From Nitrososphaeraceae archaeon (GTDB taxonomy: Archaea > Thermoproteota > Nitrososphaeria > Nitrososphaerales > Nitrososphaeraceae), in the NCBI GenBank assembly GCA_013114725.1, contig QCWD01000007.1:1-42499 (forward strand): a stretch of 42,499 bases of DNA, written 5' to 3'. Positions 1 through 42,499 of this stretch are shown in pieces. A program made the position numbers and the translations under genes. Each line of letters opens with the position of its first letter. Position 1 is the first letter of the stretch. The notes beneath the pieces are model-generated. The model was given only the letters and a program-made list of their open reading frames with translations. It was not told where the DNA came from and did no database searches.

Positions 1-19
1 AATTTATAATAAAAAGTGA

Positions 20-520
20 TTATGCATCAACATTGTGTAAATTAAAAAGTATAGGAAATTCAAACTCGTCTGATAACAAATTGGGAAATAAAATTTTCAA
101 AAAAATTTGAAATATAAAATGATTGTGTACATTATTGGTAGTTTCTGAAGTCCCACTCAAAATATTCAAAAAATAGACTATAAGAAAAAATGATATAAAA
201 ACCAAAATCAAAATAATTATCCTATACTTTAAGTCAAATTTTATATTTCGGATAGAATATCTCTTTTTTGTCGATTTTGTTCCTAATTTTTTAATTTTAG
301 AATTAAGTACAGGAATTTTTTTTATTATGGAACCATCTAGATCAGAAGTTATTTCAGATAATACAACACGATTTCCTTTACCTGATAAATCATTGAAAAA
401 AGATAGCGCTTCAGAATAGTTGTCAAATCCATGTTTAGAAATACCCCAGGTAACAAGCCACGTTTTTTTTATATTTGCAGAATCCGTATCATCGTTCATT
501 TCTTTTAAAAAATAATACAT
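20..520 (-). CDS. Hypothetical single-pass membrane protein
   Basis: I do not recognise a family. The protein has a soluble N-terminal part (about residues 1-95), a strongly hydrophobic segment at about 99-121 that should be one membrane helix, and a hydrophobic C-terminal tail of about 45 residues. A basic, Lys/Arg-rich stretch (residues 76-98) sits just before the helix, which by the positive-inside rule puts the N-terminal domain in the cytoplasm. The first Met is followed by another at residue 8 (MNDDTDSAN), which is an equally good start (position 499). It stands alone, facing the left edge of the window, with decayed transposase sequence upstream. It is an intact frame with normal composition for the region, so I take it as a real gene, but nothing indicates its role. 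Confidence 0.55.
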   Translation of the reverse strand: MYYFLKEMNDDTDSANIKKTWLVTWGISKHGFDNYSEALSFFNDLSGKGNRVVLSEITSDLDGSIIKKIPVLNSKIKKLGTKSTKKRYSIRNIKFDLKYRIIILILVFISFFLIVYFLNILSGTSETTNNVHNHFIFQIFLKILFPNLLSDEFEFPILFNLHNVDA

Positions 521-770
521 GGGTAAATTATTTAAAAATTTGTTTACTGATTATTTTATTATTAAAGATAAAAATAAATGCTCTTAACAGTTATGTAACA
601 CACAACATTATTATTATTGTAAACAAAATATGATTAATTTAACAAATATGTTTTATAACAGTATCTTTAGCTCACCACATCATTGACAAATTTGTGGGGA
701 TATATACCTCAGAAACATTACACAAAAAGAGAGAAACACTCTTCATTTGTTGATAAATTAAGATTACCTA

Positions 771-1019
771 GATTTAGACTATAGGGCAAAAATCATTCTG
801 CTAAAAGATGAAGGATATACCGTACCGGAAATACGAAAGATCACAAATCATCATGACAACAATATCAGAAAATGCATACACCGATTTAATGAAAATGATG
901 TGGAAGGAATAATATCCAAAATACATAAACATAAACCAATCAAAATTTCTGACAAGATAGAAAAATAGATTGCACAAATAGCAACCAAAAATCCGGGCAA
1001 ATACAAGTTTACTTTTTAG
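771..1019 (+). pseudogene. Remnant of an IS630-type transposase N-terminus
   Basis: Reading from 771 gives a helix-turn-helix stretch (DYRAKIILLKDEGYTVPEIR, then IRKCIHRFNENDVEGI) that resembles the N-terminal DNA-binding region of IS630/Tc1-like transposases. The frame is broken by stops at 966-968 and 1017-1019. No DDE domain of this type follows, so only the N-terminal part survives. I saw no clear terminal inverted repeats. The family assignment is by pattern recognition and is moderate in certainty; that it is a broken gene is clear from the stops. Confidence 0.55.
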
Positions 1020-1099
1020 AAACGGCTCTGTTCACTTAACGAAAGATCTATATCTGCAGACATCCTATTTCTTATAAATGATCAAATTCACCAGAAATA

Positions 1100-1730
1100 G
1101 AACATCCACAATTGCAGTAATGCACTCTTTGTGTCTATTTTTTTGGGTTTGAGTTTACGAAGTACTCTAAAGCATTATCTATTTTTTCTGATAGTAAACG
1201 GAGTTACGTGTCTATCTGGAACTGGGTACAGTGTTTGGGATCTGATACTGTCTATAAGAGTAAACGAATATCCGCTTTTATCATTAATGAAACAGTAATC
1301 CAAATAGGCTGGAAACACTACTATCTGTGGATTGCTACCGAACCGCTACATCGGTCTATCATCAGAATCTTTTAGATAAAGATCTGAGTGTAGAATATGC
1401 TTGTTGCCATTCAATTCATTGAATCTTTAATTAGCAAATATGGAAAACATCTATTTACTCTGATGGAGGTACTTGGTACCGAGGTCTGCGTTGCATTGGG
1501 ACTGAAACACTATCTACATTCACCTTATGAAAAACTTTTGATAAGAAATTGAGAGTAAACCAGTATTTAAAAGACGGAATTGAATGTTTTGATGATTACT
1601 ATCCATGTATAAAAAAGACTGTAATTTAGTACACATTTACAAATGGATATCATTTTATGTTTCAATCTATAACGATACTAAAAATAATAAATTTAAAACA
1701 GATTTAGGAGGCGAAATTATCTTGAATTAA
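1100..1730 (+). pseudogene. Remnant of a DDE transposase (IS6/IS240-like)
   Basis: Three reading frames must be joined to follow this protein. The first (from 1142) reads [20 protein letters not shown] and then [19 protein letters not shown], which matches the region of the first catalytic aspartate, here changed to Asn. The second holds YSDGGTWYRG (second Asp, near 1462). The third has LGLKHYLHSPYEKLLIRN (third acidic residue, Glu), and then the second frame returns with KDGIECFDDYYPC. There are at least three frame changes plus stops (first at 1373-1375). The order and spacing of motifs fit IS6/IS240-type DDE enzymes. The element is dead. Confidence 0.65.
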
Positions 1731-1872
1731 GATCCTTAAAAACAATACACTGCAAATAAAATAAATCAGAAAGAAAAAATTGGTCATCATTACAACTATT
1801 CTGGTTTGTGTTCATATAATGCCAAAAATAAACAATAATAATTATCTAATGTTATAAATCCATCAGTAATTC

Positions 1873-2290
1873 CTAGCCACTATATTTTCTCAAATTACCA
1901 TTTGGTGTACCTTCACGACCATTTTCATGCAATATTACTAAAACTTTTTCTACCATCAAATTATCATCACTTTCTGGTTCAAATCGTATATAATTTGAAT
2001 ATTGGTCTAGTTCATTACATATTATTCTTGAAATTTCATCATTAACTGTATATTCTACAATATTTTCTAGTAATACATTTTTGATATTGCAGATTATTTT
2101 GCTCGGAATTTATTGGAAATTCATATAGGAAAGCATCTCTAAATCGATTCTTTCATTTTTTCTAATTCAAATTCGTATCCTCCAAGCCCTAAATATACTT
2201 TTCCGTCTTTCTGGAAATTAACTGATTTTATTTTTGTAACAAATTTCCCAAAATATGACTTTGTTTTTATATGATCGATTAAATATATAT
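1873..2290 (-). pseudogene. Decayed gene of unknown function
   Basis: On the minus strand two pieces in different frames read like a protein. The upstream piece includes KTKSYFGKFVTKIKSVNFQK and GKVYLGLGGYEFELEKMKES and then hits a stop. The downstream piece reads NVLLENIVEYTVNDEISRII, then RFEPESDDNLMVEKVL and ends at the stop at 1873-1875. A frameshift or small deletion between them explains the break. I do not recognise the family. It lies directly beside the dead transposases, so it may be a gene hit and abandoned together with them. Confidence 0.4.
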
Positions 2291-2527
2291 AAATTATATT
2301 TCAGTAAATAAAAGAATGTGTTTATTAGCAAATATTAAAATAAATATGAAAAATTTATATTTTCATGTTTATTTATTATATTTTTTTCGATTTCTACTAT
2401 TGATGAATATCAAAACACTATTTATATTTAAGAACCGTATTAAATAATTGAAGTACATACATATCTTAAGTCACATTATTTTCTATTTTTATACACTATC
2501 AATTATAAATAAAGTTAAAAAATCTTT

Positions 2528-4027
2528 ATGGTTATTAGATTTACGATTGTATTGAAGACAAATCATTATTTTATAAATAATTTTCTGTTATCGTGCCTAT
2601 GCATGGTTATATTGGCTTTAAGTGTTGATTCACTTTTAAGTTTTGAAAAACAGAAAGGATATTCTTCGGATTCATTACCAAATAATTTTCAAATCGATGC
2701 AAGTAATGGAATTTCTACTTTATCCATAAATTCTGTTACTGAAGAAAAAATGGAACGAACGATTCAAAATATGGAAGAAAATATTGATATAGTATTACCC
2801 TCGATGGAAGATTTTCAGAAATTTAAAAATGAAATTCATCAGATGATGGAATCTCAAATAGCAAATCAATATATTGTAATATTAAAAAACAACTATTCGA
2901 TTTCATCAGAAGATCAGTTAAATTTATCATCTATCATAAAGGAAAAAAAAGTTGAATTATTAAACCAGTTTGATGACGTTGTAAAAGGCGTTACGATAAA
3001 AATCAATGACCCACAAACACTTGAAGACATTAAAAACAATCCTAATGTTGCATTTGTAGAAAAAGATCAACTTGTCTATATATTTGATCCTTTTAATGAA
3101 AACCTAACACAATTTTCTTCACAGATTATACCTTATGGTGTTGATAGAATAGATGGAGATTTGAGCTCAACTAAATCTGGTAATGGCAACGGAAACGTCG
3201 ATGTTGATATTGCAATTTTGGATACAGGAGTTTCGTTAACTCATCCTGATTTAAATATCTATAAACAAGTTACTTTTGTTTCAGGAACAACTAATGCAAA
3301 TGATGATAATGGACATGGCACACATGTTGCTGGAATTGCTGCAGCAAAGGACAACTCCCAAGGTAGTGTAGGTGTTGCGCCTGGTGCAAGAATATGGGCT
3401 GTTAAATTACTTGATTATAATGGATACGGAACAATTTCAAATATAATCAAAGGAGTAGATTATGTAACCAAAAATGCGAATAAAATAGACGTAGCGAATC
3501 TTAGTTTTGGATGTGAATGCACGTCAGAAGCAATGAATTTGGCTATAAATAAAGCTATAAAAGCAGGTGTTACTTTTGTAGTCGCAGCCGGAAATAGTGG
3601 AAAAGATGGAAAAACATTTTCGCCTGGAAATAACCCTAATGTGATTTCAGTTTCTGCAATTGTTGATTCAGATGGAAAATGCGGTGGAATGGGAATAAAT
3701 ACGCGTTACGGTAATGATGATACTTTGGCGACATTCAGTAATTTTGGTAATACTGTAGATATTGCCGCACCGGGAGTGAATATTTATTCGACTTTCAAAG
3801 ACGAGTCATATGCCACTTTAAGCGGTACCAGCATGGCTTCTCCATATGTTGCTGGGGCAGTGGCATTATACAAGAGTACTCATCCATCCGCTTCTCCATC
3901 TTCTGTTTTTGATACTTTGGTCTCATCAGGGTCTACAAAACTAACCTGCGATGGCAAAGGTTTTGGTTCCTTTTCGGAAGATAAAGATAGTAAAAAAGAA
4001 CCCGTATTATACGTCAAAAACTTTTAA
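2528..4027 (+). CDS. Secreted subtilisin-like serine protease (S8 family)
   Basis: An exported peptidase of the subtilase family. The N-terminus has a hydrophobic export segment at about residues 17-34. An inhibitor-I9-like propeptide follows (about 113-187, starting QYIVILKN). The catalytic domain shows the triad in order: Asp232 in ILDTGVSLTHPDL, His264 in NGHGTHVAG and Ser435 in GTSMASPYVAGA, with the oxyanion Asn356 in AAGNSG. All key residues are present, so it should be active after loss of the propeptide. Length is usual for a pre-pro-subtilase without extra C-terminal domains. No cell-wall anchor is seen; the protein ends soon after the catalytic domain. An AT-rich TATA-like stretch (2501-2511) lies just upstream of the ATG, suggesting a leaderless mRNA. 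It stands alone between decayed DNA and a second exported protein. The substrate is unknown. Confidence 0.93.
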   Translation: MVIRFTIVLKTNHYFINNFLLSCLCMVILALSVDSLLSFEKQKGYSSDSLPNNFQIDASNGISTLSINSVTEEKMERTIQNMEENIDIVLPSMEDFQKFKNEIHQMMESQIANQYIVILKNNYSISSEDQLNLSSIIKEKKVELLNQFDDVVKGVTIKINDPQTLEDIKNNPNVAFVEKDQLVYIFDPFNENLTQFSSQIIPYGVDRIDGDLSSTKSGNGNGNVDVDIAILDTGVSLTHPDLNIYKQVTFVSGTTNANDDNGHGTHVAGIAAAKDNSQGSVGVAPGARIWAVKLLDYNGYGTISNIIKGVDYVTKNANKIDVANLSFGCECTSEAMNLAINKAIKAGVTFVVAAGNSGKDGKTFSPGNNPNVISVSAIVDSDGKCGGMGINTRYGNDDTLATFSNFGNTVDIAAPGVNIYSTFKDESYATLSGTSMASPYVAGAVALYKSTHPSASPSSVFDTLVSSGSTKLTCDGKGFGSFSEDKDSKKEPVLYVKNF

Positions 4028-4043
4028 CCTAATTTATTTTTGA

Positions 4044-4051
4044 TTTTTTTT
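4044..4051 (+). terminator. Oligo-T terminator after the subtilase gene
   Basis: A run of eight T lies about 17 bases after the protease stop codon, preceded by other T-rich sequence. Archaeal RNA polymerase terminates on such runs without needing a hairpin, so this is the likely 3' end of the protease transcript. Confidence 0.4.
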
Positions 4052-4200
4052 ACCCGACATTAATTTACGAATTCAACTAAGATCACAAAGATTAGAATTA
4101 TTAGTATTTGTTTTTATAACAAATTTCTATAAATCTTTAGAGTAGTATCTTAAATTCAATTTAAATATTTGATTTTATCAATAACCCCTGTATTAATATA

Positions 4201-4554
4201 ATGAATAAAATAATTTTTACATTTATTACACTATCATTTTTTGTTGTCTCTGCCTTAGTCTTTGGTATAAATCAAGCTGTTCATCCTGTAATATCGAACG
4301 ATAACTTTACTTTTTCGAATAATGCCATTATAAATAATAGTAATTCCTCAATTCATGGAAATAAAGAAAAATTCGATCTTAATACTAATCCAATTAAACC
4401 TGATTTAGTAATTGAAAATAATTATGATGTTCCAAATAATTTTACTAGGGATAATAATATCTCATCAACTGATGATGATTTACCATGCAAAATGCCTCCA
4501 TGTCCTCTAGGTCATGTTTGTATTCAATTATGTCCAGATTCGTTGGTTTCTTAA
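4201..4554 (+). CDS. Small exported protein with Cys-rich tail
   Basis: Not assignable to a family. Residues 4-24 form a hydrophobic export signal (KIIFTFITLSFFVVSALVFG). The middle is Asn/Ser-rich and likely unstructured (about 33-92). The last 25 residues carry four cysteines and three prolines (CKMPPCPLGHVCIQLCPDS), which could form two disulfides or bind a metal outside the cell. It follows the exported subtilase on the same strand after a gap with its own T-run and an AT-rich TATA-like stretch (about 4157-4169), so it is probably transcribed separately. A link with the protease, for example as substrate, is only a possibility. Confidence 0.6.
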   Translation: MNKIIFTFITLSFFVVSALVFGINQAVHPVISNDNFTFSNNAIINNSNSSIHGNKEKFDLNTNPIKPDLVIENNYDVPNNFTRDNNISSTDDDLPCKMPPCPLGHVCIQLCPDSLVS

Positions 4555-4701
4555 TCTAATCTTAATTTAAATTTTATAAAAATTAATTGTAATCCTTTGA
4601 GTTTTCATTTAGATTCAAAGGAGATTTCAGCAAATTCACCGAGATATTGAATTTATCCAAAGAAATAATTTTGATAAATAATATAGATAATAACGAAAGA
4701 A

Positions 4702-4729
4702 ATCTATATATATTGTAATATATATTACA
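4702..4729 (+). promoter_or_regulatory. hsp20 promoter with palindromic candidate operator
   Basis: A TATA-like stretch (TCTATATATA, 4703-4712) lies about 30 bases before the ATG at 4739, implying a leaderless transcript. Directly after it, 4714-4729 is a perfect 16-bp palindrome (TGTAATATATATTACA). A further half-site-like TGTAATAT occurs at 4733-4740. A protein bound here would block initiation, as known for heat-shock repressors such as Phr in Pyrococcus; no specific regulator can be named. Confidence 0.5.
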
Positions 4730-4738
4730 GTATGTAAT

Positions 4739-5275
4739 ATGACAAACATTAGGTTTGATCCATGGGGAATGAAAAACAAACTATTTGCAAATTTCGGGCT
4801 AGAATTTGGAGAAATTGAAGAAATGATGAATAGTATTTTTAGAACTATGGCTGAACGAAGTAATTATTTTGAGGATTCACAGCCTTATTACTACGGTTAT
4901 CAAATCACAATAGGGACTGATAATAAACCTCATATTCGTGAATTTGGTAATTTGAAATCCCAAAGAGGTTTTGTAGAACAAAAAAGTATGAGAGAACCAT
5001 TAATTGATACTAGCATAAATGAAAAAGAAAATAATTTTATAGTAACCGCTGAATTACCAGGCGTCAATAAAGAAGATATCAAGATATCACTAACTGATTC
5101 TTCAATTATATTGAACGCTGAACATGGAGAGAAGAAATATCATACAGAAATTCCTTTTGATATAGAACTGGATGGCACGACTGCTAAAGCGACATATTCC
5201 AACGGTATATTAGAACTTAAAATAAAACTAAAAGAAACTAAAAAAAGAATTTTTAAGGATATTAAAGTTGAATAA
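4739..5275 (+). CDS. Small heat shock protein, Hsp20/alpha-crystallin family
   Basis: An ATP-independent holdase chaperone that keeps unfolding proteins soluble. The alpha-crystallin domain covers about residues 86-178, with the family signature ELPGVNKEDIKI (105-116) and the ATYSNGILEL segment (151-160) that corresponds to the A-x-x-x-N-G-x-L motif. The N-terminal region (1-80) includes YYGYQITIGTDNKPHIREFG, a segment I know from archaeal Hsp20 proteins encoded beside Cdc48-type ATPases. The C-terminal I-x-I tail motif is not evident. The gene sits 39 bases before the Cdc48 homologue on the same strand, suggesting that holdase and unfoldase are made together. The ATG is placed by the TATA box 30 bases upstream. 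A palindrome in the promoter suggests specific regulation. Confidence 0.93.
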   Translation: MTNIRFDPWGMKNKLFANFGLEFGEIEEMMNSIFRTMAERSNYFEDSQPYYYGYQITIGTDNKPHIREFGNLKSQRGFVEQKSMREPLIDTSINEKENNFIVTAELPGVNKEDIKISLTDSSIILNAEHGEKKYHTEIPFDIELDGTTAKATYSNGILELKIKLKETKKRIFKDIKVE

Positions 5276-5314
5276 ATGGATTTATTCTAATTATTTTGGA
5301 GACAATAAAAAACC

Positions 5315-7537
5315 ATGATTAATGGTCCAGAACATGATATAATGTTACGTGTCGCTGAAACTTATCCTAAATTTGTTGGTAGAGGAGTCTGTGTCGTAGA
5401 TCCAAAAGTAATGAAAGATCTTGATTTGGTTCCAGGAGATGTTATTGAAATTTCAAGTCAGAATAAGAAAAGCTACGTTCTATTATGGTCAAGTCAACCT
5501 TCTGATTATGGCCGCGGTTTGGTCAGAATTGATGGTTATACCCGAAATAACATCTCTGTAGGTATAGATGATATTGTAAATATTAAAAAAGTTGCAGTAA
5601 AAAATGCTACTCAGATCGTTTTGTCACCTACTGAAGAGCTAAACATTACAGGTTTAGAAGAACATCTTCCTGAATTACTTGAAGGTAGAGTTTTGACAAA
5701 GGATGATACTATATTGCTAAATGTGATGGGTAAAAAACTTGGATTTGTAGTAAATTCATCTTCTCCTACTGATGTCGCATTGATGATAAATTTAGATACT
5801 AACTTTGTAATAAGTTCAATTCCAAAATCTGTATCAAAAAGTATCTCTAGAATAACCTATGAAGATATCGGTGGGCTGAAAAATGAGGTTCAGAAAGTGA
5901 GAGAAATGATAGAACTCCCATTAAGACATCCTGAAATATTTGAGAGAGTCGGCATAGATGCTCCAAAAGGCGTGTTATTATTTGGACCGCCAGGTACTGG
6001 AAAAACATTATTAGCTCGTGCTGTTGCAAATGAAACAAATGCTAATTTTTACTCTATAGGCGGACCGGAAATAATGAGCAAGTTTTATGGTGAAAGTGAA
6101 GAAAAATTAAGAGAAGTATTCACAAAAGCAGAAGAAAACGCACCAAGCATAATTTTTATCGATGAAATTGACTCCATTGCTCCCAAAAGAGAGGAGGTTT
6201 CTGGTGACGTAGAAAAAAGAGTTGTATCTCAACTTTTGACTTTAATGGATGGAATTAAACATAGAGGTAAAGTTATTGTCATAGCTGCAACAAACCGACC
6301 AGATGCACTCGATCCAGCTCTTAGACGACCTGGAAGATTTGATAGAGAAATAGAAATAGGGATACCCGATGAAAATGATCGTTATGAGATACTACAGATT
6401 CATACACATGGAATGCCATTACAAGAGAATTTAGATCTTTCTAGATTTGCGAAAATAACACATGGTTTTGTTGGTGCAGACCTTGAGGTATTAGCTAAAG
6501 AAGCTGCTATGAGATCTCTAAGAAGAATCCTACACGAAATAAATCTTGACCAATTTAAACAATCAAAGATTCCACTAGACGTACTTAATAAAATCAAGAT
6601 TACTGAAAATGATTTTGAAGAAGCCCTTAAGGAAATTCCTCCATCTGTAATGAGAGAAGTTTATGTCCATAAACCTAATATAAAATGGGAGGATATCGGA
6701 GGTTTAGAGAATATAAAAGAAGAATTATCCGAGGCAATCGAATGGCCATTAAAATACAGTGACTTATTTCAAGAAGCAGACGTAAGGCCTCCAAAAGGCA
6801 TTTTATTGTACGGTCCACCCGGAACTGGAAAAACAATGATAGCAAAGGCAGTTGCTACTACCTCAGAAGCTAATTTCATTAGTATTAAAGGCCCAGAATT
6901 GATTTCAAAATGGGTAGGGGAATCAGAAAAAGGTATTAGAGAGGTATTCAGAAAGGCAAGACAGGCTTCACCATGCGTGATCTTTTTTGATGAAATTGAT
7001 GCAATTGCTTCAAGAAGAAGTTCCGGAGAATCAGGAGATTCACATGTGACTGAAAGATTGGTTAGTCAGATGCTAACTGAGTTAGACGGATTAGAGGACC
7101 TCAAAGGTGTCATCGTTATAGCCGCAACCAACAGACCTGATATGATAGATGAGGCATTATTAAGACCGGGGAGATTTGATAGAATATTGGAAGTTCCAAT
7201 TCCAGATAAAGAGGGAAGAAAAAAAATCATTAGCATTAACTTAGAAAAAAAACCTATTTCTGCCGAAGTTAATATTGATAAACTAGTTCAGGAAACCGAT
7301 GGATTTACCGGTGCTGATATATCCTCCCTAGTGAACACAGCTGCTCTTTCAGCGATTAAAGAACATATCTCTCAAAAAACAAAACAAGCAGATTTGATCA
7401 ATTATGAAAAAAATAAGTACAATACGGACAAAAATATTTCAACAAAATCTCTTTTGATATCAATGAAACATTTTGAATCTGCATTAGAAAAAATGACAAG
7501 AAAAAAGAAATCCACTCTTGTCAATAGTATTACCTAG
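5315..7537 (+). CDS. Cdc48/VAT family AAA+ ATPase (p97 homologue)
   Basis: A hexameric unfoldase that pulls substrates through its pore and hands them to the proteasome or refolding. The N domain (about 9-95, double-psi barrel; 100-180) binds substrate or adaptors. The D1 ATPase domain has Walker A GPPGTGKT at 224-231, Walker B IIFIDE at 279-284 and an arginine-finger region around RRPGRFDRE (337-345). The D2 domain has Walker A at 500-507, Walker B VIFFDE at 555-560 and LLRPGRFDR (615-623). Length is normal for archaeal VAT. Both ATPase sites look intact. The C-terminal tail (about 695-740) is Lys/Thr-rich; I see no hydrophobic-Tyr proteasome-docking (HbYX) motif at the very end (VNSIT). A GGAGA at 5298-5302 may act as ribosome binding site. 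Follows hsp20, probable operon. Confidence 0.97.
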
Positions 7538-7628
7538 AAACAAATTCTCATTTTCATATTTTTTTATAAATTTAAATTCTGCCAAAAAACGTTATTTTTT
7601 GTTTTGATTTTGATAAGGTTATACTAGT

Positions 7629-7841
7629 TCAATCTTTGACCGAATTATCTAAAAAAACTGATGGAACTTTAGATAATTCATCAATTTTCCAGTGGCAACT
7701 CCAACAAAAACCACAAGTTACGCAAGTAAATTGAGTTCTTAAATTGCATGATTTGCAAAGGATATATTTTTGTGATAATGTATCTCTTATGAATTCATGT
7801 TTAAAGAACCTATTTAATTCCCTTGAGATTCTTGCTTTCAT
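7629..7841 (-). CDS. Small zinc-ribbon-like protein
   Basis: A short basic protein whose middle holds five cysteines and a histidine arranged CKSC...CVTCGFCWSCH, a typical zinc-binding pattern. Function unknown; such small proteins often bind nucleic acid or a protein partner. I chose the ATG at 7841 (MKARISREL); the frame can be extended upstream to a TTG at 7865, which adds eight hydrophobic residues and seems less likely. It lies tail to tail with cdc48 (91-base gap) and head to head with the cupin gene. The dense Cys pattern in an otherwise AT-rich frame is the main reason to believe it is a gene. Confidence 0.55.
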   Translation of the reverse strand: MKARISRELNRFFKHEFIRDTLSQKYILCKSCNLRTQFTCVTCGFCWSCHWKIDELSKVPSVFLDNSVKD

Positions 7842-8010
7842 ATTATGCAGTATATAATACAGCAAACTAAACTATATCTTTTATGGAAAATAGTTCTACA
7901 TATTTGATCAATAAATAATTTGCATATGTTATTTTTGCAACTGTTCTTAACATGTATTTGGTCAAATCTATATTAATCTAATATACCGGTTGGTGTTGCT
8001 TAATGTTTTT

Positions 8011-8020
8011 ATTATATATT
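8011..8020 (+). promoter_or_regulatory. TATA-like box of the cupin gene
   Basis: ATTATATATT lies with its centre about 24-28 bases before the ATG at 8039. This spacing is what a leaderless archaeal transcript starting at that ATG would need, and is the main argument against using the ATG at 8003. Confidence 0.45.
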
Positions 8021-8038
8021 TTTATTCTTTTTAACTTG

Positions 8039-8569
8039 ATGGAAAAACAAAATTTAAACATTGCAAAAGAAAAAACCGTCTCTGAAAACTATTTTCGCGG
8101 TGAGGTCGTTATACGGGAAGTTTTAAATGAAGAATCCTCTCTAGAACAAGAAATGTATCATGTTTTATTCAAAAACGGTGCTATAACCAATATTCATTAT
8201 CATGAATCAGAACAGATACTAATATGTACTAATGGTATTGGTATTGTTGGATTATTGTGTAATGATACAAACCTAATTGAATTTAAAACTAGTAATATCG
8301 AATCAATTAAGATACTAAATGAGGACGATGTAGTTTGCATCCCAAAAAACAGACTGCATTTTCATGGTTCACTAAATAAGAATGATTTTTCTCATATTGC
8401 AATTAGAAGAAAACATATTATTGACAATAACACAGAAAGATATGCTTCTACCATCTGGGAAATTGATTTACTAAATAATCTTCTAAAATACGATAATTCA
8501 AAAATAAATATGACTCGATTAAGGATTTGGGAAATAATTAATTCAGAAATTCAAAAATGTATTGATTAA
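8039..8569 (+). CDS. Cupin-fold protein, function unknown
   Basis: A single-domain beta-barrel protein. The first cupin motif is seen as TNIHYHESEQILICTNGIG (His-x-His...Glu then Gly) and the second as DDVVCIPKNRLHFHGSL with two histidines, so a metal site of the usual His/His/Glu/His kind can be made. The C-terminal 50 residues form a helical extension. Cupins range from isomerases and dioxygenases to sensors, and no substrate can be read from the sequence. The frame begins at 8003 with twelve hydrophobic residues, but a TATA-like box overlaps that part, so the start at 8039 (MEKQNLN) is preferred. It converges with the DUF2024 gene downstream (10-base gap). Confidence 0.7.
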   Translation: MEKQNLNIAKEKTVSENYFRGEVVIREVLNEESSLEQEMYHVLFKNGAITNIHYHESEQILICTNGIGIVGLLCNDTNLIEFKTSNIESIKILNEDDVVCIPKNRLHFHGSLNKNDFSHIAIRRKHIIDNNTERYASTIWEIDLLNNLLKYDNSKINMTRLRIWEIINSEIQKCID

Positions 8570-8579
8570 AAAAATATGT

Positions 8580-8840
8580 TTATGGACATCCTTCCATCTT
8601 TTGGATATAATATCCATTTTCGTTAATTTCTTTTTCTACAAAACCCGGGGCTTCTTGAATATGACAAAATTGACATTCTTCTTGTGTCATTTTCTGTCCA
8701 TCTTGTCCTACTGTTTGTAGATACTGTTTTCCATATTCTATAGCTTTCTCATGTGGCACACTTGCTTCAACAATAACATCAAAATGCATGATTTTTCCAT
8801 CCTTTTTCGTTACATATGTGTCATATACCGCACATTCCAT
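8580..8840 (-). CDS. DUF2024 family protein
   Basis: A small soluble protein that opens AVYDTYVTKKDGKIMHFDVI, the characteristic start of the DUF2024 family, which occurs scattered in bacteria and archaea and has no established function. Further conserved-looking parts are the helix with EKAIEYGKQYL and the segment CQFCHIQEAP, where two cysteines and a histidine could bind a metal. Length (86 residues) is usual for the family. It lies 73 bases downstream of the XTP pyrophosphatase gene on the same strand and could be part of that transcript. Confidence 0.8.
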   Translation of the reverse strand: MECAVYDTYVTKKDGKIMHFDVIVEASVPHEKAIEYGKQYLQTVGQDGQKMTQEECQFCHIQEAPGFVEKEINENGYYIQKMEGCP

Positions 8841-8913
8841 AATCTTATGCTCTTATAACCAACATTTATTCATATCTTAGATTTTATAATTTATGAACAA
8901 TAACGATTTATTT

Positions 8914-9489
8914 TTAATTTCTTTTTTCATCTCTATATTTATTAAACCAATTGCAGAATTTTTTTGTTGCAATAAATCTGTGTGATATTTGGTATTTTTT
9001 TCCATTTTCATGCAATTGACCAAATGAAACAGTAAATCCTTCTGGCACAAAAATTGGATCATACCCCCAGCCAAAACCTAACTTTTTTTCTACAATTTTT
9101 CCATTTATCTCTCCCGTAAAATATTTTTCAATATTGTTATCAAAATAAGCAATAACTGCTTTAAAAACTGCTTTTCTATCCCTGATATTTTTTAGGAGTT
9201 TTAAAATACCATCATTTCCGATAGTTTCATAAATAAATGAAGAATATTGTCCCGGAAATCCTTTTAATTCCTCAATAAACAATCCATCATCTTCTACCAA
9301 AACTGGTTTTTGGATAAAATTATACGCATCTTTCGCTTTTTGTTTTGCAATTTCTTCTATCCTCTTGGATTGAATTTCAATTAAATCTTGTTTAAAATAT
9401 TGTATTTGTATATTATTTTTTAACATTACAGGTAAAATTTCATTAAATTTATTTTTATTCCCACTTACGAAAAAAATAGTATTATTCAA
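8914..9489 (-). CDS. rdgB: XTP/dITP diphosphatase (HAM1/RdgB family)
   Basis: House-cleaning enzyme that hydrolyses dITP, XTP and ITP to the monophosphates and pyrophosphate, keeping deaminated purines out of DNA and RNA. Diagnostic segments are FVSGNKNKFNEI near the N-terminus (nucleotide binding), VEDDGLFIEELKGFPG in the middle (metal-binding acids), FGWGYDPIFVPEG and the C-terminal ISHRFIATKKF. Length is normal. It is the last of a same-strand series YchF-Kae1-Bud32-HAM1; the link between Kae1/Bud32 and HAM1 is a known archaeal gene neighbourhood. The gap to Bud32 is 48 bases. Confidence 0.95.
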   Translation of the reverse strand: MNNTIFFVSGNKNKFNEILPVMLKNNIQIQYFKQDLIEIQSKRIEEIAKQKAKDAYNFIQKPVLVEDDGLFIEELKGFPGQYSSFIYETIGNDGILKLLKNIRDRKAVFKAVIAYFDNNIEKYFTGEINGKIVEKKLGFGWGYDPIFVPEGFTVSFGQLHENGKKYQISHRFIATKKFCNWFNKYRDEKRN

Positions 9490-9537
9490 TTATCAACTTG
9501 TTAAATTCTCGTTTTAGATTTATAATTTTTTCATTTT

Positions 9538-10170
9538 TCAATCAATTCTGGCATATCTTCCTCTATTCTCTATTTCTTCAATATTTTTTAAAATTATTTC
9601 AAGATCTTTTTTATTTGTGACTTCAGAATATCCATTTATGAAATTTTTGTATGCTCTCTCGTAGATATTTGCATGTACACTCCCTAGAATTTCTTTCATT
9701 AATCTTAAATCTACAGCTTTATCTTCAAATCTCTGTGAAAAAAAAGATAATCCAAAATCAATTAAAACAAGTTGATGTTTATTGATAATAAAATTAGCAC
9801 TTGTTAAATCTCCGTGAATTATATTTTTTGAATGGAGTAAACCAGCATATCTTCCCATTTCCAAGCATATTTTTTCCGAAATAATATCTTTAACATTTTT
9901 TCCTTCTATGTATTCCATTATTATCTCTCCTTTACTAGGATCCTGAAAATAGATGAAAGGTGTTCTTACTTCTGCATTCTTTGCAGCACTTATGATGTTG
10001 ACTTCACGTTTAGTTCTTTTTTTCCTTATGTATTCATCAACTTTATAGTGAAAATAAGATTTCGGATTTCTTATTTTGGATATTGCTTTTTTTTTATACC
10101 ATTTAGTTAAATAAATGTCTGCTTCTGCTCCCTTTTTTATGAGTATATACTGCAATGATAATATATCCAT
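9538..10170 (-). CDS. bud32: Bud32, KEOPS complex kinase/ATPase
   Basis: Small Rio-like atypical kinase that acts in the KEOPS complex with Kae1 to make the universal t6A37 modification of ANN-decoding tRNAs. Seen are the Gly-poor loop KKGAEADIYLT (12-22), the catalytic loop HGDLTSANF (119-127, Asp121 and Asn126), the metal-binding DFG at 138-140 and a short C-lobe, all typical of Bud32; there is no activation segment of normal kinases. Length is normal for a stand-alone Bud32 (in some archaea it is fused to Kae1). It runs with Kae1 on the same strand but is separated from it by an oppositely oriented gene (10155-10520), whose start overlaps the first codons of bud32. Confidence 0.95.
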   Translation of the reverse strand: MDILSLQYILIKKGAEADIYLTKWYKKKAISKIRNPKSYFHYKVDEYIRKKRTKREVNIISAAKNAEVRTPFIYFQDPSKGEIIMEYIEGKNVKDIISEKICLEMGRYAGLLHSKNIIHGDLTSANFIINKHQLVLIDFGLSFFSQRFEDKAVDLRLMKEILGSVHANIYERAYKNFINGYSEVTNKKDLEIILKNIEEIENRGRYARID

Positions 10171-10520
10171 TAATATTAAATAAAAATGTGAGTTTTGTAG
10201 ACCCTTATCCGGGAGAAAAATTAATCCAACAAGAAGATTGTTCTGAAGACGAACTTAAAACTGGTTTTCTCACGCTTACTAATAAGCGACTTATTTTCGA
10301 AAAAACCGAAGGTACAGTGGCTACTTTGTCAAAAAAAACATCTGAATTATTATTGAATATACCATTAAATAAAATAAGATCTTGTACCTCCGAAGGATTT
10401 TTGATTAAAAAAATTGTGGTCCATCTAATTACCGGTGAAATTTATAAATTTGGTGTATTTAGTACTAAAAGGTGGGCTACTTTGGTTAATGAACAAAAAA
10501 ACACCTTTACTCTTAATTAG
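10155..10520 (+). CDS. PH-like (GRAM/bPH-type) domain protein nested in the KEOPS locus
   Basis: A single small domain with PYPGEKLIQQEDC, FLTLTNKRLIFEKTEG and IPLNKIRSCTSEG, followed by a strand pair and a C-terminal helix starting about STKRWATLVNEQ. The TLTNKRLIF segment and the strand-then-helix order are typical of GRAM/bacterial PH-like domains. These bind lipids or proteins; no ligand can be named. The gene sits on the plus strand exactly between kae1 and bud32, overlapping the start of bud32 by 16 bases if ATG 10155 is used and the end of kae1 by four. A GTG at 10188 is a good alternative start, with AATATATCC about 25 bases upstream, and would remove the overlap with bud32. Confidence 0.7.
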   Translation: MIIYPLILNKNVSFVDPYPGEKLIQQEDCSEDELKTGFLTLTNKRLIFEKTEGTVATLSKKTSELLLNIPLNKIRSCTSEGFLIKKIVVHLITGEIYKFGVFSTKRWATLVNEQKNTFTLN

Positions 10521-11539
10521 TTTCTCCAATTTATATCTACTGTATTAATTCTCCATCCTTGTCTAACAAACGTATTTTCTACTGTAATTACTCGTTTTGT
10601 AGAAATATAATCCATAATTCCCGTCCAGGCAATTTGTGCTCCATTATCTCCAGCATAATTGTAAGGACATTTGTATAATCTTCCGTTCTGTCTTTCGGTT
10701 GCCTTTTCTAGCATTTCTAATAACCTCTGATTCGCAGAAACACCACCTACGATTAACACCTCTTTTTTCCCCGTAAATGACATTCCTCTTTCAACAGTTT
10801 CAGTTAGCATGGCAAAAGCTGTTTCTTGGAGAGAAAAACAAACCTCATTAATTTTCTCCTGTTTGGTTTCGTTTTTTAAAATAGAATTTTTTGAAACTAT
10901 TGATTTTGCACGAGTTAATAATCCAGAAAATGAAACATCATTACCTTTTATTATTATCGGCATCTGAATGTATTTGTCTGAAAGTTTTGCAAACTTTTCG
11001 ATCATATTTCCACAAGGGGATGATAATCCTATGCTTCTTCCAAATTGATCAAATAACTGTCCTATGGTTATATCCAATGTTTCGCCGAAGATTCTCCAGC
11101 GTTTATTAGAAAATATCAGAATCATGGTATGACCACCAGATACAAGTAATACTAATGGATTATTCGCACCAGTCAACATAATCCCTAATTCTACATGTCC
11201 AACAGCATGATTAATTGGAACGATTGGTTTATTGTAAAAAGACGCGATGGCTCTAGCTACTACTGCACCCACTCTTAAACATGGTCCAAGTCCCGGTCCC
11301 GCAGAATAAGCCACAATATCAATATCTTTAATTGAAACGTTTGCTTGTTCAAATACGATTCTTAAAATTTTTTCTGCGTTGTTCATATGATTTCGTGATG
11401 CATCACGTGGATGTATTCCTGAACCTTCAGGAGGTTTGTATATACTTCTAGCCTCAGATAATATTTTGTTATTTTCCTCGTTACTTACTATAGAGCAACT
11501 AAATGTATGAGCGGTACTTTCAATACCCAGACATTTCAT
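10517..11539 (-). CDS. kae1: Kae1/TsaD, tRNA threonylcarbamoyladenosine transferase
   Basis: Transfers the threonylcarbamoyl group from threonylcarbamoyl-AMP to A37 of tRNA; catalytic subunit of KEOPS. An ASKHA-fold ATPase: the N-terminal phosphate loop is GIESTAHTFSCSIV, the metal-binding histidines are His111 and His115 in NHAVGHVELG, LLVSGGHTMIL is at 131-141 and the C-terminal acidic site is in NYAGDNGAQIAWTG. Length 340 is typical of the archaeal protein without fused Bud32. The start lies seven bases after the YchF-type GTPase stop, so the two are co-transcribed. Its end overlaps by four bases with the oppositely oriented PH-like gene. Confidence 0.97.
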   Translation of the reverse strand: MKCLGIESTAHTFSCSIVSNEENNKILSEARSIYKPPEGSGIHPRDASRNHMNNAEKILRIVFEQANVSIKDIDIVAYSAGPGLGPCLRVGAVVARAIASFYNKPIVPINHAVGHVELGIMLTGANNPLVLLVSGGHTMILIFSNKRWRIFGETLDITIGQLFDQFGRSIGLSSPCGNMIEKFAKLSDKYIQMPIIIKGNDVSFSGLLTRAKSIVSKNSILKNETKQEKINEVCFSLQETAFAMLTETVERGMSFTGKKEVLIVGGVSANQRLLEMLEKATERQNGRLYKCPYNYAGDNGAQIAWTGIMDYISTKRVITVENTFVRQGWRINTVDINWRN

Positions 11540-11546
11540 ATATTAT

Positions 11547-12749
11547 TTATCCCCTTCTTGTTGTAGATACTATTTTTATGACATCATTATTATTAAGAAC
11601 ATGTTCTGCTCCTAATCTTTGGTTAGTTCTAACATCTATGGCATAAAGAAATCCATTGCCCAAATCTGCATGTATCATCGTTGCTAATACTTTTGCTGTT
11701 GTTCCTTTATTGACTAATAATGCATGTGGTAATACGTTACCTTTTTTATCGGATAATTTTATATCGTCTTCTACAGGATACACTACAATAGTTTTTAACA
11801 CATCAAAACAAATTTTATTGATGATTTCTTGTATCCCAGTTGTTCCATATTTTTTTAGATATTGCTTAATTAATTCCAATGCATGTCTTTGTTGGAGATT
11901 TAGCGACTCTTCATTTTTTATCTTAAAATCCGAATCACCGGGTAAATAAAACAAAAGTCCTTTTGTAGATGCCCTCCTCAACACTACTTCAGCTTCTGAT
12001 GCGCATGGTACTATCTGATATCCCTTTTCTCTAATTTTTTTTATATTTTCTTCAGAGGAATGAAGGTCTGATTTATTTGCCGCTATTATTAACGGTTTGG
12101 ATTTCTTTCTAATTTTTTTTGCAAAATTCAATATTTCATCATGTGTCCATTCATCAGGTCTTTTACCTTTCAATCCCAATTCCATAAGAGTTTCAATGAT
12201 GAGCTGCTCTGGAACAGCAAGTCCAGACATTTTTTTATATAAAACATCTTCTATTTTCAAATTCCGAGTTTCTAGATCTTTTACTGTCTTATTCCAATCT
12301 TTGTTTATTATTGAAAAAAACCATAGGTCAAATTCTTCTTCGACAAATTTAATATCTTCAAGTGGATCTCCATTTCCTGGATCGATAAATCTCCCTTCAA
12401 AATCAGTTGAACCAGAAATATCTACTACATGAATTAATCCATCAGCCTGACGTGAATCATCCAAAAATTTGTTTCCTAATCCTTTGCCTAAATGAGCTCC
12501 GGGGACTAGCCCAGCAACATCAATAATTTTTACAGGAATAAATCTTATTCCATCTATACACATTGAATTATTTGGATTATCTTGGACCTCAAATTCTCTA
12601 CAAACACAATTTACCCTAACATGAGTTACACCTAAATTCGGATTTATAGTGGTAAACGGGTAATTAGCCGTATGGACGGACAGGTTAGTTGAAGCATTAA
12701 AGAAAGTTGATTTACCGACATTTGCTTTGCCTATTAGGCCAATTAACAT
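11547..12749 (-). CDS. ychF: YchF/OLA1-type GTP-binding protein with TGS domain
   Basis: P-loop NTPase of the OBG/YchF group, thought to act on ribosomes. G1 is GKANVGKST (7-15), the switch II Gly motif is DVAGLVPGAHLGKGLG (77-92), and G4 is NKSD (225-228). The C-terminal part (about 310-398) is a TGS domain. True YchF/OLA1 proteins have a changed G4 motif and prefer ATP; here the guanine-type NKxD is kept, as in the archaeal subgroup, so GTP is the likelier substrate. The start at 12749 (MLIGLIGKANVG) puts the P-loop at the usual place. First gene of a unit that continues into kae1 (7-base gap); divergent from the PurF-like gene. Confidence 0.92.
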   Translation of the reverse strand: MLIGLIGKANVGKSTFFNASTNLSVHTANYPFTTINPNLGVTHVRVNCVCREFEVQDNPNNSMCIDGIRFIPVKIIDVAGLVPGAHLGKGLGNKFLDDSRQADGLIHVVDISGSTDFEGRFIDPGNGDPLEDIKFVEEEFDLWFFSIINKDWNKTVKDLETRNLKIEDVLYKKMSGLAVPEQLIIETLMELGLKGKRPDEWTHDEILNFAKKIRKKSKPLIIAANKSDLHSSEENIKKIREKGYQIVPCASEAEVVLRRASTKGLLFYLPGDSDFKIKNEESLNLQQRHALELIKQYLKKYGTTGIQEIINKICFDVLKTIVVYPVEDDIKLSDKKGNVLPHALLVNKGTTAKVLATMIHADLGNGFLYAIDVRTNQRLGAEHVLNNNDVIKIVSTTRRG

Positions 12750-12803
12750 TATCTACTCATTTGTTATCTAGTTATTTTGAATTATATAATTTTATATGAA
12801 TTG

Positions 12804-12810
12804 TTTATAT
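12804..12810 (+). promoter_or_regulatory. TATA-like box of the PurF-like gene
   Basis: TTTATAT is centred 28 bases before the TTG at 12835. An in-frame TGA at 12826-12828 rules out any upstream start in this frame, so the box and the TTG together define a leaderless start. Confidence 0.55.
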
Positions 12811-12834
12811 CCCCATTTTTGTTTATGATCTATA

Positions 12835-14217
12835 TTGGCCGGTCTCATTGCATTATACCGTCATGGTGAAACACTAAAAAAATCCCAAGAACAGGGAACG
12901 ATTGTTTATCTTATTCGTGCCATGAGATTATTACAACATAGAGGTAAAGCCTATTGGAAATTAATATTCGATCAAAGTTCAATAGACGGAACTGGTTCCT
13001 TACCTAATGACAAACGGATTGTTGATATTATTAAAAAACGAGGAATCTCTGGAAAACTAGGGTTAGGTTATCTTTCAAAAAGACCGCCAATCTATAACTG
13101 TATGAATCATATAGATATAATTTTTGATGGTTTTCTTGTAGATACAGAAAAACTGTATCTTCATCCTTCAATAGGTTCATCCAAAAACTATGACCATCTT
13201 TATCAAATTTATTATATTTTCGTCAATTTCATGATTAAAAATAAAAATCCTGAATACGCCGCAGAATTTCTAGATAGACATCTGAGAGGAAATATTATTA
13301 TGAAATTTGGGGATGAAATATATTCATATAGAAATAGTAGCGGATTTAAACCACTCGTTTTTGCTTCGAACGACGAAATATCCATTCTTTCTTCTGAAAA
13401 TTTATTAAAAACCTATTTCCCAAAATTAAATTTTTATGATGTAGATATGGGAAATTTATTAAAAATCAGTGATAAAAACAAAATTGAGGTAATTGCTAAA
13501 GTTGAAAAGAATCCTATGATGATGGATCCTTTTGAATTTATAAGAGAATATCATGTAACGTCGGAATTTAATGGTAAAAGCATATATTCAATTAGAAGAA
13601 ATATTGGAAAAATTCAGGCAGATTTTTTGTCAGCAAATGTGGATTTAGATAGTGCATATGCAGAACCAGACTATACTCGTCCTATGGCATTAGGATTTGG
13701 TATCCAATACAAAAAATTTAACCCAAATTTTGAAATGATCGAAGGTATCATAAAAGATCGTTACGATGACGCAGACCATATGATTGATTTTTCAGAACAG
13801 GAAAGCAAAAACAAGTTATTATCTACTGGTAAATCATTAAAATTTGTAGTTCCCAAAATTGATACCATCCAAAATATTGCCTCTATTCAGGGTACAATTC
13901 AAACTGGGAGTACTATAAGGGAAACAATATATTACATGAATAATTCTGGCATTTCAAATATAGACGTTATTGTAAATTACGTACCAACAATTGATGGAAG
14001 ACAAGTCGGTCTTTATACACATAACAGAGAATTTATCGCAAGTAAATATGTTGGTAAAGTGTCCAATTTAAATGACCTAAATTATAATATATCTCGAGAA
14101 CTACATTGCAATAATATATACTACAACTCGCCTTCTATGCTTGCTAAAGGAATAGGTATTTCGGAAAAAAATTTATGGTTTCCAGAATGGATTCGTTTTT
14201 TAGATTATAAAAAATAA
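12835..14217 (+). CDS. PurF-like protein lacking catalytic residues (probable pseudoenzyme)
   Basis: The layout is that of amidophosphoribosyltransferase: an N-terminal class II glutaminase fold (about 1-225) and a C-terminal phosphoribosyltransferase fold (about 230-460). Recognisable parts are LLQHRGKAYW (32-41), SGFKPLVFAS (169-178), IIKDRYDDAD (305-314) and the ending region around NIYYNSPSMLA. The chemistry is missing: residue 2 is Ala where PurF has the nucleophile Cys, the G-H-x-R-Y segment is LGLGYLSKR, the VPVPDSG segment is YAEPDYTRP, and the PRPP loop VDDSIVRGTT is IQGTIQTGST. The frame is long and intact, so this is not recent decay. It begins with TTG; no other start fits. Its role may be regulatory or structural. 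The next gene follows after nine bases and is likely co-transcribed. Family assignment is firm; loss of activity is inferred. Confidence 0.82.
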   Translation: MAGLIALYRHGETLKKSQEQGTIVYLIRAMRLLQHRGKAYWKLIFDQSSIDGTGSLPNDKRIVDIIKKRGISGKLGLGYLSKRPPIYNCMNHIDIIFDGFLVDTEKLYLHPSIGSSKNYDHLYQIYYIFVNFMIKNKNPEYAAEFLDRHLRGNIIMKFGDEIYSYRNSSGFKPLVFASNDEISILSSENLLKTYFPKLNFYDVDMGNLLKISDKNKIEVIAKVEKNPMMMDPFEFIREYHVTSEFNGKSIYSIRRNIGKIQADFLSANVDLDSAYAEPDYTRPMALGFGIQYKKFNPNFEMIEGIIKDRYDDADHMIDFSEQESKNKLLSTGKSLKFVVPKIDTIQNIASIQGTIQTGSTIRETIYYMNNSGISNIDVIVNYVPTIDGRQVGLYTHNREFIASKYVGKVSNLNDLNYNISRELHCNNIYYNSPSMLAKGIGISEKNLWFPEWIRFLDYKK

Positions 14218-14226
14218 ATCACAACA

Positions 14227-14520
14227 ATGAAATTAATTGATTCTAAGGTATTACTATCTGATTTTCATTATGATAAAAAGTATTATATCAATAAATTATA
14301 TCTAAAGCAATATCTTAAACATTTTGACAGCATTTTTGGTGATTACTATGTCATTAAAGCATTTCTTTATACAAACCAAGGAAATTTTGAAATTATATAT
14401 TCTGAGGGCTATAATGATAAAAATATTTTAGAAGACATTTACAATTTTTTAACAAAATATGAGGGAATTGCAAATTTATTAAATAGGATAATTATTGAAT
14501 TAGAATCAAATACAAATTAA
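14227..14520 (+). CDS. Small hypothetical protein, partner of the PurF-like gene
   Basis: Unrecognised soluble protein of 97 residues, rich in Tyr, Lys and Asp, with predicted alternation of strands and helices (FGDYYVIKAFLYTNQGNFEI looks like a beta hairpin; the C-terminal 45 residues look helical). It has no cysteines and no membrane segment. It starts nine bases after the stop of the PurF-like gene, so the two are very probably one transcript, and it ends two bases from the end of the convergent nucleotidase gene. The tight spacing suggests a functional link with the PurF-like protein. Confidence 0.6.
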   Translation: MKLIDSKVLLSDFHYDKKYYINKLYLKQYLKHFDSIFGDYYVIKAFLYTNQGNFEIIYSEGYNDKNILEDIYNFLTKYEGIANLLNRIIIELESNTN

Positions 14521-14522
14521 TT

Positions 14523-15038
14523 TCAGATTATTTTCTCCAATTCACTTAACTTGTTAATTCTGTATTTCCAATTAAATTTATGATTCCATGGTTGAGAAAA
14601 TAAAATTCCTTTTTTTGGTTTCTTGATACCGATCAAGTTCATAGGATAATCATCAATTAACACATCAAATGGATAAACATGTTTTGAGATTTTGTTATGT
14701 ATGAATGAAATACCATCAAAAATAATGTCGTGCAATTCAAGCCATTTGATTACATATTCTATAGTATTCTTATCTCGTTTTGTTAGTAATAAAATATTAT
14801 ATCCTTTATTTTCAATTTTCTTAAGAGTACCAGCGAGTCCTTCTTCTGTAGTCCATACAAAAGTAAACAGCATTTTACACTTCTCTTCAGTAATTGGTAT
14901 GATATTTGGAATTTCCCACTCTGTTATATTCTCTTTTTTGTATTTTGTATTATTTCTTTTATTATACTCATCTACCCATGTAATTATCACATCGGCTAAT
15001 ACTGAATCCAAATCAAAAGCTATTGTATTTTCAGACAT
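14523..15038 (-). CDS. HAD-family 5'(3')-nucleotidase-like hydrolase
   Basis: A compact HAD phosphatase. Motif I is AFDLDSVLAD (8-17), the Asp-x-Asp nucleophile pair; motif II is the Thr in ILLLTKRD; a Lys before the C-terminal motif and IDDYPMN (motif IV region, acidic pair) complete the site. The size and the small helical cap between motifs I and II resemble the NT5C group (cytosolic 5'(3')-deoxyribonucleotidase and relatives), which dephosphorylate nucleoside monophosphates, but substrate cannot be read from sequence. It runs towards the PurF-like operon and lies 36 bases downstream of the Taw1 gene stop, same strand, so may share its transcript. Confidence 0.78.
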   Translation of the reverse strand: MSENTIAFDLDSVLADVIITWVDEYNKRNNTKYKKENITEWEIPNIIPITEEKCKMLFTFVWTTEEGLAGTLKKIENKGYNILLLTKRDKNTIEYVIKWLELHDIIFDGISFIHNKISKHVYPFDVLIDDYPMNLIGIKKPKKGILFSQPWNHKFNWKYRINKLSELEKII

Positions 15039-15073
15039 TTTAATAATATTTCTACTATTTCTCCTTTATACTA

Positions 15074-16105
15074 TCAATTGGTGAAATATGTTTCTATCCA
15101 TCTATTCGTATATCTTGTATTATTTTGTAAAACGACTATTCTTGAAATTTCACTTTCATCCATAATGCTAAAGTTGTCTACTTCTGCAACTATTTTTTCA
15201 GCAATTTCTTGAACCTCTGACATTTCCAACATCGCAGTTTTATGTAATCTTTGAGTTGACATCCCTATGTGCATATATGATTTTAATTCTATGAAATGAG
15301 GGTTTCCAATTTCTACAATTTCTGGAAATTCATTTACAAAATTATTATTATCATTATACTTTCTTAACATTGTTATTCTCAAAACTGTTCTTGTATTCAT
15401 AGCGGATAACAATTTTAAACTTTCTAACCATCTATTCCATGCATCTTTGTATTTGGGTCTATTTATTTGATAAAACGTTTTTTTATTTGTAGCATTAGTA
15501 GACAAATACAATTGTGTAGGTAGAGCATCTTCATTTACTAATCTTTTAAGCATCTCTGGTTCTTGACCGTTAGTAACCAAAAATATTGATTTTGTAGACG
15601 GTAATGTCCTTAGATATCTGATTAATTGAGGAAGTTTTGGATACATGGTCGGTTCACCTGATAGCGAAATTGCATAATGCTGCGGTAAAAGTGATTCATC
15701 GATCTTGATTTTTTCATTTTTTTTGTTTCCATAAAAACCTACTATTAACTTCCTTCTTTCTTCAAGTAGATGATTTACTATTACATCTGGTTCATCTACT
15801 AATTCCGACGGCATATTTAATGTATCATAAAATTCAGTTGGTCTCCAACAATATATACATCTATTCTCACAATTAAGTGCAGTTGGAGTCATTTCCATAC
15901 ATCGGTGAGTGGAAATTCCATAAAATTTATGTTTATAACAATTTCCTTCATTCGCAAAGGATTTTTTTGTCCAATGACATAACTCTACTGCAGAATGATT
16001 GAAAACACCATATTTTGCTTTTTTTAATTTTGATTGCAATACCGGACTGATATGAATAAGGCTAGAATTAGATTCATGATTGATATATTCATCTGAACAA
16101 CTCAT
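15074..16105 (-). CDS. taw1: Taw1, 4-demethylwyosine synthase (radical SAM)
   Basis: Converts N1-methylguanosine-37 of tRNA-Phe to 4-demethylwyosine using pyruvate, the tricycle-forming step of archaeal wybutosine synthesis. The radical SAM cluster motif is CENRCIYC (Cys79, 83, 86 counting from the chosen start). Upstream cysteines at 43, 56 and 69 are spaced 13 and 13 and lie 10 before the SAM motif; this is the exact spacing of the second cluster ligands (Cys26, 39, 52) known in the Methanocaldococcus enzyme. SLSGEPTMYPKLPQLI is the GEPT-type motif. The frame is open for 44 more codons, but these are hydrophobic/basic, lack family similarity and overlap the divergent NIF3-like gene, so I start at the ATG at 16105. 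Confidence 0.93.
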   Translation of the reverse strand: MSCSDEYINHESNSSLIHISPVLQSKLKKAKYGVFNHSAVELCHWTKKSFANEGNCYKHKFYGISTHRCMEMTPTALNCENRCIYCWRPTEFYDTLNMPSELVDEPDVIVNHLLEERRKLIVGFYGNKKNEKIKIDESLLPQHYAISLSGEPTMYPKLPQLIRYLRTLPSTKSIFLVTNGQEPEMLKRLVNEDALPTQLYLSTNATNKKTFYQINRPKYKDAWNRWLESLKLLSAMNTRTVLRITMLRKYNDNNNFVNEFPEIVEIGNPHFIELKSYMHIGMSTQRLHKTAMLEMSEVQEIAEKIVAEVDNFSIMDESEISRIVVLQNNTRYTNRWIETYFTN

Positions 16106-16218
16106 TTTATTCTTAACATTTGAAATAAATAAAATTTGATATTTATAACTTAGCAAAAATCCTTTATAGATAAACGATATAAAATATTGTTTAATACTGG
16201 TTTTTTTATAATATTTCT

Positions 16219-17031
16219 TTGATATATTTGGATACATCTGAAATAATGAAAATTGGTCTCAAATTGGCAGGCTGGAAAAAAATTCCGCACGATAGTACCA
16301 TTCACTTGGAAGGGAAAAATATCTCGAAAATTTTGTTAACCATTGATGTTACCGTTTCTGAACTTTTACTGGCTAAAGAACTTGACTGTGATTGTGTAAT
16401 TGGACATCATCCGATAGGCATAACTCATATAAATTTTTCAAGAGTATTTAATAGACATCTTGATTATATGTTAGAACATGGAATTTCACGAAAAAAGGCA
16501 AAAATACTAGTGGGTTCATTGGTGGAAAGGGTAAATATTAGAACTCATTCATCAATATATAATCAGGTAATCGATGCTGCAAAATTACTGAATCTTCCTC
16601 TTGTTAATATTCATCAACCTCTCGATGAATACATGCGTCAGATAATTTATAACAAAATTTCCCAATCCAAACCAAAAAAGATACAAGATATTATTAATAT
16701 TTTAGATGATATCCCTGAATTTCATAACGCTGCTACAAAAATTATAGTTCCATATGGCAATATCGATAATAATGTAGACAAATGGGCATTAGTGATAGCT
16801 GCGGGAACCAATGGTGGATATCAAATCGCTAAGGCATATTTTGAACACGGAATATCTACAGTTATTTATTTACATATCGATTATTCGGACCTGCTAAAAC
16901 TTCGAGAAAGCAAATCCACGGGAAATTTAGTTGTATTGGGACATTTGGCAGGTGACTCTATAGGTATAAATGGTTTGTCATCCGAATTAATCAAAAGAGG
17001 GGTAGAGGTTGTTAAACTGGGAATTTTATAA
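16219..17031 (+). CDS. NIF3-like protein (YbgI/NIF3 family)
   Basis: Member of the NIF3 family of dinuclear-metal proteins, widespread but without settled function. Metal-binding motifs are GHHPIG (about residues 60-65) in the N-terminal half and, in the C-terminal half, YLHIDYSD and LGHLAGDSIGI. The start KIGLKLAGWKKIPHDSTIH matches the usual N-terminus. Start codon is uncertain: TTG 16219 and TTG 16228 precede ATG 16246; a TATA-like GATATAAAAT near 16178-16187 fits the TTG choices. Divergent from taw1. Followed by a T-run and then the tRNA-His gene. Confidence 0.85.
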   Translation: MIYLDTSEIMKIGLKLAGWKKIPHDSTIHLEGKNISKILLTIDVTVSELLLAKELDCDCVIGHHPIGITHINFSRVFNRHLDYMLEHGISRKKAKILVGSLVERVNIRTHSSIYNQVIDAAKLLNLPLVNIHQPLDEYMRQIIYNKISQSKPKKIQDIINILDDIPEFHNAATKIIVPYGNIDNNVDKWALVIAAGTNGGYQIAKAYFEHGISTVIYLHIDYSDLLKLRESKSTGNLVVLGHLAGDSIGINGLSSELIKRGVEVVKLGIL

Positions 17032-17070
17032 TAAAATCATTTTTTGTTCTCAAAAAAATTTTTTCTAACA

Positions 17071-17080
17071 ATTATATAAC
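17071..17080 (+). promoter_or_regulatory. TATA box of the tRNA-His gene
   Basis: ATTATATAAC is centred about 28 bases before the first base of the tRNA, the normal distance for an archaeal TATA box and transcription start. Confidence 0.6.
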
Positions 17081-17104
17081 ATATTCTTAATCGATATTAT
17101 CATG

Positions 17105-17192
17105 GCCTTCGTAGTATAGCCTGGTTAGTATAGGCGGCTGTGGACAATATGATAGAAACCGCTCGAGGAGGGTTCAAATCCCTCCGAAGGCC
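17105..17192 (+). tRNA. tRNA-His (GTG) with a 14-base intron at 37/38
   Basis: The acceptor stem is GCCTTCG/CGAAGGC, with U8-A9 next. The D stem GTAT/GTAT contains two G-U pairs, and the anticodon stem is GGCGG/CCGCT. The T arm is GAGGG-TTCAAAT-CCCTC. The anticodon is GTG at 17140-17142. The discriminator base is C73 (17192), and a G lies at -1 (17104): the G-1:C73 pair is the identity element of tRNA-His and is encoded here. The intron spans 17144-17157. The splice region folds as a bulge-helix-bulge: central helix CTGT/ATAG, 5' bulge GG|A, 3' bulge AA|A, inner helix CA/TG with loop ATA. No CCA is encoded. Confidence 0.93.
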
Positions 17193-17260
17193 CGTATTCT
17201 TGCCATGAACTTAATCTGTGCCAAGTAAAAAATTGCATTCTGATCGCAAGATGAGAAAAT

Positions 17261-17268
17261 ACTTATAT
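17261..17268 (+). promoter_or_regulatory. TATA-like box of the RNA polymerase operon
   Basis: ACTTATAT lies about 100 bases before the rpoH start. Initiation near 17290 would give a leader of about 70 bases ending in the GGAGG ribosome site at 17347-17351, in contrast with the many leaderless genes in this window. Confidence 0.4.
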
Positions 17269-17361
17269 GTGCTTTTTGAAAATGTAATTAGATCTATCTT
17301 TGAATAAGTATTATTTTATTAGATATTTTAAAAAATGGAATATTTTGGAGGATCTATAAGA

Positions 17362-17613
17362 ATGTCTTCAGAAAAAAAAATCGTTAGAATAACTAATCAT
17401 ATTTTTCAACCAAAACATGAAATAATTCAAAAGTCCGAGGCTGAACTGGTTTTAAAAAAATATCACGTAAAAACAAACCAGATGCCATATATCTTAAGTT
17501 CTGACAAAGCAATTGAAGACTTGGATGTTAGGCCGGGAGATATAATTAAGATAACTAGGAAAAGTCCTACCTCCGGCGAAAGTGTATATTATAGATACGT
17601 TGTAGAAGGTTGA
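17362..17613 (+). CDS. rpoH: DNA-directed RNA polymerase subunit H (Rpb5 homologue)
   Basis: The archaeal version of the C-terminal domain of eukaryotic Rpb5, part of the lower jaw of RNA polymerase that contacts downstream DNA. Typical features are the opening region NHIFQPKHEI, LKKYHV and the ending with MPYILSSDKA, RPGDIIKITRKSPTSGES and YYRYVV. The open frame begins with an ATG at 17335, but a GGAGG at 17347-17351 lies inside that extension and ten bases before the ATG at 17362, so the latter is the start. Its stop overlaps the beginning of the rpoB frame region, and rpoB follows within nine bases: the normal rpoH-rpoB-rpoA order of archaea. Confidence 0.96.
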   Translation: MSSEKKIVRITNHIFQPKHEIIQKSEAELVLKKYHVKTNQMPYILSSDKAIEDLDVRPGDIIKITRKSPTSGESVYYRYVVEG

Positions 17614-17621
17614 TTGATATA

Positions 17622-20600
17622 ATGAAAAACATTTCTATTGACATGTGGCCAATTATTAATGATATTCTTAAACGTGAAGGACTTGCACGTCAGCATTTAA
17701 ATTCATATAATGAATTTATGGAAAAAGGTCTTCAAAGTATTATCGATGAAGTGGGAGAAGTAGAAATTGAAACTGCCGAGTATCCATATAAAGTAAAGCT
17801 CGGGAAAATAAAATTACAACAACCACGAATCATGGAACTGGATGGTTCTATGACTCATGTTGCCCCAGTAGAAGCCAGATTAAGAAATCTCACATATGCA
17901 TCGCCTGCTATGTTAGAATGCAGTATAGTAGAAGATGGTAGAATATTAGAATCCCGATTTATTCACATTGGTGATATGCCAGTAATGGTAAAATCTAACG
18001 CATGTATTCTCCATAATTTAAATGAATTAAAACTGATCGAGTTGGGCGAGGATCCGCGTGACCCTGGCGGTTATTTTGTAATTAATGGTTCTGAACGAGT
18101 TATTGTCGGCTTGGAAGATCTTTCGTACAACAAGATTATAGTAGATATGGAAGAAGTATCTGGCACTCTAGTTTATAAAGCAAAAGTATATTCATCAATT
18201 GTTGGTTATAGAGCAAAATTAGAATTAATTTTAAAACCTGACGGTTCAATAGTATGTAAAATACCAGGTTCTCCAGTAGATATTCCTATAATTACGTTAA
18301 TGAGGGCATTAGGTCTGGAATCTGATAAAGATATTGCAAGTGCAGTATCACTTAATTCCGCGGCTCAGGATGAATTGGAACCTTCTTTTGAAAAATCTGT
18401 TGATATTGTAACAAGTAGAGATGCAATAATATACATTAGTAAAAGAATTGCGCCAGGAATGCTAGAAGAATTCCAAGTCAAAAGAGCTGAAACATTACTT
18501 GATTGGGGTCTTTTACCTCATTTGGGGAAAAATCCCGAAAATCGGTCTGAAAAGGCTTTATTTATAGGTGAATCTGCTAGTAAATTACTTGAATTAAGTT
18601 TAGGTTGGATTGAGGGAGATGATAAAGACCATTATGGTAATAAAGTCATTAAATTCGCCGGCCAAATGTTAGCTGATCTTTTTAGAACAGCTTTTCGTAA
18701 TTTAATAAGAGACATGAAATATCAACTTGAGAGGTCAGGCCAAAAAAGAGGTATTAATGCAGTGGGGGCCGCGATTCGACCTGGTATCATTTCTGATAAA
18801 TTAAACAATGCTATAGCAACTGGAAATTGGGGACGAGGACGAGTTGGTGTAACTCAGCTGTTGGATAGAACCAACTATATGTCTACCATCAGTCACCTAA
18901 GAAGAATTCAATCTCCTTTAAGTAGGAGCCAACCCAATTTTGAAGCTCGAGATCTTCATGCAACTCATTTTGGAAGAATATGCCCTTCTGAAACACCTGA
19001 AGGCTCCAATTGCGGATTGGTGAAAAACCTTGCATTATCTGCAATTATTTCTGTAAGTATCCCATCAGCGGATATAATTGAAAAATTATATGAACTAAGA
19101 GTACAACATGTTGATGAAGCAGATGAATCATTACGTGGTGGCGGTTGTAGAATCTTTGTAGATGGGAAACTGGTTGGATACATTGAGGATGGTTTTGACT
19201 TATCAAATACTTTAAGGATGTTAAGAAGAAACGGCAAAATACATCCTCATACTGGAATCTATTTTTATTCTTCATTAAATGATAAAGCAACTAAGAGATT
19301 GTATATCAGTTGTAATTCAGGACGAATTCTCCGTCCACTTGCCATTGTTAGAGATGGTTCCTTACTGATCAATAATGAAACAATCGATAAAATCCAGAAA
19401 AAATTTCTTTCATGGGTAGATTTAGTTTACATGGGAATAATAGAACTGGTTGATGCAAATGAAGAGGAAAATTGTTTGATAAACATGGATTCGAATACGA
19501 TCACTTCAAAGACTACTCATGTTGAGATATATCCACCATCACTTTTAGGCATAGGTGCATCAGTCATCCCATATCCTGAACATAATCAGTCTCCAAGAAA
19601 TACCTATGAGAGTGCTATGGCAAAACAAAGCTTGGGTTTTTCTACACCACTTATGAATACAAGTACTTACGTAAGACAACATTTTATGCTATATCCGCAG
19701 ATTCCTGTAGTGAGCACTAAAGCAATGAATCTTTTGGGTTTATCAGATCGTCCTACGGGTCAAAACTGTGTGGTTGCTGTATTACCATTTGAAGGATATA
19801 ACATTGAAGATGCAGTGGTTTTTAACAAGTCATCAGTAGATAGGGGATTGGGAAGAACGTTTTTCTATCGAGTTTATGAAGCAGAAGCAAAACAATATCC
19901 TGGCGGAATGAAAGATGTCTTTGAAATACCTCTTTCTGATGCTAATATAAGGGGATATCGAGGAGAAAAAGCATACCGGTTATTGGAATCAGATGGTTCT
20001 ATTATGCACGAATCAGTTGTTTCTGGTAGCGATATTTTGATAGGCAGAACTTCTCCGCCAAGATTTATGGAAGAATATAAGGAATTTGAAGTAAAAGGGC
20101 CGTACCGTAGAGATACTTCCGTAGGCGTCAGACCTTCTGAAAACGGTGTAGTTGATACAGTTATTATGACTCAATCAGTCGAAGGGGGTAAAATGTATAA
20201 AATTCGTGTTAGGGATATGCGTATACCTGAAATAGGAGATAAGTTCGCATCACGACATGGTCAAAAGGGAGTAGTAGGTATGTTGGTAAATCAAGAAGAT
20301 TTACCGTATACTACAGACGGAGTAGTGCCTGATGTCATGATAAATCCTCATGCATTCCCATCAAGAATGACTGTGGGACAATTTATGGAATCTCTCGGTG
20401 GGAAAGCAGCATCACTGAGAGGTACTATAGTAGACGGTTCAGCATTCGTAGGGGAAAAACTAAATGATATTAAAGATATAATGGAGCAATATGGATTCAA
20501 ATACAGTGGAAAAGAAGAGATGTATGACGGACGTACAGGAATAAAATTCCCAGCTGACGTTTATGTTGGTGTTGTATATTATCAAAAATTACATCATATG

Positions 20601-20972
20601 GTTGCCGATAAGATTCATAGTAGAGCTAGAGGTCAGGTTCAGATGCTCACAAAACAACCGACAGAAGGTAGAGCCAGAGGCGGCGGTTTACGATTTGGCG
20701 AGATGGAAAGAGATTGTTTAATTGCATACGGTGCATCAATGATGTTGAAGGATAGATTATTGGAAGAGTCCGACAAGGCAGAGGTAAATGTGTGTGAAAG
20801 ATGCGGATTGTTATCGTATTATGATGTTAAACAAAGAAAATATGTTTGTAGAGTTTGTGGGGATAAGGCAAAAATATCCAATGTGGTAATTGCATATGCA
20901 TTTAAATTGCTATTACAGGAAATGATGAGTCTTAATATAGCCCCACGTTTGATTGCAAAAGAGAGGGTTTAA
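17622..20972 (+). CDS. rpoB: DNA-directed RNA polymerase subunit B (undivided)
   Basis: Second-largest polymerase subunit, forming with subunit A the active centre and holding the hybrid-binding and lobe/protrusion domains. It is one polypeptide of about 1116 residues, not split into B'' and B' as in many euryarchaea. Recognisable segments are HLRRIQSPLSRSQPNFEARD, CPSETPEGSNCGLVKNLAL, GYNIEDAVVFNKSS and SRHGQKGVVGML with the conserved hybrid-binding residues. A zinc site near the C-terminus is formed by CERCGL...CRVCG. The start is the ATG at 17622; a TTG at 17610 overlapping the rpoH stop is possible but less likely. Followed after 14 bases by rpoA. Confidence 0.98.
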   Translation: MKNISIDMWPIINDILKREGLARQHLNSYNEFMEKGLQSIIDEVGEVEIETAEYPYKVKLGKIKLQQPRIMELDGSMTHVAPVEARLRNLTYASPAMLECSIVEDGRILESRFIHIGDMPVMVKSNACILHNLNELKLIELGEDPRDPGGYFVINGSERVIVGLEDLSYNKIIVDMEEVSGTLVYKAKVYSSIVGYRAKLELILKPDGSIVCKIPGSPVDIPIITLMRALGLESDKDIASAVSLNSAAQDELEPSFEKSVDIVTSRDAIIYISKRIAPGMLEEFQVKRAETLLDWGLLPHLGKNPENRSEKALFIGESASKLLELSLGWIEGDDKDHYGNKVIKFAGQMLADLFRTAFRNLIRDMKYQLERSGQKRGINAVGAAIRPGIISDKLNNAIATGNWGRGRVGVTQLLDRTNYMSTISHLRRIQSPLSRSQPNFEARDLHATHFGRICPSETPEGSNCGLVKNLALSAIISVSIPSADIIEKLYELRVQHVDEADESLRGGGCRIFVDGKLVGYIEDGFDLSNTLRMLRRNGKIHPHTGIYFYSSLNDKATKRLYISCNSGRILRPLAIVRDGSLLINNETIDKIQKKFLSWVDLVYMGIIELVDANEEENCLINMDSNTITSKTTHVEIYPPSLLGIGASVIPYPEHNQSPRNTYESAMAKQSLGFSTPLMNTSTYVRQHFMLYPQIPVVSTKAMNLLGLSDRPTGQNCVVAVLPFEGYNIEDAVVFNKSSVDRGLGRTFFYRVYEAEAKQYPGGMKDVFEIPLSDANIRGYRGEKAYRLLESDGSIMHESVVSGSDILIGRTSPPRFMEEYKEFEVKGPYRRDTSVGVRPSENGVVDTVIMTQSVEGGKMYKIRVRDMRIPEIGDKFASRHGQKGVVGMLVNQEDLPYTTDGVVPDVMINPHAFPSRMTVGQFMESLGGKAASLRGTIVDGSAFVGEKLNDIKDIMEQYGFKYSGKEEMYDGRTGIKFPADVYVGVVYYQKLHHMVADKIHSRARGQVQMLTKQPTEGRARGGGLRFGEMERDCLIAYGASMMLKDRLLEESDKAEVNVCERCGLLSYYDVKQRKYVCRVCGDKAKISNVVIAYAFKLLLQEMMSLNIAPRLIAKERV

Positions 20973-20986
20973 GGAGTAGATATTAT

Positions 20987-23900
20987 ATGGATGAATTATC
21001 TAAAAATTTAGGTAGTATTAGATTTAGTGTTTGGTCTCCTGTAGAAGTTAGAAAGTTTAGCGTAACTGAAATAACTGCACCAGAAACGTATGACGAAGAT
21101 GGCATGCCAGTACAGGGTGGACTAATGGATAATCGATTAGGGACTTTGGAACCTGGTCAAAAATGCATAACCTGTGGTAATACATCAGCAAGATGTCCCG
21201 GTCATTTTGGACATATTGAATTAGCAGAACCAGTTTTACATATTGCATTTGTAGACGATCTACATAAATTACTATTAACAACATGCAGATCTTGTAACAA
21301 GATAAAATTAAGTCAGGAAGAACTAGACAGATTTAGAATAGTACGCAATGATCGTGCTTCTTATGCTGTGATGACCTTGGATAATATCCGTGATGAGATA
21401 ATCGAAAAATCTAAGAAAGTAAAAATATGCCCGCATTGTCAAAAAGAACAATATGAATTAATTTTTACAAAACCTACAATTTTTGTTGAAAAGACCGATA
21501 TAGGAGAAAATAGATTACTTCCAATTACTATTAGAGAAAGACTCTCAAATATCAGTGACGCTGATTTATCTTTACTTGGATACGATCCTACTACTGCTAG
21601 ACCGGAATGGTTTGTCTTGCAAGTATTGCCAGTTCCTCCAGTAACTGTAAGACCATCAATTATCTTAGAAACTGGAATAAGATCAGAAGACGATTTAACG
21701 CATAAACTAGTAGATATTATTCGTGTTAATCAAAGATTAAAAGAAAGCAAAGAGGCTGGAACTCCTCCACTAATAGTACAAGATTTAGTTGATCTACTCC
21801 AATATCATGTGACTACTTATTTTGATAATGAAGTATCTGGCATACCCCAAGCTCATCATAGATCTGGAAGACCGCTAAAAACACTAACACAACGGTTAAA
21901 AGGTAAAGAAGGACGATTCCGTGGTTCGTTGTCAGGTAAACGTGTAGACTTTTCCAGCAGAACTGTCATATCTCCTGATCCGAATTTAACAATTTCTGAT
22001 GTAGGTGTACCGACTGACGTAGCTAAAAAATTAACAATTCCTGAAACTGTATCTGAATGGAATATTGAAAAATTAAAAAAGCTAGTAATAAATGGACCAA
22101 ATATGTATCCTGGAGCAAACTACATAATCCGGCCTGATGGTGTGAAGATTAGGTTAGACTATGTTAGCGATAGGCAGGCTGTAGCTGATTCATTATCTCT
22201 GGGATATCTTGTAGAAAGACATCTGTCTGACGGTGATATAGTTATTTTCAACAGACAACCATCTTTGCATAGAATGTCAATTATGGCTCATCACGTTAAA
22301 GTACTACCGTACAGAACTTTTAGATTACATCCGGCTGTATGCACTCCATATAACGCTGATTTTGATGGCGACGAAATGAATCTTCATGTTCCACAAAGTG
22401 AAGAAGCAAGATCTGAAGCTGCACTTTTGATGAAGGTTCAAGATCAAATTATTTCGCCTAGATATGGCGGTCCCATCATTGGTGGAATAAGAGATTTTAT
22501 TACCGGTGCTTTTCTATTAACAAAGGATGACACAATTCTAACTAAAAATGAATTCACTAACTTTGCTTTAATAGGTGGTTATAAAGGAACAATTCCAGAA
22601 CCTTCTATAGACCAAAACGGTGAAAAATTTTATAGTGGGAAACAACTTTTCTCTTTGTTTTTGCCAAAAGATTTCAATTTTGTGGTGACTTCAAAGTGGA
22701 ACAAATCAATAAAAGGCCAAGGAAAAGATGTAAAAATAAAAAATGGTCAATTAATTAGTGGTATTATTGACAAGGCATCAATTGGTGCAGAGGAACCTGA
22801 TAGTGTTCTTCATAGAATTGCAAAAGATTATGGTAATAGGGCTGCTAAAAGATTTCTCGATTCAATTCTAATTATTTTAAAAACATACATTACACATAAA
22901 GGATTTAGTTATGGTTATTCTGATTTATGGCTGTCCGATGAGACAAGACTAGAAATAGATGGTGTTATTCAAAAGGCATATGCAAAGGTTGATGAGCTAA
23001 TAAACCAATATAAAGATGGTAGTCTCCCACTAACTAGAGGTCTTGCTGCAGAAGAAGCATTAGAGCTTTATGTAGTAAACGAGTTATCTCGTGCTAGGGA
23101 TAGAGCTGGACGATTGGCAGATCGCTCATTTCCTGACGACAATTCGGGAGTGATAATGGCATCAACTGGTGCTAGGGGGTCTACATTAAACATCGGACAA
23201 ATGACTGCCTCTTTGGGACAACAATCAATTCGTGGTAAACGAATTAATAAAGGATATAGGAATCGCTCATTGCCTCATTTTCAAATTAATGAAACTAATC
23301 CGGATGCAAAAGGGTTTGTTAAATCAAATTATAGAGATGGTTTAAGTCCGTTAGAATTTTTCTTCCATGCAATGGGCGGAAGAGAAGGTTTAGTCGATAC
23401 TGCAGTCAGAACACAACAATCTGGATATATGCAGAGAAGATTGATTAACGCTCTGGAACACTTGAAAATTGAATATGATTATACGGTGAGAGACCCTCAT
23501 GGCAATATAATTCAATATTTGTACGGTGAAGATGGAATCGATCCTGCTAAAAGTGATCATGGGGAAGGAGTGAATATTCTACGAATGATTGAAAGTGAGT
23601 TAGTAGTTGATGATGGAAACAAAGCTACTGAAGAAGAAATTAGATACTATATTCAAGAAAATATTAAGAACTTTAATCCTAGAATTTTACAGAATCTTGA
23701 AAAAGCGTTACTGGAAAATCCCTTAAGTAAAAAAGGTATTGAAAAAATAATTAATAAAATCATCGATTTAACCGATAGAGCTATGGCTGAACCTGGAGAA
23801 GCTGTAGGTGTAGTTACGGCACAATCTATAGGTGAACCAGGCACTCAGATGACACTAAGAACATTTCATTTTGCTGGTGTCAAAGAAAGGAATGTTACAT

Positions 23901-24790
23901 TAGGATTGCCAAGATTAATAGAACTTGTTGACGCAAGGAAAAAACCCGTTACTCCAACAATGGATATTTATCTAGATGAGGAACATAGAGTATCAAGAGA
24001 AAAAGCACTAAAGGTGGCTCGAGATATTATCTTTACGAAGGTAAGTGATTTACTAGAAAAATCAGATATTGACTATAGCGGTATACTTACTCTATATATA
24101 TCTCAAGATCGCATTTCAGAAAGAGGCTGCCAGTCACACGAAGTACTTGAAGTGTTAAAGAGTTCCAAAAAGAAATATGAGGTTTCTTCAGATTCAAATG
24201 ACTTGATTATAAAAATTGTGGTTTCCGGTGAACCTGATGCACAGACATTATTAGCTCTAAGGACAAAACTTTTGAACACACGGGTCAAAGGAGTTAATGA
24301 TATTGAACGTGTAACCATAGTAAAACAGAATGAAGAATGGATAATTCAAACCGCAGGGTCCAACTTATCTAAAGTAATTCATATTGATGGAGTCGATACT
24401 ACAAGAATTACTACTAATAACGTATATGAGATATGGCAAACTTTGGGAATTGAAGCTGCCAGAGTTGCATTGATAAAAGAAATTACTAATACTTTGGAAG
24501 AACAGGGGTTGGAAGTAGATATAAGACACATAATGTTAGTTGCTGATTTGATGACATCTAAAGGATACCTTCAACAAATAGGAAGACATGGGATCGCTGG
24601 AACAAAGACCTCAGTTTTAGCACGGGCTGCATTCGAAATTACAGTTCCTACCATAGCAAAAGCATCAATGGAGGGACAAATAGAGTCATTAAAGGGTGTG
24701 ACAGAAAACGTTATAGTAGGCGCTAATGTTCCTGTAGGAACAGGAATGGTAGAACTATATATGAAGGTGAAAGAAGATGAAACTATTTGA
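20987..24790 (+). CDS. rpoA: DNA-directed RNA polymerase subunit A, fused A'-A''
   Basis: Largest polymerase subunit, carrying the catalytic magnesium site NADFDGDEMNLHVPQ. The N-terminal clamp zinc-binding region is CITCGNTSARCPGHFGHIE, and a second Cys set is CRSCNKI...CPHCQ. The bridge helix/trigger loop region includes GREGLVDTAVRTQQSGYMQRR, and the part that in most archaea is the separate A'' subunit is continuous here: AEPGEAVGVVTAQSIGEPGT and TLRTFHFAGV lie in the same frame. An undivided A subunit is a known mark of Nitrososphaerota. The stop lies 14 bases inside the eL30 frame, so translation of the two is probably coupled. Confidence 0.98.
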   Translation: MDELSKNLGSIRFSVWSPVEVRKFSVTEITAPETYDEDGMPVQGGLMDNRLGTLEPGQKCITCGNTSARCPGHFGHIELAEPVLHIAFVDDLHKLLLTTCRSCNKIKLSQEELDRFRIVRNDRASYAVMTLDNIRDEIIEKSKKVKICPHCQKEQYELIFTKPTIFVEKTDIGENRLLPITIRERLSNISDADLSLLGYDPTTARPEWFVLQVLPVPPVTVRPSIILETGIRSEDDLTHKLVDIIRVNQRLKESKEAGTPPLIVQDLVDLLQYHVTTYFDNEVSGIPQAHHRSGRPLKTLTQRLKGKEGRFRGSLSGKRVDFSSRTVISPDPNLTISDVGVPTDVAKKLTIPETVSEWNIEKLKKLVINGPNMYPGANYIIRPDGVKIRLDYVSDRQAVADSLSLGYLVERHLSDGDIVIFNRQPSLHRMSIMAHHVKVLPYRTFRLHPAVCTPYNADFDGDEMNLHVPQSEEARSEAALLMKVQDQIISPRYGGPIIGGIRDFITGAFLLTKDDTILTKNEFTNFALIGGYKGTIPEPSIDQNGEKFYSGKQLFSLFLPKDFNFVVTSKWNKSIKGQGKDVKIKNGQLISGIIDKASIGAEEPDSVLHRIAKDYGNRAAKRFLDSILIILKTYITHKGFSYGYSDLWLSDETRLEIDGVIQKAYAKVDELINQYKDGSLPLTRGLAAEEALELYVVNELSRARDRAGRLADRSFPDDNSGVIMASTGARGSTLNIGQMTASLGQQSIRGKRINKGYRNRSLPHFQINETNPDAKGFVKSNYRDGLSPLEFFFHAMGGREGLVDTAVRTQQSGYMQRRLINALEHLKIEYDYTVRDPHGNIIQYLYGEDGIDPAKSDHGEGVNILRMIESELVVDDGNKATEEEIRYYIQENIKNFNPRILQNLEKALLENPLSKKGIEKIINKIIDLTDRAMAEPGEAVGVVTAQSIGEPGTQMTLRTFHFAGVKERNVTLGLPRLIELVDARKKPVTPTMDIYLDEEHRVSREKALKVARDIIFTKVSDLLEKSDIDYSGILTLYISQDRISERGCQSHEVLEVLKSSKKKYEVSSDSNDLIIKIVVSGEPDAQTLLALRTKLLNTRVKGVNDIERVTIVKQNEEWIIQTAGSNLSKVIHIDGVDTTRITTNNVYEIWQTLGIEAARVALIKEITNTLEEQGLEVDIRHIMLVADLMTSKGYLQQIGRHGIAGTKTSVLARAAFEITVPTIAKASMEGQIESLKGVTENVIVGANVPVGTGMVELYMKVKEDETI

Positions 24791-25085
24791 AAAAGTTATT
24801 AAAGATGCGATTTCAAGTCAAAAATACAAAAGTGGTCAAAAAGAAGTATCAAAATCTGTAAAGGGTTCAAAATTAATAATCATTTCAAAATCGGTTAGTT
24901 CAGATTATATTAAATATATAACAAATCAAGCAAAATCTCACGAAGTACCACTAATCGAGTTTGATGGAAACTCTATTGAATTAGGAAAGGCTTGTGGTAG
25001 ACCATATAGGATATCTGTTATTTCTCTACGTGCAATTTCTGATAATGATTTATCATTATTAATGTCGGAACACAATAAACAATAA
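24777..25085 (+). CDS. rpl30e: 50S ribosomal protein eL30 (L30e)
   Basis: Small L7Ae/L30e-fold RNA-binding protein of the large ribosomal subunit. KGSKLIIISKSVSSDYIKYI and CGRPYRISVISLRAISDND fit the family, including the conserved ACGRPYR loop that touches RNA. Found after rpoA in many archaea, as here. It overlaps the end of rpoA by 14 bases. A T-rich tract begins immediately after the stop codon and probably ends the rpoH-rpoB-rpoA-eL30 transcript. Confidence 0.93.
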   Translation: MKLFEKVIKDAISSQKYKSGQKEVSKSVKGSKLIIISKSVSSDYIKYITNQAKSHEVPLIEFDGNSIELGKACGRPYRISVISLRAISDNDLSLLMSEHNKQ

Positions 25086-25127
25086 TTTTTTTGAGCTTTT
25101 AACAATTTTATCTTTTTTATTTTTCTT
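25086..25127 (+). terminator. T-rich terminator region of the polymerase operon
   Basis: A run of seven T directly after the eL30 stop (25086-25092) is followed by TTTTAACAATTTTATC and a second tract TTTTTTATTTTTCTT (to about 25127). Repeated T-runs are the usual archaeal termination signal. Confidence 0.5.
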
Positions 25128-25588
25128 ATCTCTATTATATCATGTCCTATGAATACTCATTAGCTATGGAACTAACAATATCTGGAACTATATCTCAAAG
25201 AAATCTCTTGTATTTGGATTAGCTACGTTTGGAAAATTTTTATTACTATTTTTATTTTTAGTTCCAATCAAGAATCTTATTCGTGAAAACATTACCAAAG
25301 TTAAACTTATTACTACATTCTATAACGAATGCGTAATAGAAATAAGACTAGTACCTGAAAAATTGATAGTTGTATTTATAATTTTGATGATACAATTAAA
25401 GTGATACAGAGGGAACGGAATCGACAATCAATCATTCTTTGAGTTAATGAGCAATTGATTTATCCTCTTAAATCAATCTTTTAAGCAATTTAAAATCAAA
25501 ATTTAAATAATGCTTACTTACACTGCATGAGTATCGATATCTTTGATTAATATTCGTATAAATACAATCGTAAGAAGAGGAATAAACG
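25128..25588 (+). other. Gene-free stretch before nusA: AT-rich, one hairpin, promoter
   Basis: No convincing gene. A frame without a start codon (about 25153-25404) encodes a hydrophobic stretch (LVFGLATFGKFLLLFLFLVP) and could be a remnant of a membrane protein, but coding likeness is weak. At 25454-25477 there is a perfect 9-bp inverted repeat (ATTGATTTA / TAAATCAAT) with a 6-base loop. TATA-like sequences are TTTAAATAA (25502-25510) and CGTATAAATA (25555-25564); nusA starts at 25589, with GAAGAGG (25574-25580) as possible ribosome site. Confidence 0.35.
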
Positions 25589-26065
25589 ATGACTGAAAAA
25601 ATCAAATTAACATCTGATGAGCTACGTCTGATCTCTCTATTTCAAAGCATAACAACGGCGACTGCACGTGATTGTATTCTTGATGAGAAGATGGATCGAG
25701 TTATATTCGTGGTAAATAAAGGACAAATGGGATTGGCAATAGGAAAGGGTGGAACTACGATCAAACAGTTACAAAGCGTAGTTTCAAGAAAAGTAGAACT
25801 AGTTGAATATTCTGAAAACGTTTCTGATTTTTTAAGAAATATTTTGAATTTGGAGAATGTGAATGAAATAAAAATTAATAAAAAAGTTGACGGTACTACC
25901 CAAGCAGTTATTGTGGTAGACCCAAAAAAGAAAGGAATAGTTGTTGGCAAAGATGGGAGAAATGCTGAAAAAGCCCGTTTGCTTGCAAAACGATATTTTC
26001 ATATATCTAATGTTTTAATTATTAGTCCGGATCAATTAATTCATAATAATGGAGTTGAAATGTAG
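25589..26065 (+). CDS. nusA: NusA-like KH-domain transcription factor
   Basis: Archaeal NusA consists only of the two KH domains that bind RNA, as here: the first GxxG loop is GKGG at 52-55 and the second GKDG at 120-123. In bacteria the protein affects pausing, termination and antitermination; the archaeal homologue is assumed to act on RNA polymerase or nascent RNA. Position before uS12 and uS7 is the standard archaeal arrangement (rpoA, eL30, nusA, uS12, uS7), although here a gap of 500 bases separates it from eL30. Its stop lies one base before the uS12 start. Confidence 0.95.
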
Positions 26066-26066
26066 G

Positions 26067-26504
26067 TTGGCAAAATCACCATTAGGTTTATTCGCAGGAC
26101 GAGTTTTAAAATCTAAAAGAAATAGTTCCAGATGGGCTAATAAATATTATAAAAGAAGGATGTTGATGCTTGATAAAAAAACAAATCCTATGGAGGGTGC
26201 TCCTCAAGCTAGAGGAATTGTTTTAGAAAAAGTTGGAATAGAGTCAAAACAGCCAAACTCTGCTGTACGTAAATGTGTTAGAATTCAATTAATTAAAAAC
26301 GGAAAATCTATTACCGCTTTCCTACCTCGGGACGGCGCACTTAATTTTGTTGATGAACATGATGAAGTTATTGTAGAAGGTATAGGCGGTTCGATGGGTG
26401 GTGCAATGGGAGATATTCCTGGAGTAAGATGGCAAGTTTTCAAGGTGAATGGTGTTTCTTTAAAAGAACTAGTTTACGGCAGAAAGGAGAAGCCTAGGAG
26501 GTAA
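26067..26504 (+). CDS. rps12: 30S ribosomal protein uS12
   Basis: Decoding-centre protein of the small subunit. [17 protein letters not shown] at the N-terminus and [19 protein letters not shown] in the middle (decoding loop) identify it. The frame is open from an ATG at 26049, but that start would overlap nusA and add six residues not typical for the family; the TTG at 26067, one base after the nusA stop, gives MAKSPLGLF, the usual archaeal start. Followed after five bases by uS7. Confidence 0.96.
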
Positions 26505-26509
26505 TTTTT

Positions 26510-27118
26510 ATGAGTGGTAAAGAACAACCTAAGATATTGTTATTTAATAAATGGGATACATCCAAGATAGAAATAGCTGACCTAGGATTACAAAGAGTGA
26601 TATCACTAAATCCTGCAGTATCCATTCCGATCTCATTTGGTAGACATGAACATCAGAGGCTAAAAAAAGCAGATGTAAATATTATTGAACGACTTGCAAA
26701 CAAACTAATGCATTTTGGAAAAAAATACGCAAAAAATACTGGAAGAATGGGCGGAAAAAAGGCAAAAACACTAAATGTAGTGAAAACCGCGCTTGAGATA
26801 ATTCATCTTGAAACTAACAAAAATCCGGTTGAACTTTTAGTAAAAGCGATTGAAAATTCTTCACCAAATGAGGATACTACACGAATAGTATATGGTGGTG
26901 TAGTGTACCACGTATCTGTTGATGTTGCACCTCTCAGGAGAGTAGATTTAGCATTAAAATTTATTGCTGAAGGCGTAAGAGAATCAACTTATTCAAATCC
27001 ACAGATTATCGAAGAAGCTTTGGCCAAAGAGATAATCCTTGCAGCAAATAACGATATGTCCAGCCATGCTATAAAGAAGAAAAATGAACAAGAACGTATA
27101 GCAATGTCATCAAGGTAA
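26510..27118 (+). CDS. rps7: 30S ribosomal protein uS7
   Basis: Binds the 3' major domain of 16S rRNA and starts head assembly. Signature segments are RLANKLMHFGKKYAKNTGRM, NPVELLVKAIENSSPNEDT, YGGVVYHVSVDVAPLRRVD and IKKKNEQERIAMSSR at the C-terminus, the last being the typical archaeal/eukaryotic ending. A GGAGG lies seven bases before the ATG. In most archaea the gene for elongation factor 1A follows; here an unrecognised gene follows after 70 bases instead. Confidence 0.97.
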   Translation: MSGKEQPKILLFNKWDTSKIEIADLGLQRVISLNPAVSIPISFGRHEHQRLKKADVNIIERLANKLMHFGKKYAKNTGRMGGKKAKTLNVVKTALEIIHLETNKNPVELLVKAIENSSPNEDTTRIVYGGVVYHVSVDVAPLRRVDLALKFIAEGVRESTYSNPQIIEEALAKEIILAANNDMSSHAIKKKNEQERIAMSSR

Positions 27119-27188
27119 CACCACACAATATTTTATTAAGAGTATTTTTATATTCTAGTTAAATAACGTAATATTAATTGCAAGTGAT

Positions 27189-28316
27189 ATGAGTAGCAAA
27201 GACGAATTTGTGTTTTCTAAAACTGCTTTAATGAGTACCAGAGCAGGAAAAGATATTTTAAAACAAGCTCTTTTGAGAGAAAGGGGCTATAAACAATATA
27301 GTAAATATAAAGCAAAATATGAATTAGAATTTGAAGATTTTACAAAGAGATTTTTACTTTCCTTGCATGAACGTATAATCTCTGATGATTATCCTGAAGA
27401 AACAATAGTTAAATTTGCAAAAGAAATGGGATCAGATGAATTTTTACTTGACGGACAAAAAATTAAAGAGATGAAGTCCCGACTCTCAAGACCTGAAATT
27501 TTGTCTGATAGAGTACAGAGAATACTGAATTCTAATTTTATAAAAATGACCTTTCCGGTTTTTAATGCATTGTTTGATGGAGCCTCTACCTATTTTAAAA
27601 ATGATGTTTCATTAGAATTAAGAAATGCCATTATTGATGGACATATAATAGCAATCGATTTGAGTGAACCAATGGACCGCATAATGGATAAGGATGAAGA
27701 TCATGATTTTCTAGACGACTACCGGCTTATGAATCCGTATATTTTAGAAATTGCAAGAGAAAAAATATCACTGGGCGGCGATTCCGTTCTAAAGGCATTT
27801 GAAGATGGATTTAAAGATGCTAGAATTGGACAAATAATAGATTATAGACTAAAATCAAAACCAGAATCCATAAGTGACGAGCACATGATTGGTTGTTATA
27901 AAAAATATCGAGCAATTATGGGCACTGCAGGAAGAAATATGGCATTTAATCAACCTCCATTAAATGAAATTTATTATCTAGGGATGGCTAAAGCTAGTGA
28001 ATCAGCAGGATGTGGAAATGAAATGCAAGATGCTATTAATGAAGGTACAATTAAGATTCCTTCCTGGCCTCTCTATTATTCTCTTATCACAAATGATATA
28101 AAAAAAGGGTTCGAATTAACTTTAAAGAAAAGCGAGATATATCTAGATGAAGCAAGATTGTCGTTAGAATTGCTTCCCGCAGAATTTGAATTGAAACCTT
28201 TTATAGAATTCCTATTTCTAACTGTAAGCCATTATAACCAATATTGGTATCATGATATAGTCAAACGAGATCTGTTCAAATATTTTGAAAAAACACTTAA
28301 TACGGTTCATCGGTGA
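27189..28316 (+). CDS. Unrecognised conserved-looking protein between uS7 and RfcL
   Basis: I cannot place this 375-residue protein. It is soluble, rich in Lys, Glu, Asp and Leu, and looks almost entirely helical. Segments that look structured and might be diagnostic are MGTAGRNMAFNQPPLNEIYY (about 245-265) and the highly acidic DKDEDHDFLDDY (about 167-178). Only two cysteines occur; there is no signal peptide, membrane helix, P-loop or zinc motif. The stop overlaps a GTG that opens the RfcL frame, so the two may be translationally coupled. Placement between translation genes and a replication clamp loader suggests an information-processing role, which is inference only. Confidence 0.7.
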   Translation: MSSKDEFVFSKTALMSTRAGKDILKQALLRERGYKQYSKYKAKYELEFEDFTKRFLLSLHERIISDDYPEETIVKFAKEMGSDEFLLDGQKIKEMKSRLSRPEILSDRVQRILNSNFIKMTFPVFNALFDGASTYFKNDVSLELRNAIIDGHIIAIDLSEPMDRIMDKDEDHDFLDDYRLMNPYILEIAREKISLGGDSVLKAFEDGFKDARIGQIIDYRLKSKPESISDEHMIGCYKKYRAIMGTAGRNMAFNQPPLNEIYYLGMAKASESAGCGNEMQDAINEGTIKIPSWPLYYSLITNDIKKGFELTLKKSEIYLDEARLSLELLPAEFELKPFIEFLFLTVSHYNQYWYHDIVKRDLFKYFEKTLNTVHR

Positions 28317-28333
28317 ATTGGTCAGCCTTTACT

Positions 28334-29557
28334 ATGATGTGGTCAGAAAAATACCGTCCTACAAAAATTGAACAATTCCTTGGTAACGAGGACGTACGCA
28401 TAAACATATTAAAATGGTTGTCGACTTGGACAAGTGGAGCAAAACCACTTCTTTTGATAGGTCCTCCTGGGATTGGCAAGACTTCTTTTGTTACTGTAAT
28501 ATCTAAACAATTTAATTATGATTTGATTGAATTAAATGCCAGTGATTCGCGAAATTCGAATCTATTGGAATCGATAATTACTCCAATTTTAAATAATTCG
28601 AGTCTTTATGGAAAACGAAGTCTATTGTTTTTAGATGAAATAGATGGACTTTCTGGTAGAGATGATAGTGGAGGTGTGGATTTTCTAGTCAAATTGTTGA
28701 AAAACCCTACTATTCCAGTCATTATGGCTGCTAATATTCTCAATTTAAAGATAAAACCGATAACAAAAATAGCACGGGTTATTAATTTTTTACCAGTCTC
28801 AAAACAACTGAGATTTGTATTTCTAAATTACGTCCTTAAACAAGAGAACCATAAATTAGAAAACGATGATTTAATTAAAATAATAAACCAAAGCAATGGA
28901 GATATTAGATTATTACTCAACTTATCTCAGGCATGTATTCTTGGATATAATCCAGAAATGGACCAAACCTTTACATTTGATATTGCGGTAGCCTTATCTA
29001 ATTTTTTTTCTTCAAAAACTATTTCCGAATCTCTTCTTTTTTTAAATAACTCTGAAGCATCATACGTGGACCCTAGATTTGGTCTATCTCCTGAAGAAAG
29101 AAGAAAGGATAAATTATATGGGATTTACACGAGTATAATTAACTCAAATATTCATGAACTTTTATTAAGTGATCTTATGGACTTACTATCCAAGGTCGAC
29201 ATCTTGGTCGGAAAGGTTGGCTCTACAAGGAAATGGTCAATTCTAAAATATATTGATAATATTCTAGCCACATATATTTTCAGCCTTATCAAAAATAAAG
29301 GAATAACATATAATCAATACAGTATGAATTGGTCTATTTTAGGACCGATTATTTTTCGTAGCCAGTCTTTAAAAGAACTGTTTACAAAATTATCTTATCT
29401 GAGTCATACATCGAAAAGCACTTTCGGTTCTTTTTATTTTCCATATCTCTTAAATATATTACAAAATTTTGATATCGACATTTCTGAATTTCTCAAAACC
29501 TTAGATTTAGATGAAAAATTGAAACCAGTGTTGGAAAAGGAAATCTCAAAAATGTGA
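28334..29557 (+). CDS. rfcL: Replication factor C large subunit (RfcL)
   Basis: Part of the clamp loader that opens PCNA rings at primer ends. AAA+ domain: MMWSEKYRPTKIEQFLG at the start, Walker A GPPGIGKT, Walker B LLFLDEIDGLSG, then a helical collar region. The frame can begin at a GTG (28313) overlapping the upstream stop, but the family start M-W-x-E-K-Y-R-P fits ATG 28334 or 28337. At about 407 residues it is shorter than euryarchaeal RfcL, and I see no Q-x-x-h-x-x-F-F PCNA-interacting motif at the C-terminus (ends EKEISKM). The small subunit gene is not in this window. Probably one transcript with the zinc protein that follows after seven bases. Confidence 0.93.
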   Translation: MMWSEKYRPTKIEQFLGNEDVRINILKWLSTWTSGAKPLLLIGPPGIGKTSFVTVISKQFNYDLIELNASDSRNSNLLESIITPILNNSSLYGKRSLLFLDEIDGLSGRDDSGGVDFLVKLLKNPTIPVIMAANILNLKIKPITKIARVINFLPVSKQLRFVFLNYVLKQENHKLENDDLIKIINQSNGDIRLLLNLSQACILGYNPEMDQTFTFDIAVALSNFFSSKTISESLLFLNNSEASYVDPRFGLSPEERRKDKLYGIYTSIINSNIHELLLSDLMDLLSKVDILVGKVGSTRKWSILKYIDNILATYIFSLIKNKGITYNQYSMNWSILGPIIFRSQSLKELFTKLSYLSHTSKSTFGSFYFPYLLNILQNFDIDISEFLKTLDLDEKLKPVLEKEISKM

Positions 29558-29564
29558 TTATCAG

Positions 29565-29936
29565 ATGGATAGAACTCCTACTAATTGGATTGGACTTAGG
29601 ATAAAATATAAAGGAAAATGTTTTGTATGTTCAAAAGAAATTGCTGTTGGTGAATATGCCTTATGGTCACGTACAAATAAATCAATTAGACATCCTGAAT
29701 GCAATCAAAATGAAAAGATTGAATCCTTCACTGCTGGTTCAAAAAAAAATTTACAATGTTATATATGTCATAAATCCATTAGTAATAACGATTATACTAA
29801 AGATTTAGAGTTCGATGTTAATTCTGATAATACTTTCATATGTAATAAATGCATAAATATCGATAATGTTTATTTAGAATATCAAAAAAAATTTCTGGAC
29901 AGTTTAAATAAGACAAAAATTAAATTCATAAAATAG
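29565..29936 (+). CDS. Protein with two zinc-binding sites, downstream of RfcL
   Basis: Small basic protein with eight potential zinc ligands in two sets: Cys19-Cys22 with His43-Cys46 (KGKCFVCSKEIAVGEYALWS ... IRHPEC) and Cys65-Cys68 with Cys93-Cys96. The first module, with the CxxC, a Gly-Glu turn, a Trp and a H-x-x-C end, resembles zinc modules found in nucleic-acid-binding proteins, but I cannot name the family. The gene starts seven bases after rfcL and is followed by another small gene after 14 bases; all three look like one transcript. A role in DNA replication or repair is an inference from this. Confidence 0.65.
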   Translation: MDRTPTNWIGLRIKYKGKCFVCSKEIAVGEYALWSRTNKSIRHPECNQNEKIESFTAGSKKNLQCYICHKSISNNDYTKDLEFDVNSDNTFICNKCINIDNVYLEYQKKFLDSLNKTKIKFIK

Positions 29937-29950
29937 GGAATAGATAGCCA

Positions 29951-30166
29951 ATGTCAAGTGAATATGAACATAATGTGAGTAAATTATTATTCGAAAAAAA
30001 AGAAAAACTCGATATATTATTGAAAAATCCTGACAAAAATAAAAATAAAATAACATTTATTGAATCAGAGATCGTATCTTTGCAATCATTATTTGAAAAT
30101 TACAACATTGGAATGAATGTGTTTAGAAGAGCTCAAGGTGGACGCTCTTGTTTGAGAGAAGTTTAA
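29951..30166 (+). CDS. Small hypothetical protein
   Basis: Soluble 71-residue protein, largely helical and charged, with a likely coiled-coil-like helix pair (about residues 5-48) and a distinct Arg/Gly-rich C-terminus (FRRAQGGRSCLREV). No known family. Third gene of the rfcL transcript, 14 bases after the zinc protein, with a possible ribosome site (GGGAATAG, 29936-29943). Similar composition and clear spacing make it a likely real gene. Confidence 0.5.
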   Translation: MSSEYEHNVSKLLFEKKEKLDILLKNPDKNKNKITFIESEIVSLQSLFENYNIGMNVFRRAQGGRSCLREV

Positions 30167-30213
30167 TGAACAATTCATTATGATATTTTCACTTTCTCGT
30201 TTATTTATGATAC

Positions 30214-30221
30214 ATTTAAAT
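30214..30221 (+). promoter_or_regulatory. TATA-like box of the acyl-CoA carboxylase operon
   Basis: ATTTAAAT is centred about 37 bases before the ATG at 30255. Initiation at the usual distance leaves a leader of only about ten bases with no ribosome site. Confidence 0.45.
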
Positions 30222-30254
30222 GCGCTGAAAAATTATTTTTGACTAGTAATTTCT

Positions 30255-31793
30255 ATGCACGATGAGAAATTCAAAAAACTTTATGAGATAAAAAATCTTG
30301 CGGAAGGTGTTGGTAGAGAAGATAAGATAGAATCTCAACATTCAAAAGGAAAATTAACTGCTAGAGAAAGAATAGAACTTCTATTAGATGCTGGCAGTTT
30401 TTTAGAATTAGATAAATATGTAATTCATAGAAATGATGAATCTCCAGAAACCAAATATTATGGTGATGGCGTAATTACGGGATCTGGTACCATTGATGGT
30501 AGACAGGTATTTGTCTATGCATATGATTTTACAGTTTTGGGTGGATCGCTTGGAGAAATGACGTCAAAGAAAGTAGTTAAAGTAATGAGTCATGCCTTAA
30601 AAGTTGGCACTCCCATTATTGGCATAATTGATTCTGGTGGAGCAAGGATCCAAGAGGGTGCTCAAAGCCTTGATGGATATGGTGATATTTTTTATCACAA
30701 TACATTAGCTTCTGGTGTTATTCCCCAGATTACTGTTAGTGTAGGCCCATGCGCTGGAGGAGCTGTGTATTCTCCTGCAATGACTGATTTTGTTATTATG
30801 GTGGAAAGTATTGGACAAATGTTTGTTACCGGTCCTGAAGTAGTAAAAGAGGTTTTAAGTCAAGAAGTATCATTCGAAGAATTAGGGGGGGCTAAGACAC
30901 ATGCTTCGAAGTCTGGAGTGGCCCATATGATAGCTAAAAACGAATATGATTGTATGGAAAAAATAAAGCGATTATTGTCGTTTATACCTCACAACAATAC
31001 TGAGATCTCCTTAATTGAATCACAAGACGATGATAACAGACTCGATCCAAATTTAATCAAAGTATTACCAGAAAATCCATATCACCCATATGATATTAAA
31101 CAGATTATTCTGAGTATTGTTGATAAAGGCGATTTTTACGAAATTCATGAATTGTTTGCGCCTAATGTGGTAGTTGGTTTTGCAAGAATGGGCGGCAAAA
31201 CAGTAGGTATAGTGGCAAATCAACCACAATTCCTTGCAGGTGCCCTTGATATTGATTCATCAAATAAGGCAGCACGTTTTATAAGATTTTGTGATAGTTT
31301 TAACATTCCAATAATTACCATTGTTGATACGCCTGGCTATTTGCCAGGAAAAGATCAAGAACATCATGGTATTATTAGACATGGAAGCAAGTTGCTGTAT
31401 GCTTATTGTGAAGCAACGGTTCCGAAAATTACATGTATCGTTGGTAAAGCATATGGTGGAGCATATATTGCTATGGGCAGTAAAAACTTGAGATCAGACA
31501 TAAACCTAGCATGGCCTACTGCAGAAATAGCAGTTTTAGGACCTGAGGCAGCAATCACCATTATTCACAGAAAAGATTTAAAAAATTCCTCTGACGCAAT
31601 TGAAAAAAAGAAAAAATTGGCTGAAGAATATCGAAAAAAATTCGCCAATCCATATATAGCTGCAGAACGAGGAATAATAGATTTGGTAATTGATCCTATG
31701 GAGACAAGGGCGGTAATCATAAAATCTCTTAATACATTGTCAAATAAACGTGAAAGTACCTTAAAGAAAAAACATGGCAATATCAACCTGTAG
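30255..31793 (+). CDS. pccB: Acyl-CoA carboxylase, carboxyltransferase (beta) subunit
   Basis: Moves the carboxyl group from carboxybiotin to acetyl-CoA or propionyl-CoA. In ammonia-oxidising archaea one bifunctional enzyme carries out both carboxylations of the 3-hydroxypropionate/4-hydroxybutyrate carbon fixation cycle. Two crotonase-fold halves are visible; oxyanion-loop glycines occur in DSGGARIQEGA (126-136) and GPCAGGAVYSPA (164-175) in the first half and GKAYGGAYIAMGSK and AWPTAEIAVLGPEAA in the second. Length 512 is standard. First gene of a three-gene operon with the biotin carboxylase (11-base gap) and carrier. Substrate (acetyl versus propionyl) cannot be decided from motifs alone. 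Confidence 0.95.
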   Translation: MHDEKFKKLYEIKNLAEGVGREDKIESQHSKGKLTARERIELLLDAGSFLELDKYVIHRNDESPETKYYGDGVITGSGTIDGRQVFVYAYDFTVLGGSLGEMTSKKVVKVMSHALKVGTPIIGIIDSGGARIQEGAQSLDGYGDIFYHNTLASGVIPQITVSVGPCAGGAVYSPAMTDFVIMVESIGQMFVTGPEVVKEVLSQEVSFEELGGAKTHASKSGVAHMIAKNEYDCMEKIKRLLSFIPHNNTEISLIESQDDDNRLDPNLIKVLPENPYHPYDIKQIILSIVDKGDFYEIHELFAPNVVVGFARMGGKTVGIVANQPQFLAGALDIDSSNKAARFIRFCDSFNIPIITIVDTPGYLPGKDQEHHGIIRHGSKLLYAYCEATVPKITCIVGKAYGGAYIAMGSKNLRSDINLAWPTAEIAVLGPEAAITIIHRKDLKNSSDAIEKKKKLAEEYRKKFANPYIAAERGIIDLVIDPMETRAVIIKSLNTLSNKRESTLKKKHGNINL

Positions 31794-31804
31794 GTGAATT
31801 TAAA

Positions 31805-33310
31805 ATGTCAAAAATTTCTAGTATTTTAATTGCAAATCGTGGAGAAATAGCCCTTCGTGTAATAAGAGCTTGTAAAGAAATGGGAATTCGCTCTATCGCA
31901 GTTTATTCTGATGAGGACGTTCGCGCGATTCATGTAAAAAGGGCTGATGAATCTTATTATTTAGGTGCACCACAAGCTTCTGAAAGTTATCTGAAAATGG
32001 ATAAAATTATCGATATCGCTAAATCTTCCGGAGCTGATGCAATTCATCCGGGATATGGTTTTCTTTCTGAAAATGAATCGTTTTCAGAACTTTGTGAAAA
32101 AAATAATATTATTTTTATCGGGCCAACTGGTAAGGCAATGGAACTTACAGGTGATAAGATGAAATGCAAGGAGATAATGAAGAAAGCGGAGGTTCCAACA
32201 GTTCCTGGAAGCGATGGAATAGTAGAAGATGTTGAAAAAGCAGCTGACATTGCTCATTTAGCAGGATATCCGGTACTATTAAAGTCAGCTTTTGGTGGTG
32301 GTGGTAAGGGGATACGTCTTGCTAATGATGAAAAAGAATTACGACAAGAATTTGAATTTGCTTCTAACGAATCTAAAGCAGCTTTTGGAAAGGCAGCTCT
32401 CTTTGTTGAAAAATACCTTCCAAAAATCAGACATATCGAATTTCAATTAATAAGGGATTCTCATGGTAATGGCAGACACTTATTTGAACGCGAATGTTCT
32501 ATACAGCGAAGACATCAAAAGTTAATTGAAATGTCTCCTTCACCTGTAGTCGATGAAAAAACTAGAGAAAGAATTGGTGAAATTGCAGTAAGAGCCATGA
32601 CTGCCGTAGATTATTTAAATGCCGGAACTGCTGAATTCTTATCTGATGCTGAAGGAAATTTTTATTTTATTGAAATTAATTCAAGACTTCAGGTGGAACA
32701 TCCTGTTACAGAATACGTTACTGGATTGGATCTGGTAAAACTTCAAATAAATATCGCTCAGGACCAAGAAATTCCCTTTAAACAAGAGGAATTATCTCTC
32801 AGAGGATGTGCAATAGAATGTAGAATCAATTCAGAAGATCCTTTTTTGGATTTTGCACCATCTGTAGGCAACGTTCCTAACTGTAATCTTCCATATGGCC
32901 CTGGAGTACGTGTAGATACCTATTTGTATCCTGGCTGCACGGTTTCAGGATATTATGACTCCTTGGTGGCAAAATTGATTACATGGGGGAATAATTTCAA
33001 CGAAGCTAGAATGAGGATGAAAAACGCTCTTAATGAATTTACTATTGAAGGTATTAACACCACAATTCCATTACACAAAACTATCATGGACGAAGAAAAT
33101 TTCGTCGCCGGTAATATTTTTACAAATTATATTGAAAAATTAGGCATTCTTGAATTAATGACCGATAATGCCAGAAGAGAAGCATTAAAAAAATCAAAAG
33201 CCTGTATCGCAGCTGCACTATTGCAATCTGAATTCTTGTATTTAACTCGTAAACATAACAATAGAATACCTGATGATTCAAATTGGACACAATATGGAGG
33301 TACAAATTAA
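31805..33310 (+). CDS. accC: Acyl-CoA carboxylase, biotin carboxylase subunit
   Basis: ATP- and bicarbonate-dependent carboxylation of the biotin carried by the next gene product. ATP-grasp enzyme: biotin carboxylase N-terminal domain (ILIANRGEIALRVIRACKE), glycine-rich ATP loop GGGGKG (164-169), FERECSIQRRHQKLIEMSPS (227-246) with the catalytic Cys231, and EINSRLQVEHPVTE (290-303). The C-terminal domain is complete. No biotin carrier is fused to it, in line with the separate carrier gene. Its last base is shared with the ATG of that gene (TAATG), so translation is coupled. Confidence 0.97.
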   Translation: MSKISSILIANRGEIALRVIRACKEMGIRSIAVYSDEDVRAIHVKRADESYYLGAPQASESYLKMDKIIDIAKSSGADAIHPGYGFLSENESFSELCEKNNIIFIGPTGKAMELTGDKMKCKEIMKKAEVPTVPGSDGIVEDVEKAADIAHLAGYPVLLKSAFGGGGKGIRLANDEKELRQEFEFASNESKAAFGKAALFVEKYLPKIRHIEFQLIRDSHGNGRHLFERECSIQRRHQKLIEMSPSPVVDEKTRERIGEIAVRAMTAVDYLNAGTAEFLSDAEGNFYFIEINSRLQVEHPVTEYVTGLDLVKLQINIAQDQEIPFKQEELSLRGCAIECRINSEDPFLDFAPSVGNVPNCNLPYGPGVRVDTYLYPGCTVSGYYDSLVAKLITWGNNFNEARMRMKNALNEFTIEGINTTIPLHKTIMDEENFVAGNIFTNYIEKLGILELMTDNARREALKKSKACIAAALLQSEFLYLTRKHNNRIPDDSNWTQYGGTN

Positions 33311-33822
33311 TGGATTTTAAACTAGACAGTCTTGATAACGTTCTATCTGCCCGAATAATTCGTAACATGGGTTCTGAAATATTTTTGTTGGAGATTGACA
33401 ATAAAGAATATACTTTACGGTTACTCAAAGGAAATTCCAATGAATTTGAATTTATTTTGGACAACACCTTCTTTCATGTAAAGATAATTGACAATAAGGA
33501 GACTTCTATTAAATTATTGATTAACGATCAATTTGTTATTCTCAAGAAACATTCCATTTTAACAGACATTATAGAAAAATCTATAAAAAGTGGCTTATTA
33601 CTAGATGAATCTAAAATTATTAGCAGTCCTATTCCTGGTCGAGTAATAAAAGTGAACGTTTCTATTGGGGATAAAGTACAAAAAGGCGATTCTATAGTTA
33701 TTCTTGAATCGATGAAAATGCAAGTAGGAATAAAAACTCAGGGCGAGGGTATCATCAAAGAAATTAAAGTTTCTGAAATGGATACCGTTTCTAGACATGA
33801 TACTATTGCTGTACTGGAATAA
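33310..33822 (+). CDS. Biotin carboxyl carrier protein of acyl-CoA carboxylase
   Basis: Carries biotin between the carboxylase and carboxyltransferase. The C-terminal lipoyl/biotinyl domain (about 100-170) has SSPIPGRVIKVNV and the biotinylation motif ESMKM with the target Lys136. The N-terminal 95 residues form an additional domain poor in similarity, as in the archaeal and propionyl-CoA type carriers, probably contacting the core. The frame opens at 33283 with nine extra residues, but the ATG at 33310 overlaps the accC stop and is preceded by GGAGG (33296-33300), so it is the start. Last gene of the operon. Confidence 0.93.
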   Translation: MDFKLDSLDNVLSARIIRNMGSEIFLLEIDNKEYTLRLLKGNSNEFEFILDNTFFHVKIIDNKETSIKLLINDQFVILKKHSILTDIIEKSIKSGLLLDESKIISSPIPGRVIKVNVSIGDKVQKGDSIVILESMKMQVGIKTQGEGIIKEIKVSEMDTVSRHDTIAVLE

Positions 33823-33885
33823 AAATTCAATACGATTTATAATAAAAATTGATTCATTGGGATTATTAAATTCGCTTGGGTTTCC

Positions 33886-34371
33886 TTATTTCAAATTTTC
33901 CATTATTTCATCATAATTTGGTTCGATCAATGGATTATCTGAAACCCATTTGTACACCAATTCTTTATTCTCATTCAAAATAAAAATCGATCTTTTTGCA
34001 GCATTATAATCTTTTAAATTCCCCAAATCTTTCATTACAATTCCATATTTTTTTATTACTTCCCTATTATAGTCACTTAAAACAGGAAAATTAAGGTGCC
34101 TGTTTTCTGAAAAGATTTTGTTTGCAAAAGGCCCGTCAACAGAAATTCCTATCAACTTTGTATGCAAATTTGAAAATTGATTCAATGAATCTCTAAAATT
34201 ACACATCTCTTTTGTACACACTGGTGATTCAGCAGCTGGAAAAAAAGCTAAAATAATTCTTCTACTATTATAGTCACTTAATCTATGGAATTTCATATCC
34301 ATATCTGCAAGTTCAAAATCTGGAACTTTATTTCCAATATTTGGTTGAGATATATTTTGTTGCTCTGACAT
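33886..34371 (-). CDS. Peroxiredoxin, BCP/PrxQ type
   Basis: Thiol peroxidase that reduces hydrogen peroxide and organic peroxides. The peroxidatic Cys52 lies in AAESPVCTKEMC; the Cys57 five residues later is the resolving cysteine expected for the BCP/PrxQ subtype. GISVDGPFANKIFSEN and FPVLSDYNREVIKKYG are other family segments. Length and lack of a signal peptide indicate a cytoplasmic enzyme. It lies 44 bases downstream of the cysteine desulfurase stop on the same strand and may share its transcript, but there is no clear functional tie. Confidence 0.93.
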   Translation of the reverse strand: MSEQQNISQPNIGNKVPDFELADMDMKFHRLSDYNSRRIILAFFPAAESPVCTKEMCNFRDSLNQFSNLHTKLIGISVDGPFANKIFSENRHLNFPVLSDYNREVIKKYGIVMKDLGNLKDYNAAKRSIFILNENKELVYKWVSDNPLIEPNYDEIMENLK

Positions 34372-34415
34372 GGTATATGTTAGATTCTTAATTAAATATA
34401 TTTTTTCTCTTATTT

Positions 34416-35618
34416 TTAATGATATTTGGTATTATATGGCGATATTTCTCTTAATTCTAAAATTACTTTTTTTAAAATTTCTATCGTATTCTCAATTTCA
34501 TCCATATTGTTCTGAACTCCAACGGTTAGCCGTAATGAACCAGTTATCTCTTCATGAGTAAATCCCATTGCTTTTAAAACATGAGATTGTTTCTGTTTGT
34601 TCACAGAGCAGGCTGAACCGGTAGACACAGCTACGCCATAATCGTCTAATTTAATAATCAGATCTTCCCCATTTACTCCATAAAATGTAAAATTGGCAAT
34701 ATTTGTTAGTACTTTATCCACATTAACACCTCCGTTTAGCCTACAATTTGGTATTTCATCCAAAATCTTTTTAATTAAATATTCTTTCATCTCTAAAATT
34801 TTTTTATTATTGTAAACAAAACTTTTGCTTATTATTTCACATGCTTTACCAAAACCAATAATTCCTATAACATTTTCTGTTCCAGATCTAATAGAATATT
34901 CTTGTCCTCCTCCATGAATTATTGAATTAGGTCTTATTCCTTTTTTAACATATAATGCTCCTATTCCCTTTGGTCCATTAATTTTATGGGACGATAAAGA
35001 CATTAAATCTATATTCAATCTCTTGACATCGATATCTATCTTTCCTAAAGCCTGGACTGCATCTGTATGGAATATGAGTGTTCTGTTTTTATTCTTAGCG
35101 ATTTTTACTAATTCTTCTATCGGTTGAATTGTTCCAACTTCATTATTTGCAAACATTATGGTAATCAATCCCGTACTTGGTTTAATTGAAGAAATCATAT
35201 CTTTTGGGCGTATGTATCCGTCATTTGTTACTGGCAAATATGTTACCTCAAAATTATCATTTTCTAAATCCTTACAACATTCTAGTATTGCATCATGTTC
35301 TATAGAGCTAGTTATTATGTGATTCATACGAGGATTTATATTTCTGATTTTACGCGCCATTCCCAAGACTGCTAGATTATCTGATTCAGTCCCACCAGAA
35401 GTAAATATAATTTCATCAATATCGGAATTAATCAATTTTGAAATTCTTTTTCTTGCAATTTGGATAAGAGTTTTTGATTTTCTTCCTAATTCGTGTATGG
35501 AAGATGGATTTCCATAATCTAGTTCAATATTTTGTAACATCTCCTTTAAAACTTCTTTATGAATTGGAGTTGACGCTGCGTTATCTAAATATATTAAGGA
35601 TTTTGTCTCATTTAACAT
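34416..35618 (-). CDS. Cysteine desulfurase (NifS/IscS class)
   Basis: PLP enzyme that takes sulfur from cysteine as a persulfide and leaves alanine. The PLP lysine is Lys212 in SSHKINGPKG, with HTDAVQALG upstream (PLP-binding Asp and Gln). The mobile loop bearing the active-site Cys337 is VSTGSACSVNKQ, the long loop of group I (NifS/IscS) enzymes. The N-terminus IYLDNAASTP is classical. The first codons overlap the last seven bases of larE, and larC lies immediately upstream, which strongly suggests that it feeds sulfur to LarE, although a role in iron-sulfur cluster or thionucleoside synthesis is also possible. No iscU-like scaffold gene is beside it. Confidence 0.95.
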   Translation of the reverse strand: MLNETKSLIYLDNAASTPIHKEVLKEMLQNIELDYGNPSSIHELGRKSKTLIQIARKRISKLINSDIDEIIFTSGGTESDNLAVLGMARKIRNINPRMNHIITSSIEHDAILECCKDLENDNFEVTYLPVTNDGYIRPKDMISSIKPSTGLITIMFANNEVGTIQPIEELVKIAKNKNRTLIFHTDAVQALGKIDIDVKRLNIDLMSLSSHKINGPKGIGALYVKKGIRPNSIIHGGGQEYSIRSGTENVIGIIGFGKACEIISKSFVYNNKKILEMKEYLIKKILDEIPNCRLNGGVNVDKVLTNIANFTFYGVNGEDLIIKLDDYGVAVSTGSACSVNKQKQSHVLKAMGFTHEEITGSLRLTVGVQNNMDEIENTIEILKKVILELREISPYNTKYH

Positions 35619-36451
35619 TTGTTATATTCATCCTTTTTTTCATTTAACACTATTAAACTTCCTTGTTTGTAGCCTCCGATATCTACAGTCACATATTTAA
35701 ATCCAAATTTTCTAACTTCATTATTTAGTTTAGATAACTTTTCAATATCAAATAATTTTTTCATCTCTGATACATCAGTTTCTATTCTCGCAATTTCCTC
35801 ATGGTCTCTTACTCTTACTTGATTTATGTTAAATAATTTTTTAATCAATTTTTCAATACTTTCAATCCTTTCTAACTTTTCTTTTGTAATAGTAGTTCCC
35901 GTTGGAATTCTAGAAGCAAGACAAGAATTAGAGGGTTTATCATAAACCGAAAGATTATGTCTTTTAGCAATATCTCTTATTATTTTTTTATTAAATCTCA
36001 TTTCTACTAACGGATGTTTTATTCCATTCTTATCAAGTGCTTTAATACCTGGTCTATAATCATATAGGTCTTCAATATTTGTTCCATCAACAATATCAGT
36101 CACGTTATTTTTTTTACCAAAATCTAGTAAATATTCACTTAATTTATTTCTACAATAATAACATCTATTTAGATCGTTTTTTATAAAATCGATATCTTGT
36201 AATTCATCGTACTCTATAATGATATGTTCTATATTTATTTCCTTAGCTACATTTTGAGAAGTTTTTAGTTCCTCCTCTGCAAGTGTTTTGTAATTTGCAG
36301 TAATTGCTATTGCCTTGTCTTGTAGAGCTTTTTTTGCAGCAAGTGCCACAACTGCACTATCAACACCGCCTGATAGCGCTATTAACACATTTTTTTCAGT
36401 ATTTTTCCTGAACCAACCTACCAAATCGTTGAAATGATTATCTCCTTCCAT
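35612..36451 (-). CDS. larE: LarE, sulfur transferase for nickel-pincer nucleotide synthesis
   Basis: PP-loop protein that adenylates the carboxylates of pyridinium-3,5-biscarboxylic acid mononucleotide and replaces them by thiocarboxylates. The PP-loop is ALSGGVDSAV (25-34). DYRPGIKALDKNGIKHPLVE and DKPSNSCLASRIPTG are family-specific. Cysteines at 97 and 100 (RCYYCRNK) plus Cys177 (in SCLASR, where the sacrificial Cys176 of the Lactiplantibacillus enzyme lies) make three candidate ligands for a [4Fe-4S] cluster. Such three-Cys LarE proteins are thought to transfer sulfur catalytically, unlike the single-turnover sacrificial form. Lies six bases after larC and overlaps the cysteine desulfurase start. 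No larA is in this window. Confidence 0.92.
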   Translation of the reverse strand: MEGDNHFNDLVGWFRKNTEKNVLIALSGGVDSAVVALAAKKALQDKAIAITANYKTLAEEELKTSQNVAKEINIEHIIIEYDELQDIDFIKNDLNRCYYCRNKLSEYLLDFGKKNNVTDIVDGTNIEDLYDYRPGIKALDKNGIKHPLVEMRFNKKIIRDIAKRHNLSVYDKPSNSCLASRIPTGTTITKEKLERIESIEKLIKKLFNINQVRVRDHEEIARIETDVSEMKKLFDIEKLSKLNNEVRKFGFKYVTVDIGGYKQGSLIVLNEKKDEYNKC

Positions 36452-36457
36452 CGATTT

Positions 36458-37711
36458 TCATCCCTCGTTACTAACTTTCTGGATGATCTGTGACATTATT
36501 TTATCATAAATTATTTTTACCGAGTTATTTTTCTCAATAGCAATTTTTTTAATTTGATCAAATTCTGGTTTTACACTAATTATTTCTCCGTTGCTGTCTT
36601 TTTTAATGTCTACATCAACCATGAATCTGTCTTTTTTAATTGTAATAGGGATTGTGACTCTGTTTTTTGGAATTTTTATTCTACTAACTTCTTGAATTCT
36701 GATTCCGCCAGTACCAGTTTCGCTAAACAATATATTCAAAATGTTATTTTTATCTTGATTTTTGGTAAGAACTCGAATAATGGTTGTTGGACGATTCTTT
36801 TTTGTTATTGCAGAAATTAATGTTACGTCCATCACTCCTATTTTAGTTAATTTTTCAACAACATTTCCTAAAAGTTCTCCGGTAACATCGTCAACATTTG
36901 TTTCAATCAATAATATTTTTTCTTCAGTATAGATGAGTGATTGAGGGGTTTTTCCAATTATTGTTCTAGTCATATTTGCGAAATCTTTGAATTGTTTACT
37001 TCCAATTCCATACCCTGTATTTATAATACTAAATGCAGGATAATATTCAACACATTGAGAAGCCAAATTCACTAATATTGCGGCTCCGGTGGGCGTAGTC
37101 AATTCTCCTTCAAATCCACCTTCCAGAATAAATGGTTTATTTTTAAAGATCTCTAAAACAACATTAGTCGGATTAGATACTATTCCATGTGAAAAATTTG
37201 TGATTCCATTTCCAACTGCAATTTTAGTACATACCACTTTGCTTTCCAGAAAGTTCAAATCCTGTAATGCCATAGCACTACCAACGAGATCAACAAAGGT
37301 ATCAATACTTGAAGTTTCATGCAAATGAACTTTTTTAATATCTTCTCCATGAATATTGGATTCTGCTCTTAATATTGTTTTAAATGAATTTAATATCAAA
37401 GTTTTTGTATTTTTTTTAAAATTGAGGGAATCACAACAATCTGAAAGATTTTGATACATTTCCAATCCATTTCTTGAATTTAGTTTTTCTTCAATTTCCA
37501 GATTTAATTTTGTACCAATAAAACCATGGGATTTTTTCTTCTTAAATTCTACTTTCTTTATTTTGGTTTGGTCCAGATATCGTTGACAAGACTTAATTGC
37601 CATAATTACTTTATCTTTGTTTGCTCCTAAATCTATCAACGAAGAAAGAAACATGTCACCAGAAATTCCAGCAACTTGGCAATCAATTATCATGATATTA
37701 TTATTTAACAT
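36458..37711 (-). CDS. larC: LarC, nickel insertion protein for the pincer cofactor
   Basis: CTP-dependent cyclometallase that puts nickel into the dithiocarboxylate pyridinium nucleotide to finish the cofactor. Characteristic are DCQVAGISGDMFLSSLIDLG at the start, VHLHETSSIDTFVDLVG (His-rich metal region), LEGGFEGELTTPTGAAILV, and LIETNVDDVTGELLG in the C-terminal domain. In Lactiplantibacillus the two halves (LarC1/LarC2) are joined by programmed frameshifting; here both are in one continuous frame of 417 residues. ATG 37711 is used; ATG 37693 is also possible. First gene of the larC-larE-cysteine desulfurase unit, with a palindrome just upstream. Confidence 0.93.
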   Translation of the reverse strand: MLNNNIMIIDCQVAGISGDMFLSSLIDLGANKDKVIMAIKSCQRYLDQTKIKKVEFKKKKSHGFIGTKLNLEIEEKLNSRNGLEMYQNLSDCCDSLNFKKNTKTLILNSFKTILRAESNIHGEDIKKVHLHETSSIDTFVDLVGSAMALQDLNFLESKVVCTKIAVGNGITNFSHGIVSNPTNVVLEIFKNKPFILEGGFEGELTTPTGAAILVNLASQCVEYYPAFSIINTGYGIGSKQFKDFANMTRTIIGKTPQSLIYTEEKILLIETNVDDVTGELLGNVVEKLTKIGVMDVTLISAITKKNRPTTIIRVLTKNQDKNNILNILFSETGTGGIRIQEVSRIKIPKNRVTIPITIKKDRFMVDVDIKKDSNGEIISVKPEFDQIKKIAIEKNNSVKIIYDKIMSQIIQKVSNEG

Positions 37712-37713
37712 TA

Positions 37714-37729
37714 ATTTACTAGTAAATTG
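37714..37729 (-). promoter_or_regulatory. Perfect 16-bp palindrome before larC
   Basis: AATTTACTAGTAAATT is a perfect palindrome lying two bases upstream of the larC start codon. Reading on the minus strand, a TATA-like TTTAAATTA is about 38 bases before the ATG, so the palindrome lies over the likely transcription start, a position used by repressors. A nickel- or sulfur-responsive regulator would be a natural guess but is not shown. Confidence 0.4.
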
Positions 37730-37798
37730 ATAGGTTGCTAATTTTAATTTAAAGAAATACAGACATCATTCATCTGTACTCTAGTTTTAAATTAGGAA

Positions 37799-37807
37799 AA
37801 TTATAAG
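37799..37807 (+). promoter_or_regulatory. TATA-like box of the malate dehydrogenase gene
   Basis: AATTATAAG is centred 29 bases before the ATG at 37832, fitting a leaderless transcript. Confidence 0.5.
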
Positions 37808-37831
37808 TATTGGACTTTTGGAATATATCAG

Positions 37832-38752
37832 ATGACAATTACCGTTATAGGATCAGGAAAGGTTGGAGCTTCTGCAGCATTAAATTGTGCACTACGTGAG
37901 TTAGATGATGTTCTTTTATTGGATATAGTACAGGGATTACCTCAAGGTGAATCTATGGATATTAATCATCAGTTAGCGGAACGTGGTTCAGATAGCTACG
38001 TTAGAGGATCGAATAATTACGAAGATATGGAAAATTCAGAATTTATTGTTTTAGTGGCCGGAATTGGAAGAAAACCCGGAATGACTCGAATGGATCTGCT
38101 TAAGATTAATTCTGGTATTATCAAAGATGTATCATCCAAAATTTTAACCTATTCTCCGAACGCAACTGTTATTGTAGTCACTAATCCACTTGATCCTATG
38201 ACATATCTTACATTGAAAAAAACAGGATTCAAACGTAATAAAGTTATTGGAATGGGGGGAATGTTAGATTTGTCTCGATTTAAAAGTTTTATTCATGAAT
38301 TTACGGGAGTTTCTAGATCATCTGTCAATGCAATGGTTATCAGTGAACATGGTGAAAATATGCTACCTTTGACCAGATTTTCATCTATCGGTGGTATTCC
38401 ACTTCATGAATTCATGTCAAATTCAAAAGAAAAACTAGATGAAATTTTTGAAAAGACCAAAAATGTAGCTGCAGACGTAATTGCTCTGAAAGGAGCTACT
38501 GTGTATGCACCAGGAAATGCAGTAGCAACCATGATTGAGAGCATTATAAAAGATAAGAGATCTGTTATACCAGTTTCAGCAATGCTGGACGGTGAATATG
38601 GATTTGAAGATGTATGTATCGGTGTTCCAGTTATACTAGGATCTAACGGAATTGAAAAAATAGTAGAATTAAATCTCAATAACTTTGAGCGGGAAATCTT
38701 TACAAAAGGCATAACAAGCGTGAAAGAAGCAATTAAATCATTACAAATTTAA
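37832..38752 (+). CDS. mdh: NAD-dependent malate dehydrogenase (LDH-like family)
   Basis: Interconverts malate and oxaloacetate. The Rossmann loop is VIGSGKVGAS (5-14); Asp31 at the end of the second strand favours NAD over NADP. The substrate arginines are in GIGRKPGMTRMD (Arg80, Arg86) and LDLSRF (Arg149); the catalytic His173 is in SEHGEN. The Arg80-Lys-Pro-Gly-Met segment is the malate rather than lactate type. Size is normal for the LDH-like MDH group. It starts a transcript divergent from larC and is followed by larB after 25 bases. That placement, between larC and larB, is notable because the nickel-pincer cofactor serves lactate racemase and other 2-hydroxyacid enzymes, but this MDH itself needs no nickel. 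Confidence 0.93.
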   Translation: MTITVIGSGKVGASAALNCALRELDDVLLLDIVQGLPQGESMDINHQLAERGSDSYVRGSNNYEDMENSEFIVLVAGIGRKPGMTRMDLLKINSGIIKDVSSKILTYSPNATVIVVTNPLDPMTYLTLKKTGFKRNKVIGMGGMLDLSRFKSFIHEFTGVSRSSVNAMVISEHGENMLPLTRFSSIGGIPLHEFMSNSKEKLDEIFEKTKNVAADVIALKGATVYAPGNAVATMIESIIKDKRSVIPVSAMLDGEYGFEDVCIGVPVILGSNGIEKIVELNLNNFEREIFTKGITSVKEAIKSLQI

Positions 38753-38754
38753 AA
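38746..38754 (+). promoter_or_regulatory. TATA-like box of larB overlapping the mdh stop
   Basis: AATTTAAAA is centred 28 bases before the TTG of larB and overlaps the last codons of mdh, so larB may have its own leaderless transcript as well as read-through from mdh. Confidence 0.35.
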
Positions 38755-38777
38755 GATTTTTACAATAATATCATCCA

Positions 38778-39560
38778 TTGTTTGATTTAAAATCCTTATT
38801 GGACGACTTTTCTAAAGGTAACCTGACAGTAGATGAAATCCAAAAGCATATTACGTTATCATATATAGACCATGTAGGAAATGAAATAGCAAAATTAGAT
38901 ACCTATCGTGAGTTTAGAAAATGTATTCCCGAATTGATCTATGGGGAGAGCAAGCTCTTATCTGACGTTATGCAAATTGTTGACACGTTAATAGAAAAAC
39001 GAAGTTCTGTCATTGTCACGAGATTAAAAATGAATAATTTAGAAGATTTGAAGGTCTATCTGTCATCCAAAAAATATTTCTTTGAACAAGGTATCAATAG
39101 CTCTACAATACTAATACATAAGAAAAGAAACTTAGTGAAAAATAAATACGGAAAAATTGGTATAATCTGTGCTGGCACATCAGATATTCCAGTTGCAGAA
39201 GAAGCAAGACTTGTATCAAAAGCGATGGGATGTGAAAGTATTTTAAGTTATGACGTTGGAATTGCTGGGATACATCGGTTATTTCCAATTTTATCAAAAA
39301 TGTTAAAATCAAATGTTAAATCAATCGTAGTAGCTGCAGGTATGGAGGGAGCACTACCTTCATTTGTATCTGCATGTGTTGATATTCCCGTGATAGGTGT
39401 TCCAACTTCGGTTGGGTATGGTTTTGGTTCTAATGGGGTTGCTGCACTTGCATCTATGTTGCAGAGTTGTACCCTTGGTTTAACTGTTGTCAACATAGAT
39501 AATGGAGTAGGTGCGGGCGCTTTTGCATCATTGATTGCATTAAATTCAAAAAAAAAATAA
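38778..39560 (+). CDS. larB: LarB, pyridinium biscarboxylate synthase (PurE-like)
   Basis: First enzyme of nickel-pincer cofactor synthesis: carboxylates nicotinate adenine dinucleotide at C5 and hydrolyses it to the mononucleotide. The C-terminal half has the PurE/AIR-carboxylase fold seen in IGIICAGTSDIPVAEEARLV, MGCESILSYDVGIAGIHRL, VAAGMEGALPSFVSA and PVIGVPTSVGYGFGSNG; INIDNGVGAGAFA-like residues close the domain (VVNIDNGVGAGAFA). The N-terminal 110 residues, including YGESKL, are LarB-specific and separate it from true PurE. The start is TTG; no ATG fits the family start. It lies with mdh on the strand opposite to larC-larE. Confidence 0.92.
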   Translation: MFDLKSLLDDFSKGNLTVDEIQKHITLSYIDHVGNEIAKLDTYREFRKCIPELIYGESKLLSDVMQIVDTLIEKRSSVIVTRLKMNNLEDLKVYLSSKKYFFEQGINSSTILIHKKRNLVKNKYGKIGIICAGTSDIPVAEEARLVSKAMGCESILSYDVGIAGIHRLFPILSKMLKSNVKSIVVAAGMEGALPSFVSACVDIPVIGVPTSVGYGFGSNGVAALASMLQSCTLGLTVVNIDNGVGAGAFASLIALNSKKK

Positions 39561-39622
39561 CAAGAAAAATTTGAATTCCATTCTTGGGAAAATCGTAATT
39601 GATAAAAATAATAGATCAAACG

Positions 39623-39630
39623 TTTATAAG
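39623..39630 (+). promoter_or_regulatory. TATA-like box of the uL18-secY operon
   Basis: TTTATAAG lies about 60 bases before the uL18 start. Initiation near 39654 leaves a leader of about 30 bases that holds GGAG at 39671-39674. Confidence 0.5.
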
Positions 39631-39685
39631 TGCTTTTTATGTTCAGGCTTTCTAATCTTTAATAGATAATGGAGAATAGTTAATA

Positions 39686-40300
39686 ATGAATTACATACGT
39701 ACTCTGAAAAGGATTAGACAGAGAAAGACAAATTATCATAAAAGAGCTGCTGTGTTATTAAGTCATAGTCCTTTTATTACAATCAAAATTAGTAATCAAA
39801 ATGTTGCATCCCAACTTGTTAAACCCACATTGACTGGAGATTTTATTATAACTTCAGTACATAGCAGAAATCTGACAAATCTTGGATGGAAAGGTTCGCT
39901 TAATAATCTTCCTGCCTGTTATTTGACAGGATTTCTACTAGCAAGAAAATCTCTAAAGACTGGAATTGATAAAGCAATTTTATATATTGGCAAGGATGTC
40001 TTTACCTCCCGTATAGCCGCTTGTGTTAAAGGAATGATTGACGGTGGGATTAAAATACCTGTTTCTGAAGAATCACTGCCAGAGGAAAATCGAATAAAAG
40101 GTTCACATATAGTTGAGTATGCAAATATTTTAAAAAGTGATGATGATCGTTATAAAACAATATTTTCTGGGTTACTTAAAAATGGGCTTGAGCCAGAGAA
40201 GTATGAATCTCATTTTGAGGAAATTAAAAATAAGATTCATGATGAGTTTAATAATAATTCAATATCCAATACAGACAGGATGGTAGATATTAATGAATAA
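39686..40300 (+). CDS. rpl18: 50S ribosomal protein uL18
   Basis: Binds 5S rRNA and anchors it to the large subunit. Family segments are RTLKRIRQRKTNYHKRAAVL at the start, NLPACYLTGFLLARKSL, AILYIGKDVFTSRIAACVKG and MIDGGIKIPVSEESLPEENR. The N- and C-terminal extensions are of the archaeal/eukaryotic type. It opens a ribosomal unit with its own promoter; in many archaea eL32 and eL19 precede it, whereas here larB lies upstream. Ends eight bases inside the uS5 frame. Confidence 0.94.
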   Translation: MNYIRTLKRIRQRKTNYHKRAAVLLSHSPFITIKISNQNVASQLVKPTLTGDFIITSVHSRNLTNLGWKGSLNNLPACYLTGFLLARKSLKTGIDKAILYIGKDVFTSRIAACVKGMIDGGIKIPVSEESLPEENRIKGSHIVEYANILKSDDDRYKTIFSGLLKNGLEPEKYESHFEEIKNKIHDEFNNNSISNTDRMVDINE

Positions 40301-40925
40301 GTTCAACAGACCAAGTCAAACCAGACAGGAAAAGCAGGTTGAATGGAAGCCTAGAACTACCTTGGGACAAATGGTCGCATCAGGAAAAATAGCATCCATG
40401 GATCAAATCTATGAGAATGGGATGCGAATACAGGAACCAGAGATTGTAAAGCACCTTCTACCTGAGATAAAAAGCCATGTTGTCCATGTAGGTATAGTAC
40501 AGAAACAAACAGATGCCGGTGAAATGACAAGATTTGCAGCACTCGTTGCGATTGGAAATGAGGCTGGATGGTTTGGAATAGGTACTGGAAAAGCAGCCCA
40601 GATGCGTAATGCTATTGACAAAGCAACAAATTCTGCTTATTTGAATGTAATTCCTATCAAATTAGGATGTGGGAGCTGGGAATGTAGATGTACACAATAT
40701 CACTCAATTCCATTTAAAGTGAGTGGTAAAGGTGGAAGTGTTACCGTGGAAGTGATTCCAGGGCCACGTGGATTGGGATTGGTAGCAGGAGAAGATATTA
40801 AAATACTGTTACGTTTAGCAGGATTAAAAGATGCATGGACAAAGACATTTGGTTCAACAAGTACCATGTCATCTACAGCAATTGCAATATTTAATGCTAT
40901 TAGGAGTACATACAAATCCGGGTGA
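40293..40925 (+). CDS. rps5: 30S ribosomal protein uS5
   Basis: Small-subunit protein near the mRNA entry site. EPEIVKHLLPEIKSHVVHVG, MTRFAALVAIGNEAGWFGIG, GCGSWECRCTQYHSIPFKV and RLAGLKDAWTKTFGSTSTM are typical of archaeal uS5. The start overlaps the end of uL18 by eight bases. Confidence 0.96.
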   Translation: MNKFNRPSQTRQEKQVEWKPRTTLGQMVASGKIASMDQIYENGMRIQEPEIVKHLLPEIKSHVVHVGIVQKQTDAGEMTRFAALVAIGNEAGWFGIGTGKAAQMRNAIDKATNSAYLNVIPIKLGCGSWECRCTQYHSIPFKVSGKGGSVTVEVIPGPRGLGLVAGEDIKILLRLAGLKDAWTKTFGSTSTMSSTAIAIFNAIRSTYKSG

Positions 40926-40933
40926 AATGAATA

Positions 40934-41392
40934 TTGGTATATCTTGTGATACGTATAAAAGGTTTGGTTAATATTCCTTATTGGGCATTAACAACATTAA
41001 CTAATCTTAATTTAAATAAAAAGTTTAACGCTACCCTAGTACCAGAAAACTTACAAACATTGGGAATGCTGCGTAAAGTAAAAGATTCTATTTCGTGGTA
41101 CAAGGCAGACAAAGAAATCATAAAAGATTTATTAGAAAAACGCGGAAAAAAAGACGGTTATAAATCAATTACTGTAAATGATCTTCCAGCAAAATTTGGT
41201 ACATTTGACGAGATTGCAGATGCGTTATCGTCAGATACGATAAAACTATCTGATCTTGAATCAATAAAACCATGGTTTACATTAAACCCTCCAAAAGGCG
41301 GTTTTAAACGAAAGACAAAAAAGCAATATTCTCAAGGTGGAATTTTGGGTGAAAATAAAGAACTAATCAGTATTATTAGAAGGATGATGTAA
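40934..41392 (+). CDS. rpl30: 50S ribosomal protein uL30
   Basis: Large-subunit protein. VIRIKGLVNIPYWALTTLTN corresponds to the N-terminal core and LKPWFTLNPPKGGFKRKTK-like residues (here IKPWFTLNPPKGGFKRK) to the archaeal C-terminal extension. The start codon is TTG at 40934, eight bases after uS5; no ATG is available at the family start position. Confidence 0.92.
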   Translation: MVYLVIRIKGLVNIPYWALTTLTNLNLNKKFNATLVPENLQTLGMLRKVKDSISWYKADKEIIKDLLEKRGKKDGYKSITVNDLPAKFGTFDEIADALSSDTIKLSDLESIKPWFTLNPPKGGFKRKTKKQYSQGGILGENKELISIIRRMM

Positions 41393-41460
41393 TGATGATT
41401 ACGATGATTATAAATATATCAAGTTGTAGAAAAAATTTAATGGAGGTTGTCTAGAAGATT

Positions 41461-41880
41461 ATGGCTACTAGATTTAGGAAGATAAGGAGACAAAGAGGGT
41501 CTAGATATTGTGGCTGGGGCCAGATTGGACAACATAGACAATCTGGTTCACGAGGGGGAATCGGACAAGCAGGAAAACATAAACATTTCTGGATAAGGAC
41601 AATAAAAGAAGAACCAAATCATTTTGGACATGATTCGCTAGTATCTCTTGGATCTCGTGTCAGCAAATGGATAAATCTGAAGGATTTAGATTCTGTGTTT
41701 GATAAACATGGAAAGACGGAAAATGGAAAGTCTGTTATTGATCTTACTTCACTTGGATATCACAAACTACTGGGAACTGGTAATGTTATAAGTCCGTATA
41801 TTGTAAAAGTGGAATTTGTATCTAGTAATGCTAAAGAAAAGATTCTAGCCATAGGTGGCCAGGTAGTCAATAATGAGTAG
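41461..41880 (+). CDS. rpl15: 50S ribosomal protein uL15
   Basis: Large-subunit assembly protein with the basic, Gly-rich N-terminus (RFRKIRRQRGSRYCGWGQIG, then HRQSGSRGGIGQAGKHK) and a C-terminal globular domain. GGAGG at 41442-41446 is a possible ribosome site with rather long spacing. The AT-rich gap before it contains ATTATAAATATATC (41408-41421), which could be an internal promoter. Its end overlaps the secY start by eight bases. Confidence 0.94.
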   Translation: MATRFRKIRRQRGSRYCGWGQIGQHRQSGSRGGIGQAGKHKHFWIRTIKEEPNHFGHDSLVSLGSRVSKWINLKDLDSVFDKHGKTENGKSVIDLTSLGYHKLLGTGNVISPYIVKVEFVSSNAKEKILAIGGQVVNNE

Positions 41881-42499
41881 TACCAAGTCTGAGGGTATTT
41901 TTAGAAAAATTATAAAATCTACTTCAAGGTATATCCCACAGGTAGAAAAACCTAAAAAGAAAATCACATTAACTGAAAAGCTGATCTGGTCAGGAATAGC
42001 CCTTTTTTTGTATCTTATTATGGGTCAAATCCCACTATATGGTGTAACCGATGAACCGAAATTTGATTTCTTGGCATTTGCAAGAGTAATTTTTGCGGCA
42101 CAACAAGGTACTATTCTTGAGCTTGGAATTGGGCCGATAGTTACTGCGGGATTGTTAATGCAATTATTAAAAGGTTCGGATATACTAAAACTTAATTTCA
42201 AAGATCCTGACGATAGAGCCCTTTTTACATCCGCAACAAAAATTGTCACTATCATAGTAATAATTGCCGAAGGTGCATTGTACGGTGGAAGTGTTTATGG
42301 ACCATTGGTTGAATTACCTATCTTTATTCCAATAATTATTCTACAACTGATATTCACTAGTGTTATTGTGATGTATTTGGATGAACTTGTTCAGAAAGGA
42401 TGGGGATTGGGATCTGGAATTAGTTTGTTTATCATGGCTGGAGTAGCACAGACTATACTATGGAGTTTATTTAGTCCTATTCCTGGACCTACAGGAAGT
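41873..42499 (+). CDS. secY: Preprotein translocase subunit SecY (5' part)
   Basis: Channel subunit of the Sec translocon, in the cytoplasmic membrane. The 209 residues present cover the N-terminal amphipathic region, the first transmembrane helix (LIWSGIALFLYLIMGQIPLYG), the plug region and following segments, with ELGIGPIVTAGLLMQLLKGS and KGWGLGSGISLFIMAGVAQ typical of SecY/Sec61alpha. The frame is open to the window edge, so the gene is cut off by the window and not truncated in the genome as far as can be seen. It overlaps uL15 by eight bases, the normal archaeal order uL15-secY. Confidence 0.96.
   Translation, partial: MSSTKSEGIFRKIIKSTSRYIPQVEKPKKKITLTEKLIWSGIALFLYLIMGQIPLYGVTDEPKFDFLAFARVIFAAQQGTILELGIGPIVTAGLLMQLLKGSDILKLNFKDPDDRALFTSATKIVTIIVIIAEGALYGGSVYGPLVELPIFIPIIILQLIFTSVIVMYLDELVQKGWGLGSGISLFIMAGVAQTILWSLFSPIPGPTGS

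Follow-up and report, generated by a model that had tools for sequence, protein, structure and literature searches.

A PurF paralogue with rewritten active sites, conserved across the Nitrososphaeraceae

PurF starts de novo purine synthesis. A paralogue of PurF in which the residues of both former active sites have been replaced, mostly in the same way in every relative compared, is encoded in the window (the whole stretch of DNA that was analysed, 42,499 nucleotides, from a Nitrososphaeraceae archaeon). Sequence comparisons support a strongly selected, re-specialised gene rather than a decaying one. A relative of PurF that is clade-wide and constrained in this manner provides a clean case of enzyme re-purposing. 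The features of the gene and its surroundings are collected in Table 1.

Table 1. Features of the paralogue locus, with positions in the window and residue numbers of the product.
Feature	Coordinates	Strand	Remarks
PurF-derived paralogue	12835..14217	+	460 aa; TTG start; intact ORF; begins M-A-G-L-I
Class II amidotransferase (Ntn) domain of paralogue			about residues 1-230
Type I phosphoribosyltransferase domain of paralogue			about residues 230-460
N-terminus M-A-G-L of paralogue	12835..12846	+	Ala in place of catalytic Cys1
TATA-like promoter element(s)	12791..12811	+	upstream of paralogue start
QHRGKAYW motif	12934..12957	+	residues 34-41; QHRGQESW in PurF of the order
GYLSKR for GHVRYS	13066..13083	+	residues 78-83; glutamine carboxylate-binding Arg lost
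DGFLVD for NGTIAN	13126..13143	+	residues 98-103; oxyanion Asn lost
AEPDYTRPM for PVPDSARPA	13660..13686	+	residues 276-284; pyrophosphate-loop region
EGIIKDRYDDADHMIDFSE, rewritten flexible loop	13741..13797	+	invariant acidic residues; low model confidence
QGTIQTGST for PRPP loop DDSIVRGTS	13888..13914	+	residues 352-360
Small downstream protein	14227..14520	+	97 aa here, about 105 in relatives
YGR210-like TGS GTPase	11547..12749	-	divergent neighbour; position conserved; context only
NT5C-like 5'-nucleotidase gene	14523-15038		tail to tail with the pair of paralogue and small gene

Sequence and structure of the paralogue

A sequence-only reading of this DNA had described a full-length PurF layout in an intact frame with a clear promoter and with Ala in place of the nucleophile Cys, and each of these points was borne out. 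Upstream of the TTG start of the 460 aa ORF stand the codons ATA and TCT and then an in-frame stop, TGA, at 12826-12828. A longer N-terminus with Cys is thus impossible, and a missed upstream start carrying that residue was excluded. In seven relatives (L005, L006, L012, L013, L036, L039, and L043) the open frame itself begins with the TTG, which argues that the short start is real. Among the 52 homologues with an N-terminus, translation begins at TTG (33), ATG (15), or GTG (4), and all 52 open with [start]-A-G or [start]-G-G; Cys1 occurs in none of them, the residue being always Ala or Gly. A TATA-like site lies 25-45 nt 5' of the start in 36 of these 52 homologues, compared with 11.9 in shuffled sequence.

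Profile-against-profile comparison with hhalign aligned the paralogue family to PurF over 428 columns (probability 100, E 1.4e-43), and a sequence search of the PDB with the family profile returned PurF entries only. PurF entries were also the top structural matches of the AlphaFold model (mean pLDDT 80.6), in which the two domains are packed differently from those of PurF, with a whole-chain rmsd near 20. No Pfam or NCBIfam model recognises the family at threshold: the window protein matched no Pfam family, and its match to the NCBIfam purF model (TIGR01134) was weak, at 40.8 bits where the cut-off is 350.

The altered GHxRY, VPVPDSG, and PRPP-loop segments had been quoted correctly as LGLGYLSKR, YAEPDYTRP, and IQGTIQTGST. 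The first of these aligns with AIGHVRYST of PurF, and PurF R77 and N102 correspond to S81 and D98 of the paralogue. Across the 51 aligned paralogues the PurF loop QHRGQE is replaced by QHRGKA, GHVRYS by GxLSK, HNGTI by xDGF (HNG by FDG in the window protein), PVPDSARPA by AEPDYxRPM, and PCYAGIDFP by GRQxGLYT. Beyond what the sequence-only reading had noted are the changes in QHRGQE, the oxyanion Asn, and the flexible loop, and the loss of four cysteines that align with the Fe-S ligands of Bacillus-type PurF. The protein had been described as lacking the PRPP loop, and this holds for the aspartates, where DD has become QG in all 51 paralogues; the loop itself is rewritten (QGTIQTGxT), not absent, and within its phosphate turn a Gly and a Thr are retained. 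In the flexible loop KDRYxxxGxxRSFI of PurF has become KDRYDDxDxMIDFS(E), with D-R-Y kept. This stretch is among the best conserved of the paralogue, yet the ligand-free model shows it as disordered.

Type I phosphoribosyltransferases bind PRPP through the two acidic residues of this loop. In Escherichia coli PurF, glutamine use is abolished by loss of Cys1 (as summarised in PMC3261824). Because the paralogue has lost both kinds of residue, it is, by these sequence criteria, very probably no longer able to run the PurF reaction.

Selection and conservation

For the column comparison, the 51 paralogues were set against 16 ordinary PurF sequences of the order, and a column was called fixed when at least 95% of the residues were the same. 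Of the 127 columns fixed in PurF, 34 have the same residue in the paralogues, 54 are variable there, and 39 are fixed to another residue. The paralogue is thereby fixed at 73 of the 127 PurF-fixed columns and at 61 of the 313 others (odds ratio 5.6, p 2e-14). Polar or charged residues account for 28 of the 39 re-fixed positions, many of which belong to loops that make up the two PurF active sites. The median dN/dS of close paralogue pairs was 0.081, which indicates strong purifying selection.

The substitutions noted in the window protein are therefore conserved across the clade (51 aligned paralogues), and close relatives with Cys and the PRPP loop were sought and not found, in keeping with a clade-wide family and not a recent loss. 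A recent loss or a sequencing error was excluded by the occurrence of the same changes across the family homologues. The earlier term pseudoenzyme fits a protein that is dead as PurF and may be too passive for one whose catalytic positions have been re-fixed to mostly polar residues.

Distribution and the ordinary PurF

The paralogue was found in about 55 of 60 further Nitrososphaeraceae genomes at 48-62% identity, counting fragments at contig ends, and the genomes with no match are mostly incomplete drafts. In a phylum sample of 398 genomes it was present in 7 of 7 Nitrososphaeraceae and in none of the 391 others. Among 84,980 species genomes scanned, 54 loci were found, under titles that include Nitrososphaera, Nitrosocosmicus, Nitrosopolaris, and Nitrososphaeraceae archaeon, together with a few apparently mislabelled drafts; those titled bacterium, Nitrosopumilus, or Nitrosopumilales (L101, L120, L123, and L091) are probably mislabelled. 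A search of plasmids gave no match to the paralogue. Most simply, the gene dates from the common ancestor of the Nitrososphaeraceae.

The presence of a second, complete PurF had been proposed as a check. Such a protein is encoded on contig C49 of the same genome and scores 353 bits, above the cut-off, which excludes the paralogue as the sole PurF of this organism. Canonical PurF was found in 57 of 62 Nitrososphaeraceae genomes. About 86 kb separate the paralogue from purF in G011, a genome in one contig; in another genome (G025) the distance is about 94 kb.

Gene neighbourhood and the small downstream protein

In 47 of 53 loci the next gene downstream of the paralogue is a small one, its start often overlapping the paralogue stop by 4 nt; of the six other loci, three end at the paralogue or shortly past it. 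Cases in which the small gene is truncated or absent next to an intact paralogue (L012, L026, and L027) show that the two need not always occur together. The product was modelled with a pLDDT of 93.6 as four antiparallel strands and two helices. It evolves faster than the paralogue, with a mean column identity of 35% and Arg87 as its sole invariant residue. Comparison with solved structures gave no significant match (best Foldseek E 0.46; VIA-align Z at most 5.7), and matches in Pfam and NCBIfam were at chance level only.

The small protein is present in nearly all sampled genomes of the Nitrososphaeraceae and of a second family of the same order (f9), and it was not seen elsewhere in the phylum sample. 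The f9 genes occupy other loci that have no PurF-like neighbour, and the small protein is thus older than the pairing or independent of it. Its occurrence there without the paralogue also weakens the idea of an obligate subunit. In f9 the gene often lies near genes that resemble those for deoxyhypusine synthase and threonyl-tRNA synthetase (named by eye), and one f9 genome (G381) carries two copies at separate places (L196 and L197).

On the other side of the paralogue, the TGS GTPase gene is followed by genes for TsaD/Kae1 and a Bud32-like kinase, an order kept in most relatives with enough flank. The NT5C-like nucleotidase gene has stayed near the paralogue in some genera only, and it gives a weak hint of nucleotide metabolism.

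Descent

A PurF-like protein without the N-terminal Cys, named PurF', has been described in Crenarchaeota, where its gene adjoins purF (Brown et al. 2011, PMC3261824). Many other Thermoproteota also have a second, tandem PurF-like gene, the products of which start with M-A-G-I or similar and have the PRPP loop LIDDSVVRGNT or a close variant. Such tandem pairs of PurF and PurF' (L164-L181) were seen in many families of Thermoproteota beyond the Crenarchaeota described in 2011.

In phylogenetic trees the paralogues formed one clade and the PurF' proteins another, each with a support of 100. A more thorough tree joined the paralogue stem beside the PurF of Nitrososphaeraceae. A joint clade of paralogue and PurF' was not rejected by the AU test (p 0.79), and with a paralogue stem of 2.6-3.2 substitutions per column the trees do not discriminate firmly between these placements. 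The paralogue and the PurF of Nitrososphaeria share a Trp in QHRGxxxW, extra residues in the flexible loop, and a C-terminal YN and LxF. Most likely, judging from these sequence characters, the paralogue descends from the PurF of the Nitrososphaeria themselves, in which case its Cys was lost independently of that of PurF'. Two defining features of PurF', adjacency to purF and the PRPP loop, are absent from the paralogue and speak against its membership of PurF'.

In a further family (f20) the ordinary PurF has EDSIVRG instead of DDSIVRG. A half-dead PurF was suspected there and set aside, the change being an ordinary-looking variant.

Possible function

The reading put forward here, tentatively and at somewhat less than even confidence, is that the paralogue is a neofunctionalised PurF whose cleft binds a phosphorylated ligand and which acts as a regulator or sensor. 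The cleft of the phosphoribosyltransferase fold would still hold a phosphorylated small molecule, an idea that rests on the Gly and Thr kept in the phosphate turn and on the D-R-Y kept in the flexible loop. The cleft is predicted to be lined by the invariant AEPDYxRPM, EGxIxDRYDDxDxMxDxSE, QGTIQTxxT, and TxDGRQxGLYT, and the flexible loop would close over the bound ligand. In that state the paralogue could signal to a partner, for which the small protein and PurF are candidates, with a regulatory action that may fall on nucleotide metabolism, while the Ntn domain would serve as a structural or binding module. The re-fixing of 39 of 127 PurF-fixed columns with the fold kept and a dN/dS of 0.081 is consistent with such a role, as are the clade-wide presence next to a separate PurF in the genomes, the coupled small gene, and the conserved promoter position. 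Against it, the small protein need not be a partner, as it also occurs in f9 without the paralogue; the paralogue lies away from purine genes, and the convergent NT5C-like nucleotidase is found in some genera only; and the flexible loop was modelled at low confidence. The re-fixed polar residues would suit a new enzyme equally well, with altered chemistry in the cleft and with the DRYDDxD loop and DGRQ as putative catalytic or metal-binding groups. This alternative is a serious if doubtful one. In its favour, 51 proteins, down to 48% identity, have re-fixed the active-site columns, mostly to polar or charged residues, and the rewritten flexible loop ranks among their best conserved stretches even though its ligand-free model is disordered; however, the motif set was not found in known phosphoribosyltransferase-fold enzymes as far as these were searched, the proposal comes without a substrate or pathway context, and conserved binding residues alone would give the same pattern. 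A structural subunit or scaffold that binds no ligand, such as a partner in mixed oligomers with canonical PurF, would agree with the kept fold, the lost catalytic residues, and the PurF of the same genomes, but it is improbable, since the re-fixing of cleft residues would then be needless and conservation concentrates at the former active-site columns. Regulator of purine synthesis, scaffold, and nucleotide sensor, the roles suggested in the sequence-only reading, are thus candidate roles.

That the paralogue is a divergent PurF', with the ammonia-dependent PRPP aminotransferase activity predicted for PurF' (Brown et al. 2011), is considered very unlikely. The Cys is missing likewise, the M-A-G-I start is similar, one copy stands alongside PurF, and a joint clade survives the AU test, but the paralogue lacks the aspartates of the PurF' loop and is located elsewhere than beside purF, and the shared sequence characters link it to the PurF of Nitrososphaeria. 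The missing Cys alone speaks for a decaying gene or an assembly error, an explanation left with a negligible chance by the intact frame, the identical changes in 51 genomes, and the dN/dS of about 0.08. In a broader proposal, a new enzyme or ligand sensor arose from PurF in the ancestor of the Nitrososphaeraceae, with both sites rebuilt around new, invariant charged motifs and with the small protein, which occurs in two families of the order, as its partner; this proposal is rather unlikely.

The kind itself is already known, archaeal PurF relatives without the Cys having been on record since 2011. A search of the open-licence literature, a scope outside which most subscription journals fall, found nothing on the paralogue lineage. 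New here, as far as a description was looked for, is a lineage in which both sites have been re-fixed and which is accompanied by a small downstream gene. The paralogue is a lineage-wide gene of major soil ammonia oxidisers, and together with the small gene it offers a concrete pair for functional work in cultured species.

Comparison with known systems

With PurF (TIGR01134; PDB 1ao0, 1gph, and 1ecb) the paralogue has in common the two-domain fold and homology over the full length; it differs in the loss of Cys1, of the Arg and Asn of the glutamine pocket, of the PRPP aspartates, and of the Fe-S cysteines. Its N-terminal domain also matches the fold of beta-lactam synthetase and carbapenam synthetase (1jgt and 1q15). 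In these proteins the amidotransferase-like domain does not work as a glutaminase, and the protein serves a different function. The second domain, a synthetase, is still catalytic in them, whereas that of the paralogue is a phosphoribosyltransferase domain.

The closest parallel in kind is PurF', which like the paralogue is a second, Cys-less PurF-like protein alongside an ordinary PurF in the genome and for which an ammonia-dependent PRPP aminotransferase activity has been suggested (Brown et al. 2011, PMC3261824). PurF' retains the PRPP loop LIDDSVVRGNT, whereas the paralogue has QGTIQTGST without the aspartates; the gene for PurF' is a near neighbour of purF and of other purine genes, and that for the paralogue is on a different contig from purF in the genome of the window. 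With the paralogue, archaea offer a second case of a lost PurF cysteine, apparently independent of the first, for comparison with PurF'.
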